Part shown: positions 1 to 64,000 of the stretch, in pieces
Layout of the letters: the number at the start of each line of letters is the position of its first letter
Numbering within the stretch: the first letter of the stretch is position 1
Assembly: GCA_963575745.1 (NCBI GenBank)
Contig: CAUYUJ010006335.1
Span: forward strand, 64,001-128,000
DNA length: 64,000 nt
Source of the DNA: Prorocentrum cordatum
Taxonomy: Eukaryota; Sar; Dinophyceae; Prorocentrales; Prorocentraceae
Direction: 5' to 3'
Program-made: the position numbers and the translations under genes
Notes under the pieces: model-generated
Told to the model about the DNA's origin: nothing
The model's input: only the letters and a program-made list of their open reading frames with translations
Databases searched by the model: none

Positions 1-2
1 CT

Positions 3-1493
3 TGGGAAATCGCTGCTGCTCTCAAGGGTATCGCGCAGCACGCATCCATCTGGGGCAAGGACCAGAGCGCGTGGATTGCATCGGCGGATATTGCACGAGC
101 ATTCGACAATGTGACTCTGAGCACGCTTGCACGGGCGATGGATAAGCTTGAGATCCCAGCACGCCTGCAGTACGCTTTGCTCGAGCCGCTCGTCGAAACG
201 AATTGCGCGATCGTCTTCGAGGGTATCGAGCTTCGTGGTGTGTCTTAGGATAAAAGCTTGAGGACGGGGGGAACAGAGAGTCCGCTTGCCTTCAACATCG
301 TGACAGTGGCCATGTGGGCCAACGTAGTTGCCTCCCTTGACGCCCGCAAGATAGGTTATGAGATCCCCAACCCCCATGACCCCAGCACCTATCATATCTA
401 CAATCATGCACTCTGGGCTGATAATCTTTATCTTGTGGGGAGGGGCTCGACGGAGATCCAGGACATCGTCAATGTATTCACTGCTGCCTTAAATGACTGG
501 GGGATGAGTTGGAAGGCATCGTCTTTGCAGGTCCTCCGTTGTGGCACTCCAGACAGGTCACCAATTTGGGCACAGGTTGGGGACCAGCAGGTACCGTTCA
601 AGCAGGTTGAGTCACTCAATATCTTAGGCAGTGTAGTCTCCAGCAGCTTTCATGAGGGCCATGAAGATCTTCAGCATCGTCTCAAATGTGCACGTGGCGC
701 GTTCTTTGCTCAGATATCATATTTTGGATGCAGGGCTGTACCGCTGAAGCACAAATATCGACGATATCAGTATCAGGTTCAGTCGAGGCTCCTGTTTGCA
801 GGGGGAGTCATCACGCTAGATGCCGAGGCTGTCCGTGCTATTCATGCTTTTGAAGGCATGTGCTTGTTGCGTATGTGGTGCCGACGCAAGCCGTCCGACG
901 TCACATGGGGTGTCTGGAGACCCCAGATGCTCCACAAGGTACGCTCACACTTTGCCAGCGGGTGCTTCCCTTCGGCCGTGCAGATGATTGCATGGAAGAG
1001 CTGGACGATGATGCTGAGTGTTCGCGATTATATTCTTGCTGACCCACGTGCACGGTGTACTCCTGCCGCGGACGTGGCGACACCGAGGGCAGATGACGTG
1101 GGCGAGCCTTCGCAGAAAAGAGTCCGATTTCAGGGGCCATCATCACAACCTTTGGAGCAGAATATGACACATATTGCACAAGATGCCGATTCTTTGACAC
1201 ATAGACTGGAGGTTATCTCTCAAAACTTGGCTCAACATATCAACACTCAGCGAACGGACATCAACAGACAGAATCTCAAAAGACGCAGGCTCTCAGGATT
1301 GAGGCTAGGATTTGGTGGTACAATATCGGGGAGTCAGACGGCGACCTCTGTGCTTGCTTCTGAGCCTTCCGTCTCCCCGCCTACTGCTTGTAGTATGGCC
1401 CAATCTCAGGATAATCGTGCATATGTTGATTCTCGCAGAGGCCTTCTGATGTATAATGTTGAATGGACTACGCGCAGGGATACTTTGGGGTGA
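3..1493 (+). pseudogene. LINE family A reverse transcriptase, broken
   Basis: The frame is open from the window edge apart from TAG at 246-248. Motif A reads ADIARAFDNV (Asp codon 87-89). Motif B reads RTGGTESPLAFN, with Thr where most LINEs have Gln. Motif C reads HALWADNLYLV (Asp 420-422, Asn 423-425). The region around 480-660 (DWGMSW, then NILGSVV) corresponds to motifs D and E. A Cys/Trp-rich thumb and connection region follows to about 1480. The TAG replaces a Trp codon that is Trp in both other elements here, so it is a point nonsense mutation. The first Met-like codon after it (258) is TTG, so no genuine start lies inside the window. The protein would be the RT of a LINE ORF2. Confidence 0.8.
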
Positions 1494-2463
1494 ATGTCTT
1501 CGTTTGCATGCAAATCGCACGCAGGCATCATCGGGCAAGAGAATACGCAGTGGACCAGAGAGTGTGGGTCAGAGGAGCTGGCAGTATCCATATATATTAT
1601 CATACGGCACTATGTGGTGGCAGGTTGTGGTTCCATCATACAGAGCTTTCTTCGACATGTGGCAGAATATATTATGCACATATAACAAAACAAAGATCTT
1701 TGAGTATTTTGTTCAGAATTGGAAAGGGATCGCTATCCAGAGTACGCCGCCAGAGGGGATTGGACAGGATGGGCTTGCACAAAGTGAAAAAGAGGCCGTG
1801 AAGATGGCCAAGCGTTTGGCTACGATCAATGAAAGACAAACCGTTTGGGACATCATCAGCCCTGGGTTTGCAGTTGAAATGAGAGGGGACAGCATGTTAG
1901 TACACTCATGGTTGACGGGGCGATGGCGGTGTCACAACAACAAACAATATCAACGCCGTATTGATCATTGTATTGACGTTATGGAACGAACCGCGCATGA
2001 GTTGGGGATTAGATGTTCAGGGCTGGGGGGAGATCTGTACAAACATGAATATAGGGAGGATAACACACGGGCTGACGAGCTTACACACCTGGCCCGCGAG
2101 GGCCATTGCTTCTACAATGAGTATGAATACAGATTCAATTTTGAAAGCTATCTTCAACCTATCGCCTGTCGTGGTGCCTTCGACGGGGGAGTGTGCAGCA
2201 AAGGGACGGGATGCGGGTTCTGGCTTCTGATCGGGCTTTTGAATCTCGATTACGATTGTAATAAGAGTACTCCTTATTCCCCTCTTCCTTCCTCCTCTCC
2301 TTATTCTGTGCCCTCCAATACTCCCCTCGTTTGGAGGGACGTGTGCGAAGCCGCGTGGTGCCTTGAGGAAGGTGCTGCGATAACCGACGCCGAGCTCAGT
2401 GCTGCTGAGGCGCTCTCAAGCGCTGTTGTGCATTTGGCACGACAGATCCTCGCCGCCAGCTGA
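1456..2463 (+). pseudogene. LINE family A ORF2 C-terminus with permuted RNase H domain
   Basis: This is the continuation of the RT frame after a frameshift near 1488-1493. Similarity to the copy at 24934-27171 switches frame here (shared motif around GQRSWQYPY). The C-terminal part is RNase H-like. The motifs in order are RGDSMLVHSWLTG (Asp 1888-1890), YREDNTRADELTHLAR (Asp 2074-2076), RGAFDGGV (Asp 2182-2184) and TDAELSAAEAL (Glu 2392-2394). In ordinary RNase H the DGG and Glu motifs come first, so the order here is circularly permuted. The ORF ends with TGA at 2461-2463, just before the A-rich tail. The apparent start at 1456 is in the overlapping frame and is not expected to be used. Confidence 0.75.
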
Positions 2464-2495
2464 CCCTGCTGGACGAACGGTGCGAAAACCCAAAA

Positions 2496-2520
2496 AACCA
2501 GGTTGACGGTTCACCGCCGG
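2496..2520 (+). repeat. 3' half of LINE target stem-loop
   Basis: AACCAGG followed by TTGACGG and the arm TCACCGCCGG directly abuts the family A tail. The matching 5' arm would lie left of the window. Confidence 0.7.
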
Positions 2521-2530
2521 CGCCAGTAAT

Positions 2531-2592
2531 ACCTCGTAGAGCTCTTCGGCATCGATGAGCTAGAGGAATTCCGGCGCGGGGTGGAGCTAGTT
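2531..2592 (+). repeat. ~62 bp dispersed insertion unit (CTCGTAGAGCTC type)
   Basis: The block runs from CTCGTAGAGCTCTTCGGC to GGTGGAGCTAGTTGG. It interrupts the usual CCCAGTTGGCCGACCC continuation of the type I repeat, with AGT/AGTT at its ends. Other copies lie near 3319-3382, 4974-5034, 8879-8937, 8938-8998 (these last two in direct tandem) and 27369-27431. It is a small mobile or introner-like unit of unknown type. Confidence 0.55.
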
Positions 2593-2890
2593 GGCCGACC
2601 CGGCCAGAAAGGACAAAGTGGTAACATTTGGGTGGTTTTGCGAAAAATTGAAGGAAATTTGACAATTCATTTTAAGACAGCAGATTTTTCGCACCTGCAG
2701 TGGGTTATGGCGCGTCCGCCAATAAAATTTTCAGGCCCATAGGTGCAGTATTACTATCAAAAGACTTGGGGGAACCGACCTTGGATAAAAACAGAAAAAC
2801 GTGATTTTTCGAGTTTCTCAGGTCTTGCTCTAGACGCTTTCTTCATGCTTACCGAGAAGCGCCGTGTAAGAAAAGAGCTCTACGAAAGCC

Positions 2891-2923
2891 CCGGCGGTAA
2901 CCTGGTTGACGGTTTACCGCCGG
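2891..2923 (+). repeat. Target stem-loop, intact (TAA/TTA variant)
   Basis: Perfect 10 bp arms CCGGCGGTAA (2891-2900) and TTACCGCCGG (2914-2923) enclose a 13-base loop containing the LINE insertion point after AACC. It is an empty-site reference for the LINE junctions elsewhere in the window. Confidence 0.8.
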
Positions 2924-3669
2924 TTCCCAGTTGGTCGACCCGACCAGAACGGACAATGTGGCAACTTTTGGGTGGTTTTGCGAAAATTTGGAATATGGAA
3001 CAATTCATTTTGAGAAAGCAGATTTTTGCGCGTCGCATTGGCATATAAACTCCTCTCTGACAGCAGCTCAGCTCTTCCGATGTATTTTCTTGAGAGTTGA
3101 CTTCCAGGAACCAAGCTGATATCAATATCGAAAAACAAAAAAGCAATCAAAATTTTAAGAAAATCTTCATTTATCACTGTGCTGCGATGCCGAGCACTCC
3201 TACTACTGCAAGGAGGTTACGCTGGAAGCAGCAATTTCAGTTGAGCGCCGCCAACAGCAGTCTGAGACTCAGTTTGAAGATGAAACGCCCTAGGCTGCAC
3301 TGCGGCGTAGGCTTCGTACCTCGTAGAGCTCTGATGGTAACAGAGCTAGAGGAATTCGGCGACAGGGTGGAGCTAGTTGGCGAAATCTCGAAAATGGACG
3401 CGATCATGCCATCCGCGGCCTGGCTCAGCCGTTTTTGCAGCTCTAACAGTTCGTTAGGGCTGATAATTGCGCAGAGCGAAGCTTTGTATTACAGAAGTTG
3501 CCTGCCGAATTCTCAGCTCATTCTGTCGAGAAATTCTTTTCAACAAAGCCAGGAACCTGACCTCAGATTGACAAAAAAATCAAAATTGAAGTTTTCAAGA
3601 AAATCTACTGCCAAGTTCTCTGCTTCGATTCTGGACACTGTTACGCGTGGAAGGAGCTCTACGAGGTTC

Positions 3670-3702
3670 CCGGCGGTGACCAGGTTGACGGTTCACCGCC
3701 GG
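3670..3702 (+). repeat. Target stem-loop, intact (TGA/TCA variant)
   Basis: Arms CCGGCGGTGA (3670-3679) and TCACCGCCGG (3693-3702). Relative to the commoner form, one stem pair is changed from A-T to G-C on both sides, so pairing is kept. Confidence 0.8.
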
Positions 3703-4841
3703 CGCCAGTAATTCCGGCGCGCTGGAGAGCTGGTTGGCAAGAAAAATCTCGACGGACCTTTTTGTGACTTTTGGTCGTTTGAAAATTTTGTTCTCGAAAT
3801 TCAACAATTCGTTTGAGCTCTAGTATTTTTTCTGACCATATTCGATCTTATTCCCGCTCGCCATCTTGATCTCAGCTCGATCGGGTAAATATTTCTGCAA
3901 AAAAGCGTTGCGGCGGGATCGGCTGTTTCGAGTCATCTTGATACGCGTTGTCGGTATTTTGTATTTAACTCGAGCTGTAGGGCAGCTACAGAGCTCATTC
4001 TCGCAGAAATCGATTACGAATCATCAGGCGCGTTCGTCTGTTCCATCCAGAGGTCTGAACTCGGTCTGCTGCCCGAGCTAGGTTCGCACAACTATTCGTA
4101 TTGTTCGAGTCATCTTGAGAGGTGCTGTCAGTTTTCTGCACTTAACTCGGGCTGTAGGGGGGCTACAGGGCTCGTAATCACGGGAATCGATTCGGAGACG
4201 TCAGGCGCGTCTGCCTGCCAAATCGAGAGCTCAGAAATCGGTATGCTGCCCGAGCTAGGTCCACAAAACTATTCGTATTCTTCGAGTCATCTTGAAAGAT
4301 GCTGTCCGTTTTCTGCACTTAACTCGAGCTGTAAGGGGGCTGCAGGGCTGGTAATCACTGGAATCGATTCGGAGCAATCAGTCGCGTCCGCCTGTCGCAT
4401 TCAGAGCTCTGAACTCGTTCTGCTGCCCGAGCTAGGTCCGCGAAACTGTTCGTATTGTTCGAGTCATCTTCAGAGCTGCTGTCGGTTTTCTACTTAACTC
4501 GGGCTGTAGGAGGCTGCAGGGCTGGTAGTCACAGGAATCGATTCAGAGACATCAGGCGCGTCCGCCTGTCGCATTCAGAGGTCTGAACTCGGTCTGATAC
4601 TCGAGCTAGATTCGGAAAACTATTTGTATTGTTCGAGTGATCTTGAGAGGTGCTGTCGCTTTTCGCACGTAACTCGGGCTGTAGGAGAGCTACGGAGCTC
4701 GTGCGCACAGGAAACGATCCAGAAGCATGAGGGGCGTTCGGCTGTTGCATCGAGAGGTCTGACATCGCTTAGGCTGAAAAACTACTTGTTCTCTGTATTT
4801 TGTTTCGACATTATATGTTGTCAGGAAGCTCTACGAGTCCC

Positions 4842-4875
4842 CCGGCGGTAACAAAGGTTGACGGTTTACCGCCGG
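4842..4875 (+). repeat. Target stem-loop closing satellite block 1
   Basis: Perfect arms with a 14-base loop in which the insertion-point sequence is altered (AACAAAGG instead of AACCAGG). Confidence 0.75.
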
Positions 4876-5033
4876 CGCCCAGTTCGGGGGCGCTGGAGAG
4901 CTAGTTGGCAAGAAAAATCTCGACGGACCTTTTGGTGACTTTTGGTCGGTGAAAAAATTTTGTTCTCGAAATACCTCGTAAGCTCTTCGGCAGCGATGAG
5001 CTAGAGGAATTCCGGCGCGGGCTGGAGCTAGTT

Positions 5034-5329
5034 GGTCGACCCGGCCCGGGCGGGCAAATTTATGACTTTTGGTAGGTTTTGCGAAAATTTGAAAGATATT
5101 TAACCATTTATTTTGAGAAAGCAGATTTTTGCGCGTCGCATTGGCATATAAACTCCTTTCTCACAGCAGCTCAGCTCTCCCGATGTATTTTCTTGAGAGT
5201 TGACTTCCGGGAACTGAGCGAATATGAACATCGAAAAAATCGAAAATCAAAATTTCCGAAACATTTCTATTTCATGCCTCTACTTTGATTCTCAGCACTC
5301 TTATCAGTGTACGGAGCTCTACGAGGTTC
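5034..5329 (+). repeat. Type I repeat unit, variant with GGCATATAAACTCC
   Basis: It matches 2930-3180: TTGGTCGACCCGGCC, then TTTTGCGAAAATTTGAAAG, GCATTGGCATATAAACTCC, GATGTATTTTCTTGAGAG, and ends at GAGCTCTACGAGG before the stem-loop. Confidence 0.65.
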
Positions 5330-5362
5330 CCGGCGGTGACTAGGTTGACGGTTCACCGCCGG
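5330..5362 (+). repeat. Target stem-loop (TGA/TCA variant)
   Basis: Second intact copy with the compensated pair: CCGGCGGTGA at 5330-5339 and TCACCGCCGG at 5353-5362. Confidence 0.75.
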
Positions 5363-6266
5363 CGCCAATTCAACAATTCGTTAGAGCTCTAGTTTTTTTT
5401 TTCCCGTGATATTCGATCTTATTCCCGCTCGCCATCTTGATCTCAGATCGATCGGGTACCTTTTACTGCCAAAAAGCACACGGGCGGGATCGGCCGTTTC
5501 GAGTCATCTTGATACGCGCTGTCGGTATACTGGACTTAAGTCGAGATACAGGACAGCTACAGAGCTGGTAAGCACACCTTATCGATTCAGAATGATCAGG
5601 CGCGTTGGTCTGTTGCATCCAGAGGTCTGAACTCGGTCTGCTAGCCGAGCTACGTCTGTAAACCTATTCGTATTAGTCGAGACATCTTGAGAGGCGCTCT
5701 CGGTTTTCTGTACTTAACTCGAGGTGTAGGACAGCTACAGAGCTGATACTTACAGAAACCGATTCAGAATCATCAGTCGCGATTGTCTGAATCCAGAGCT
5801 CTGAACTCGGTCTGCTGCCCGATCTAGATAGAATCGCGAAACTATTCGTATTGTTCGAGTCATCTTGAGAGGTGCTGTCGGTTTTCTGCGCTCAACTCGG
5901 GCTGTGCTGTCGGTTTTCTGCACTCAACTCGGGCTCTAGGGAGGCTGCTTGGCTGGTAATCACAGGAATCGATTCGGAGACATCAAACGCGTTCGCCTGT
6001 CGCATTCAGAGCTGTGAACTCGGTATGATACTCGAGCTGGGTTTGCAAAACTGTTCGTCTTGTTCGAGTCATCTTCATGGCTGCCGTCGATTTACGCACG
6101 TAACTCGGGCTGTAGGAGAGCTACAGAGCTCGTACAGAAGACAATCCGGAAGCATCGGGGGCGTTCGGCTGTTGCATCGAGAGGTCCGAAATCGCTTGGA
6201 CTGAAAAACTATTCGTTCTCTGCATTTTTCCGACATTATATGTTGTCAGGAAGCTCTACGAGTCCC

Positions 6267-6300
6267 CCGGCGGTAAGAAAGGTTGACGGTTTACCGCCGG
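6267..6300 (+). repeat. Target stem-loop closing satellite block 2
   Basis: Perfect arms; the loop reads GAAAGG at the insertion point. It is followed at 6305-6391 by a shortened version of the GC-rich insert seen at 9091-9378. Confidence 0.7.
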
Positions 6301-6390
6301 CGCCCATGCTTCAGAAGCGCTACAGGGAAGCCGCCCAGAACTCCCAAGGAGAGGTTTCCGGTTCCCCAGGCTCTCTTCGCTCTCCGGGTT

Positions 6391-6484
6391 TAACTCGTAG
6401 AGCTTCCCTTAGCTAGTTGCTGGAAGCTTAAGAGTAATAACTCGTAGAGCTTCCCTTAGCTAGTTGCTGGAAGCTTAAGAGTAA
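6391..6484 (+). repeat. 47 bp direct duplication
   Basis: A unit with AACTCGTAGAGCTTCCC, TTAGCTAGTTGCTGG and AAGCTTAAGAGTAA occurs twice in tandem. It is related to the CTCGTAGAGC insertion units. Confidence 0.65.
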
Positions 6485-7614
6485 TTCCGGCGCGCTGGAG
6501 AGCTGGTTGGCAAGAAAAATCTCGACGGACCTTTTGGTGACTTTTGGTCGTTTGAAAATTTTGTTCTCAGAATTCAACAATTCGTTTGAGCTCTAGTATT
6601 TTTTCTGACCATATTCGATCTTATTCCCGCTCGCCATCTTAATCTCAGCTCGATCGGGTAAATATTTCTACCAAAAAGCGTCGCGGCGGGATCGGCTGTT
6701 TCGAGTCATCTTGATCCGCGTTGTCGGTATTTTGTACTTAACTCGAGCTGTAGGGCAGCTACAGAGCTCATTCTCACAGAAAAATTCGATTGGGAATTAT
6801 CAGGCGCGTTCGTCTGTCCCATCTAGAGGTCTGAACTCGGTCTGCTGCCCGAGCTAGGTTCGCAAAACTGTTCGTATTGTTTGAGTCATCTTGAGAGATG
6901 CTGTCAGTTTTCTGCACTTAGCTCGGCTGTAGGGGGGGTACAGTGGCTCGTACTCAGAGGAATCGATTCAGAGACATCAGGCGCGTCCGCCTGCCAGATC
7001 CAGAGCTCAGAACTCGGTGTGCTGCCCGAGCTGGGTCCGCAAAACTATTCGTTTCGAGTCATCTTGAGAGGTGCTGTCCGTTTTCTGCACTTAACTCGAG
7101 CTGCAAGGGGGCTGCAGGGCTGGTAATCACTGGAATCGATTCGGAGACATCAGTCGCGTCCGCCTGTCGCATTCAGAGCTCTGAACTCGGTCTGCTGCCC
7201 GAGCTAGGTCCGCGAAACTATTCGTAGTGTTCGAGTCATCTTCAGAGGTGCCGTCGGTTTTCTGCACTTAACTCGGGCTGTAAGGGGGCTGCAGGGCTGT
7301 TAATCACAGGAATCGATTCGGAAACATCAGGCGCGTCCGCCTGTTGCATTCAGAGGTCTGAACTCGGTCTGATACTCGAGCTAGATTCGCGAAGCTATTT
7401 CTATTGCTCGAGTGATCTTGAGAGGTGCTGTCGATTTTCGCATGTAACTCGGGCTGTATGAGAGCTACGGAGCTCGTGCGCACAGAAAACGGTCCAGAAG
7501 CATGCGGGGCGTTCGGCTGTTGCATCGAGAGGTCTGAAACGCTTAGGCTGAAAAACTGTTCGTTCTCTGCAATTTTTTCGACATTATATATGGTCAGGAA
7601 GCTCTAAGAGTCCC

Positions 7615-7648
7615 CCGGCGGTAAGAAAGGTTGACGGTTTACCGCCGG
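7615..7648 (+). repeat. Target stem-loop closing satellite block 3
   Basis: Arms CCGGCGGTAA at 7615-7624 and TTACCGCCGG at 7639-7648; GAAAGG loop as in blocks 2 and 4. Confidence 0.7.
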
Positions 7649-8788
7649 CGCCCAGTTCCGGCGCGCTGGAGAGCTAGTTGGCAAGAAAAATCTCGACGGA
7701 CCTTTTGGTGACTTTTGGTCGGTTGAAAATTTTGTTCTCAGAATTCAACAATTCGTTTGAGCTCTAGTATTTTTTCTGACCATATTCGATCTTATTCCCG
7801 CTCGCCGTCTTAACCTCAGCTCGATCGGGTAAGTACTTCTGCAAAAAAGCGTCGCGGCGGGATCGGCTGTTTCGAGTCATCTTGATCCGCGTTGTCGGTA
7901 TTTTGTACTTAACTCGAGCTGTAGGGCAGCTACAGAGCTCATTCTCACAGAAATCGATTGCAAATCATCAGGCGCGTTCGTCTGTTTTATCCAGAGGTCT
8001 GAACTCGGTCTGCTGGCCGAGCTAGGTTCGCGAAACTATTCGTATTGTTTGAGTCATCTTGACAGGTGCTGTCAGTTTTCTGCACTTAACTCGGGCTGTA
8101 GGGGGGCTACAGGGCTCGTGCTCACAGGAATCAATTTGGAGACATCAGGCGCGTCCGCCTGCCAAATCGAGAGCTCAGAACTCGGTGTGCTGCCCGAGCT
8201 AGGTCCGCGAACTATTCGTATTCTTCGAGTCATCTTGAGAGGTGCTGTCCGTTTTTCTGCACTTAACTCGAGCTGTAAGGGGGCTGCAGGGCTGGTAATC
8301 ACTGGAATCGATTCGGAGACATCAGTCGCGTCCGCCTGTCGCATTCAGATCTCTGAACTCGGTCTGCTGCCTGAGCTAGGTCTGCGAAGCTGTTCGTATT
8401 GTTCGAGTCGTCTTCAGAGGTGCTCTCGGTTTTCTGCACTTAACTCGGGCTGTAAGGGGCCTGCAGGGCTGGTAATCACAGGAATCGATTCGGAGACATC
8501 AGGCGCGTCCGCCTGTTGCATTCAGAGGTCTGAACTCGGTCTGATACTCGAGCTAGGTTTGCCAAGCTATTCGTATTGTTCGAGTGATCTTGAGAGGTGC
8601 TGTCGATTTTCGCACGTAACTCGGGCTGTAGGAGAGCTACGGAGCTCGTGCGCACAGGAAACGATCCAGAAGCATGAGGGGCGTTTGGCTGTTGCATCGA
8701 GAGGTCTGAAATCGCTTAGGCTGAAAAACGATTCGTTCTCTGCAATTTTTTTCGACATTATATATGGTCAGGAAGCTCTACGAGTCCC

Positions 8789-8822
8789 CCGGCGGTAAGA
8801 AAGGTTGACGGTTTACCGCCGG
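8789..8822 (+). repeat. Target stem-loop closing satellite block 4
   Basis: Arms at 8789-8798 and 8813-8822. The sequence then returns to type I repeat with two tandem CTCGTAGAGCTC units (8879-8998). Confidence 0.7.
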
Positions 8823-9090
8823 CACCCAGTTGCACGCTACCAAGTGACAACTTTGGGTCGCTTTTGCGAATATTTGTCTCGTAGAGCTCTTCGGCATTGA
8901 TGAGCTAGAGGAATTCCGGCGCGGGGTGGAGCTAGTACCTCGTAGAGCTCTTCGGCATCGATGAGCCTGAGGAATTCCGGCGCGGGGTGGAGCTAGTTGG
9001 CCGACCCGGCCAGAAAGGACAAAGTGATAACTTTTGGGTGGTTTTGCGAAAAATTCAAAGATATTTGACAATTCATTTTCAGAAAGCAGA

Positions 9091-9378
9091 TTCCCGGAGA
9101 GCTCTCTGGCTAGAGGGTTTTAGATTAGAAGCCGGACGGTGGTGGTGCCCGCCAGCAGCCATCTCCGCCGCTCCACGATCCCCGCAGCGACTCGCCCGGG
9201 CCGGCAGCGGGCTCGGGAGAGCTTCCAGCACGCGTCCACGCGAGCCTGCACGCGTGCAGGCACGCGCGGAAGCGTTCCTGGTAGGGCTTGAGAAGCGCTT
9301 CTGGGGAGCTCCCAGAGCTCTTGAAGAAAGATTTCTCCCATCCCAGAAGGTCTTTGCTCTCCAGGTTTTCGATGCTAC
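9091..9378 (+). mobile_element. GC-rich ~290 bp insertion in a type I repeat unit
   Basis: The uninterrupted repeat reads GCAGATTTTTCGCACCTG, as at 2683. Here it is split between GCAGATT (ending about 9090) and TTTTTCGCACCTGTAG (from about 9379). The insert is GC-rich, contains GAGAGCTCTCTGG and GGGGAGCTCCCAGAGC palindromes, and ends TTTTCGATGCTACCATG. Related pieces lie at 6305-6391, about 19570-19608 and probably within 39926-40890. No coding potential is seen, so it is probably non-autonomous. Confidence 0.5.
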
Positions 9379-9588
9379 CATGTTTTTCGCACCTGTAGTG
9401 GGTTATGGCGTGTCCGCCAGTAAAATTTCCAGGCCCATAGGTGCAGTATTACTATTGAAACACTTGGGGGAACCGACGTTGGATAGAAACAGAAAATCGT
9501 GATTTTTCGAGTTTTTCGTTTTCCGCTCCAGAAGCTTTCTTCATGTGTTCCGACGATTGCTGTGCAAGGAAAGAGCTCTACGAGGTTC

Positions 9589-9603
9589 CCGGCGGTAACC
9601 AGG
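9589..9603 (+). repeat. 5' half of target stem-loop, split by LINE B
   Basis: Arm CCGGCGGTAA (9589-9598) and then CCAGG. Its partner is at 18941-18965. AACCAGG occurs on both sides (9597-9603 and 18941-18947), a probable 7 bp target-site duplication. Confidence 0.8.
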
Positions 9604-10093
9604 GTTGGGCAGAGCTTACCTCCTGCTCAGCCTGGCCTCACCGCTGGGGTCCCCCTCGTCTCGAGCTGCATTGTGCAGAAAGGAGTCTTTGGTTCCTCAT
9701 ACTGTACACGGTGCTTCAGTGTCTGTTTTGCCTGAGTACCGTACACGTTCATTGATTGTCGGAGTGCGCATTGACTGTTCAGATTGTCGGAGTACCGTGC
9801 GCTTTCATTGAGTGTCGAAGGCCTGTGCACATTCTTTGTGGTAGCCTACGAGTACCGTACACACTCATTCTTTGCTTGACTCAGATTCCCGCACGCGTGC
9901 TGCAGAGTGTCTTTTGCCTGAGTACCGTACACACTCTTTGGAGGTCGAGTTTGACATCTGTTCAACACTCTTGTGAGGACATCTGTTCGACACGACGACA
10001 GATTCTAAGCGTTCGCGTGAGGACATCAATTTCTTGGAACAGTGGGGGTTTCCAGAGGAGCTCAAGTATTCGAACACCGTCACCTTCGCAGCG
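9604..10093 (+). promoter_or_regulatory. LINE B 5' UTR with GAGTACCGTAC repeats
   Basis: A motif GAGTACCGTACAC(A/G)(C/T)TC recurs near 9734, 9790 (degenerate), 9850 and 9920, spaced 56-70 bp. CATCTGTTC(A/G)ACAC occurs twice near 9954-9990. Repeated 5' monomers are typical of LINE internal promoters. The same block (GGTGCTTCAGTGTCTG to GTACCGTACAC) recurs near 20775-20815 in the deleted chimeric element. The promoter role is inferred. Confidence 0.5.
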
Positions 10094-11170
10094 ATGTCTC
10101 AGCAACACCCAGCAGGTGCGCCCTGTTGTAAGAAGAGTAAGGCTGTGGGTGAGGATGAGGATATGATTCAGGCAAGCAGTGAGGAGGAGGAGCAGTTCGG
10201 CGAATTTGATGACGGCAATCCTATGAAGCAACAGTTTGCTATGATGAAGGCTATGCTAGCTAAACAGAACACTCAGAAGAAAAGAATTTCACGGATTGAG
10301 CAGGATGTGAAACGGATCGACCAGCGTGGTGAGAAGAATGAGGCTGACATTGCTGCTATGCAGCAGCAGATCCGCTCGCTTCAGCAGAAGGGTCCACCCA
10401 GTGATGCAGGATCAGGGTCCACGGATGCTTGGAGTAACTATGCGGGCCCTGCGGGCTCCTCTGCTACGGCCACTGCTCCCAGGTATGGTAATCGTACGCC
10501 AATTCGCGAATGGAATCGAGTGCGGGAGGATTTTACACCGACCTTCATCCAACTCACAGGTTGGGCGCGAGGTGGAGTCGGCAATCTCAAGACTCGTTCA
10601 TCGGATATGCTCTCCTGGGATCATGCCCTGCCTGTCATTCGTAAATTTGTCCGTGGCACAGGAAAGATGACTGAGGAGCATTTCGACATGAGTAGGATCG
10701 AGCGGGAGCACAAAAATAAACCATATGGTCTTTATCGTATACGATTCTATGTTATAAGTGGCAAGTTGACGAACGATGAAATTTGGGAGATACGCAACTC
10801 TTGGGCCGTCGAGCTTGAGAATGACACGCACGACTTGAAGCAAGTCACTCCCATCCTGGCCAACAAGCGTCTCGGCGTATCCTGTGAACCAGCACCCTGG
10901 AAGCAGCCACATGTTTCTGCCGTGGGTCGTTGTCAAGCTATCTTTGCTACTCTCAGGAGTGGATCCCAGTGGCTGAAGGGTGAGATGGGTCCTCCTGTCA
11001 GCTATGTGTGGGGCTACCCTTCGGCCACGACGCCGAAGACGGATGGAGTATGCATTGCCGTGTTTGATCCTAACTTGGGGTGGAAGGTTGACGCCGAGCT
11101 GCTGCGTAAGGTCGATGACAAGTTGGATTGCGAGGTCTTTCTGGCCAAGCTCAACTTTCGTACCTGGTGA
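10094..11170 (+). CDS. LINE family B ORF1 protein
   Basis: The protein is 358 aa from the ATG at 10094 (MSQQHPAG). The frame is open further upstream, but only from a TTG at 10034. It has an acidic Glu/Asp-rich stretch at residues 20-40, a Met/Gln/Lys-rich probable coiled coil at 44-98 (MKQQFAMMKAML to MQQQIRSLQQ), a Gly/Ser/Ala linker, and a mixed globular C-terminal half of about 200 aa. I see no CCHC knuckle. By position it should be the RNA-binding, multimerising ORF1 product. The C-terminal fold is not recognised. The TGA stop at 11168-11170 lies in the same frame as ORF2. Confidence 0.65.
   Translation: MSQQHPAGAPCCKKSKAVGEDEDMIQASSEEEEQFGEFDDGNPMKQQFAMMKAMLAKQNTQKKRISRIEQDVKRIDQRGEKNEADIAAMQQQIRSLQQKGPPSDAGSGSTDAWSNYAGPAGSSATATAPRYGNRTPIREWNRVREDFTPTFIQLTGWARGGVGNLKTRSSDMLSWDHALPVIRKFVRGTGKMTEEHFDMSRIEREHKNKPYGLYRIRFYVISGKLTNDEIWEIRNSWAVELENDTHDLKQVTPILANKRLGVSCEPAPWKQPHVSAVGRCQAIFATLRSGSQWLKGEMGPPVSYVWGYPSATTPKTDGVCIAVFDPNLGWKVDAELLRKVDDKLDCEVFLAKLNFRTW
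11168..11170 (+). promoter_or_regulatory. In-frame UGA between ORF1 and ORF2 (candidate recoding site)
   Basis: ORF1 and ORF2 share one frame and are separated only by TGG-TGA-AGG. The only nearby AUG (11178, good context) is in another frame and stops within ten codons. Readthrough, re-initiation on a non-AUG codon, or a recent nonsense mutation would each explain this. Confidence 0.4.
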
Positions 11171-14100
11171 AGGTGCCATGGCGCCATCGTGGGCACGTAT
11201 AACGTGAGGCGCTGTGGCAGCATGAACAGCCACGACATGCTTGCTCAGATCAAGACCTCGAATTCGGAAGTTCTCGCTTTGCAGGAGTGCCAGTTCCTTG
11301 GAATAGGTAGGTGCTCTGAGCATGGTTTCACCTTAACTCTTTCTAATGATGGGAAGGCCGGGGTTCTCTACAAGAGGGTGTGGAGAGCCTCCATACGTGA
11401 ATGCATCAGGGGTAATCGTTATGTCATTCTCGTGTTTCAATCGTTGATTGTTGCCAGCTTGTACTTACCACATGCGCCGAAAAAAGGGGATCACAATATC
11501 TTATTCACACAAACATTGCAGTCGTTTCGAAAGGATTTGGATACGCTCCGAGTTAGGTTTCCCAAGGAAGGGTGGGACTTGTTCATCGGGATGGATGCTA
11601 ACGTTGAGCTTCTGCCTCACACGGTATTTGGAGATGTTGCTTTGACTGGTTCTGCAGTGCAGGGTGAGAGATTTGAAGAAGGGGACAATGCAGGAGGAGG
11701 TGGACGTGGAGGTTTCCAGCAGGGTAGGAGGAGGATGCAACAATACATGTGTGACGAGCTCTGTGAATGTATGTGGCATTATGATTTGGTTTTCTCGAAT
11801 TCTTTTGGGACCCGTCGTACGACCTGGAAGGCCAGGGAGGAGACGGAGGAGGAGGACAAGGTTCTTGATTACCTGTGTATTCCGAGCTCCTGGGAAAGGC
11901 CTCAGTGGGAGGTGTCGTGGTTAAGGCCAACACTCAGGGGCTCCGTGGACCCCAGAAAGACCCGCCTGTCGGACCATGCCCTGCTCACCTTGCTTGTCCC
12001 CGAATCGGCCGCTCCGACTCGACGTTGGAGAACGAAGCCACGACAAACGTTCACTCATTGGTGCTGCGACGAAGCCTCGGAATTGCAAGTTTCGGCTAAC
12101 CTTGATCGTCGTTTGCATGCTGCAGCTCGTTACCCATCTGGTCTCTGCCCGGATGAATTGGCTCCTGTTATCTTGAATGCATGTACACAGGACAAGGAGT
12201 CATACACCAATGTCCCAAAGAAAATGCAGATCCCCAAAAAGACAGATCGTCATAAGGAACTTGATGATGAATATCGCCGACTGCGTCGTGAAGGAGGGGA
12301 GGAGGAGGAGCTCATCAGGGTTAAGAAAGAGAGAAGGAAGGAGATGCGTGCACACACTCGTCGTCGACTCGAATACGATCATCGTGACGGGAAGCTCGCT
12401 CGGACGGTGGTGGACAAATTGAGTTATGACGATGTGCTCACGGAGGATAGGGAGTTGTGGGAGAAGGCGCTCTATGCTCACGGGTTCGCCAAGTACCACT
12501 GTGCTGCGCAAGGGATACGTAACGTGGAGTGTATCGAGGAGAGGAGGAGGAGGAGGTTGCAGGACACGAACACAGTGGACGTCTCCCCCATTTCCATGTC
12601 CGTATTGTTACAGGCACGATCACGCTTAAAGTGTGGTAAGGCGGTGGGTAAGGACGGAGTTTCTCCTTCTATGTTGAAACGTATCACGTGGGTAGGTTTG
12701 CGTCATATTCTTCGGTTATTCCAAGACCTGTATCTTCAACGGTATCCTACTCCTCGGATTTGGTCTGAGTTGCTTGTGGTGTTGATGCCGAAAGCTAAAG
12801 ATATCACTAAGTTGTCTGATACTCGTGCTCTCGTCTTACTTAGCAGCCTAAGCAAATGGTATACTTCATGTTTGGTTGAGATTGCTGAAGGTTATCTGAA
12901 AAGGGTCCCACAATATCTACATAACTACGGATTTTGCAAGGGAAGGCGCACGCACGAGATCACTGCCATGCTTAAGCATGCCACCACACACGCTCTGGAG
13001 TGGGGGAAAGATGAGACCCTGCACCTCGCGTCATTAGATGTGCAGACTGCCTTTGATAACGTCACGGTTGAGAAGGCCAGTCGGGCCTTGGATGCCATCC
13101 CTGGGTTCCCCAATGACCTTGCGTTGGCGCTACTCGCTCCCAGTATCCTGGACACAGCGGACTTTACCTTTCAGGACTCCACGGCGACGGGTATTCCCTG
13201 GGATGCATGTGTACGTACTGGTAGTGTGGAGGCCCCCTTCCTGTGGAAGTGTGTGACACTACTGATGTGGGATAGGATTGTACTGAATTGGGAGGAGGAG
13301 AAGTTGGGGTACGATTTGGGGGTGGAGGCTGGTGGGAGGTATCTTACTCATGCGCTCTGGGCCGATAACATTTTGCTTTTCTCGAAATCAAAGACTGAGC
13401 TCACACGTATGGTGGGGGACTTCTCGGCTCAGCTGTATACGCACGGTTTCAGATGGAAAGATTCCTCACTACACTATCTTGCCTTTGGGGAGGACTCTGA
13501 AGGCGCCTCGACGGGGAACCTCGTTGTCCAGGTGAACGATCTCGGTACCCTGTGTCTTCCGCGATGCTCTGAAATGGAGTGCCTGGGTTGCCTGGTCACG
13601 ACCAAGACTGACAAACACCATGATGTGGCTTGGAAATTGGCTCGGGGTTGGAAGCGATTTAACCAGTTCCGCAAGTTTTATACGAATCGTGCTGTACCCT
13701 TCCAGAAGAAAATCAAGCATTATGAATCTAGGTTGCGTAGTTTTGTACTTTTCGGTGTTGAAGGCATGCCAGCGGACCACCACACTTTGAAACAGTTGCA
13801 CACGTGGGAAGGTAAAATATTGTGTTCTATGGTACGCCGCCCGAAACCTGCCGACATGGATTGGAGTATATACTTATGCAACTTGTACAAACGTGGGCGG
13901 CGTATGCTCCTGGAATTGGGACGGCCGTCTCTTGTGCAGCTATTCTTGTTTCGTCAGTGGCAGTGGGCTCAGGACTGTACGTTTACTGTGAAACGCCTGA
14001 ACCCAACACCCGCACAGATTCCTCCAGGTACTTTTGATTCTTCAGGCAAGCCTGGCCCCAACGTCTTTGCTGCGTGTGAGCCACCGCCGGCCAAGAGACA

Positions 14101-15349
14101 ACGTCAGGATGAACCCATGTATGTGCTACCAAGTATTGCGTGCTCGACATCAATGGGATGTCATCCTGACGTGTGTGAGACGATGCATGCTGTTGATTCC
14201 TTTGAGCTCCCTGGTTCTCAGACACAATTACCCGCGCATCGGCGCAATCTGATTTCCCAGATGCATAAGCGTGCAAAGACATTCCATCCATCTCAGGATT
14301 CTCTGTCGCAAAAGCGTTCCTCTGTTGAGTTGCCGTCGCAGGAAATCGCTGCAAACAAGCGGCGACGGGTGGCTCCACCTCAGCATCGTAGTACAGGGGA
14401 CTCGCATATGCAGGCTAGAGAATGTATTTTTGCATGGTCGGGGGAGTGGACTGACCGACGGCAGGCCTTCATTGCATCGCTGCCTTGGAAAGAACGCCCA
14501 TTAATGACGCGTCGGCATGAGGGGGGGAGACCACTGGCGTTGAGAAACTTCCATTACATTTTCGAGTTGGTATCAGGGAAGGATTGGTATCACACGTTAT
14601 CCTTTTCACGTCAGGGATGGAAAGAATTTCTGAAGCGGGCACTGGATGTTACTAACATGGAGGAGGCGTGGGGGTACTGTTACTTTAAACATGCACAACC
14701 TGCGGGATATGCTAGGGAGGAGGAGGAGAGGGAGAAGACGGAGGAGCAGCAAAGGAAGGAGGACGAGAAGATGGAGAAACGACTTGCGTACATTAATGAA
14801 CATGCATCGGAGTGGAATGCGGAGCCTCGGGACTCGATACCGATGGAATTGATTGGGGACTCCGCCACAGGGGTGAATTGGATTAACGGTCTCTGGGCAA
14901 CATCCAATATTATCTACAAGCACATTCTTGGCGACATTCAAAATAGGCTGGAGCATATCTCTGTGTTGTATGGTATGAGGCCTCCGAGTTGGGGCCACAA
15001 TATGTTCAGGTGGATCTATCGAGAAGGAAACGAAAGAGCTGACAGGCTGACATGGTTGGCCAGAACCAAAAATAGTTACGTTACGTTCCATACCTCACTT
15101 ATTGAACATGCGAGTAAAACAAAACTAGACGGCCTCCGTGGATTCTTCGACGGAGGTCGCTCTGTGGAGGGATGTGCTGCAGGATGGTGTATAGATTTGT
15201 GTGTACACGGGACGTGGCAGTTGGTGGCGGAGGAAGCTGTCTCGCTTGATGCCTCTGCTTCTGTCATGTTTTGTGAGATGATTGCAGCACAACGGCTCTG
15301 TATGGCCGTGGAGCACATTTTGGGTAGCATCTTTCATCCAAGCAGCTGA
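11171..15349 (+). CDS. LINE family B ORF2: APE endonuclease, reverse transcriptase, permuted RNase H
   Basis: This enzyme should nick target DNA, prime cDNA synthesis from the nick and degrade the RNA template. The frame is open from 11171. Numbering starts at the GTG of 11189, and no AUG precedes the first catalytic motif. APE domain about 1-270: TYN (N5), QE (E33), Y92, GMDAN (D136, N138), TTW, LDY and SDH (D262, H263). RT about 480-830: GKAVGKDG, LMPKAKD, GFCKGRRT, LASLDVQTAFD (D617), RTGSVEAPF, HALWADN (D726, N727), GFRWKDSS and ECLGCLV. A basic linker follows. RNase H: GDS (D1224), NERAD (D1285), FFDGG (D1321) and FCEMIAAQ (E1363), an order permuted relative to canonical RNase H. Translation probably needs UGA readthrough or re-initiation after ORF1. 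Confidence 0.88.
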   Translation, partial: RCHGAIVGTYNVRRCGSMNSHDMLAQIKTSNSEVLALQECQFLGIGRCSEHGFTLTLSNDGKAGVLYKRVWRASIRECIRGNRYVILVFQSLIVASLYLPHAPKKGDHNILFTQTLQSFRKDLDTLRVRFPKEGWDLFIGMDANVELLPHTVFGDVALTGSAVQGERFEEGDNAGGGGRGGFQQGRRRMQQYMCDELCECMWHYDLVFSNSFGTRRTTWKAREETEEEDKVLDYLCIPSSWERPQWEVSWLRPTLRGSVDPRKTRLSDHALLTLLVPESAAPTRRWRTKPRQTFTHWCCDEASELQVSANLDRRLHAAARYPSGLCPDELAPVILNACTQDKESYTNVPKKMQIPKKTDRHKELDDEYRRLRREGGEEEELIRVKKERRKEMRAHTRRRLEYDHRDGKLARTVVDKLSYDDVLTEDRELWEKALYAHGFAKYHCAAQGIRNVECIEERRRRRLQDTNTVDVSPISMSVLLQARSRLKCGKAVGKDGVSPSMLKRITWVGLRHILRLFQDLYLQRYPTPRIWSELLVVLMPKAKDITKLSDTRALVLLSSLSKWYTSCLVEIAEGYLKRVPQYLHNYGFCKGRRTHEITAMLKHATTHALEWGKDETLHLASLDVQTAFDNVTVEKASRALDAIPGFPNDLALALLAPSILDTADFTFQDSTATGIPWDACVRTGSVEAPFLWKCVTLLMWDRIVLNWEEEKLGYDLGVEAGGRYLTHALWADNILLFSKSKTELTRMVGDFSAQLYTHGFRWKDSSLHYLAFGEDSEGASTGNLVVQVNDLGTLCLPRCSEMECLGCLVTTKTDKHHDVAWKLARGWKRFNQFRKFYTNRAVPFQKKIKHYESRLRSFVLFGVEGMPADHHTLKQLHTWEGKILCSMVRRPKPADMDWSIYLCNLYKRGRRMLLELGRPSLVQLFLFRQWQWAQDCTFTVKRLNPTPAQIPPGTFDSSGKPGPNVFAACEPPPAKRQRQDEPMYVLPSIACSTSMGCHPDVCETMHAVDSFELPGSQTQLPAHRRNLISQMHKRAKTFHPSQDSLSQKRSSVELPSQEIAANKRRRVAPPQHRSTGDSHMQARECIFAWSGEWTDRRQAFIASLPWKERPLMTRRHEGGRPLALRNFHYIFELVSGKDWYHTLSFSRQGWKEFLKRALDVTNMEEAWGYCYFKHAQPAGYAREEEEREKTEEQQRKEDEKMEKRLAYINEHASEWNAEPRDSIPMELIGDSATGVNWINGLWATSNIIYKHILGDIQNRLEHISVLYGMRPPSWGHNMFRWIYREGNERADRLTWLARTKNSYVTFHTSLIEHASKTKLDGLRGFFDGGRSVEGCAAGWCIDLCVHGTWQLVAEEAVSLDASASVMFCEMIAAQRLCMAVEHILGSIFHPSS

Positions 15350-15573
15350 CTCATTTCATCTTGCTTGGAGCTCTCCAACACCTTTACATTTTCACATGTT
15401 GTATTGCATCCTTTTCCTTGTTCCTGCATCCTATTCCGTTGCCTATGCCTCAGTGGCTCGGCAGTGTGATGATAAGAGTTGCCCTCTCCAGCTACCCTGT
15501 GCTCCGTTTGGGAGTCTTAGGGCTCAGCTGTCACAGCTGTCCGCGCCCTGACTCAAACTCAAACTCAAAAACC
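15350..15573 (+). other. LINE B 3' UTR and tail
   Basis: About 220 bp from the ORF2 stop to a tail with three CTCAAA-type units and then AACC. The duplicate copy (18727-18944) has one unit fewer, a microsatellite-like difference. Confidence 0.7.
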
Positions 15574-15584
15574 AAAGTCCCACA

Positions 15585-18500
15585 CAATGTCCCAAAGAAA
15601 ATGCAGATCCCCAAAAAGACAGATCGTCATAAGGAACTTGATGATGAATATCGCCGACTGCGTCGTGAAGGAGGGGAGGAGGAGGAGCTCATCAGGGTTA
15701 AGAAAGAGAGAAGGAAGGAGATGCGTGCACACACTCGTCGTCGACTCGAATACGATCATCGTGACGGGAAGCTCGCTCGGACGGTGGTGGACAAATTGAG
15801 TTATGACGATGTGCTCACGGAGGATAGGGAGTTGTGGGAGAAGGCGCTCTATGCTCACGGGTTCGCCAAGTACCACTGTGCTGCGCAAGGGATACGTAAC
15901 GTGGAGTGTATCGAGGAGAGGAGGAGGAGGAGGTTGCAGGACACGAACACAGTGGACGTCTCCCCCATTTCCATGTCCGTATTGTTACAGGCACGATCAC
16001 GCTTAAAGTGTGGTAAGGCGGTGGGTAAGGACGGAGTTTCTCCTTCTATGTTGAAACGTATCACGTGGGTAGGTTTGCGTCATATTCTTCGGTTATTCCA
16101 AGACCTGTATCTTCAACGGTATCCTACTCCTCGGATTTGGTCTGAGTTGCTTGTGGTGTTGATGCCGAAAGCTAAAGATATCACTAAGTTGTCTGATACT
16201 CGTGCTCTCGTCTTACTTAGCAGCCTAAGCAAATGGTATACTTCATGTTTGGTTGAGATTGCTGAAGGTTATCTGAAAAGGGTCCCACAATATCTACATA
16301 ACTACGGATTTTGCAAGGGAAGGCGCACGCACGAGATCACTGCCATGCTTAAGCATGCCACCACACACGCTCTGGAGTGGGGGAAAGATGAGACCCTGCA
16401 CCTCGCGTCATTAGATGTGCAGACTGCCTTTGATAACGTCACGGTTGAGAAGGCCAGTCGGGCCTTGGATGCCATCCCTGGGTTCCCCAATGACCTTGCG
16501 TTGGCGCTACTCGCTCCCAGTATCCTGGACACAGCGGACTTTACCTTTCAGGACTCCACGGCGACGGGTATTCCCTGGGATGCATGTGTACGTACTGGTA
16601 GTGTGGAGGCCCCCTTCCTGTGGAAGTGTGTGACACTACTGATGTGGGATAGGATTGTACTGAATTGGGAGGAGGAGAAGTTGGGGTACGATTTGGGGGT
16701 GGAGGCTGGTGGGAGGTATCTTACTCATGCGCTCTGGGCCGATAACATTTTGCTTTTCTCGAAATCAAAGACTGAGCTCACACGTATGGTGGGGGACTTC
16801 TCGGCTCAGCTGTATACGCACGGTTTCAGATGGAAAGATTCCTCACTACACTATCTTGCCTTTGGGGAGGACTCTGAAGGCGCCTCGACGGGGAACCTCG
16901 TTGTCCAGGTGAACGATCTCGGTACCCTGTGTCTTCCGCGATGCTCTGAAATGGAGTGCCTGGGTTGCCTGGTCACGACCAAGACTGACAAACACCATGA
17001 TGTGGCTTGGAAATTGGCTCGGGGTTGGAAGCGATTTAACCAGTTCCGCAAGTTTTATACGAATCGTGCTGTACCCTTCCAGAAGAAAATCAAGCATTAT
17101 GAATCTAGGTTGCGTAGTTTTGTACTTTTCGGTGTTGAAGGCATGCCAGCGGACCACCACACTTTGAAACAGTTGCACACGTGGGAAGGTAAAATATTGT
17201 GTTCTATGGTACGCCGCCCGAAACCTGCCGACATGGATTGGAGTATATACTTATGCAACTTGTACAAACGTGGGCGGCGTATGCTCCTGGAATTGGGACG
17301 GCCGTCTCTTGTGCAGCTATTCTTGTTTCGTCAGTGGCAGTGGGCTCAGGACTGTACGTTTACTGTGAAACGCCTGAACCCAACACCCGCACAGATTCCT
17401 CCAGGTACTTTTGATTCTTCAGGCAAGCCTGGCCCCAACGTCTTTGCTGCGTGTGAGCCACCGCCGGCCAAGAGACAACGTCAGGATGAACCCATGTATG
17501 TGCTACCAAGTATTGCGTGCTCGACATCAATGGGATGTCATCCTGACGTGTGTGAGACGATGCATGCTGTTGATTCCTTTGAGCTCCCTGGTTCTCAGAC
17601 ACAATTACCCGCGCATCGGCGCAATCTGATTTCCCAGATGCATAAGCGTGCAAAGACATTCCATCCATCTCAGGATTCTCTGTCGCAAAAGCGTTCCTCT
17701 GTTGAGTTGCCGTCGCAGGAAATCGCTGCAAACAAGCGGCGACGGGTGGCTCCACCTCAGCATCGTAGTACAGGGGACTCGCATATGCAGGCTAGAGAAT
17801 GTATTTTTGCATGGTCGGGGGAGTGGACTGACCGACGGCAGGCCTTCATTGCATCGCTGCCTTGGAAAGAACGCCCATTAATGACGCGTCGGCATGAGGG
17901 GGGGAGACCACTGGCGTTGAGAAACTTCCATTACATTTTCGAGTTGGTATCAGGGAAGGATTGGTATCACACGTTATCCTTTTCACGTCAGGGATGGAAA
18001 GAATTTCTGAAGCGGGCACTGGATGTTACTAACATGGAGGAGGCGTGGGGGTACTGTTACTTTAAACATGCACAACCTGCGGGATATGCTAGGGAGGAGG
18101 AGGAGAGGGAGAAGACGGAGGAGCAGCAAAGGAAGGAGGACGAGAAGATGGAGAAACGACTTGCGTACATTAATGAACATGCATCGGAGTGGAATGCGGA
18201 GCCTCGGGACTCGATACCGATGGAATTGATTGGGGACTCCGCCACAGGGGTGAATTGGATTAACGGTCTCTGGGCAACATCCAATATTATCTACAAGCAC
18301 ATTCTTGGCGACATTCAAAATAGGCTGGAGCATATCTCTGTGTTGTATGGTATGAGGCCTCCGAGTTGGGGCCACAATATGTTCAAGTGGATCTATCGAG
18401 AAGGAAACGAAAGAGCTGACAGGCTGACATGGTTGGCCAGAACCAAAAATAGTTACGTTACGTTCCATACCTCACTTATTGAACATGCGAGTAAAACAAA

Positions 18501-18726
18501 ACTAGACGGCCTCCGTGGATTCTTCGACGGAGGTCGCTCTGTGGAGGGATGTGCTGCAGGATGGTGTATAGATTTGTGTGTACACGGGACGTGGCAGTTG
18601 GTGGCGGAGGAAGCTGTCTCGCTTGATGCCTCTGCTTCTGTCATGTTTTGTGAGATGATTGCAGCACAACGGCTCTGTATGGCCGTGGAGCACATTTTGG
18701 GTAGCATCTTTCATCCAAGCAGCTGA
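15585..18726 (+). pseudogene. LINE B ORF2, N-terminally truncated
   Basis: It lacks ORF1 and the whole APE domain and starts in the linker at the PKKMQIPKK motif. RT (ALWADN at 16738-16755) and the permuted RNase H are intact and open to the stop at 18724-18726. The frame also runs open backwards through the preceding 3' UTR to 15361, but that start (TTG) is not credible. Confidence 0.8.
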
Positions 18727-18940
18727 CTCATTTCATCTTGCTTGGAGCTCTCCAACACCTTTACATTTTCACATGTTGTATTGCATCCTTTTCCTTGTTC
18801 CTGCATCCTATTCCGTTGCCTATGCCTCAGTGGCTCGGCAGTGTGATGATAAGAGTTGCCCTCTCCAGCTACCCTGTGCTCCGTTTGGGAGTCTTAGGGC
18901 TCAGCTGTCACAGCTGTCCGCGCCCTGACTCAAACTCAAA
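15585..18940 (+). mobile_element. LINE family B, 5'-truncated second copy (head-to-tail)
   Basis: It repeats 12208 onward at a constant offset of 3377 bp. The only differences I noticed are G at 15009 versus A at 18386 (Arg to Lys) and one CTCAAA unit. Its 5' junction follows AACC at 15570-15573 with about 11 filler bases that echo GTCCCA from the element itself. That fits a truncated target-primed insertion into the site regenerated by copy 1. A segmental duplication is the alternative. Confidence 0.8.
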
Positions 18941-18965
18941 AACCAGGTTGACGGTTTACCGCCGG
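18941..18965 (+). repeat. 3' half of target stem-loop, split by LINE B
   Basis: AACCAGG, then the arm TTACCGCCGG at 18956-18965, and then the usual TTCCCAGTTGGCCGACCC continuation. Confidence 0.8.
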
Positions 18966-19570
18966 TTCCCAGTTGGCCGACCCAGCCTCAAGAGACAAAG
19001 TGGTGACTTTGGGTGGGTTTTGCTAAGATTTGAAAGATATTTGACAATTGATTTGGAGAACGGGTATTTTTCCCACGTGCCGTGGGTTATGCCGCGTCTG
19101 CCAGTTGAATTCTCAGGTCCGTAGCTGCAATATTACGATCAAAAGATTTGAGGGAACCGACTTTGATGAAAACCGAAAAATCGTATTTTTTTGAATTTTT
19201 CGGCTCTCGCTTCGGACGCTTCCTTCATGTGTTCCGAGGCGCTGTGCAAGAAAAGAGCTCTACGAGGTGCCCGGCGTTAACCTGGTTGACGGTTTACCGC
19301 CGGTTCCCAGTTTGACAATTAATTTCGAGAGCGGGTATTTTTCCCACGTGTAGTGGGTTATGCCGCGTTTGTCAGTTAAATTCAGGTCTGTAGGTGCTAT
19401 CAAAAGACTTGCTGGAACCGACTTTGTATGAAAACCAAAAAATGTTGTTTCGAGTTTTTCTGCTCTCGCTGCAGAAGCTTCCTTCATGTGTTCCGAGGAG
19501 CGCTGTGCAACAAAAGAGCTCTACGAGGTGCCCGGCGGTAGCCTGGTTGACGGTTTACCGCCGGTTCCCA
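18966..19570 (+). repeat. Type I repeat units (about 340 and 260 bp)
   Basis: Two units end at stem-loops 19271-19303 (CCGGCGTTAA, one mismatch) and 19532-19564 (CCGGCGGTAG, end pair lost). Both contain TTTTTCCCACGTG, GTGGGTTATGCCGCG and AAAAGAGCTCTACGAGG. Confidence 0.7.
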
Positions 19571-19608
19571 GTTGCTCTCTGCTCCCCGGTTTTTGGACGC
19601 TACCAAGT

Positions 19609-20664
19609 TCAGTGCTGGTTCAAGATTGAGTCATTGAGAATTGATTATTTTGAGTATTTCAAACAGTGGACTGAATAGAAAATTCGTGAGGTCCAGTGAC
19701 AGGGAGAAGGCCAGAAGAGGTGAAAGTTCGTGGAAGTCACGATACCGACCGATTGCGGAGGAGGCGTTTGGGCTGGACTCGCGATCGTCAGTGACTGAGT
19801 GCGAGCTTGAAACGGCGGTCAGGCTTGCGATCACGGTCTGTGAAATTCTTCAGGTAGTTGCTGCTATTCTCCTGTTTATTTCATTTTATGTCGCAGATAT
19901 GACATACCTATGCCAGCCTGCCTCGGTATTCTTGGGGGACCGCCTTTTTGATCCTCGTTTGGATGGTCGGCTTTGGATGACTTGCGTGATGAAACATCGC
20001 TATGCTGTCGTTCACGACTTGAAGCTAATTTTGACATGCCGAAGCCACGCGGGCTCGGCACTTGTCTATTCTGTTGCCTCGGCCACCCTGGCTCGGCAAT
20101 CACGGTGCACTGTCTTCTGTCTTGAACTTCAGATCTCGGGGCTGTGTGTCGCCCATTCTCTTTTCCGCCTTTTGAAGCGCCAATTCTGATGCATTTCTCG
20201 GTCTTGTGTTATCTCGGCAAGCCTAAGCCGCACTGGCTCGGCCTTTGTCAATCCTGATGCCTTGGCCGCCCTGGCTCGGCAGTTCTGCGGCACAATGGTC
20301 GGTTTCTTGCTTCATGCGTTGGGGTTGTGTGTAGCCCACTCTCTCTTTTCGGCCTTTTTTGGAGCGCTACTTTCTTACGACAGCCAAGCTTCTGTGTTCG
20401 ACATAGACATGCCTGAGCCACTCTAGCTCGGCACGTTTCCTGCTAGATGCCTCCGCCATCCTGGCTCGGCAGTCTCATTGCACTGTGTTCTGTATCGGAC
20501 TTGATATCATGGGGCTGTGTGTCGCCCATTCTTCTTTTCGGCCTCGTTTGGAGTGCCAAGTACTGTTCTCATCCACGGTCTTGAGTGTCGCTGTTTTCTT
20601 GGCTTCTTGTGAGCCCGCTCGCTGCCCCATGAGGGCTTGCTTAGCGAGACTGCAAACCGCAAAA
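19609..20664 (+). mobile_element. LINE family C, 5'-truncated copy
   Basis: It begins just after the RNase H DGG motif would occur and ends in the family C tail (GAGCCCGCTCGCTGCCCC to GCAAACCGCAAAATACC). The ~19641-20030 reading contains SVTECELETAVRLAITVCEIL (Glu 19803-19805), matching the terminal Glu motif of the permuted RNase H. After that come CCACCCTGGCTCGGCA and CGGCCTCGTTTGGAGTGCC repeats. The TACCAGG at its end is followed at once by another element. Confidence 0.55.
20592..20664 (+). other. Family C 3' tail stem-loop, copy 1
   Basis: Outer arms CTCGCT (20618-20623) and AGCGAG (20643-20648) enclose GCCCC-ATGA-GGGC. It is probably the RT recognition structure. Equivalent copies are at 21893-21965 and 28302-28375. 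Confidence 0.5.
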
Positions 20665-21216
20665 TACCAGGTTTCCTCCCTGCGCGCGGGATCTGGAGAC
20701 TGGGGGCTCCCGTCGGGCCTTCGTCTCGAGCGGCATTGTGCCGTGCCTGCTGTAGGGTTTTCTTTACCGTACGCGGTGCTTCAGTGTCTGTTTTGCCTGA
20801 GTACCGTACACATTCATTGATTTCGGTCATTGATTTTGGTCATTAGGAGTGCATGTTGACCGTTGATAGTTTATTTAGCTGAACGATAGTGTGAATCACG
20901 ACGTCTTGGATCGGATTTAGAGAGCCTGCCAGAGGGCGGGACAAGTTCTTGATAGAGCTCGAGAGAGGCGATTGGAGAGAGTATCGTCAACTCACGTGTC
21001 GGAGGTGTCGTTGTGTGAGATATTCATTGAGGACACGCTGTTGGTGTGAACGCAGACTGGTGATTGCCAATCGTTTGAAATGGCGACGGCAGCGGATATT
21101 GCAAGTTTGTGATTACTCAGGTGAAGCATTCATCGCGATCCGTGGGTTATTCGACGGAGGCGCTTTTCTTTGATCGTTTTGATTGTTACTCTTACGAATT
21201 TATGGAAGTTTTCGAC

Positions 21217-21605
21217 GATGACAAGGAGACATTCAACTTTGAGTCGTTGATACATGATAATTGATAATTTGTTGCATGAGGTCTTACTTTTCTTCGCCTC
21301 GAGTGGAGTGCATAATGCAGCGTGTATCCCGCAATTCATGCAAGTTCGATGATGACAAGAAGACGTTTAACATTGAGTCATTGATAACTGATAATTGATA
21401 ATTCATTGCATGAGGTCTTACTTTTCCTTGTCTCGATTGGAGTGCAGAGTTCATTGTGTATCCTTCAATTCATGCAAGTTCGAGGATGACAAAGACAATG
21501 AGACATTCAACATTGAGTCATTGTTAACTGATAGTTTATAGTTCATTGCATGAGGTCTTACTTATCTCCGCCTCGAGTGGAGTGCAGAGTTCATTGTGTA
21601 TCCTG
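21217..21605 (+). repeat. Three tandem ~133 bp units
   Basis: Units start near 21217, 21351 and 21484 with GATGACAA. They contain CATTCAACATTGAGTC, GATAATTCATTGCATGAGG and TCGAGTGGAGTGCA. They are AT-rich compared with their surroundings, and no coding potential is seen. Confidence 0.7.
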
Positions 21606-21892
21606 AGAGGACTCGTTTGGAGTGCCGTACTTCCTTTTGTATCCGGATGCCTCAGCCACCCTGGCTCGGCACGTTCGGTACTGCTGCTCACTTTTCGGCC
21701 TCGTTTGGAGTGCTTGACGTTGCGTGACTGCGTGACGGGGCCCCTGTTAGTGGGGCCGCAGGTCCTTCCACGGCGTTCGATTCCGACATGCCCAAGCCAC
21801 GCTGGCTCGGCGCGTGTCATTCTAGATGCCTCGAAGAAGGTCCTTGCCCGCGTCCTTGTTTTGTACTCTTGTGAAGCTCAACGAGTGTCGCA

Positions 21893-21965
21893 GTTTTTCT
21901 TGGCTTCTTGTGAGCCCGCTCGCTGGCCCATGAGGGCCTGATTAGCGAGACCGCAAACCGCAAAA
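21893..21965 (+). other. Family C 3' tail stem-loop, copy 2
   Basis: CTCGCT at 21919-21924 and AGCGAG at 21944-21949; the inner stem is GGCCC-ATGA-GGGCC, improved over copy 1 by one pair. Confidence 0.5.
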
Positions 21966-21990
21966 AACCTGGTTGACGGTTTACCGCCGG

Positions 21991-24470
21991 CTCCCAGTCA
22001 CATCTCCCAGAATTTGCAGAGTGCGAACAGTTTTCCGGAACCAGCTCTGGTAGCAGACCGAGTTCGGGCCTCTATATTGTTGGGACTAGCGCTCCTGATG
22101 ATATCATTCCGATTGCTCTGTCGAGCAGCTTTGTAGCTCATCTGCAGCTCGAGTTGCATCGCGAAGCTCGTGATCATTCCAAAAAATAGTAGAGCAGGTT
22201 TTTTGGGCCAAGCTCTGGTAGCAGACGAGTTCGGACTTGTAGATACTTCGGACTAGCGCGCCTGATGATTATTTAAATAGATTGGATGTGCCTGTAGAGC
22301 ATCGGCAGCTCGAGTGTAGTTCAGAAAACCGATAGCATCTGCGAAGATAACACTAAACAGCCGATCCCGCCATAGTGCTTTTTAACAGTGATATGTGCCC
22401 GATAGATCTGATGTGCAGATGGCGAGCGGAAATCATATCGAATATGCGGGAAAATTATTAGGATTCTAGCGAATTTTCGAATTTCGAGAGGTTGACTTCA
22501 AATAGGTCAAAAAAAGACAAAACTTTCGTCCATATTGTTTTGCCAACCTGGGAGCCGGCGGGAAACCGTCAACCAGTTTACCGCTCGCTTTCAGCGTTTG
22601 TCACATGCAGGAGACCGTTATCATTTCGAAAAATGCATTAAGACGACCGACGTTCCCTCCACGTTTTTTTACAGTAGTATTGCAGCTACGGACCTGAGGA
22701 TTTGACAGGCAAACGCGCACAGACAACTCCACGTCACAAAGATAGTCATTCTCAGAACGAAGTTTCAAATCTCTCAACATCTTCAGAAAACCGATGCTAG
22801 ATCATCACATTGTTCGCCCTGGCTGGGTGGGCCAATTAGCTGCACCCGTGCCGGAATTTCTTTAGCTCATCGATGCCGAAGGGCTCTACGAGGTACTAGT
22901 TCCCCAGCGCGCCATAATTACTTTCTAGCTTCGCCGCTTCGCTCTTAGGGAAGCTCTACGGTTCATTTTTCTGAAGCCAACTAGCCCGCCAGCGCACCGC
23001 AATTTCTCTGAAGCTTCGCCGCTTTGCTCGTCGGGAAGCTCCACGAGTCACTTAGAATGCACCTCGTGGAAATATTTGGCGCCCATGTACTATCGGAATT
23101 CCGGCGCGGAACGGGGCTAGCACCTCGTAGAAGTAGCTCGTAAAGGTCTGCGGCATCGATGAGCTAGAGAAATTTCGCGCGCGGTGGAGCTAGCACTTCG
23201 CATAGCTCTTCCCGCGTAGCTTTTCGGCGGCGATGAACTGGGGAAATTCCGTCGCGGGTTGGGGGCTTTGGGCTAATTTCGGCGCGCTGGCGGGCTTCTC
23301 GGTCCGAGAAATCTCGGTGAACATTTTGCATAATGTCTCGCAGAGCCGCCCTAAGAGCGAAGCGAGGCGGCAACGCTAGAGAGCGCTTCCGCGTGCTGGC
23401 GGGCTACTTGGCCCGAAAAATGTTAAGGGAAGGTTCTCCTTTGTTTAGCTTATTTCAAATCAGTATCTCGGTTTGCCGTCGGCTTCCAGTTCGTTTTGGA
23501 AACCTCGATCTTATTCCTTGTAGATTGTGGAAATCATCAGGCTGTAGCTGCAGCGCAGCTCTCGACAGTTGGCTCGTAGAGCTTCCCTAAGAGCGAAGCG
23601 GCGAAGCTAGAGAGTAATTCCGGCGCGCTGGGGGGCTAGTTGGCAGGGAAAGTCTCGACGGATTTTTTGTGTTATATATATATATATATATACACGTAAA
23701 TAAAACATATTTTATAACCTATTAAATTCATTTTCTCGAAATCTGAACAATCGTTAGAGCTCTAATATTCTTTCCCCCCATATTAGATCTTACTCCCGCT
23801 CTCCATCTTAATCTCAGGTCGATCAGATACATAGTATTACTGTCACAAAGCATATGGGCGGCATCGGCTGTTTAGTGTCATCTTGGCAGGTGCTGTCGGT
23901 TTTCTGAACTTAATTTGAGGTCTAGAAGAGCTACAGAGCTGACGGGCACATCCTATCTATCTAGAATCAGCAGACGCGCTAGTCTCAAGTTCTAGGGGTC
24001 CGAACCCGGTCTCCAAAAGAGCTGGGGCCAACAAACTGTTCATTTTTTTTTTCCTTCTTTTTTTCAGAGATGAGGATGGTTTTTTGAATTTAATCCGAGC
24101 TGCAGGTGGGCTACAGAGCTGTTGGGCACAGGAATCGAAAAGAAATCATCAGAAGCGCTAGTGTCAAGTATCTAGATGCCCGAACTCGCTCTGCTGCCAG
24201 AGCTGGGTCCGAGAAACTTTCCATTTATTATACATATAAGAGAATGAATCTAATGATGCAACTCCGAGTTGCAGATGGGCGGCGCAGCTGTTGGGCGCAG
24301 CAATCGGAGGACAATCATCAGAAGCGCTATTTCTGAGTATCTAGACATCTGATATCGATCTGCTACCAGAGCTGGGTCCGAACAACTGTTCCTGTCCTCT
24401 ATTTTTCTGAAATGGTGATATCTGTCTCATCTTCATCTGAGCTGTAGGCTGGCTAATGAGCTGAGAAGCA
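21991..24470 (-). repeat. Diverged repeat field in inverted orientation
   Basis: Complementary forms of the satellite and type I sequences are seen: CTGGTAGCAGACCGAG, CTGATGAT, AGCTCGAGTG, and CTCATCGATGCCGAAG near 22864. A stem-loop in reverse orientation lies at 22556-22593. A (TA)n run occurs at 23672-23692. From about 23500 the orientation changes back, with AATCGGAGGACAATCATCAG monomers. No gene is seen in this 2.5 kb. Confidence 0.6.
22556..22593 (-). repeat. Target stem-loop, reverse orientation, degenerate
   Basis: GAGCCGGCGGGAAACC, then GTCAACCAG, then TTTACCGC: on the minus strand this is the stem-loop with mismatches in the arms. Confidence 0.6.
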
Positions 24471-24474
24471 CTAC

Positions 24475-24830
24475 TTTAAACTTCTCCTCCTTCTCCACTC
24501 CCCCTCTTCCTTCGCGTCTTCCTTCTTCTCCTTCATCTTCTTCCCCCCTCTTTCGCTCCCGCGTGCCTCTTTTCTTCTTCCTCCTTTTCTTCCTCTTTCT
24601 CTTTCATTTGCCCCCTCTCCTCTTCCTTCTTCTCCTCCTCACCCTCCTCCTCCTCATTATCCTCCCCTTGATCATCATCATCATCATCATCATCCCTCTT
24701 CTTCCCCTCCACCCTTCCCGCTCCTGCTCTCCATCCTCATCTTGCTCCTCCTCCTCCTCCTCCTCCTTCTCGTTCTCACCCTCCTCCATTTCCCTCTCCC
24801 CCTTACTCCTTCTTCTCCTCTGTGCCCGCC
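24475..24830 (+). repeat. Polypyrimidine tract
   Basis: CTCCTT and CTTCTTCC-type sequence with few purines, including a CATCAT run near 24670-24695. Long ORFs on both strands here (Leu/Ser or Glu/Arg runs) reflect composition. Confidence 0.8.
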
Positions 24831-24920
24831 TCCATGAAACCGCGCCCTCGCGCGAGCGGAATGCGAGATTGCCGCGTCCACATCCCGCTCATGTATATCG
24901 CAAGGAAGCTCTGCGAGTTC

Positions 24921-24933
24921 CCGGCGGTAACCA
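24921..24933 (+). repeat. 5' half of target stem-loop, split by LINE A copy 2
   Basis: Arm CCGGCGGTAA (24921-24930) and then CCA. AACCA is repeated at 27172-27176 on the other side of the element. Confidence 0.75.
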
Positions 24934-24954
24934 ACAACGACCAAACTGGGCAAC

Positions 24955-25535
24955 GACCGGTTCTCGTCTGGGGCAAAAACAACAACGACCAAACTGCTTA
25001 TGTTGCGCAGGCCGATATCAAAAAGGCTTTCGACAACATTACGATCCAAGTTGTGGCGCGTGCTCTGGAGGCCCTCAAAGTCCACCCTAGGCTCGCGCAC
25101 GGTATCCTGGAGCCTCTTGTTGGGACGTCGGGTATATTATGTTTCGAGGGCTTGGAGGCTACTACATCCTGGGGCCGCTCCATCCGTACGGGGGGCACAG
25201 AGAGCCCCTTGCTCTTTAATCTTGTGGTGCTTGCGATGTGTGCTGACCTTTTCGAGTCTTGGAAGGACCTCCAGCTAGGGTACCCCGTGACGGACATCTT
25301 GGATGTATCTATGGACGTGTGCAGGTACTCACATGCCTTGAAGGCGGATAACATATATCTCGTTGCGACCTCGGCTCAGGATTTACAGTACCTCTTGACA
25401 TCACTCACCACTTGCTTCAGAGACTGGGGTTTGTCATGGAAGCCAGACTCTCTCGAGTATATGATTGTAGGAGACCCCCCACCGTGCTCCTTTGAGGTGA
25501 TATTGCAGGGAGCCCCTTCCCGCTCAAGAGAGTGA
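24955..25535 (+). pseudogene. LINE family A RT (motifs A-D)
   Basis: QADIKKAFDNI is motif A. SWGRSIRTGGTESPLLFN is motif B, with the Trp that is a stop codon in copy 1. HALKADNIYLV is motif C (Asp 25347-25349, Asn 25350-25352). DWGLSWK is motif D. The frame is lost near 25510, where coding similarity moves to the next frame (KRVTRKMQVLGTVV). Confidence 0.8.
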
Positions 25536-26380
25536 CGCGAAAATGCAGGTACTAGGCACGGTGGTGGAATCAGAGTTTGATAATACACATGGAGGTATTC
25601 GTCATCGGATCACGATGGCCAGGAGGGCGTTTTCCGCACAAGCACCGTATTTTCGTTCTAAATCCGTAAGCCCACGGGCTAAGTTCTACAGATATCCACA
25701 GAGAGTTCAGAGCGTCATGTCCTACGGCCTCGACTGCGGTGCACTGGATGCAGAGGGGCTACGATTATTGCACAGCTGCGAGGGAAGTCTACTCATGTCT
25801 ATGTTCGGGCGCAGGAAGCCAGCCACTGAGAGCTGGGACATATGGGGGCCACGACGATTGGACCACGTCCGACGGCAATTTTGTGATAAGGGCTTTCAAT
25901 CTATCACACAGTTGGTATGTGCACGCAGTTTCAATGTTGCACGAAGTGTGGCTCAGTATGTGCAGGGTCAGCTTGCTATCCATGCTCGTTGCGCTGCCGG
26001 GGAGACGGATACGGAGGATGGGAGGGATGTGAGACGGAGGATCGACAGGGGGGACGGACGGTGCTCACGTACCTTTTTGGACAGTCGAGGCACTTTGCTC
26101 CTCGACAATCCTGAGTGGACGTCTCGGAGAGACGACCTGACGTCGTGTTTGCATGCGTCGGGGCAGCTCTCGCTGGCACGCTCGGGCACCAGGAGACGTT
26201 TTGGTCCCACGAGTATAGGTCAACGGACCTGGCAATGCCCGTATAGGGAAGTCTTGGGACCCTGCTGGTGGGACGGCTTTGACGACTCATACACAGGCTT
26301 TGTGAAGTTGTGGCGGACGATCTTGGGGCACTTCAATAAACGCAATCTTCGAATATTGGTATGTTGCCACCACAGGTCCC
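25510..26380 (+). pseudogene. LINE family A thumb/connection region
   Basis: It starts around QVLGTVVESEF and continues through GRRKPATESWDIWG and EWTSRRDDL to GQRTWQCPY and LWRTILGHFNKRNLRIL. It is clearly homologous to 600-1700. A second frameshift lies near 26360-26380, before the RNase H segment. Confidence 0.75.
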
Positions 26381-27150
26381 AGTTGGAGCTCCACCCAGTT
26401 CGAGGCCAAGCAGTCCACCGAGGGAACGACTCCTGAGGCCCTTGAGAAACAGTCCAAGCGTTTGGCCACTATATGTCAGCGTGCTACGGTTTGGGACGTC
26501 TTGAGCGAGGGGATAGGCGTGGACCTCCACGGGGACTCACTACTGGTCTCATCGTGGCTCCAAGGGAAGTGGAGGTGCCATAATCAGGTTTATGCCGACA
26601 GAGTTGTGGAACGTGTGGAGACCATGTACGAGCTGAGCTGCCGCGCGAACATCCGCGCGGCGAACATAGGACGGGACATATATCGACATGAGTACAGGGA
26701 GGATAACACCAGGGCCGACGAGCTCACCCACCTGGCCCGAGAGGGCCGCACTTTCTACTCCAATCAGGTTGCATGCAGTCCGATTGAGTCACAATATCTG
26801 ATACACGTCGCCTATCGTGGGGCATACGATGGGGGAGTGGGCGGCAACGGTTGCGGATGTGGTTTTTGGCTGCAGAAAGGCTTCTTGGATTACAGTCAGT
26901 GGGGTCCGACCTACCACGCCACTCCTTCTCCATTCGGCTCTCGTCAGATAGCCCGCAGGAGGGCCCCAGGGGGTGAGCCACGTGATGCCTTCGTTTGGAG
27001 GGACATCGCCTCCAGTGCCTTTCTTTTACCACCGCGCTCCACGATCACAGATTGTGAACTGGCTGCCGCCGAGGCGCTCACACGCGCCCTCCGCTTAGAC
27101 CTGCTAGGCTCGCTAGGCGCCCAGTCGGGCGGCGCTGCGGACAGCGCCCT
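26380..27150 (+). pseudogene. LINE family A permuted RNase H domain
   Basis: SKRLATICQRATVWD leads into HGDSLLVSSWLQG (Asp 26534-26536), YREDNTRADELTHLAREG (Asp 26717-26719), YRGAYDGGV (Asp 26828-26830) and TDCELAAAEAL (Glu 27056-27058). The permuted order and all four acidic residues match copy 1 and family B. Confidence 0.78.
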
Positions 27151-27171
27151 GGAGCCCGCGCAAACCCAAAA

Positions 27172-27197
27172 AACCAAGGTTGACGGCTTACCGCCGG
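27172..27197 (+). repeat. 3' half of target stem-loop, split by LINE A copy 2
   Basis: AACCA, then AGGTTGACGGC and the arm TTACCGCCGG (27188-27197). Confidence 0.75.
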
Positions 27198-27710
27198 CTC
27201 CCAGTGGGAGCAATCGTCGGCCGTCAGGATGCATTTTTTCAGATGACAATGGTCTCGTGAACTGAAATCAAGCAGAGAGCGAGCTATACGCTGCCCCCGT
27301 ATTTCTGCACCTGTAGTAGGCCATGGCGCGTCGAGCTGTCGAATTCTCAGGTCCGTAGCTGTAGAATTACCTCGTGGAGCTCTTCGACGAGATGAGCTGA
27401 GAGGAATTCGGGCGCGGGGTGGAGCTAGTTGGTCGACCCAGCCAGAACGGGCAATCTGGTGACCTGGGGTCGGTTTTTCGAAGATCTGAGAGATTTGAAA
27501 ATTCGTTTTGAGAATTCAGATTTTTGTTCTGGTGTAATCTCAGGGCTGTAGGTGCAGTATTTCGATCAAAACATTTGGAGGAACCGACGTCCTATAGAAC
27601 TCAAGAAATACATTGTACGAGTTTTATACCTGAAATTGGGAAACGCTTTTTTCGCGTGATCTGGGTGCTCATTTGCGTGGTCAGAGCTCTACGAGGGTCC
27701 GGGTGGTAGC
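27198..27710 (+). repeat. Type I repeat unit with CTCGTGGAGCTC insertion
   Basis: It contains TTTCTGCACCTGTAG, the ~62 bp insertion unit at 27369-27431, TTGGTCGACCCAGCC, and ends GAGCTCTACGAGGG. It finishes with a diverged 5' arm CCGGGTGGTA at 27699-27708, split by the next insertion. Confidence 0.6.
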
Positions 27711-28375
27711 CGTCCTGGCTCGGCTGTTTCTTTGCACTGTGTCCTGTTTCGGACTTGATATCGTGGGGCTGCGTGTCGCCCATTCTTCTTTTTCCGGCCT
27801 CGTTTGGAGTGCCAAGTACTGTTCTCATTTACGGTCTTGAGTGGATTCGGCATGCCTAAGCCACCCTGGCTCGGCATTTCTCTTATCTGATGCCTCGGCC
27901 ACCCTGGCTCGGCAGTCTCGAGGGCGGTGTGTTACGTTCAACTTGTCTTCACTGGGCTGTGTGTCGCCCTTTCTCTTTTCGGCCTCGTCTGGAGTGCCGC
28001 TTGAAGGTGTCGCTCGGATTTGCTGTCGCACGCTGTGTATTCGGATGCCTTAGCAACCCTGGCTCGGCACGACTGGGTTGTCTTTTTCGGCCTCGTTTGG
28101 AGTGTCTGACGTCGCGTGCTCAAGTGACGGGGTCCCTGTTAGTGGGGCCGTGCAGGCGTGTGAAGGAGGATGGATGTGGGGCGGTCTTGCCGCTGCGATC
28201 CGTCATTCTCTCGAGTGCTTCCTTTTGGTGATGCCTACGCCTGCGGGCTCGGCAGGACCATATTGCAGATGCCTCAGCCGCCCTGGCTCGGCAGTGTTGC
28301 TGTTTTTTCTTGGCTTGTTTGGAGCCCGCTCGCTGCCCCGCGAGGGCCCGACCGCGAGACCGCAAACCGCAGAAG
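27711..28375 (+). mobile_element. LINE family C 3' end, strongly 5'-truncated
   Basis: It lies between a 5' target arm (27699-27708) and GGTTCACGG with arm TCACCGCCGG (28389-28398). It consists of CCACCCTGGCTCGGCA and CGGCCTCGTTTGGAGTGCC repeats and the family C tail hairpin (CTCGCT 28329-28334, GCGAG 28354-28358). No protein remnant is recognisable. ORFs here on both strands are not genes. Confidence 0.6.
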
Positions 28376-29729
28376 CTTGGTTCACGGTTCACCGCCGGCC
28401 CACTACTATCGAAGCACTTGGCGGAACCAACTTTGGATGGCACCGAGGACATATTTTCTTTCGAGTTTAGGCTGATATTGAAGTAAGCTTTCTCGTCGTA
28501 TTCTGAGTACCTCGCGTGTCAAGAGCTCTGCGTGGACCCCGGCGGTAAACTGGTTGACGGCTTATCGCTGGCTCCCAGTTGGCCCGCCCGGCCCGGGCGG
28601 ACAATGTGACGACCTGGGGATCGGTTGTTTCAAGATTGTCAGAGATTTGAAAGTTCGTTTTGGAAACCAGTAGTCGGGGTGCATTGTTCGAGATGAAAAT
28701 GGTTTTGTGAACTTCACTCAAGCCGGAACCAAGCTACGCAGTTCTGATTTGCACCGATGGATTCAGCATGATGACAAGCATCAGTCTGTATTGGCGGGAT
28801 CTTGTGGTCCGTTGTATTCTTGGAGATTCCAAGAATCTCGGCGCAGAGTTCTATGCATGCTAATTGTTTTCTGTATGGAACTTCAAATTTCAGCAGGCTG
28901 AGAACTAGTATCTAGTATTTTTCGCAACTGTAGTCGTGACTGGTGCGTCTGACAGTGAAATTCTAAGGTCGGTACCTGCGGTATTAGTATCAAAGCACTT
29001 GGCGGAATTGACTTCGTATCAAGCCGAGAAATGTATACTGCGAGTTTTCAGCTGATATTGAAGCAAGCGCTGTCCTCGTAATCTGAGCACAAATTTACGT
29101 GTTGAGAGCTCTACGAGGGTCCCCGCGGTAACCAGGTTGACGGTTTACCCGGTTGGCCCAACCGGCCCGGGCGGACATTGTGGCAACTTGGGGTCGGTTT
29201 TTTGAAGATTATGATAAATTCAAGTCGTTTTGAAACTCACTATTTTTTCGCACCTGTAGTAGGTCATGCCGCGTCTGACTATCAAATTCTGAGGTCCGTA
29301 GGTGCTGTATTACTATCAAAAGTCGTAGCTTCAACATTACTTCCGAAAGACGTGGAGGAACCGTCGGCCGTCGGGGTGCATTTTTGAAGATGAAAATGGT
29401 TTTGTGAACTTCACTCAAGCTGAAACCAAGCTACACAGCTCTGCTTTGCACCGATGGATTCAGCATGATGAGAAACATCAATCTGCATTGGCGGGAGCTT
29501 GTGGTTCGAGGTATATCAGGATATATTTCGAGGACATCAGCGTAGAGTTCTATGCATGAGAACTGTTTTCTGTATCAAACTTGAGCAGATTGAGAACCAG
29601 TTTTTCTTTGCAGCTGAAGTGGGTTATGCTGCGTCTGTCAGTGGAATGCTAAGGTCGGTACCTGCAGTATCTATTAAAATAGTTGGCGGAACTGACTTCG
29701 TATCACACCAAAAAATATATTCTTGTGAG
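28376..29729 (+). repeat. Type I repeat units
   Basis: Units end at a stem-loop at 28539-28571 (3' arm decayed to TTATCGCTGG) and at a damaged one near 29121-29152 (CCCGCGGTAA, then TTACCCGG). The GATGAAAATGGTTTTGTGAAC and CACCGATGGATTCAGCATGATGA segments at 28690-28790 recur at 29390-29480, giving a local ~700 bp periodicity. Confidence 0.6.
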
Positions 29730-29734
29730 TTTTC

Positions 29735-29877
29735 TGTCGAGATATATCGCCCCCGACGCCCTTCCGTGCCTCCCCTACATATCCCTTTCCTGCTCTCACC
29801 CATGCACTGTACTGAAGCCGTTTTGGCGCTGAGGATTTGAGAGTGAAACGGATCGGCATCGTTTATTGCTGTCAAGA
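29735..29877 (+). repeat. 5' LTR (143 bp)
   Basis: Starts TGTCGAGATATATCGCC and ends GCTGTCAAGA. It differs from the 3' LTR by A versus G in the CCTCCCCT(A/G)CATATCC segment. It contains AAGCCGTTTTGGCGCT (29815-29830), which loosely resembles the dinoflagellate spliced leader core. Confidence 0.88.
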
Positions 29878-29896
29878 TGGCAGCGGAGCGCGGGTG
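29878..29896 (+). promoter_or_regulatory. Candidate tRNA primer binding site
   Basis: TGGCAGCGGAGC starts immediately at the LTR edge. A TGG start complementary to a tRNA CCA end is expected there. The tRNA was not identified. Confidence 0.5.
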
Positions 29897-29957
29897 ACAC
29901 TGACCCGCAGATCCACGGAGATCAGCCTGCCCGCCTGCGAGGCGGCTGACGGCCGCG

Positions 29958-30242
29958 ATGAGCGTGGAGGCTCTCGCACAGGAGCTACTGGAGACGAAGC
30001 GAGAGCTCGGCCGACTGATGGAGACGGTCGAGAACCAGAACCAGACGATCACAGGGCTCCAGACGGAGCGAGCCGACGCAGATGCAGCGAGTCGGCAGCA
30101 GACGACGAAGGCTTTCGCCGACGCGATTATCGGAGACAAAGGGAAGCCGCCGACCTTCGACAACACGAAGAAGCTAGACTTCCATGACTGGGCGTTCAAG
30201 TTCAAGGCGTACATCGGCAACCAGAGTCGGAAGTGCTTCTAG
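29958..30242 (+). pseudogene. copia gag N-terminus (frame broken)
   Basis: ATG-initiated 94-codon frame: MSVEALAQELLETK, a probable coiled coil, then PPTFDNTKKLDFHDWAFKFKAYIG, which is gag-like. It stops at 30240-30242. Gag similarity continues in the overlapping frame from about 30230, so a one-base frameshift separates the two. No classical slippery heptamer is visible at the overlap, so an indel is more likely than programmed frameshifting. Confidence 0.65.
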
Positions 30243-32782
30243 AGGGAATGACCCAGGTCGAGTACGGCCAGAACCAGCTGAACTACGCCAACTACGACGA
30301 CGAGTGGAGACAGATGGCGCAGTCGTTGTTCTACCAGCTCACGATGTATACGGAGGGCACCCCGCTCGGCATCATCCGCAAGGTCAGTAACCAAGACGGA
30401 TTCGAGGCATACCGCAGGCTGAGCTCCCAGTATGACCCTCAGAACATGGGCAGCATTCTATCGAGACTGATGAGGGTGCTGGAGTTCGACTTCGGCGGAG
30501 AAGCGGATTTCCTCGACAACATGGCGAAGTTCGAGATCTCGATCGAAGAGTACGAGAAGCTGGCGAGCGAGGCCCTCAGCGACAACATCCGCTCGGCGGT
30601 CTTGATCGCACGAGCCCCTGAGGCCTTGAGGAACCACGTGCTGCTGGGGACACCCAAGGAGGAGATCCAGTGGGCGAGGATCAAGAAGGTGGCCGCCGAC
30701 TTCCTGCTCGAGAAGCAGTCCATGCCTGGTGGCCCTGCGCCGATGGACATCGGCGCCATCAACATCAAGGGCGGAAGAGGATACGGCAAAGCCAAAGGCA
30801 AAGGCAAGGGCAAAGGCAACGACACCAGAGGTAAGGGCAAGGACAGGAGCAGCGGCGGTGGCATCGCCGGCGGAGAGAAGAAGTTCCAGGGACACTGCGG
30901 ACGATGCGGCAAGTGGGGGCACAAACAGAAGGACTGCTACGCCAAGATCCACAACGTGAGCACCTGGGACGGCAGCGGCTGGGACGGCAACACCTGGGAC
31001 GAGAAGTGGGGGAGCTGGGACACCACCAACGAGAAGGAGAAGGGTGCGGCCTCCTCCCACGAGGACGCCAGCGCCTCCATCAGTGCCAACGCCCTCCAGT
31101 GCTCCGAGTGCGAGGACGCTGCGTGGATCTTCGCCGTCGGCACGCTTGAGGGCCCGAGCGGAACAAGAGTTGGCCAGACGGTTGACATCATGGTGGACAC
31201 TGGCGCCAACAAGTCGGTGTGCGGGCCCAGCGACTTCCCCGACTACCCCACTATGCAGGACAGGAGGCTGGAGATCAAGGTCGCCAACGGGACCTCCCTG
31301 AAGCACTACGGCGACAAGCAGGTGAACTTGAAGACGCCGAATGACGACGAGATCAGTGTGAGATTCCACGTCACGGAGGTGACGCAACCGATCCTGAGTG
31401 TCAACAGCATCAACAAGGCAGGAGCTGGGGTGGAGTTCCCACCGTCAGGCTCGACGGGCCCACCCTCGATCACGCGGGATTCGAGGAGCGGGCGATCACG
31501 GCTTGGGCTGAAGAGGAGGCTCGGCCTGTTCTTCCTGCGCGCGACGGTGATGAGCTACGTCGGCACCAAGATCGGCGCGGACGGCCTGGTCGTCTACAAC
31601 ACGGCGACGGGCGTCCCCGAGGAGTACATCGCTGCGCAGGTGGACCAGCCGATGGAGCAAGAAGTCAGGCCCGAGGCTACGGTGATGACGGCTCCCAGGG
31701 AGCCGACACGAGCCGAGAGGGAGGCTCACGAGGCCCTCCACTGTCCATGCGCAGCGTGGTGCGCGGACTGTGTAGGGGGGCGAGGCCTGGACGACAGGCA
31801 TGAGAGGATCAAAGAGGTAGAGGGTGTGCCTGTGATCCAGATCGACTACATGTTCGGCAAGACGCATCGTGACGAGAAAGTGCACCCAGTCATGAATGCC
31901 ATCGACAACGTATACCACTCTACGGCCTCGGTATGGTGCGAGGCGAAAGGTGGAGGAGACCTGTTTCTCCTGAAGTGTCTCAAGCGGTACGTGGAGAAGC
32001 TCGGGTTTGAGAAGGTTATCATCCAGTGCGACCCCGAGAATGCGGCCAAGGACGTGGCGGCCAAGGTCGCGAGGGACATCGGGAACAACGCGACCTTCAG
32101 GTACACACCGAAGACGAGCAAGGGGAGCAACGGCATGGTGGAGAGGTTCCACTCGTTCATCGAGGGTATGACGAGGACCTGGAGGAGAGCCATTGGGGCA
32201 AAGTACGGTATCGTGATCGAGCTGAGGCATCCCCTGATGGCCTGGATCGTGCGCCACGCATCGTGGACCCACGACCGCTTCCTCATCCACCGCTCCGGCT
32301 ACAAGACGTCCTACGAGCGTCAGCACGAGAGGCATTATGCCAAGAAGGTCCTACCACTCGGCGAGACGGTCATGTGGAGGCAACCTGGGCCTATCGCCGC
32401 CAAGTTCGAGTCCGCGTGGGGCTACGGCATCTACCTCGGGCGGTCGTTGGAGGACGACTCCCACATCTGCGGCGCCAGGCATGGCATCGTCGTGGCGAGG
32501 TCCGTACGGAGGCTCGTGGAGAGCGAGCGCTACGACAAGCAGCTGCTCCTGGCCATGAAGGGCATCCCGAGCGACACGAAGGCGCCGAATGCATCCACGC
32601 CAGTGGCAGACAGACCAGCCCCCGACCTCAACCTCCCACAGCCCGCCAGGCTTCCGCGACCAGCGGACGCCGCGCCCGAGGAGGGGCAGGCAGGCCCCCA
32701 GGAGGGGGAGGTGAGGTCCGAGGAGCCGCAGGAGGGGGACCCAGGAGGCGCCGAGGCAGCCGCCGACGGCGATGTGTGTGAA
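30233..32782 (+). CDS. copia gag-protease-integrase portion
   Basis: Gag domain to about 30740. A Lys/Gly-rich stretch precedes the CCHC zinc knuckle CGRCGKWGHKQKDC at 30896-30937. Protease: VDTGANKS with Asp at 31196-31198. Integrase: a His/Cys zinc-binding segment (HEALHCPCAAWCADC) and then the D, D, E triad at 31844-31846 (IQIDYMF), 32030-32032 (IQCDPEN) and 32141-32143 (NGMVERFH), with D-x36-E spacing. A Pro/Glu-rich linker ends at the nested insertion. The apparent start (30233, GTG) is not real, since the frame continues gag. After 32782 the frame enters the insertion and stops at 33004. Confidence 0.85.
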
Positions 32783-33022
32783 TCCCCCTACTTTCCTCCT
32801 ATCTTGCTCATATCCATCGCCCCTTTCGGCTCGGATGCAGGTACTCGTACTCAGAGGGTGAAGTGGACAACTTCCATCATCCTCATCACGTCTACCTACG
32901 GACACTTTGGGGGTGGGTTCGGTCCTTCGGTCCCCCTCCCCCTCACACAGGTTATCAGCCTTCTCTGTTCAAAACGCAATCGCTCCAACTTCCGCGCTTC
33001 CTGAGCCCCCCACTCAGTCGCG

Positions 33023-36000
33023 ATGGAGGGCGGTGCGCCTCTCGGCCCCGCGCCTCTTCGCGACGGCGTGGCGGACCCCGTGGCGCGCAACTTGGAGCAG
33101 GAGATTGAAGTTTTGATGGACGTGCATGGCATCCCGCGAGCTGATCGTGTGGCCATTTCTCCAGGTACTGAGGGTCTTGACGCTGGACAAGGACACGCTC
33201 CTGGTACTCCTCAGTTCCAGGCCCCTTCCTCGTCGTCAGTCGTTCATCCCGTCGCGTCGCCCGTCGTGTCGGATGCAGCGGGAGACCGCAGCTCGGGTGC
33301 TGCACAGCATCTCTTTCAGAGCGCTGAGGTCCTCGTGCCACGGAATGATCCGCCCAGAAATGCTGTCAGAGCGAGACACCCTGTGGCTCCTGGAGTTCCT
33401 CAGCTCCAGACTCCTCAACCTCCTCAAAATCTGACCCCGACTTTTCGGGCCCCTGCTGGGGGGGCCCACTCGGAGGCTCTTTCGCCTCCACAGGGAAGTC
33501 CCGTGCAGAGAGGCTCTGGAGGATCTCGCCGCTGGGGCGGGAGTCACGCGAACGCCGGCGCGCCAGGACGGAACCCAGTCACCCGTGCCGTGACGCCAGT
33601 CCGAGAGCACGTCCGCGCCCTCGAGTTTCGCGCTCAGACCCGCGACGGCGCAGCCTTCGCCGGCCGTCAAGTCACTGTTTCTCGTTCTCGCGCAGCTTCG
33701 CCTCGTGACAGACGTGGCCCCGAACAGTTCCAGATTGCAGCCCAGGATTTGCACAGCCGCAGTCCCTCCCAGAGGGCACGAAGACGCGCTGTCAGCTCAC
33801 CTGTGGCTGCGCCTGCCGCCGTCCCCCTAACAGATATGGCTGAGCTAAGAGACCAGGTACAGACGTATGTGGAGCATCAGACTGCTCTCGTGCACCAGGC
33901 AACCGCCACTGAGACTGCGATCTTGCGATCGGATCTCGCTAAAGGTTTGCAGGAAGTCGACGCTAGGTTGTACGAGGATCGTCACGTCATGTGTCAACTC
34001 GTTTCGAAGGTCGATGCTGTTGCCGCTCAACGTGGCCAAGACCACTCCGAGCTTGCCGCTGTGCACTCCGAGTTCTCTCATTTGGAAGCACGTTTTATCC
34101 ATATGCGTGACCACAATGATACTCGCGCCAAATTTCTCCACGATGAACTCCAAGCAGTTGCCGCCGCCAGCGCCGGCGCGGCTCCCTCAGCTCTCCAGGG
34201 CCAGATTATTGAGCTTCGTGACGCCACGATGTCCGCTACATCTGATCTTCGTGCTGAGACCCAACAAATCCAACAAGATCTCTACGGCAAACTCTGTCAA
34301 GCCGAAAATGCTGTCAACCAGCGTTTCTCTGATTCCCAAGTTGATTCGATCCCAAAGCTCACCGCCAGAGTCCTGACTCTCGAAGAGGCCGTGACTGAGC
34401 TGCGCGTTGTAAGGGCCCAGACTGGCCAGCTGGTGCCCCCTTCTTCGGTTGACGACCCCGCCGTACTGGCAGCCGTACAACGGACCGTGCGTGCGGAGGC
34501 GGACCACGTGCAAAGGCAGTTACACGAGCTTCGCTCTGAGAGGGGTGCTGGAAAGGCACGGGTATCTGAAGTGCAGACCCGCCTGGCGGATACGCAGCAG
34601 GAGCTGTCGCGCGTAAAGGCCGACATGGATCAGCTACGTTCTCTTCTTACAGACCTTTCCCAGTCTACTCAACGACAGTATTCCGTGCTTACAGACAAGA
34701 CCCGCGAGGTCCAGAGGAATGTTGATGGTTTCTCAGGCTGCATCGAACAGTTGCAACGTGACAACATCATTCTCGAAGACCAATTCAAGGCCCACGTAGC
34801 TGATGCTACACAGCACACACCTGTACCACCACAAGCCCCGACCTCCAGACGCACTTCTCCCGGCGCCCCTGCCTCGAACGCGGGGGGTGTGCAGGGGGGA
34901 ACCCCAGCCGCTGGCTACCAGCCACAGGCCCGACGTGTGTCACCGTCAGCTGCCAGCAGGACCGCGGCCCCGGCCGCTTCCGCAGCACCTGCACAGGAGG
35001 CAAACTTCGACGCTGCAAGTTTTCGCACGCACTCACCAGTGCCCAACGTCCTTGGTGCTACTGTCATGCAGTCTCAATACACCATCGGAGGGAGCCCTGT
35101 TGCTACCATCACACCGGTGAAGGAGAGCGAGCGTGTGCGTGTTCCAGGTCTTCCCAGAATCGGACATGTTCTTGAGTGGCAGCACGCAGTCCGCAAGGCC
35201 TTCTGCAGTGCCTCTGGGCGTCCAGATGCTGCATACAAGTTCTTCTGTGTTGCAGAACAGCCCGGTGTGACACTGGAAGATCTACAGGACAGCGGTGATT
35301 TCGCAAGTTTGGATCTGAAGTTTGCGGAAGCTTTACAAGCGATTCTCAGCAGCGAATTGAAACTGGATATCAAATTGCTGGAGAACACAGAGCACAAGCA
35401 CGGTCGCATGATAAAGGGACGTCAGATCTACTGGAAGATTTTGCGTTATTACGATGTGACCGACGCCGACGATACGATTCATGATTTCGAAAGGATCAAC
35501 ACTCTACGTATGCATGGAGATGACCTCAAAAGGTTCGTGACGGAGTGGGACCAACTGCTCCTGGAGCTCCGGGAGCTTCCTCCGCCGAACATTATGGAGT
35601 CACTGTTTCGTACACAGATTGAGTTGCATCCTTGGATGAAGGACGACATGAACACGTACAACAAAGCTCCTAAAGGGGCACCAGAGCGCTGTTACACTTG
35701 GCTCCACCACCGAGTCACAGCTGTTCTTGAGCTACACCGAACGCGGCGCAACCAGTACCACCTGAGGACAGGCAACAGGGACACCGCAGCCATCGTCTCT
35801 CCGAAGACTGGCTTCTGCGTGCCCTTCAGCAAGGGCAAATGCCCCAAGGGAAACGCGTGCAAGCTCCTGCACATGGTGGACTCCCGCAGCCGCCCTGACA
35901 CTGGCGCCCCTCACAGCGAGAACTCTCGCCAGCCCCAGCGTTCTGCCCAGCCACCCGGCTCGCAGCAGCCTCACGGCGGCGCCGCGCGTTTTTGCCACAA

Positions 36001-37060
36001 ATTCGCCAAAACTGGTGCCTGTTCGTACGGCGACCGCTGCCGCTACCCCCACGTGCCCGCCTGCAGCTACTTCCAGGCAGGCCACTGCGCCAAGGGCGAC
36101 GCGTGCACCTACGCACACCTGGCAGCCAACGCTGCGACTCCGCCACAGAGCATCAGCCGCCCGCGGAGTCAGGACAGCCGTGGCCGCCGCCCCTCGCGTG
36201 GACCGAAATCTGGTCGAAACCACCGTTCGTCCAGGAGTCCGGGGGGATCTCAGCAGCCTCCTCGTGACGCCTCCCAATCTCAGACCTGGGATAACTGGCG
36301 ATCTCGGCCCGCTCCCAACCAAGACGGGTATGAGAGTCAGGAAGGCACGCTCCACGACGACTCCCAGCGCGGACGTCGACCTTCTCGCGACTCAGACCGT
36401 ACCAGCCAGCGGAGCAGCACGAGCACGAGGGCCCGGTCACCTGCCGCTCCCTGGAACCGAGTGTACGTCATACGCTCCAAACACGGCGCCCTGACCGGCA
36501 CCCGCGCCGGCTCCCAGGCCGGCCCCGAGCGTAACCCCCAGCCCGGCTCGCCGCCCGGCGCCCTGACCGGCGCCTTTGCCGGCTCCCAGGCCGGCTCCCA
36601 GCCCGGTTCCCCACCTGGCGCACTGCTGCCTGGCGGCGCCCCCCCCGGCTCCGAGCACGGCTCCCAGACCAGCTCCGAGCCCGGCGCCCTGACCGGCACC
36701 CGCGCCGGCTGCCAGGCCGGCTCCGAGCACGGCCCCCAGACCAGCTCCGAGCCCGGCGCCCTGACCGGCGCCTTTGCCGGCTCCCAGTCCCGCTCCGAGT
36801 CCGGTCCCCAACCCGGCTGTTCTGAGCGCAGCACCTTTCTCGGCTCCGAGCCCGGCTCCCAATCCGGCGCCGAGCCTGGCGCCCTGCCTGGTGCCTCGCC
36901 AGGCCCCCAGTTTGGACACAGCACGCGAGTGTCCAACAGTCCGGGGGGCACGCGCTGTTACGACTCCTGTCGACTACGGCGCTCCCCCTCCCGCGACCGA
37001 CGCCGCAGCAGCCAAAGCAATGATCACGACCCGAGCCCTTGTGATCGGCCTCCCTTGTGA
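33023..37060 (+). CDS. Gag-like protein with coiled coil and three CCCH zinc fingers
   Basis: 1345 aa from an ATG at 33023. The N-terminal third is Pro/Ser/Arg-rich and disordered. A long coiled coil follows at about residues 270-600. A gag-like helical domain (about 700-910) contains GRQIYWKILRYYDV and the ELHPWMKDDM region. Three CCCH fingers with C-x7/8-C-x5-C-x3-H spacing lie at 35816-35872, 35993-36052 and 36062-36118. Then come an RS-rich tail and imperfect 22-24 residue repeats starting GALTG (36485-36910). The stop codon is the TGA of the right-hand target duplication, so the original protein probably continued and was cut by the insertion. It probably binds RNA. It is unrelated to the CCHC gag of the host element. 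Confidence 0.75.
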   Translation: MEGGAPLGPAPLRDGVADPVARNLEQEIEVLMDVHGIPRADRVAISPGTEGLDAGQGHAPGTPQFQAPSSSSVVHPVASPVVSDAAGDRSSGAAQHLFQSAEVLVPRNDPPRNAVRARHPVAPGVPQLQTPQPPQNLTPTFRAPAGGAHSEALSPPQGSPVQRGSGGSRRWGGSHANAGAPGRNPVTRAVTPVREHVRALEFRAQTRDGAAFAGRQVTVSRSRAASPRDRRGPEQFQIAAQDLHSRSPSQRARRRAVSSPVAAPAAVPLTDMAELRDQVQTYVEHQTALVHQATATETAILRSDLAKGLQEVDARLYEDRHVMCQLVSKVDAVAAQRGQDHSELAAVHSEFSHLEARFIHMRDHNDTRAKFLHDELQAVAAASAGAAPSALQGQIIELRDATMSATSDLRAETQQIQQDLYGKLCQAENAVNQRFSDSQVDSIPKLTARVLTLEEAVTELRVVRAQTGQLVPPSSVDDPAVLAAVQRTVRAEADHVQRQLHELRSERGAGKARVSEVQTRLADTQQELSRVKADMDQLRSLLTDLSQSTQRQYSVLTDKTREVQRNVDGFSGCIEQLQRDNIILEDQFKAHVADATQHTPVPPQAPTSRRTSPGAPASNAGGVQGGTPAAGYQPQARRVSPSAASRTAAPAASAAPAQEANFDAASFRTHSPVPNVLGATVMQSQYTIGGSPVATITPVKESERVRVPGLPRIGHVLEWQHAVRKAFCSASGRPDAAYKFFCVAEQPGVTLEDLQDSGDFASLDLKFAEALQAILSSELKLDIKLLENTEHKHGRMIKGRQIYWKILRYYDVTDADDTIHDFERINTLRMHGDDLKRFVTEWDQLLLELRELPPPNIMESLFRTQIELHPWMKDDMNTYNKAPKGAPERCYTWLHHRVTAVLELHRTRRNQYHLRTGNRDTAAIVSPKTGFCVPFSKGKCPKGNACKLLHMVDSRSRPDTGAPHSENSRQPQRSAQPPGSQQPHGGAARFCHKFAKTGACSYGDRCRYPHVPACSYFQAGHCAKGDACTYAHLAANAATPPQSISRPRSQDSRGRRPSRGPKSGRNHRSSRSPGGSQQPPRDASQSQTWDNWRSRPAPNQDGYESQEGTLHDDSQRGRRPSRDSDRTSQRSSTSTRARSPAAPWNRVYVIRSKHGALTGTRAGSQAGPERNPQPGSPPGALTGAFAGSQAGSQPGSPPGALLPGGAPPGSEHGSQTSSEPGALTGTRAGCQAGSEHGPQTSSEPGALTGAFAGSQSRSESGPQPGCSERSTFLGSEPGSQSGAEPGALPGASPGPQFGHSTRVSNSPGGTRCYDSCRLRRSPSRDRRRSSQSNDHDPSPCDRPPL
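36485..36910 (+). repeat. GC-rich minisatellite within the gag-like ORF
   Basis: Units of about 66-72 bp encode GALTG(T/A)(R/F)AGSQAG followed by a SEPG/SPPG-type spacer. Unit lengths are multiples of three, so the frame survives copy-number change. Confidence 0.65.
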
Positions 37061-39662
37061 CGAGGCCATGGACGACGTAGAGGACGCACCACAGCCCGTC
37101 ACGAAGAGGCCGAGGGGCCGACCAGTTACACGAGTGCTTCCAGACCCGATGTCAAGAGAGTTTACCCCAGGCTGTAGTGGATGCTTGGGCACATCGTACC
37201 GTCATTCGAACTTCTGTCTCGAAGGGAGGGGGTTGCCTCCTAACGAGCCGCGTGGCAAGCGGGCCGCGGCAGAGAGCGCAGCTGCACCTGAGGTGAAGCG
37301 TGCAGCAGTCGAGGAGCCTGAGAGCTCGGCTGGCAAGCGGGCCGGCGATGAGGCGCCTGCGGAAGGCGAGGCGCACAAGGAGAGGAGAATTGCTACGGTG
37401 AAGGTTGGCAGCGTGTCCGTCGCCAACTTGATGGGCTACCCCGACGACACCGAGCTCTGCACGCCGTGCGAGCTCGACCCCAACTTCGAGCTGCTGAGCG
37501 AGGCGTACTACGACGACGACGACGGTGAGTGCCTCGACCCCGACGCCGTCCGCGAGGGGATCAAGAGGGAGGCGAACTTCATGGAGTCTCTCGGCGTCGG
37601 CGAGGTCGTGGCGCGACCCCGAGACATGAAGGTGTGGGGCACGAGGTGGTGCCACCGCAAGAAGGGTGAGGGGGTCCGCAGCAGGTTCGTCGTGAAGCAG
37701 TTCAGGGACGCCCAGGCGGGGGATTTCTTCGCCTGCACCCCGCGCACGGAGGCTGTGCGCGTGCTGATGGCGGCGGCGCTGATGCTCAAGCACGTCATCG
37801 TGACAACGGACTTCAGCGTGGCGTTCATGCACACGCCCGTGAAGGACGGCACCGAGATCTACGTGGAGATGCCGCCCGAGTACGGCATGGGGCATGGATA
37901 CGTGTGGAGACTGAAGAGGTCTCTGTATGGGCTCAGAGAGGCAGCGCTACGATTCCAGGAGTTCCTGGAGAGCATCGTGGTCGGGATCGGATTCAAGGTC
38001 TGCAAGGCGGAGCCCACTATATACCATCACATCGAGAAGGGCATCAGGGTCGTGGTCCACACGGACGATCCTCTTGCCTCAGGTCCCACGCGGGGAGTGC
38101 TCGACGAGTTCTTCGACGAGCTGGCCAAGCACCTCGCGATCAAGGGGCGGTACGTCCTGGGCGAGAACCCCGTGATCTACCTCGGCTCGTCGCTGCAGAG
38201 GTTCGGGGACGTGATCGTGGAGAAGAGCAAGCCCGGGTACGTCGAGAGCATCCTCGACGCGGCGGGGATGCTGGGCTGCAGGCCTGTGGGCACGGCTGGG
38301 GTCAGGCCAGACCTCACCCCGCCCGGAGCCGAGCAGCCGCTCAACAGCGAGGAGCACTCGCTGTACAGGAGGTGCTGCGGGAAGATCCAGTACGCGATCC
38401 CGCGGAGGCTGGACGTGATGTACCCGCTGAAGGAGCTCGGTCGTCGGCTGAGCGAGCCGAGGGTGGCCGACATGAAGTGCCTGAAGCACCTCCTCCGCTA
38501 CCTCAGCGGGACGGTCGACCTGGCCATGGTTCACCGCTCCACGAAGGACTACAAGCGCATCCGAGGTAGCACCGACTCGGACTGGGCGGGATGCCACGAG
38601 ACCCGCAAGTCGACAGCATGCGGGATCGTGCGGTGGTGCGGGGTGGTCGTCAGTGCCTACGCCCGCACGGAGTCAGTGCTCGCCCAGTCGAGCCCTGAGG
38701 CCGAGTACCTGGGGGCCGTGGAGCTGGCGGCGGAGATGCTGTACGTGAGGGAGCTCGTCAAGTTCATGGGCTTCGACACGTCGCTGGAGATCGAGTGCGA
38801 CGCGTCCTCCGCCATCGCGATCGCCTCGCGGCGCGGACTCGGCAGGTTACGACATCTGGAGGTGAAGTGGCTATGGCTCCAGCAGCTGGTCGGTGCGGGC
38901 CAGATCAAGATCGTGAAGGTGAAGGGCACGGAGAACCTCCCCGACGTAGGGGCGAAGGTCCTGGGGAAGGGTGCGCTCGAGAAGTGCCGCACCATGCTTG
39001 GTCTGGTCCCGATCGACGCCCTCGGGAATGGCATCGTGGCTGCCATGAGCGCGTCCCGAGGAGCACGGTACCTGGCGACGTTCATGGTCCTCGTGAACGG
39101 CGTGAAGGCCCAGCCAGCCACGCCCGACGGCGGACCCGACCCACACCTGGCGATCGTGATGGTCTGGTCGGTCCTCTGCATGCTCGTGGGCGTGATGCTG
39201 TGCTGGTGTGGCTGGTGCGTGTGCCTATACCTCCCGAGGTCAGCTGCAGGACGGACGGGCAAGGGCTGCTCCAAGGGTCAGCCCAGTGAGAGCTCGGAGA
39301 GGGGCAGATCGGAGCCAGAACCCGATCCGCCTCCAGCACCCGACGCTCCCCGCGATCAGTGTCGGGAGCCGTCGGAGCCGCGTGGCAGGGGCGTGCTGCT
39401 GTTCCACCTGGACACGGTCGGGACCTCGATCCACTCGAGTCCGAACTGCCAGGCTCTGCGCGACCGGCATCACCCGCTGGTGACGAGGAGCGGGTGCCTG
39501 ATCTGCGCGCGGGTGCTGGGCCAGGGGGTGCGCATGCTGCACCACACGGACAGTGCCGAGAGTGCGGTCCACGCCGACGCTGCCTGCCGCGGGTTGAGGT
39601 CGCGGAGGCGCCGTCTTGTGAGCCGCGGAGCGTGTGCGTTTTGCTTTGGGCATCGTGGCTAG
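37061..39662 (+). CDS. copia reverse transcriptase-RNase H with membrane-like C-terminal extension
   Basis: It continues the integrase polyprotein after the nested insertion; the frame is also open back to 36774 inside the insertion. RVT_2-type RT: VWGTRWCHRKKG, TTDFSVAFMHTPV, LKRSLYGLREA and VVHTDDPLASG (Asp pair 38064-38069). RNase H: STDSDWAG (Asp 38574 and 38580), SSPEAEYLG, IECDASSA and LRHLEVKWLWLQ, in canonical order. About 200 residues follow, with a hydrophobic segment (ARYLATFMVLVNG), a likely transmembrane helix (39148-39235, LAIVMVWSVLCMLVG onward) and a Cys/His-rich tail. The extension could be envelope-like or a membrane anchor; its function is unknown. Stop at 39660-39662. Confidence 0.85.
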
Positions 39663-39700
39663 CGCCTGCCCGCTGCGCGTGCGCCCTCGGCAAGAGGCTC

Positions 39701-39709
39701 GAGGAGGGG
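39701..39709 (+). promoter_or_regulatory. Polypurine tract
   Basis: GAGGAGGGG lies directly before the 3' LTR, as expected for the plus-strand primer. Confidence 0.75.
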
Positions 39710-39852
39710 TGTCGAGATATATCGCCCCCGACGCCCTTCCGTGCCTCCCCTGCATATCCCTTTCCTGCTCTCACCCATGCACTGTACTGAAGCCGTTTTG
39801 GCGCTGAGGATTTGAGAGTGAAACGGATCGGCATCGTTTATTGCTGTCAAGA
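39710..39852 (+). repeat. 3' LTR (143 bp)
   Basis: 142 of 143 positions match the 5' LTR by eye. It is followed by the second TTTTC and the rest of the interrupted type I repeat (to about 39925). Confidence 0.88.
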
Positions 39853-39925
39853 TTTTCTGCCGATGTTGGAGCAAACTCTGTCCTCGTAATCTGAGCACCA
39901 ATTTTCGTGTTGACCGCTCTGCGAG

Positions 39926-40890
39926 GGCCCGGAAAGGGCGGAGCGCCCAAAAGGCATTTCATCGTCTTCTGGGGGGAGTTCTGGAAGCTCCTGGGAGGAG
40001 CTCCAAAAAAACAAATCCGGAACGCGCCAAAAAACAGCGCTTTTCAGCGGGGGTCGCTCGCGGGGGCCAGAACAAGGTCCAGGGCTACCCCGCGGAACCT
40101 GGTTTCTGATCGGAAGGCCTCTTAGCTTTCAGACCTACCTGGAAGTCTTGAAGCGCTCTCTTTCAAAGAGCTCCGGGAACAGCGGAGAGTTTCACTGCCT
40201 GGGCCAAGCCCCGTCCCAGGCCCCGCCCCCGGTACTGGCGCCGACCCGAAGGCGCTGTGGCCCGACCGGCCCCGCGCGGGCTCGGGGTGCCGGCTTGGTG
40301 CAGGCGGCGGTGTCGTCGCGGATCCGGGCGCGGTCCTGCCCCAAATCCGAGCGTGGATCCAGCCGCGCGGGCCCCGTCTCTGGCCCCGACCCCAGTTTTG
40401 GTCTCGGCCCCGGCCCCGACCCTGCCGCCGGGCCCTCCGGCCTCGTGCCCGCGCCCCAGCCTTGACCTCGGGCGGCTCTGGCTTCGGCCTCGGTTCGGGT
40501 CCCGGGTCCGTGGGGATCTCCCTCTCAGGTTTTTCCTGTGGACACAACCCTGCCGCGGACTCGACCGCGTAACAAATGAGCTGCTTCTGGAAGAGGCAGC
40601 TCCGCTCCCCGGGCCGGCCCGGGCCTGGTCTCAATGGCCAGCCCCGACCCCGGCCCGGCCCCCGCCGGGTCTCCGGCCGCTGCGGCTTCGCAGTTGCAGG
40701 CTGTGCAAGCTTCAGAGGGGAGCGTGCAGGTGCGCTTCCAAGGAAACCTGGAGAGCAAGCCCTGGAAAAAACATTGGGAAGAGAGCTTCGCGGGGGCCCC
40801 CGCGGAGCTCCGGAAAAGCCGCGAAAAGTTTTCCCGCGTGCATTTGGGGAAGGAGTGGGCGCTTCCAGGACAAGCTGCCACTCAATGGGC
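39926..40890 (+). repeat. GC-rich segment without recognisable gene
   Basis: It breaks in after GCTCTGCGAGGGCCCGG of a type I repeat. Short palindromes (GGAAGCTCCTGGGAGGAGCTCC region at 39978-40000) and CCCCGACCCC/CGGCCC runs dominate. Overlapping long ORFs on both strands reflect composition. The 40740-40880 part resembles, in reverse, the insert at 9091-9378, so this may be a larger copy of that element. Confidence 0.4.
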
Positions 40891-40893
40891 GCA

Positions 40894-40930
40894 GGCGGCT
40901 GTGAACCGTCAACCACGGTTGCCGCCGGCG
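40894..40930 (-). repeat. Target stem-loop, reverse orientation, degenerate
   Basis: GGCTGTGAACCGTCAACCA followed by GTTGCCGCCGG: the minus strand reads as the stem-loop with a changed outer pair and an intact GTTGACGGTT core. Confidence 0.55.
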
Positions 40931-41071
40931 GGCTCGTGGAGTTTCAGCCCCAGCACAAACGCCTCCAGATGATGGCGCCTAATCGAGTCTCTCGTGGCTG
41001 TAAATTTGTGCTTTCGACTCTGCTGACTCGGTTGCTGCGCTCGAGTGCCCTGCAGCTGTTGTGTAGTTCGA

Positions 41072-41337
41072 AGTTTAGCAGAAGAACTACGCAAAGCAGA
41101 AGAAACAGTGCATGAGGATATTAGTTTTTTTCGACAGTTGCGCGAATTTCAAACTGAGGTCAGGTCTTTGGCAATGAAAGAGCGAGGATACGTGTTGTGA
41201 CCGCGCTCGCGAATATACAGAGGTCTACATTCAATCTGAAGCTCGAGGCCCTGGCCAATATCTCGTCGATGCAGCAAAAGCCGTTGTATCTTGATATGAA
41301 TGTTTTCGACATTCGCTCGAGTAGTAAACCAATCTAA
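41072..41337 (+). pseudogene. Possible decayed coiled-coil coding fragment
   Basis: Two adjacent frames read protein-like sequence: SLAEELRKAEETVHEDISFF to a TGA at 41198-41200, then a shifted frame TFNLKLEALANISSMQQKP to a TAA at 41335-41337. Charged heptad-like composition suggests a remnant of a coiled-coil (gag-like) protein. No family was recognised, so this is weak. Confidence 0.25.
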
Positions 41338-41519
41338 GGTTCCTCGAGGCTGGAACGGATTTTTTCGAGGCTGGTCAATTCATTGGTGCAATCTAAAGCG
41401 CTGTGGCTGCTCCGAATCTCGAGACCAAGTTTGCCAATCGAACGCACGCAACAAAAATAATTCTGTCGCTGCTTGACGTAGTTGCGAATATGGGAGAAAT
41501 GGTTGACGCAACTGTTGAC

Positions 41520-41820
41520 CTGGCCGCGTGAGCCCGCCTTCCCGACTCGCTTGCCAGGGTCTGCCCTCCCGATCTGCCCTTTTGGTTCTACTGCGTGTTT
41601 TCTGCTCGGAGCCCCCATCCTGCTAATTTCTCCCGTGCTTCATCCTCTTCCCTCCCACTTCCATCCGTCTTCTCCACTCCTGTTTTAGGGGCTGCGCTAC
41701 ATGCGCGTGGCATATAAGGTAAATATACATACCACCAAGGGCGCTGCGATCGAAGTCGAAGAGGGCGGGTATCCAGGGCTTGTGGTATACATGTGTGTTT
41801 CATGGCACGCGAGCAGCTAA
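41520..41820 (+). repeat. ~300 bp dispersed repeat, copy 1
   Basis: It shares with 42411-42710 the order GCCCG...CCCGAC, TCTGCGT(C)GTGTTTT, GTGCTTCATCCTC, GGGGCTGC, GCGTGGCA, GATCGAAG/GACCGAAGACGAAG, GGGCGGGTATC and ATACACGTG. The copies are diverged and no ORF is conserved between them. Confidence 0.5.
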
Positions 41821-41840
41821 GAGCGGTCACTCTTGAAAAC

Positions 41841-42030
41841 ATTATCATTGTTGTTGTTGCTGCTATTATTACTGTTCATGTTGTTGTGGTTGTGGTTGTG
41901 GTTATGTTTGTGGTTGTTGTATTTGTGTAGTTGTTGATGCTGTTGTCGATGATGATGTGGTTGTTGTGGTTGTTGTTGTCGTTGTCGTTGTCGTTGCCGT
42001 TGTTGTTGGTGTTGCTGATGTGGTTATCAA
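41841..42030 (+). repeat. GTT/GTC trinucleotide-like simple repeat
   Basis: TTGTTG, GTGGTT and GTCGTT runs on the + strand; the complementary Asn/Thr-rich minus ORF is an artefact. Confidence 0.75.
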
Positions 42031-42410
42031 ACTCACATTTCCAAATAGAAGTTGCTGTTGACGTCACCCCTCCAGTGCACATTGTGCTTTCAAATCAGCG
42101 TATCATGCCGGGCACCCTGTTTTTTACAAGGGGCAGTCTTCCGCCTCAGACTGTATTGTTGTCCCCTGGTTTACAACAACAGCGGCTCGCTTCCTCACCA
42201 TGTAATTCAGAATCGCGCTTTCGCGCGGGACATTCTCACAATTTATACAGGAATCGTGCTCTCTCGTGAGACTTTCTCGCGATTGATTGAGACGCCATGC
42301 CTTCGACTCTCAGGAATCGCGCTTTCGTCCTGGCTTTGCTTACGATTTGCTCGGAAATCGCGCTAACGTTCGAAACCTCCTCGCGATTCATGCAGGACGC
42401 AGGACCCACG

Positions 42411-42710
42411 CTTCAGCAGGCCGCTTGCTCGATCTGGTCTCTTGGGCCCGTCGTCCCGACCCGCCCGTTAGGTTTTACCCGCCCGATCAGCCCGTCTGGT
42501 TCTGCGTCGTGTTTTTTGCTCCTAGCCTCCGTCCTGCTGGTGCTTCATCCTCCTCCGTCCCCGCCCATTCCGTCATCTATTGGGGCTGCACCAGTCACGC
42601 GTGGCAGGCAAGGAAGATACATCCCCCAAGCGGGTACGACCGAAGACGAAGGGCGCGGGTATCGAGGGTTTCATATACACGTGCTGATTGGCACTTTTGC
42701 GTGCAAGAAC
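42411..42710 (+). repeat. ~300 bp dispersed repeat, copy 2
   Basis: Partner of 41520-41820. The 42040-42400 stretch between them has several GAATCGCGCTTTCG-like repeats (near 42210, 42251 and 42312) and no gene. Confidence 0.5.
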
Positions 42711-42774
42711 GACTAGCCGTGCACTGACCATTTTTGTTGTTGACATTGTTGTTGAGTTCTCATTTCCAAATCAC

Positions 42775-43165
42775 AGCAGCGCAAGGCTGGGCAAAGCAAT
42801 GCGAAGCAATGTCAGTCAATGTAAAGCAGTGCAAGGCAACGCAAATCAAGCAATGCAAAACAATGCGTTGCAATTTAACGCAATTCATACCAACACAAAG
42901 CAATGCAGTAATGCGAATTAGCGCACGCGAGTGCAAAGCAATGCAGAGCAATGCAGAGCATTGAAACTTAACACAAATCAGCGATCAGCAATGTGAATAA
43001 ATGCGAAGCAACGCAAGGCAGTGCAGAGCGATGCAAACCAGTGTAGCGCAATGCGAACCTGTTCAAAGCAACGCCAAGCAGTTCTAAGCACATCATAACA
43101 ATGCAAATCAATGCAAATCATTGCCAAACAATCCAATACAACGCAATTTCGAAACAGTGTGATTA
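42775..43165 (+). repeat. Degenerate decamer satellite
   Basis: About 39 units of a 10 bp motif close to GCAATGCAAA/GCAATGCGAA run with the phase mostly kept for nearly 400 bp. Ala/Met/Gln-type ORFs here are by-products. Confidence 0.75.
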
Positions 43166-43581
43166 TAATACTGTGCGATGCAATGCAAGCGGCGATGGAC
43201 GGCGACCGATCGGCGGGCCAAGTTCCTTACAAGAGAAGTAAGAGCCCCCGAGGACAAGCACTGCGTGGGTCAAAACGAATCCGAGACCCTGGATATATAG
43301 AGCTTGAGACACCAGGACCACCAGGACGCCGTGGCCCGATGCCGCTGAATCGAAGTATCCTTAAACCGAAATGCGTTCCTACCCTAGTCCTTTTCTTTCG
43401 CACGGGCCAACACCATAGCGCGCCCGGACTGGACTGATACAGCAACGAGCGAGGAAAAGGGAGGGGAGGGAGGGGCACACGAAGGCAAGAGAGGATGATC
43501 GCAGGAAACACCGATAGGCCAACTCACGGGTCGCAGATCGGGACAGCCTGGAGCATCTGCGACGGCAGGGCTAAACCCTAT

Positions 43582-44770
43582 TCACCGAACACTTACAAGC
43601 ATTATGAATTCCCCCCCTAACAGCTGGATCGTTCTGATATCTGATTCCAGTACCCGTCGACCTCGAGGGAAATACTCGTCCAGTATATCACCCGCCTGGT
43701 TGTCAACAAATGCATCTTCGAACAGACCAGTGGTACGCAGCGTGGACAACATATGGTGTCTCATCATAGACACGTCTATCCATCATCCAGAATTCAAGCA
43801 CGTACGACAAACAAAATCTGCCCCGAATAAGCCGTGATTGCCGGCTTTGTATATGCATGTGCGATGATGCAGGTCGGTGTTCCCGAAGTCGTCCACACCT
43901 CCCCCGGTGCATCCAGAGCTATCGCAACAGATGATGGAATCCTGGTCGTCAGTGCGCCAGCACGTAATTACCACAGAAACGGATGCCCCCTATGAAAATC
44001 AACTCCGGCCTCCCATATGTATCAACATGCCAAAAGTCAGGGTCAACACAATCGCACTTTGCCAAGACCCGGTGACAACCAAGGCACTTCACGTCCCAAC
44101 ACTGACACTCCATCTCCTGGCATACCAAGCACTGGTCCAGTTCACGAGACTTCGAATGCAACTTCGCCCAAAATGTCTCCGGAACCGATTTGAAATGAGT
44201 CGCGAATCGAGAAGAATAGCGCAACGCAGCCTCGCGCCCGTCAGATAACAGCGTGGATGCTGCTCCGACCATGTGAGCATCCTCTCCATCACCGCAGCTC
44301 GTGCAATTGTCCGTGGCCCTGCCTTCGGCAACAAAGGTTGCGGCATCGGGATTGAATTCGAATATAGGCGGGGCCGCCTCGGCGATTGGCCATGGTATTC
44401 CGGGATCGAATCCACAATGACCGACAACGTCGAGCCCCAAAGAACCGATGCCGCCGTACCCAGCCTCTAAGTTGCCGAGCCTCGCACGGATGTCCTCCCA
44501 CGAGTCCAGCTTTCGCTGTTGGAAGCAACAACCTTTGTCAGGAGCTTCTCCATGCAAGCACTCGCCCGTGCCCGCCGTGGCTGAGGAAGTTGTCCTGCTA
44601 GCTGCCAACAGCTGCATTCTTCGACGCCCTTTCTGAGGACGGCTCAATTTTGTTGGAGAGTGAGGTTCAGCTGAAACCTTTTCACGATCACCAGCCGTAC
44701 ACTCGCGAGGCCGCGCAATCGCAGGAGAAGCAATGGTGGCACCATCGGGTGAGACACGTGGTTGGAACAT
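43582..44770 (-). pseudogene. Cys-rich hypothetical protein, broken or exonic
   Basis: The main ORF is 44770-43949 (273 codons): a low-complexity N-terminus, then LDSWEDIRARLGNLEAGYGGIG, and a Cys cluster CLVCQEMECQCWDVKCLGCH near 44130-44070. Cys-rich protein-like sequence continues in an overlapping frame (43974-43783: DSIICCDSSGCTG, then VCRTCLNSG) and possibly at 43773-43582. This suggests one zinc-binding protein interrupted by frameshifts or introns. I do not recognise the family. It is the best candidate in the window for non-retroelement coding sequence, but weak. Confidence 0.35.
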
Positions 44771-44779
44771 GGTTTGACC

Positions 44780-45065
44780 GTTCTTGACCCTTCCGCCCTA
44801 TCCTAGTCCTCCAAGGTCCTATTTTCTCACCCCCCCGCTGCGTCCCATTGGCCTCGCCGCCCCCTCCCACACGTCACGCCCTTCTGCTGAATCCCGGGTC
44901 CCTCCGCCTTCTTCATTGCCACGCGTCCATGCTTCGCCCCTTCATCGCCCACTGCCACCCCGACCCTGCCCACCAACGGAGTTGCCAGCAGAGACCCCCC
45001 TTGTCTTTCTTCCAGGCCCCTTCCCTTTCCATGCCCTCCTCCTCGCCGTCTCTGCGATGGGCCAT
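44780..45065 (+). repeat. Pyrimidine-rich tract, no gene
   Basis: CCCTCC/CTTCC-rich; a second such stretch is at 45570-45665. Between them (45066-45570) and from there to 45890 I see no gene or repeat of note. Confidence 0.5.
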
Positions 45066-45894
45066 TAAGCGGTGCGGTTCCATCGGCCAGAGGTCGAAGA
45101 GTTGAAATCGAGTCCGAAGGGGAAGAACGAGAAAGCAAGATGATAATGAGGGTGGGTTGAGAATGCGGCATAGGAGAGGGGGAGTTCGTGGTCGAGGCCA
45201 AAGCCGTCACTCGAGTGAGGTATTTCTATCAGGCACCTGCATGTGTTGGTACTCAGGCCATTTGGCGCATTTGTTTGTTGCAGGGGGAACGGCCAACGTC
45301 TGATGCTCTGGAACGGCCAACGTCTTTGCACTGCTTGTATCTTCCTGTTGCCGTCTTGCTCAAGTCGCACGGCGTAATCGGATTGGCCACGACGGTTATC
45401 GCAGCCTGAAAGATGACCGCGGCGTTCATGGGGAGCGGGTTGCCTGTTGAACGGATTGTCATGTATTGCGCCCTGCATCGTCATTGCACATGCAAACACA
45501 AATTCAGCACAATAATGTATGCCATATTTTTCAGACTGCTTCCAAGAGGCCTGGCCCACCTCCGTAATCTTCGCTTCATCCTTTTTTATCCTCCCTTCCC
45601 CCCCGCCCCCTTTCTCTTCCTTCCTTCGCTAACCTTCCCGCTTTCCTTTCCCTCGAAGCTGGCCTGCCAGGACCTTGGGTGCATGCCTACAGCCATCCAT
45701 ATCGTCATCGTAATATGAATGATAGGACCGCGTTGCGTATACATTCGTGTTCCGCAGGGCGCCATTTTGGTGCGTGACTTGGCTGTGCATATGTGTTGAG
45801 TACCGTGGTAGGACGCTGCCTTTCTCCCAATGGCTGCACACTCTGCCGCTGGCTCTCAAGGCTGAGCCGACCTGAGGCTACATTGGAACAGTTT

Positions 45895-46345
45895 TGGTAC
45901 CATCATGGGGTCACTCGGGGTCATCTCAGGATCTCAGGGCCCATCTTGGGGCCATCTTGAGGCCTCTAGGGCCTAACTTGAGTGCGTCTTGGGGCCATCT
46001 GGAGACCTTGTTGGGCCTTCCTCGGCGATTTGGGCAGCGTCTCGGGGCCTTTTAGGCAATTCTGGGCCCGACTTGGGCCCAGGGGCTCCAGGGTCTATCT
46101 TGAAGCGATCTTCGGGAAGCTTGGGAGCGAAAGGCGGGACAGTCAAAGCACACTGTAAGCGCTGTTATTTACCTTTTTTGGGGCCCTCTCGGTGACGTCT
46201 TGCAGCCCTTCCGGGCAATCCGGGAGGCATCTTGGGAGCGTCGTCGGCCGTCTTGGGCTCTTGAAGGCCTCGTTGGAGCCGTCTGGGGCCGGTCTCGAGG
46301 CCTCTTTGGCCGTCCTGGCCGCGCGGTGGCGTCCTGACGAGCAGA
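45895..46345 (+). repeat. Degenerate CTTGGGGCC(AT)-type short repeat
   Basis: GTCTTGGGGCC, CATCTTGGGGCC and CTCGGGGCC recur every 12-30 bp. The same motif forms 52500-52630. From 46346 to 46500 nothing is recognised. Confidence 0.6.
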
Positions 46346-46815
46346 GCGGGGCAACCTTGACCGGTCGGGGATTAGAGGGACTCCGCGCAGTTTTTTGTTG
46401 TCCCTTATAGCTCGATTACATGATATACCACTGCTTATAGCTCGATTTTCTAGTGCAATTAGCCCGTCAAGCCTTTTTGAACGACTAGTCGATAGAGTAT
46501 CAGAGAATGGTGCGTAGTATGTGCTAAGTTCTGCGACGACGTTGCTGTATGACTAAAGTCGTGCGCGGTCCGAAAGAGACCGGTACTGCAAGGCTGTTGC
46601 CCCCCCCCGCCGTCCCTGGCAGAGTGAACCTTGCAATCATTGTGAAAGGGGTGGTGGTGTGCCTGCACACGGCGGGCGGTGTGCCCGCCCCCCCGCCGTC
46701 CCCGTGAAAAGCCAGGTGCGAGGCGGTCTCGGGGCGTCCGCGCATGATCTGGAGCTTGGTGCACTGTGTACGGTAGGTTTGCGTCGTGTCGACCAGCGGC
46801 GACCCCAGCGCGGGC

Positions 46816-46910
46816 GTTCAAGGTTGAACGCCGCTGGTGACCCAGAATCGATCGATGTTGAACGATCGGACGTTTCGGCAGCGGCCGATCGTTCAAGGTT
46901 GAACGATCCC
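46816..46910 (+). repeat. Nested perfect palindromes
   Basis: TTGAACGATCGG (46858-46869) pairs perfectly with CCGATCGTTCAA (46885-46896), and GATCGTTCAA-GG-TTGAACGATC (46887-46908) is itself a palindrome. GTTCAA-GG-TTGAAC also occurs at 46816-46829. Confidence 0.75.
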
Positions 46911-47197
46911 TGCGGTGTCAAAAGCCAACGCTGGGGTCGGCACGACACGAACCTGCTGTATTTGTATAGTTTTTTTGCAGGAGACATCGGAGGGGTTCTG
47001 GCACTGCACACAGCCGGCCACATTCCGCCGTCCCCGCGGTCCCTCTCGACAGCCACTGCGAAGTGATCGTGGGTCGTCCGCGCACAATCTGGATTTTGGT
47101 CACATTGCCTTTTGTGTTGTTCCCAACCATCCTTTGGTGTCAGATCCTCTTTTTCAAAGGGGTAGCGTCCGCGTCTCCTCCTCTCCTTTCCTGTCTT

Positions 47198-47283
47198 CTC
47201 CTCTCCTCTCCTCTCCTCTCCTCTCCTCTCCTCTCCTCTCCTCTCCTCTCCTCTCCTCTCCTCTCCTCTCCTATCCTCTCCCC
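47198..47283 (+). repeat. (CTCCT)n pentanucleotide microsatellite
   Basis: Nearly perfect for about 85 bp, with degenerate flanks at 47165-47375. Confidence 0.9.
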
Positions 47284-47409
47284 TCTCGGCTCTCCTTTCC
47301 GCTCCTCTCTTCTCCTTTCCCTTTTCTCCTCTCCTCTCTTCTCCTCTCGTCTCTTCTCCTCCTCCTTACCTCTGCCCTCCGCATCAGTCGACCATTTCGG
47401 CGCATCCCT

Positions 47410-49010
47410 CACACGGCTCGTGACCCCATAGGGAGCTCCACCGAAGGCCCCAGTGGCCACGTTCGCATGTGGCCGCCCCACCCATGTGGGCACACCTCTC
47501 ACACGTTTCGTGGCCCCATCGGGAAGTCCACCTCATTTGCTAAGTGCGCATGTGGCCACCCCACCCATGTAGGCACACCCATCATACGTTTCATGGCCCC
47601 ATAGGAAACTCCACCTACGGCCCCAGTGGTCATGTTCGCATGTGGCCGCCCCACCTATTTCGGCGCACTCCTCACACGTTTCGTGGTCCCATGTGGGAGT
47701 TCACCTCAAGCCCCAGTGACCATGTTTGCATGTGGCTGCCCCACACCTTCTGGCACACCTCTCACGCGTGAGCGCCACTTGAGGCCTCAGTGGCCATGCT
47801 CGCATGTGGCCGCTCCGCCCCTTTCGGCATACCCATCACACGTTTCATGGTCACCCTGGAAGCTCCGCCTAACGCTCCAGTTGCCATGTTTGCACGTGGC
47901 CGCCCACACCCCTCGCGCGTTTCGCGGCCCCATACGGGGGCTCCACCTAAAGCTCTACTGGCGGCGTTTGCATGTGGGCGTCACATCTGTTTCGGCACAC
48001 CTCTCACACGTTTCGTGGTTCCACACGAGCGCCCCTCCTAGGGCCCCCGTTGCCATGTTCGCATGTGGGCGTCATTCTCGTTTCGGCACATCCCTCACAT
48101 GCTGCTTGTCCCCAGAGAGAGTTCCACCCAAGGCCCCCAGGGCCATGTTCACATTAGGCCACCCCGCCCATTTGGGCACACCCCTCACGCTTTTAGTGGC
48201 CTCACATGGAGCTCCATAATGGGGCCCCAGTTGCCATGTTCGCATGTGGCCGATCCACCCATTGCGGCACACCCCTGAAACGTTCCGTGGCCCCATAGAG
48301 GGCTCCAGCTACGGCCCCAGTGGCCATGTTCGCAGGTGGCCGCCCTGCCCATGTTGGCACACCCGTCACAGGTTTCATGGCCCCATAGGAAGCTCCACCG
48401 AAGGCCCAGTGGCCATGCTCGCATGTGGCCGCTCCACCAATTTCGGCACACCCCTCGCACTTTTCATGGCCCCAAAGGATGCTCCACCGAAGACCCCAGT
48501 GGCCATGTTCGCATGTGGGCGCCCCGCCCATTTCGGCACATCTCTCCCACGTTTCGTGGCCTCATGGGGAGCTTCGCCCAAGGCCCTAGTGGCAATGTTC
48601 GCATTTTGCTGCCCCTTCCATTTCCGCACACCTCTCACACGTTTCATGGCCCCACCGGGAGCTTTACCTAAGGCCCCAATGGCGTCGTTCGCATGTGGGC
48701 GTCACGTCCGTTTCGGCATACCCCTCACACGTTTCGTGGCCCCATATGGGCCCCCCACATAAGGCCCCAGTCGCGACGTTCGCAAGTGGGCGTCACGCTC
48801 GTTTCGGCATCCCCCTCACAAGTTTCGTGGCCCCATCTGGAGGCCTCAAAAGCGACGTTCGCATGGCGCCCCCCCTATTGTGCACCCCCCTCGCACGTTT
48901 AGCGGCGCCGTCGGGTTTCTACCTTCGGACTCAGTGACAGTGCCCGCATGACGGCCTCGCTCCATTTCGGCACACTCTTCACGCGCTTTGTGGCCCTATA
49001 AGGGGGCCCA
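47410..49010 (+). repeat. ~90 bp tandem repeat, about 17 copies
   Basis: Each unit has TTCGCATGTGGCCGCCCC, CATTTCGGCACACC, CTCACACGTTTCGTGG and CCCATAGGGAGCTCCACC. The TTCGCATGTGG anchors lie near 47462, 47546, 47635, 47725, 47799 and then about every 90 bp to 48860. Because 90 is a multiple of three, ORFs of 30-residue repeats run through it in several frames and on both strands. Indels between units shift the frame, so coding is unlikely. Confidence 0.8.
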
Positions 49011-49645
49011 CCGACGGCGATACCCACAACGACGATACTCACAGCTGCATACGGTTGGTTCCTTCGCCAGGATTTTTTGTTCCAACGGATTGCGCTGGCG
49101 TGTTAGCATTGCACACAGCAGACGCCCCACCATCCCTGTCACAAGCAAACGCAAAGCGATCGCGGGGCGTCCGCGCATGATCCAGATTTTTGCGCAAAGT
49201 GCACTTCGCTTTTCTATTTTGCGAGGGATGGTGAGGGGGGGGTGCCTGCATGGTCTGGGGTTTGTCGCCGGTTGGGTTGGGGGGGTCTGTACTGACCAGG
49301 AACAGAGATGTGCCCCTCGCCGAAGGGGAACAAGGGGATTGGAAGAGGAAGCTCTCTAAAGGACTTATGCCCAGAGGGCTGGTGGGATTGCATGTGGTTC
49401 TGCCTCATTTTTCTTTTACGATCGGACTTCACACCATCCCAGCTCAACCCAACCAGGTACCGCCCTCCCCCCACCCCCTCATTCTTGTCTAATGATACCA
49501 CGCGCGACCATGTGTTTACTTATCGTTTCTAAGATAATTACCCTGCGACGTACCCAACCCTTTCTATACATGTGGTGGGTACAATCGGGACCACTCAATG
49601 CTGACGGGCATGCCGAAAAACCCGCAGTGCGGAAGAAGAGCACCC

Positions 49646-50280
49646 ATCAGTGAATTCAGAGGAGCGCAGCAAGAAGAGCAGCGGCAATGCGTAAGACGTG
49701 CCTCTGCTGGGCTTCCCAGGAGCCCACGAAAGTGGCGACAGTTTCGCAGATCGCAGACCCCAGGGCACCGCGAGGTCTCGAGGTGGTCCGCGTGGGACGT
49801 ACCTCCGCTGGGCCTCCCAGGAGCCGACGAAAGTGGCGACAGTTGCGCAGATCGCAGCCTCCCAGGGCGCCGCGAAGTCTCGAGGTTGTCCGCGTGGAAC
49901 TCACCTCCGCCGGACCTCCCAGGAGCTCACGAAAGCGGCGAGAGTTGCGCAGATCGCAGCCCCACAGGCCGCCGCGAGTTCTCGAGATGGTCCGCGTGGG
50001 ACGTACCTCCGCTGGGCCTCCCAGGAGCCCACCGAAGTGGCGACAGTTGCGCAGATCGCAGCCCCTCAAGGCGCCGCGAGGTCTCGAGGTGGTCCGCGTG
50101 GGACGTACTTCCGCTGGGCCTCCCAGGAGCCCACGAAAGTGGCGACAGTTACGCAGATCGCAGCCCCCCAGAGCACCGCGAGGTCTCGAGGTAATCCGCG
50201 TGGAACCCACCTCCGCTGGGCCTCCCATGAGCCCACGAAAGTGGCGACAGTTGCGCAGATCGCAGCCCGACGGCACGAGA
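49646..50280 (+). repeat. 102 bp tandem repeat, six copies
   Basis: The CGCAGATCGCAG anchor occurs at 49745, 49846, 49948, 50050, 50152 and 50254. Units contain CTCCGCTGGGCCTCCCAGG, GAAAGTGGCGACAGTT and CCGCGAGGTCTCGAGGT. The 34-codon period yields overlapping repeat ORFs on both strands (up to 353 codons), none with a start or codon pattern that singles it out. Just upstream, 49010-49640 holds a CGTCCGCGCATGATC dispersed repeat and no gene. Confidence 0.85.
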
Positions 50281-50599
50281 GAAGAGGAGATGGGAACACA
50301 GGAAACGGGAGAGGAGGAGGGGAGGAGGGGGGAGGAGGAGGAGGAGGACGGGGCAACCACACTGCTCTATTCAAAACGCGTACCCAACCATAGAAGGGTT
50401 GATAATAATAGGTCTCACCCGCCCCCGGACTTAGCGGTACCCTCTGTCGTATTTCAATATGCAGATGATTCTACCCCATCGATGACGTCATTCGTACCAT
50501 CCCAGGCAGGCTGGTATCGCCATCCCAGGCTTCCTCTTCAAAAGTACTATGCGCGCACTCTCGTTTATCACAGTTTATTGGGTTCCAAAAATCATTTTG

Positions 50600-51190
50600 C
50601 AAAAAAGGGGACGGAGTGTACGCGCGCGCGTTGTCTTGCGCGCGTGCCGAAATCCGTCAATAACCTTGGTCACGCAAGGATTTCAAAAACGACTGCTTCG
50701 AAAACATGTCAAATCACATCGTTTCGCAACACGGATTTTCAGCATTAGCTTGAGCTCGGGCTTTTGCAGATTCTGAAGGAAACCGGCGGTTTTCAACATC
50801 TTCACTACTTGCTACCAAACGGGCCTTTCGCGCGGGCATGTCGGAACCGCAAGAACGCTCTTGCGCGTGTGCTGTCGCATGAATCCTTTTCAAAAGCCGG
50901 GACGACGTGCACTCGCGCGCACGTCGTCGCGCGCGCATGCCAGAAACCCTCAAAAACCTGGGCTTTCGTAAGGATTTCAAGATCGAGGGGCCCGAAAGCA
51001 TACAAGAACATATTGTTTTGCAACATCAGTCTTCAACAGAAAAGCCTGCGCTCTCGGCCCTGCGAATTCTCCAGAAAGCCATCGATTTTTAAGCATGTCC
51101 TTTCAATTCTGCCAAACGGGCCTCCAGCCTCGCTTGTCAAAATCTTTCGAGCGCCCTCGCGCGCGTGCTGGGGGGGGACACGATCCGTGT
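50600..51190 (+). repeat. ~295 bp diverged tandem repeat
   Basis: Shared landmarks are spaced 290-298 bp apart: AAGGATTTCAA (50680 and 50970), CCAAACGGGCCT (50816 and 51113) and TTTTCAACATCTTC-like segments. GC-rich CGCGCGC clusters lie between. No protein is seen. Confidence 0.55.
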
Positions 51191-51479
51191 CCAATAGTTA
51201 CCCTGCGGGCCACTCTCGGGCGTCGGCCGCGCTCGCGTGTCGGACTCGTTCGTTCCCAAGCTCTCATCGCCGACGCGGGGATGCCGTCATCGTCGTCGGC
51301 GTGATCAAAGTTGGCGCCGCCACTGGCCGTGCCGTCGTCGTTGTCATGATCTTCACCACTATCGTTGATTGCGGCTAAGGCCGTTCTTGAGGCCGCCTCC
51401 GTCAAGACTCGCAGCGCGCTGGTCCGAGAAGGGGGCCAGTCTTGGACCAAGCTGATGCTTCTTACTACTATATCTCGAT

Positions 51480-52100
51480 GTGTTTGGAGGAAGGACATCC
51501 ATTTATACGAAAAGCTCGCGCTTCACCAGCCAGATGCTTTACGCCATATGGGGAGTTCAAGGTCGTGTCCGCCTTCGAGATCCCATCATGTTCGAGGTTG
51601 CCGTGGTTGCGGCCAAAAACAAGCAACTCGCGAGGGAGGAAACCGAGGAGCTTGATGAGCTTGGTCGTCCTACGTCAGCCATGCCGTCGTCACGTCTGTC
51701 CTCTTCCCGTACGCGGAAGAGCCGCAACGCACGCTACCGCAATCTGTGGTCCTCATCGGTCAAATTCGTCCACCTCGCCGGCGTGCAGGTCACCCACGGC
51801 GATGGCGACTCCAGCATCGAGCGTGGCCCCAGGAAGCAACAGGAGCTCATCCACAATTATTGGGCGAAGCAGTTCCTGGCTCAGGAGGTTTCCCGGGAGG
51901 CCCAGCAACAGCTTCTACATCATTATGGGCGCCGATGGGATGTAAGTGGGCTACGTCCTCCCGACACCTCGATCTATTGCGCCTACCTGAAGCGCCGCGG
52001 CCGCTCCGCTCCGGGCCCCGATGGCATCCCGTACCCTACTCTTCTGAATTCTTCACGCTTCGCGTATCCCCACCAGCCCATCTCAAAACAGCAACTCTAG
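51480..52100 (+). pseudogene. LINE D ORF2, pre-RT region and motif 0
   Basis: A helical basic region (RKQQELIHNYWAKQFLAQEV) is followed by CAYLKRRGRSAPGPDGIPY, the APGxDG motif that opens LINE RTs. The frame stops at 52098-52100, near the insertion that separates it from the palm domain. The start is not credible; an overlapping frame (51365 on) may carry more of the same ORF. Confidence 0.6.
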
Positions 52101-52257
52101 CGAAGCATGCCGTCAGTCGTGCTTTTCAGGCGTGTTTCCGCCTGCCCCCGCATATCTCCCCTGTTCCTCCTTCCTCCCGCCTCCTTGTACATCCTCCTTG
52201 TGGTGGGAGCGGGAGAAGGACGAGGCGGAGGAGGAGGGAGAGAAAGCGCTCCTCGTG

Positions 52258-52450
52258 GTTTGAGTCGTTCGGGGTTTCTCGTCCTGGTGTGAGTCGTTCG
52301 GGCCCTTCTTCCTGGTGTGAGTCGTTCGGGCTCTTCGTGGTGTGAGTCGTTCGGGCTCTTCGTCCTGGTGTGAGTCGTTCGGGCTTCTCGTGGTGTGAGT
52401 TGTTCGGGCCCCTCGTCCTGGTGTGAGTCGTTCGGGCCCCTCCTCCTGCC
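52258..52450 (+). repeat. ~32 bp tandem repeats inside the LINE D interruption
   Basis: GTGTGAGTCGTTCGGGC(C/T)C recurs about six times. Downstream are CTTGGGGCC repeats (52500-52630) and an 87 bp unit twice in tandem (52645-52731 and 52732-52820, both with AGAAGAGGGGAGCTTT and TCAATGATTTTGGCTT). The stretch 52120-53045 is therefore a composite of repeats inserted in the RT. Confidence 0.65.
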
Positions 52451-53045
52451 CGTCCAGAAACGACGCCCAGGCGAGTAGAGGGTCGTCCTGATGGGCTTTT
52501 CGGCGTCTTGGGTGCCTCGGGGGGGCCTCTTTGGGCCGTTTGGGATCCTCTTGGGGGCCTCCTGGGGGCCTCTTGGGGCCATCTTGGGGCCTCTTGGTGC
52601 CTCCTGGGCGCTTCTTGGGGCCATCTTGGAGGAAATCGATCAAAGAAGAGGGGAGCTTTAATTAGCGCTGCCCCTTCAGAAGGCCAACATGGGGCCAAAA
52701 CCTTTGTAACATCAATGATTTTGGCTTGAAAGAAGAGGGGAGCTTTCATTAGCGCTGCCCCCTTCAGAAGGCCAAAATGGGGCCAAAACCGTAGTAAGAT
52801 CAATGATTTTGGCTTCAAAGAAGAGGGGCGGGTTTTTTCTCCCCCCCCCGTCGGGGCCAGAATCCTCGTGAGGGGTGTCGTTCTTTAGCTCTCCCAGGAG
52901 TCGAAAAAGACCCCTCCAACCACCCGCGAAAGGACCTCTCCAGGTCCAGGGGGAGGGGGTAGGGGGAGGGGTAAACCCCTCCCCGAAGGGGAAGAAGGGG
53001 GTTGAGAACAGAGCGGGCGCTCTAAACCACTCACGCCCAAAGGGC

Positions 53046-54617
53046 TGGTGGGATTCCCCTGTCATTGAGGCTATTGCCGAAGTGGCCGAATTATGCTATC
53101 GCGGTATTCTGCCGTACCGTGCCATGGCCTACTCGCTCGCCCTCTCGCCCAAAGGCCACCATGAGCATGATGCGGTTGAAATTGTTCGGTCTCCTGAAAA
53201 CCTTCGTCCCCTCAGTGGCCGGAGTGCCGACGCAAAAACGATTGCGGGGGGCCTGGCACTCATGATGAACCCGTACGTCACCAACCAGGCTCCGAGCGAG
53301 CAGCGGGACTTCGTGAAGCGCCGCCAGTTCACGGACAACATTGTCGAGCTGGACGCCCACGTGGTGCAGGCGTCGTACCGGCCACCGGGTACTTTCCTTC
53401 CTGCCAGCCTGGCGTTGGATTATGGCACAGCCTTTGTTTCCATTGCCCACAGCTGGCTTCTGAAGATATTGAAGTTTCAGGGCTGGCCCGACTTCGTCAT
53501 CGGTCTGTACCACTCCATGTGCGACTTTGCAGCCATGGCACGGTCATCTTGATCGACGGCGTTTGGGAGCTTCATCGTCTATGCCAGTGTCCTGCAGGGC
53601 GACCCACTCAGCTCGATATTTTTCGTTCTCTGCATTGATCCCCTGGTCTTCGGCCTCCGCGCAGCTGTCTCCGACAAGGGCATTTTCAGTATGTGCGCGG
53701 ATGACGTGGGTATTTCTTTCCGGGATATCCGAGCTATGGTTCCCATCCACGATGTGTATATTTTGGTCAGGCGTGCGACGGGCCTGGCTGAGAAACTCAA
53801 GAAGTGCGTGCTGTCGCCGACCGGAGCTCGCTTCAAACCCTCCCTGGTCGACTTAATCCGGGACTGGCTGAATCTCCACGTGCCGAAATGGGCAACGATG
53901 CGCATTGCGCCTTTCTTCGAATATATGGGCATGTTCTCGGGACAGGACGCGGGGGCTCAACAATGGGCCAAACCCACCGCCAAGTTCTTGCATCGTCTAT
54001 CGTTGATTGGACCTTCGCACGAGCCCATGACGCAAAACATCCTGGTTTACAAAGTCCGCGTGCAGACAGTGTTGAGCTACAAGTTGCAATTTGTGGATCC
54101 GCCCGCAGTGTTCGTTAACCGACAGGACTCAATCATTGCCAAGCTCTTTCGCTTTCCGAGAGAGGCTGTTCCTTCCTGGGCCGGCTTCTTCATCGACCAG
54201 CTCGGTTTTCCGAAGTCCATCGAGTGCTTCGGCTTGTCCATCATGTCGCGCTTCGCCCGGACTACGTGCACCTCTTGGCGGGCTGCGCTTGCCACCACGT
54301 GGGCCCCGGCTGAGAACGACATGGGTTTCGCTCACGTCATTGGTTCCTTCACGCGCGTATGGTGGAAGTCCCCGCTGCTTGCTCTGAATCTCGAGCGTGC
54401 TGCGGATTTAACATCCTTCGTGGCAGCGCCACGGTGTTGGACATATTGCAGCCGTCTGCCGCGATTGGCGGTCCGGGATGCTACCGCGTCAGCGTCTTCA
54501 GCGTTTTCTCCAGGAGTGGTGGTTTCATGCTTCAACGTCAGCGTTCATGCTTCTCCAACCAGGCAGCGGACGATGGTTTACGATAGCACAAGACAGCGCT
54601 CAATGGAACAATCTTGA
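53046..54617 (+). pseudogene. LINE D reverse transcriptase palm and thumb
   Basis: LRPLSGRSADAKTIAGG and QRDFVKRRQFTDNIVELD are fingers motifs. LALDYGTAFVSI is motif A (Asp 53418-53420). SVLQGDPLSSIFF is a canonical motif B. MCADDVG is motif C with both Asp present (53700-53705). The thumb follows (YMGMFSG, then GPSHEPMTQN). A TGA at 53550-53552 lies between motifs A and B in the same frame, so this copy is inactive. The end at 54617 is probably past a frameshift. Confidence 0.72.
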
Positions 54618-54901
54618 ATAAGCATTCCTACGCCACACACACAGCACTGACCGCAAGTCTCACATCTGCAATTGGGGGCCCCGGCCCGCCCGCGCCGGCG
54701 TTTCAGGCCCCGCCCCCGGGCGGACTCAGGCGCGCCTCGCCTCGCCTCGCCTCCAGGAGTGGTGGGCATCGGATTGGCCGGCCCTCATTTTGCAGTGCTG
54801 GCAGAGCTTCGCGAACGATGACACGCTGTCGAGCGCTGATGCTGCTGCCGGTATTGCGAGCCTCCGGTCTGTTACTGGACCGCAACGTACCCTGATCTTG
54901 A

Positions 54902-55220
54902 GGACGGCTGGTTTACAATTCGTCGGATGCATGAGCCTGTCCGCCATGCTTGCTACATGTGCGGGTTCCCGAATGCAGACCAACGGCATTATTTCAACTG
55001 TGACAGGTTTTGGGGGTTTGCCGAGGACTGGCCGGGATCGTCTCCTTCTTCCGTACGGGGGCGCCTTGGTGTGACTTCGCAGTCCGGCTTGCTGCGCGCG
55101 GCAACGGCCAACAAACTCTTCCACACCATGAAGGACCACTGCAACCGTGGTGGTCGTTTGTCCACGGTGCGCCGCAGTGCCGCGTGCGCCGCGCGCCGCG
55201 CCCGCGCCGAGCTTCTCTAG
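54902..55220 (+). pseudogene. LINE D ORF2 C-terminus with zinc knuckle
   Basis: EDGWFTIRRMHEPVRHA leads into CYMCGFPNADQRHYFNC (Cys codons 54951 and 54960, then His and Cys), the CCHC-like knuckle often found at LINE C-termini. The ORF ends with TAG at 55218-55220. A GC-rich run at 54670-54740 probably disrupts the link to the thumb. Confidence 0.55.
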
Positions 55221-55224
55221 TCAG

Positions 55225-56640
55225 CTGATCGTTTCTTTGTTGATCCGTGATTATCATCTTCATCATCAAGATCATCGTGATGATCATCGTCATCCTCATC
55301 ATCGCGTCTACCGTTGTCGACGTTGCCATGGTACCGCGCCCGCCCAAGTCACCGACTTGCCAGCTAGGAAGTCTCCTGCGGTCAGCGTCACCGCGGCTGC
55401 GTCTTGTCGCGCCAAACTAGCTGGCGGCTTTGCGCGCGAGAATGCGCGTTAGCGCGGCCGCGGCGATGCGCCAGCCAGCGCCGAGCAGTCATCGCAATCG
55501 TCTCTGCATGGGTTTTGCAAGTTGCGGGCGGGTGGGAGGGATGATTGTGCGAGAAGCGGAATCGACAATTTCCAGTTCGGCAGGGTTTCTTTCAAACGCA
55601 GTTTCTTGAATAATCCCTTGGAACGCATGGCGCAAAAAAAGGGCCACAAACGCGCACACGACAACGAAAGCAGACCAATCACATTAGCTGTGCAAGCATT
55701 TCTTTTGCAGATTTTCTGTCTCGCGCGCAGTTGCTGCTCTCGTATGGTATCCACATGATTCAACAACTTCGTCCAGAGCCACATTTCTCATTTCACCGCG
55801 TGGTGCATCCGCGTGGGTCCAGCATGCGCCCACTGGACGAAAACGTATCGAGTAATATCATGCGGGCCACGCGCGCGCCGCCACACGCGCACGTCAAAAT
55901 CCTTCCAACACGATAGGTTTCCGATGTCTTCTGTGAGAGAGCTTTTCAAGCATTCTGGGAATCATGTTTTCATTGCGCATATGCCAGGTTTCTGACATTT
56001 CCGCGCGCGCATTTCCTCACCATGATTCTTCACCAGCGCTACCGCAGCCCTACTTGTATCGTCGTCGGCCGTCGCCCGCATCAGCCAATCGCCTTCATCA
56101 CCGACACATGGACCGCATCATTGTCATCGTCGTCACCAGTATCGGCTTCGTCATTGTGTTTGCTTTCGTCATCGTCATCACCGTTTCACCATCGCTAGTC
56201 TCATCATCGTTGCTGCCATTTTCGGCGTCATCATGATACCGCGCCCGTCCGAGCCACCGACCCGCATTGAAGTGCCCGCGCGCCAGCACGGTTTTGGATA
56301 GGCGTTGTGAACATCCCACTGGTGAGCGCCATCGTGGCCGCATTTGTTGTGCCAAACTCGTTGGCCGCTCTGCGCGCGAGGCTCCCTTCGCTAGCGCCGC
56401 GGCGTAGATGCGCCAGCTGGTCCGGGGTAGTCACCGCAATCGTGGCCGCATGGGTTGTGCAACGTGATTTGCGGGTGGGGGTGTGGGATGGTTGAGCGAG
56501 CAATGTAACTGACGATTTGTAGTTCTGCAAAATGGACTGCGCCGCATAGCTTGCACCACATGTCGTGTACGTCCACAGTGCAACAAATGTTTGTTTTGGG
56601 TCCACGATTTGCTTCACGTTTACTATAATAGTTTATGTAG
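55225..56640 (+). repeat. Duplicated ~300 bp block with CAT/CGT simple repeats
   Basis: ATGGTACCGCGCCCG...CACCGAC through GATGCGCCAGC to TTGCGGGTGG appears at 55328-55620 and, diverged, at 56232-56540. Each block is preceded by ATCATCGTC-rich sequence (55250-55310 and 56105-56220). Probably LINE 3' UTR-derived or satellite. No gene is seen between them. Confidence 0.5.
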
Positions 56641-58640
56641 AGACCGCTGCGGTTGCAGGAGGGGGTTCCCTGGTATCAGTTGGCAGTGGTGCAGAATTTC
56701 GTGGGGAGGTGGGGAGGGGTAATCTAGCAGAAGCATTCGGAAGGCGTGCACTTGAAACCGCTCAAATTCAAATGGGTCGCTTTGGAACACTGGGGGTCTT
56801 GGGTCGGCGACCGATGGTGGGACAACACGTCCAGTCACGTGGTGGGCCATCTGTGTTCTCTTCCCCACCGCGCAACCAGCCCTTCCCATTTTCTTTTCGC
56901 TTTGTCCTTATCCTTGTCCAGGGATGCTTCCTTGGCAAGTTGTTCTTTCCTCCATGGTAGAGGTGGCGGAGCAGAGGTAAAGTGGGAGGAGTGCTGGTAT
57001 GCACGGGACAGGAAAGAAAGGAGTTCACGGGGAAGGGCAACAAGGGAGCATTAGTGAAGGGGTTGCCACCCGGGTCATGGAGACGTTTTGCGGCTACCCC
57101 CTGCTGCTATCCCCCACCGTGCTTTTGTCCCTCCATCACCTTCTTTCGTCTCATCCTGTCAGGGGCGGGGGGGAAACCGGGGGCAGGGGATGCCACGACA
57201 TTACTTTGATTCTGATCGGGGCAGGGGTTGGCTCTCGGAACGTAATCCTTTATGGTGTCGTTTGAGGGCCGCGCTTGATTTATGTGGGAAGGACTGCGCA
57301 CTGGAAGGTTGGATAATTATCGCACCGTATGCGTTTTGCTTTCCGAGCGGAACTCCGCAAGTTGATTCACCCAAGTGCTCCCGGTTGCGGCCTGCTCGTG
57401 CTTGCCAGCAGCCGGCCCGCCAGACCAGCGGCGCAGCCGGGAAAACCTGCCTGCCGCCCTCGCCGTGGTGGGCGGCGGTCGAGTTGCGGCCGAGTGCGCG
57501 GGTCTTGATCATTCCCAGGCCCCGTGGGCCTTCCGTGCGTCGGTGGGACAGCTGCGTCCCTGTCCCAGCGCCTTCCTGGCTGGATGTCAGCATTCTTCGC
57601 TTTCCTTGTTCTCTATCTGGGGAGGCTTCCCTGGAGACCGTCACCCAGGTGCTCCTCGAGCTGGATGGGCGCCCCGCCACCGCTCCGAAGAGCTTGGGGA
57701 TGAGGCAGGTGAAGCTGGGCAAGAAGCACGGTGCGTGCGCGGCCAGTGTGTGTGTGTGTGTATGTATGGGTTGCACGCGTTTCACCCTTGAGCGGGTCGG
57801 CTTCTCGCTTGTCAGTGCTGGCGGGTGTTGGCTGGGTGGCTGACACGGCGACGGTGGACAGGTCTTTGGTCACCTCACAGTTTGTCTGACTGTTCAGTCC
57901 TGTTGCGTGACAGCAGACTTGGACCTTCAGTCTGGTCTGCATGTTGTCTTGTCTTGTCAGCATGCTTACAGTCGGGGCACTGAGGAAGGAACCCTTTTCA
58001 TTGGGGAGGGGCTCGGGGTCCCTTCGTTGTTTTGCATTTCGCCTTTGGTTTGCTTAGGGTTTCGATGGGAAATCGAAGGTTCACTTATGGGAAAAAGAGG
58101 CCTCGTTCTTTATTTAGGGTTCCTTAGGTCAACGCCCCGACTGTATGCCGTTGGAAGGAGCATAGCGCCTCGTATCTCGACGCGTTTTCTTTCCGTTTTT
58201 TACGCCGTCATGGTGTCGCTGCAAGCTGGCCCACATTCTGGCCATTGTCACGGCTCTCGTACCCAATGCTGGTTTTGTTGGCCTACACTCCATCAATTTG
58301 TTGCTGGACCGTGCGGGGTCAGCGTTTCTTCCCAAAATGCCAGCTGGTCTGGCAGTCGTTACAGTTTTGCGCTTCATTGCCTGACATCGTCCTTCGGTGA
58401 TTCAGTGGCCGCCAGTTCGCACTAGACAGCTCGCGCTTCAGTTCACTTCGAGTTGAGTTGCCTCCTCGCTTTTGTGGCCGCTGCACGTTCGCATGCATGT
58501 ACAGCTCCTCTTTCACACCACCCATCCTGCACTCGTCCGTGTGCGATGTTTCGTACATTGTGCCATCGACGATGTTCGATCGCAATTCGCACTTCCATCT
58601 GCTGCTCGCGCTTGAGGACCGTTTGCGCCGCCGACTTCAA
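56641..58640 (+). other. No recognisable gene
   Basis: Mixed-composition DNA. ORFs of up to 251 codons on both strands (such as 57088-57843) show no domain, no repeat-free conserved composition and no start context. A short GT run lies at 57747-57766. Confidence 0.4.
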
Positions 58641-58645
58641 AGAGT

Positions 58646-58735
58646 GTGTGTATGGGTGTTGTGTGTTGAGTGTGTGTGTGTGTGTGTGTGTGTTGTGTGT
58701 GTGTGTCGGATAAACTGTGTGTGTGTGTGTGCGGG
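58646..58735 (+). repeat. (GT)n microsatellite
   Basis: Interrupted GTGTGT runs with TTGTGT and AAACT breaks. Other GT runs lie at 57747-57766 and 62617-62650. Confidence 0.9.
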
Positions 58736-59751
58736 GCCGATCGTAGAAACCATCTTTTTGTACATGTCTGTCTTCGCTTGTCGTCTTCGTGTCCCCTCCT
58801 CGTCTTCATCTTCGTGCTCATCGTGGTCCTCGTTTTCTCGTGGCGTCGTCCTAATCCCAGTCTTTCTCCTCGTGCTCCCACCCTTCCAGCCCGCGGACTT
58901 GCCACTTTTCTGCTCTACTGGTGCCGCGCCCTCCCCAGCATCTCGTGGTCCCGGTAGTGGGGTTCCGTGTTACGTTATGAAGGATCGTGGCCCAGGGGCC
59001 AAGGACCCATATTTGCCTTTGGCTTTCAATATCATGGCTTTGGGAACGGTTATCTGTCGGCTTCGACTTGAGATCATGGCTCTAGACTCGCGGACCCATC
59101 GTATGAGACTGCAGCGCACGTGCCGCGTTGGACTCCGGGGGATTCTGCAGCCGAGCAAATGGTTCTCCGCAGGTACGTAACTGCTGGGGCCAGAGGGGGG
59201 ATTCATTACGTTGCCCATCTGTTTCACGCAACGACCGAGAGATCCTCACAGGCGTTTATTAAGCATGGATATTGCCACGATTCATGTCTAGTTTATGTTC
59301 TTCCGTCCTTGCCTCTGCCCTTCGCCTCCCCTCGTCTGCCTGCACCTCTGTAGTTGACGTGGCATGGGCCTGCTATTCAAATCCGCCGCCGCGTTCCTGG
59401 GGCGCGCTTTGATTGCAAGGGCTTCTGACCAGGTTAAATTACTCGCGCTGGGGATTGCGAGCAATCCGTTTGCCTTTTTTTGTTGAAGGGGGGGCGATCG
59501 GCTCGAGGAGGCACAATACCGTCGCAGTTGGAAAGCAGTGACACCTGCTTTTCCAGAGTGGTGTTCAGGCTGAGTTTGGTTTTTCGCTGCTGTTGGTGTC
59601 GGGCTTTTCGGCATTTCGCGACAGTGCATTGCATACCTTGCCTCAGCTTTTTGCCTCGGCACCTGCTTGTGCCCCTGCCCCTGCCACCGCTCATGCCCTT
59701 GCCCCCCGCCCCGCCTCGGCCCGTATCCGTCGCCATGGGGTAAAGATCACC

Positions 59752-59893
59752 GAGCGCGTTCCACTACTCGCAACGTGCCTACTCGCAAACGTGCGAAAAG
59801 CACATGTCTGCTTTTATGTACTTTATCGTAGATCTCCCGCGGGGGATCCAGGCCATTTGGGAGTAGTTACGTTGCGAGTAGTGGAGCGCGCTC
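59752..59893 (+). repeat. 33 bp inverted repeat with 76 bp spacer
   Basis: The left arm 59752-59784 (GAGCGCG..CCACTACTCG) matches the complement of 59861-59893 (CGAGTAGTGGAGCGCGCTC) at 30 of 33 positions. From 58740 to 59750 no gene is seen. Confidence 0.75.
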
Positions 59894-60003
59894 GTCTAGA
59901 AGAGGTCCTGAGGGAAACGGGTCCTGGATCCCGGGGCTTTCCCCAGGACCAGCTCTTCATCCCGAATAGTTTTCTGACGGTTCCGAGGGCCGTGGAGGGC
60001 CCC

Positions 60004-60019
60004 GGGGGGGGGGGGGGGG
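60004..60019 (+). repeat. 16-base G run
   Basis: An uninterrupted poly-G tract after CCCCGG... It could be a real tract or an assembly artefact. 60020-60470 is pyrimidine-rich without a gene. Confidence 0.8.
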
Positions 60020-60474
60020 CAAATGCGGCGAACAATTCCAAGGATCCTTTTGCCTCAGGACCTGCTACCTGCATGTTCAATGCCTCCGACCTTGCCCTCT
60101 GTCCTCTGTTCTCTGCCCTCCGACTTCGCCCCTGCCCCTGCCCCTGCCCTCGGCCCTGCGTCCCTCTGCAGCTCTCCTTCCTGCCCCGAGGTATCCGCAC
60201 TTATCGTGCCAGATGATGGCAAATGGTCTGCCTCACGCTCTCGTCGGTGGTGCCGGAAGGCATGAGTGTCAGGCTCCCTTCGGTCTCCCCGCTGCTGCCG
60301 TCCTCCTCTTCAGGTTTCCATGGTTCTGCCCTCTCTTCTCGTTCCCCCTCACCCTACAGTCTCCAGTCCTTCTTGCACGTTCGTCCCTTCTCCGCCCCTC
60401 TTTGCCCTCCGTATCCTCTCTCCCCCACTCCCCAATCTGTCGCCCTCTGCTCTTCGATTGTTCTCTTGCATCTT

Positions 60475-60563
60475 CAAGTGTCTCTCTCTGTGTCTCTCTT
60501 TCTCTCCCTGCTTCTCTCTCTCGCTTTCTCTTTCCCTCTCTCTCTCTCTCTCTCTCTTTCAGT
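60475..60563 (+). repeat. (CT)n tract ending TTTCAG
   Basis: CTCTCTCTCTC runs end in TTTCAG directly before LINE coding sequence. It looks like a polypyrimidine tract plus AG but is more likely a microsatellite at the truncation point. Confidence 0.7.
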
Positions 60564-61878
60564 CGTCACATTCTTGCGAATCAGAGAGGCGGTCGGCGGC
60601 AACTCGGTGCTCTGCAGGCGTTGTTCGATGAGTTCGAACGGGTCTCAGGACTTGGTTTGAACATCCCGAAGACGTTGGTGATGCCGGTGGATCCGTACGA
60701 CGAGCACGAGGTTCGCACCGCGGTGGCGGCGGGCGCGCCTGGATGGGGAGGACTGGGCAATTTCAGCAGCGGCACATTTTTTTGGACTATATGTCGGCCC
60801 TTGCAGGGGGTTTCTCTCTTGGGAAGCCCCGCTCCGCAAATGTGCCGAAGGTGCTCAGCAATGGGGTAGCATCGGCGCCGGTTTCCTCATGACCATGAAA
60901 GCATACCGTATTTTCGTGGCATTTGTTTAATTGTTCGTGGGGCAGTTAGAGGAGTTACCACCCGCGTTCCGGTTCTCGGAGGTCACGGCCTGCTGGAAGC
61001 TTCTCCCAGGCCCCAAGGACTGGATGACGGCGGATTGCGCCCGGGAGTTCAAGTCCCTGCGCTTCTCGGAGGAGCTCGCCGACCTTCCTTCGACAATCGT
61101 CGCGGCGAAGGCCAGAGTCGTGATCTTTGAGGCCCACGGGGCCCTCCATATCGGGAGACGGGCAGCAAGGCTGCAGGCTTTGTCTTGTACTTCGGCTTCT
61201 GCGCTGGGTCGCTTCGGTTGGTTTTGCGGTTGGCGCGACAACAGCTTCATTCTCAACCTGCATCGGGCCGCGTGCCGGGTGGACGCGATTCGTCGTCGAT
61301 GTCCTGATGACCGTCTCTGGGAAGACCGGCTCGGTTGGCAGAGGCGGGTGGCGAAGCACGTATACGGAAATTCGCAGGCCTCGCCTTAGGACATCTTCAG
61401 GAAAAAATGGACGAGTGGTGTATTCTCCTGCTTCGTGGTCGTGGATCACATCGGACCCGCCATGTCTTGCAGGTTGTAAGCAGCACTTGTCAACCAAGGA
61501 TTAGGTCTGCTACCTTCAGACTCTTCTGCAATGGGTGGTACACGCGATCACGATTCGGGGCTCGTGGCGAGTCCGGATGGGCTGCGGTTGCCCAGAGGAC
61601 AGCGTTCGGCACCTCGCCGGTTGCCCCGTTGTCCGACGTCTGTTCAGCAGGCGCGCGGCGTCCAACCACCCGATCCAGGCTTCGAGCTGGAGGCCTTCCT
61701 GGGTTTGGGGGACCAGTGTCGGCCACCGGAAGAGGTCCAGCGTAGGGCTCTAGCTGTGTACGCTCTGTACCGGACCTACAACGGCAGGCGGCACGGTCAC
61801 TTGGAGGCTTCGGACTTCAAAGAGGCGTTTGCCGAATACCTCCGTGCAGGCCAGCGCCGAGGCGAACGTTTAGGCTGA
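60564..61878 (+). pseudogene. LINE family E ORF2 C-terminal fragment
   Basis: It starts after the RT catalytic motifs. LQALFDEFERVSGLGLNIPK is motif D-like. Thumb sequence continues in shifted frames, then FRFSEVTACWKLLPGPKDW (60931-61389 frame), CGCPEDSVRHLAGCP (knuckle, about 61583-61627), and a C-terminal RRALAVYALYRTYNGRRHG helix ending at TGA 61876-61878. At least three frame changes show decay. The knuckle and C-terminus differ from family D, so it is probably another lineage. Confidence 0.6.
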
Positions 61879-62617
61879 CGGGAGTCCCCTTCGCGTCCCG
61901 CTACGGCGGGGCTCTTGGGAGGAGTCGTTTATGCACGCATGCATGTAGAAACTTGTGCTTGCCGCAGGCGGGATGTCCCTGCTAGGGCGTGTGCGTCCAC
62001 ACGGGTATAGGAACGCTCCGACTTCCAGGCAACATGTACTCTCCCTTTTCTCCTCCCCCTCCCTCCTTCCCCGTCTCCTTCCTCGTGTTCTTCTCCTGTT
62101 TTAAGTTTACGTTGTCATTCACGGGGCTCGGGTTCAGATAGTTCCATAATGTTGCCAGTGCGCGCGACGGCTCGCCTATCGCAGGTTGGCCTGAACGTCG
62201 CTCAGTTGGGTGCGTTTCCTTCTCTCCGCCGTGCACTGCGCGGAACTAGATGATACGAATCTGGGCATTTTCGTATCAGCCTCTCCCTCTTCTTTCTCTT
62301 CCTCCTTTCTCGTCCTCCTGTTCCTCGTCCTCCTCCTCCCCCCTGAATGTGGTGACGTCTACCCGACCGGCCACTTTATTTGAGGCCTTTGATGTTGGCG
62401 TTGATCGTGTAGGGTAATCCACAGGTTCCGCCGCAACCGCTATTTTTGCCTCTGCCCTGGCGCGCATGGTGTGTGGGGTGAGTTCACGAGCCGAGGCTTT
62501 GCGTGCGGGCTCGCCTTTGTTGGAAGTTCATCTCATGGCTCTGGGCTTGCTTGGTGCATCTTTTAGGTACCATCGTTGGCTGGGGAGTGCGTGCGATCGT
62601 GATGGTACCATGAGGAA

Positions 62618-62648
<31 letters not shown>

Positions 62649-62650
62649 TC
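61879..62650 (+). other. No recognisable gene; pyrimidine tracts and GT run
   Basis: CTCCTT-type tracts at 62040-62105 and 62280-62345, and a (GT)n run at 62617-62650. Confidence 0.5.
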
Positions 62651-63840
62651 GGGGTCTGCCTCCTCCCGCAGCCGCCCGCGTCGCCACCGCGCCGGGTCGC
62701 ATTCTCGCGCCCGCGCGTGAGGTCTCGTTGGCTGCCGGCGTTCGGCCGGTGCCCACCGACGCCGCCCTAATTTGGGTGGGCCCTGTCGCAGCGGGCGGGT
62801 TTTGTTGCCTGCTCGTGGCGTATCCGGGCTCCTCCTGTCTGCCTACCTGGGTGGCCCTGCCCCGCCGCCGCCCCCCGCCTCTTGGGGTGCCGGTCTTCTG
62901 CAGGTTCTGTCCAGGCGCTGCTGATGGCCCTTGCCGTGCTTCGCTGGCCGGGCGACAGTCGCTACTTGCCGGTGCCCCCCCCACTGGCTGCCTGGTTTTC
63001 TGGCCTCTTCTCCAGCAGCGGCTACCAGTGTTTGGCCGCTGTTGTTTCCATGGCGCCTCGCCGCTATCGGTCATTGCCCAGTTGGCTCGTTGCCTCGGGG
63101 CCCACCTTGTTCGCCCCACCTGGCCCGCCGCTCTTCCAGTGGGCGTGGCCTTCCCGCGGTCCTCGCCTCCGGCTGGCGTTCGCCGCCTCGTGCCGTCGCC
63201 CTTTTTTTTGTCCTGCCTGTGCCCTGGGCGTGCCGCTCCCCCAATTGGCGTGGCCCTGCTCCTTCCCTGCCCTGGCTGTCCCGCTCTTCCGCGCCTGGGC
63301 CTCGTCGGTCCTCCTGGTGTCGGCGCTCCCCACCGTTGCTGACGTCGGGGTGCTCTCCCGTCGGCTCGAGTCGAGACTCTGCGTCGCTCGTCGTGCTTCC
63401 CTACCGCCGCCCTTCCGCGGGCTGCCTGTTCCCGCTTCTGCTCTGTGCCGCTCAGTGCCGCGCGGTTCCTATTTGCGGTGCGGAAGGCTTCCACCTCCCC
63501 GCACGCGCGTCGTAGGCCCGCTGGTCTCGGCGCACTGGTGCAACCCTGGACTGTTCTCGGTTCGCTGGGTCGGGCTCCCTTCGTTGTGTTCTCCACCACC
63601 AGCTGCAGCTCCCTGCTGCCTCCCCCCAGCTTCAGCTCAGTGCAGCCCAGTGCAGCTCTGGCTCGGCACTGCCCCCCCCCCCCCCTCGGTGCTCCCCCCG
63701 CCGCTGTGTCAATTGATTTCACCATGCTCCAGAGGACCGCAAAGTGGACCTGGGGGTTTCTGACTCCTTGCCGCCCGCTGGAGCATTCATGTGGAGTTTC
63801 TTCGGCCTTCTGGGCCCTCCTGGGTCGGGCCTTCCTATGA
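62651..63840 (+). other. GC-rich region with overlapping long ORFs, not supported as genes
   Basis: ORFs of 238-493 codons exist on both strands over the same bases, rich in Arg/Ala/Gly/Pro with no domain. This is what high GC alone produces. Confidence 0.5.
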
Positions 63841-63899
63841 GAGATTTGTGGATTTCTGTATCGTGTGAAGAGCATTATACAGTAAGCTGCTCCGCCTTT

Positions 63900-63994
63900 G
63901 GGAACGCCTATCCCAGGGCGGCTGGAAAGTTTTGTACCCCTGCGGGTGTACGTCGGTTTACGCACGTATCAGCTGCCCTAGGACAGGCGTCCCC
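63900..63994 (-). repeat. 25 bp imperfect inverted repeat at the window edge
   Basis: 63900-63924 (GGGAACGCC..GGGCGGCTG) pairs with 63970-63994 (CAGCTGCCC..GGCGTCCCC) at 21 of 25 positions. On the minus strand three of the four differences become G-U wobbles. An inner GTACCCC/GGGTGTAC element is also self-complementary. Confidence 0.6.
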
Positions 63995-64000
63995 GATCGT

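Follow-up and report, generated by a model that had tools for sequence, protein, structure and literature searches.

Organization of the family B LINE locus

The window analyzed here is a stretch of 64,000 nucleotides from the Prorocentrum cordatum genome (assembly GCA_963575745.1, contig CAUYUJ010006335.1, positions 64,001 to 128,000 of the forward strand); all features described below lie on its + strand. The family B LINE comprises an upstream frame of 397 aa (9977..11170), an ORF1 by position, followed by ORF2 (11171..15349; 1392 aa stop to stop). The upstream frame ends at a TGA (11168-11170), and the two frames are in-frame with each other. ORF2 is arranged as an endonuclease-like N terminus (by inspection only), a reverse transcriptase (RT), a linker and a putative permuted RNase H, which forms the final ~200 residues of the protein. 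The RT core (12815..13453) matched Pfam RVT_1 at 37.8 bits (cut-off 29.6) and carries the box WADN, not YxDD; an RVT_1-type RT inside a long ORF2 is what a LINE would have. A putative APE-type endonuclease was assigned in family B and in subfamily A2 from motifs seen by inspection, with no Pfam match at E up to 5 for B or up to 1 for A2. L065, a relative with RNase H in ordinary order, gave a weak Pfam endonuclease match (E 0.00099), under the cut-off.

A single stop parts the in-frame upstream frame from ORF2 in both family B (TGA, window 11168-11200) and subfamily A2 (L048, just before 690). In family B, an endonuclease-like TYNVRR motif precedes the first ATG in ORF2, pointing to read-through of the stop or to initiation at a non-ATG codon.

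The predicted RNase H of family B, taken together with a leading helix, spans 14741..15346 (model residues 77-278). The first part of the chain (14837..15064) corresponds to the ordinary C-terminal half, β4-αB-αC/D-β5-αE, and contains the Asp codons at 14858-14860 and 15041-15043. The second part (15125..15334) corresponds to the ordinary N-terminal half, β1-β2-β3-αA, and contains the Asp codon at 15149-15151 and the Glu codon at 15275-15277. Further copies of the domain are found in the window. A second, 5'-truncated family B copy (15328..18726) has the RNase H motifs at 18235-18654 and is 99% identical to the first over 140 aa; lying directly behind the long copy and encoding a nearly identical protein, it resembles a tandem of the 3' part. 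The first family A copy has the domain at 1783..2460 (GDS Asp at 1888, Glu ending at 2394 in TDAELS), and the second, of group A3, has it with a C-terminal tail at 26432..27262 (GDS Asp at 26534, Glu ending at 27058 in TDCELA).

Order and conservation of the catalytic motifs

The first-pass annotation had described the C-terminal motifs of family B ORF2 as running GDS, NERAD, FFDGG, FCEM. This observation is confirmed, with the four motifs found in that order at the codons given above. The catalytic residues had been named as D1224, D1285, D1321 and E1363; the residues are right, but the figures are 6 below stop-to-stop numbering, in which they are D1230, D1291, D1327 and E1369. The same order is present in the second family B copy and, as had also been claimed, in both family A copies at moderate similarity (27% and 26% identical to B). 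In type I RNase H and RVT_3 domains, the catalytic residues follow one another as D, E, D, D from the N to the C terminus; here the halves are swapped and the succession is D, D, D, E.

Conservation was assessed in an alignment of 21 rows, picked by hand from 37 distinct frames of one search, further search frames and the window. The catalytic columns held D in 20/21, D in 21/21, D in 21/21 and E in 19/20 of these chosen rows (one row is truncated), in agreement with the claim that all four carboxylates are kept, and they were among the most conserved columns of the alignment. The rows left out include L045, L058, L061, L064 and most near-identical A and B copies. L045 has Val in place of the GDS Asp, L058 has Gly there together with a diverged C terminus, and L061 and L064 have a diverged C terminus; decayed copies with a changed first Asp occur (L045, L051 and L058). 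Of the 20 rows measured, 18 have an Asp-to-Asp distance of 61 residues in the first part, against 62 in P0019 and 66 in P0018. The linker from the AD Asp to the DGG Asp has a near-constant length of 36-39 residues. The distance from the DGG Asp to the Glu is 42 residues in B and up to 81 in P0018, some groups having an insert before the Glu helix.

The swapped order is spread through the genome

The genome searched comprised 4,128,499,153 bases. When a 140-residue stretch of family B was used as query, 150 of 5071 candidate places were scored and every match spanned at least residues 2-139. An in-match stop was present at only 3 of these 150 places, and 39 had an open frame of exactly 1392 aa. 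The family A search (150 scored of 5566 candidates) included subfamily A2, which is ~80% identical and often lies in a 1445-aa frame, and the group C search (123 scored of 5453 candidates) brought in groups whose frames are 1412 and 1420 aa long. Overall, the swapped order is common to at least nine groups (A/A2, A3, B, C, D, E, F, G and H). Identity between the permuted domains was 23-48% in the comparisons made; genome rows of the other groups were 26-36% identical to B over the region, and F was 47-48% identical to G and H. Copies with the domain number at least in the hundreds, across many lineages. The collinear match at all 150 scored places, together with the same order in diverged groups, bears out the statement in the first-pass annotation that this is not a local rearrangement.

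Searches outside the genome were also performed. By region, no relative of the full ORF2 was found in the protein collection at E ≤ 0.001; the query P0005 gave six shorter proteins as relatives in the same collection. In viral contigs, 168 pattern matches contained 0 relatives.

Re-permuted profiles align across all four motifs

To compare the two orders directly, the same pieces of 12 rows were joined either in native order (A6) or in re-permuted order (A5). The best PDB match had an E of 9.8e-4 (chain 71-134) for the native profile vs 5.1e-5 (chain 47-134) for the re-permuted one. Pfam RVT_3, at E up to 1, was matched by 6/12 native rows (best 0.0034) vs 10/12 re-permuted rows (best 1.2e-5). 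The native family B domain did not reach the RVT_3 cut-off of 21.6 bits (12.8 bits, over half the profile). When its trimmed piece was re-permuted, the score rose from 14.8 to 18.2 bits and the profile span from 65-119 to 14-119; other re-permuted rows scored up to 25.6 bits. With the native 21-row profile, the first five PDB matches were RNase HI, each inside the second half of the chain, and the best was 3u3g (E 0.0089, chain 70-134).

A further comparison used hhalign, with a target profile built from 22 RNase H domains of ordinary order in this genome, of which many are close copies. Native order gave a score of 54.1 over 55 columns and a separate 20-column match (27.0) that was not collinear, whereas re-permuted order gave 70.4 over 117 columns, from DGG to AD, with the four catalytic motifs in register. 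When the columns of the moved half were shuffled 300 times, 70.36 was never reached (mean 54.4, sd 0.9, max 62.5), and reversal of the moved half gave 54.4. In a rotation scan with 7-column steps, a cut between AD and DGG scored 69.0-70.9; moving it one step outside this interval gave 57.8 and 64.9, and native order gave 54.1. From this peak, the ordinary termini map to the interval between AD and DGG, and the present ones fall between the Glu helix and the GDS strand. Only the re-permuted order lets one alignment cross all four catalytic motifs, which supports the permutation reading.

Other comparisons were less discriminating. A search with each half separately had been proposed in the first-pass annotation, and its outcome was divided: the N-terminal part matched only the second half of RNase H, but the C-half profile, the moved half alone, went unrecognised against PDB, with two matches, neither of them RNase H. 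In one Pfam test, the RVT_3 match began at profile 31-36 in 5/6 re-permuted rows with a match, so that the gain there came from the Glu helix and not from the DGG strand. Single sequences with flanks, five native and as many re-permuted, were scanned with Pfam and gave RVT_3 in the N-half only, in 3/5 either way; the gain from re-permutation appeared with trimmed pieces and with profiles. Single-sequence phmmer against ordinary domains differed little between the orders, which makes this comparison uninformative. The idea that the KRLA helix upstream is what remains of a first αA found no support, as the native profile gave separate local matches and no confident upstream extension.

Predicted structure

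The structure prediction proposed in the first-pass annotation was carried out for the distant families B and F. AlphaFold2 models had a mean pLDDT of 83.7 (B) and 79.5 (F) and the same permuted order of elements. Judged from the element lists and per-residue confidence, the RNase H strands and helices were predicted at high local confidence in both, with β1-3, αA, β4, αB-D, β5 and αE all listed, named as in ordinary RNase H.

In structure searches, the best matches from Foldseek and VIA-align were other folds. No RNase HI was seen among the best 50 Foldseek rows, an observation that says nothing on absence or novelty. Endonuclease V, which has an RNase H-like fold, appeared at ranks 34 and 47 (E 0.19-0.24), and the chain-order-dependent VIA-align listed solved RNase H as a partial match over the first part of the domain only.

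The remainder of ORF2 and the RT box

A second RNase H in ordinary order elsewhere in ORF2, named in the first-pass annotation as an observation that would count against its reading, did not appear: Pfam and an ordinary-order profile found no complete one. In Pfam scans of B and A2 ORF2, RT was the sole match, and ordinary-order domains of the same genome scored 50.7 and 76.7 bits. A profile of the ordinary first half matched B and A2 ORF2 at A2 1414-1425 only (E 2); this profile fails to find even B's own first half, so a stray one could be missed. Between A and A2, dN/dS was a low 0.069 for RNase H, 0.046 for RT and 0.093 for the endonuclease region, values that are rough because dS was 1.9-2.8; dS was incomputable in three of the seven stretches tried.

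The RT box was [WK]ADN or WSDN, not YxDD, in 7/7 sequences examined (B at window 13367-13369, P0004, P0020, P0010, P0011, L067 and L068), five of which were located by a script seeking DN only and two by eye; the second Asp is thereby replaced by Asn. WADN is found in B, A and A2, KADN in A3, and WSDN in the ordinary-order relatives. The matching RT change in Ty1, D211N, is reported to abolish transposition, and second-site changes in RNase H to restore 5-10% of it (PMC2148107). One speculative extension is that these elements form a dinoflagellate LINE superclade founded on an active permuted RNase H that co-evolved with an RT lacking the second YxDD Asp, the RNase H helping to offset the weakened RT. 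We consider this unlikely; relatives with ordinary-order RNase H also have the Asn, which speaks against a link between the RNase H and the RT box.

A circularly permuted RNase H as the favored reading

We consider it highly probable that the C terminus of ORF2 is a circularly permuted, otherwise ordinary type I (RVT_3-like) RNase H domain. The proposal that the C-terminal half of the fold precedes the N-terminal half is supported by the profiles and by the order and carboxylates across diverged groups, and the AlphaFold2 elements fit it. The ordinary chain ends, before β1 and after αE, would be joined by the linker, with the new ends lying between αA and β4. From profile collinearity and the predicted elements, we infer that the RNase H fold and its four-carboxylate, two-metal site are kept.

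Four other explanations were weighed against this reading. ORF2 could form a segment-swapped dimer, the C-terminal half of one molecule completing the N-terminal half of another. The 36-39 residues (Asp to Asp) that join the halves make segment swapping possible, and dimeric action has been proposed for some non-LTR RTs. The linker is nearly constant in length, however, and both parts are predicted as a single chain at high confidence, which, being per residue, weighs little; overall we find the dimer improbable. The domain might alternatively be a catalytically dead remnant retained for RNA binding or structure, in line with an RT that already deviates from the YxDD box and an RNase H activity deduced from sequence. 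This is very unlikely in our view, given that the carboxylates rank among the most conserved columns and that dN/dS of the RNase H is near that of the RT.

The remaining two explanations concern the domain's identity and the integrity of the sequence. A non-RNase H α/β domain with look-alike motifs would account for the other folds that led the Foldseek and VIA-align results and for the failure of the C-half alone to be recognised in PDB; we judge such a domain highly improbable. The tandem and broken copies in the window could point to an assembly or rearrangement artefact of single copies, but each of the 150 scored places gave a single collinear match, and many diverged groups have this order too, often within a single long open frame, which leaves the explanation practically no weight.

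If the domain is a permuted RNase H, it would most likely serve as the element's own RNase H. Removal of RNA from the cDNA hybrid is the role proposed for RNase H domains of LINEs. Here, the RT would copy the element RNA at the nicked target by target-primed reverse transcription, and the permuted RNase H would then cut the RNA of the RNA:DNA hybrid, allowing synthesis of the second DNA strand. The permutation probably arose once, in an ancestor common to these lineages in which the domain was duplicated and the outer halves were lost; with the native profile, no remnant of the outer halves was seen upstream of the domain.

Mobile element proteins in which a core catalytic domain is circularly permuted in nature seem to be rare. 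Given the many lineages and at least hundreds of copies, nature may already have run the experiment of giving RNase H new ends between αA and β4, and so have tested its tolerance of them. Searches that depend on chain order, whether by profile or by structure, detect at most half of such a domain, so annotation misses it and RNase H may be under-counted in the LINEs of dinoflagellates and other protists.

Comparison with known systems

RVT_3 (PF13456), the plant-type/archaeal-type RNase H of LINEs and host proteins, has the same four motifs (DGG, E.xA, GDS and RExN.xAD), similar predicted strands and helices and similar spacing within each half (61 and 42 residues in B). In this genome, RNase H domains of ordinary order mostly have spacings of 50 and 40 (17/22 measured; L074 and L084 differ). 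The permuted domain differs from RVT_3 in its swapped halves, with the ordinary chain ends joined and new ends between αA and β4.

Within the same genome, the relatives L065/L067 (G000:C20461) and L066/L068 (G000:C13927) likewise combine an endonuclease-like part with an RT, whose box is WSDN. Their RNase H, in contrast, is in ordinary order (50.7 and 76.7 bits) and lies just before the RVT_1 core rather than at the C terminus. It follows a stretch that by eye resembles the first RT motif and precedes the RVT_1 core, and therefore seems nested in the RT. Another set, L084-L087, has an ordinary-order RNase H with DSLL(V/L)...QWRC or VWRC and gave the best or near-best phmmer score with several family A-like rows; by sequence, this lineage is a possible source of the permuted domain. 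LINE clades I, R1, Tad and some plant L1 elements carry RNase H after the RT, at the C terminus of ORF2. The position after the RT is alike, but the order of the RNase H is, to our knowledge, ordinary there and is swapped here.

In agreement with the first-pass annotation, which knew of no described LINE with this arrangement, no permuted RNase H in a retroelement was found among the literature matches listed. In the classification of the RNase H-like superfamily (Majorek 2014, PMC3985635), the RNase H of non-LTR elements is cluster E.7, and the main text has no 'permut-' word. The term 'circularly permuted' is applied to a scaffold in PMC5408684, and 'RNase H' occurs 0 times in the text seen of a review of dinoflagellate genomes (PMC11453091). 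Within the literature searched, the permuted RNase H appears new as a component of a LINE. In a 2025 preprint, CIRPIN, a permuted pair of RNase H-like domains is described from predicted structures (PMC12667903); its main text uses 'retrotransposon' and 'reverse transcriptase' 0 times, and passages on the pair give no protein or host name. At least one precedent for a permuted RNase H-like domain thus exists on paper, and the domain described here shares with the CIRPIN pair the circular permutation of an RNase H-like domain, in this case within a LINE.
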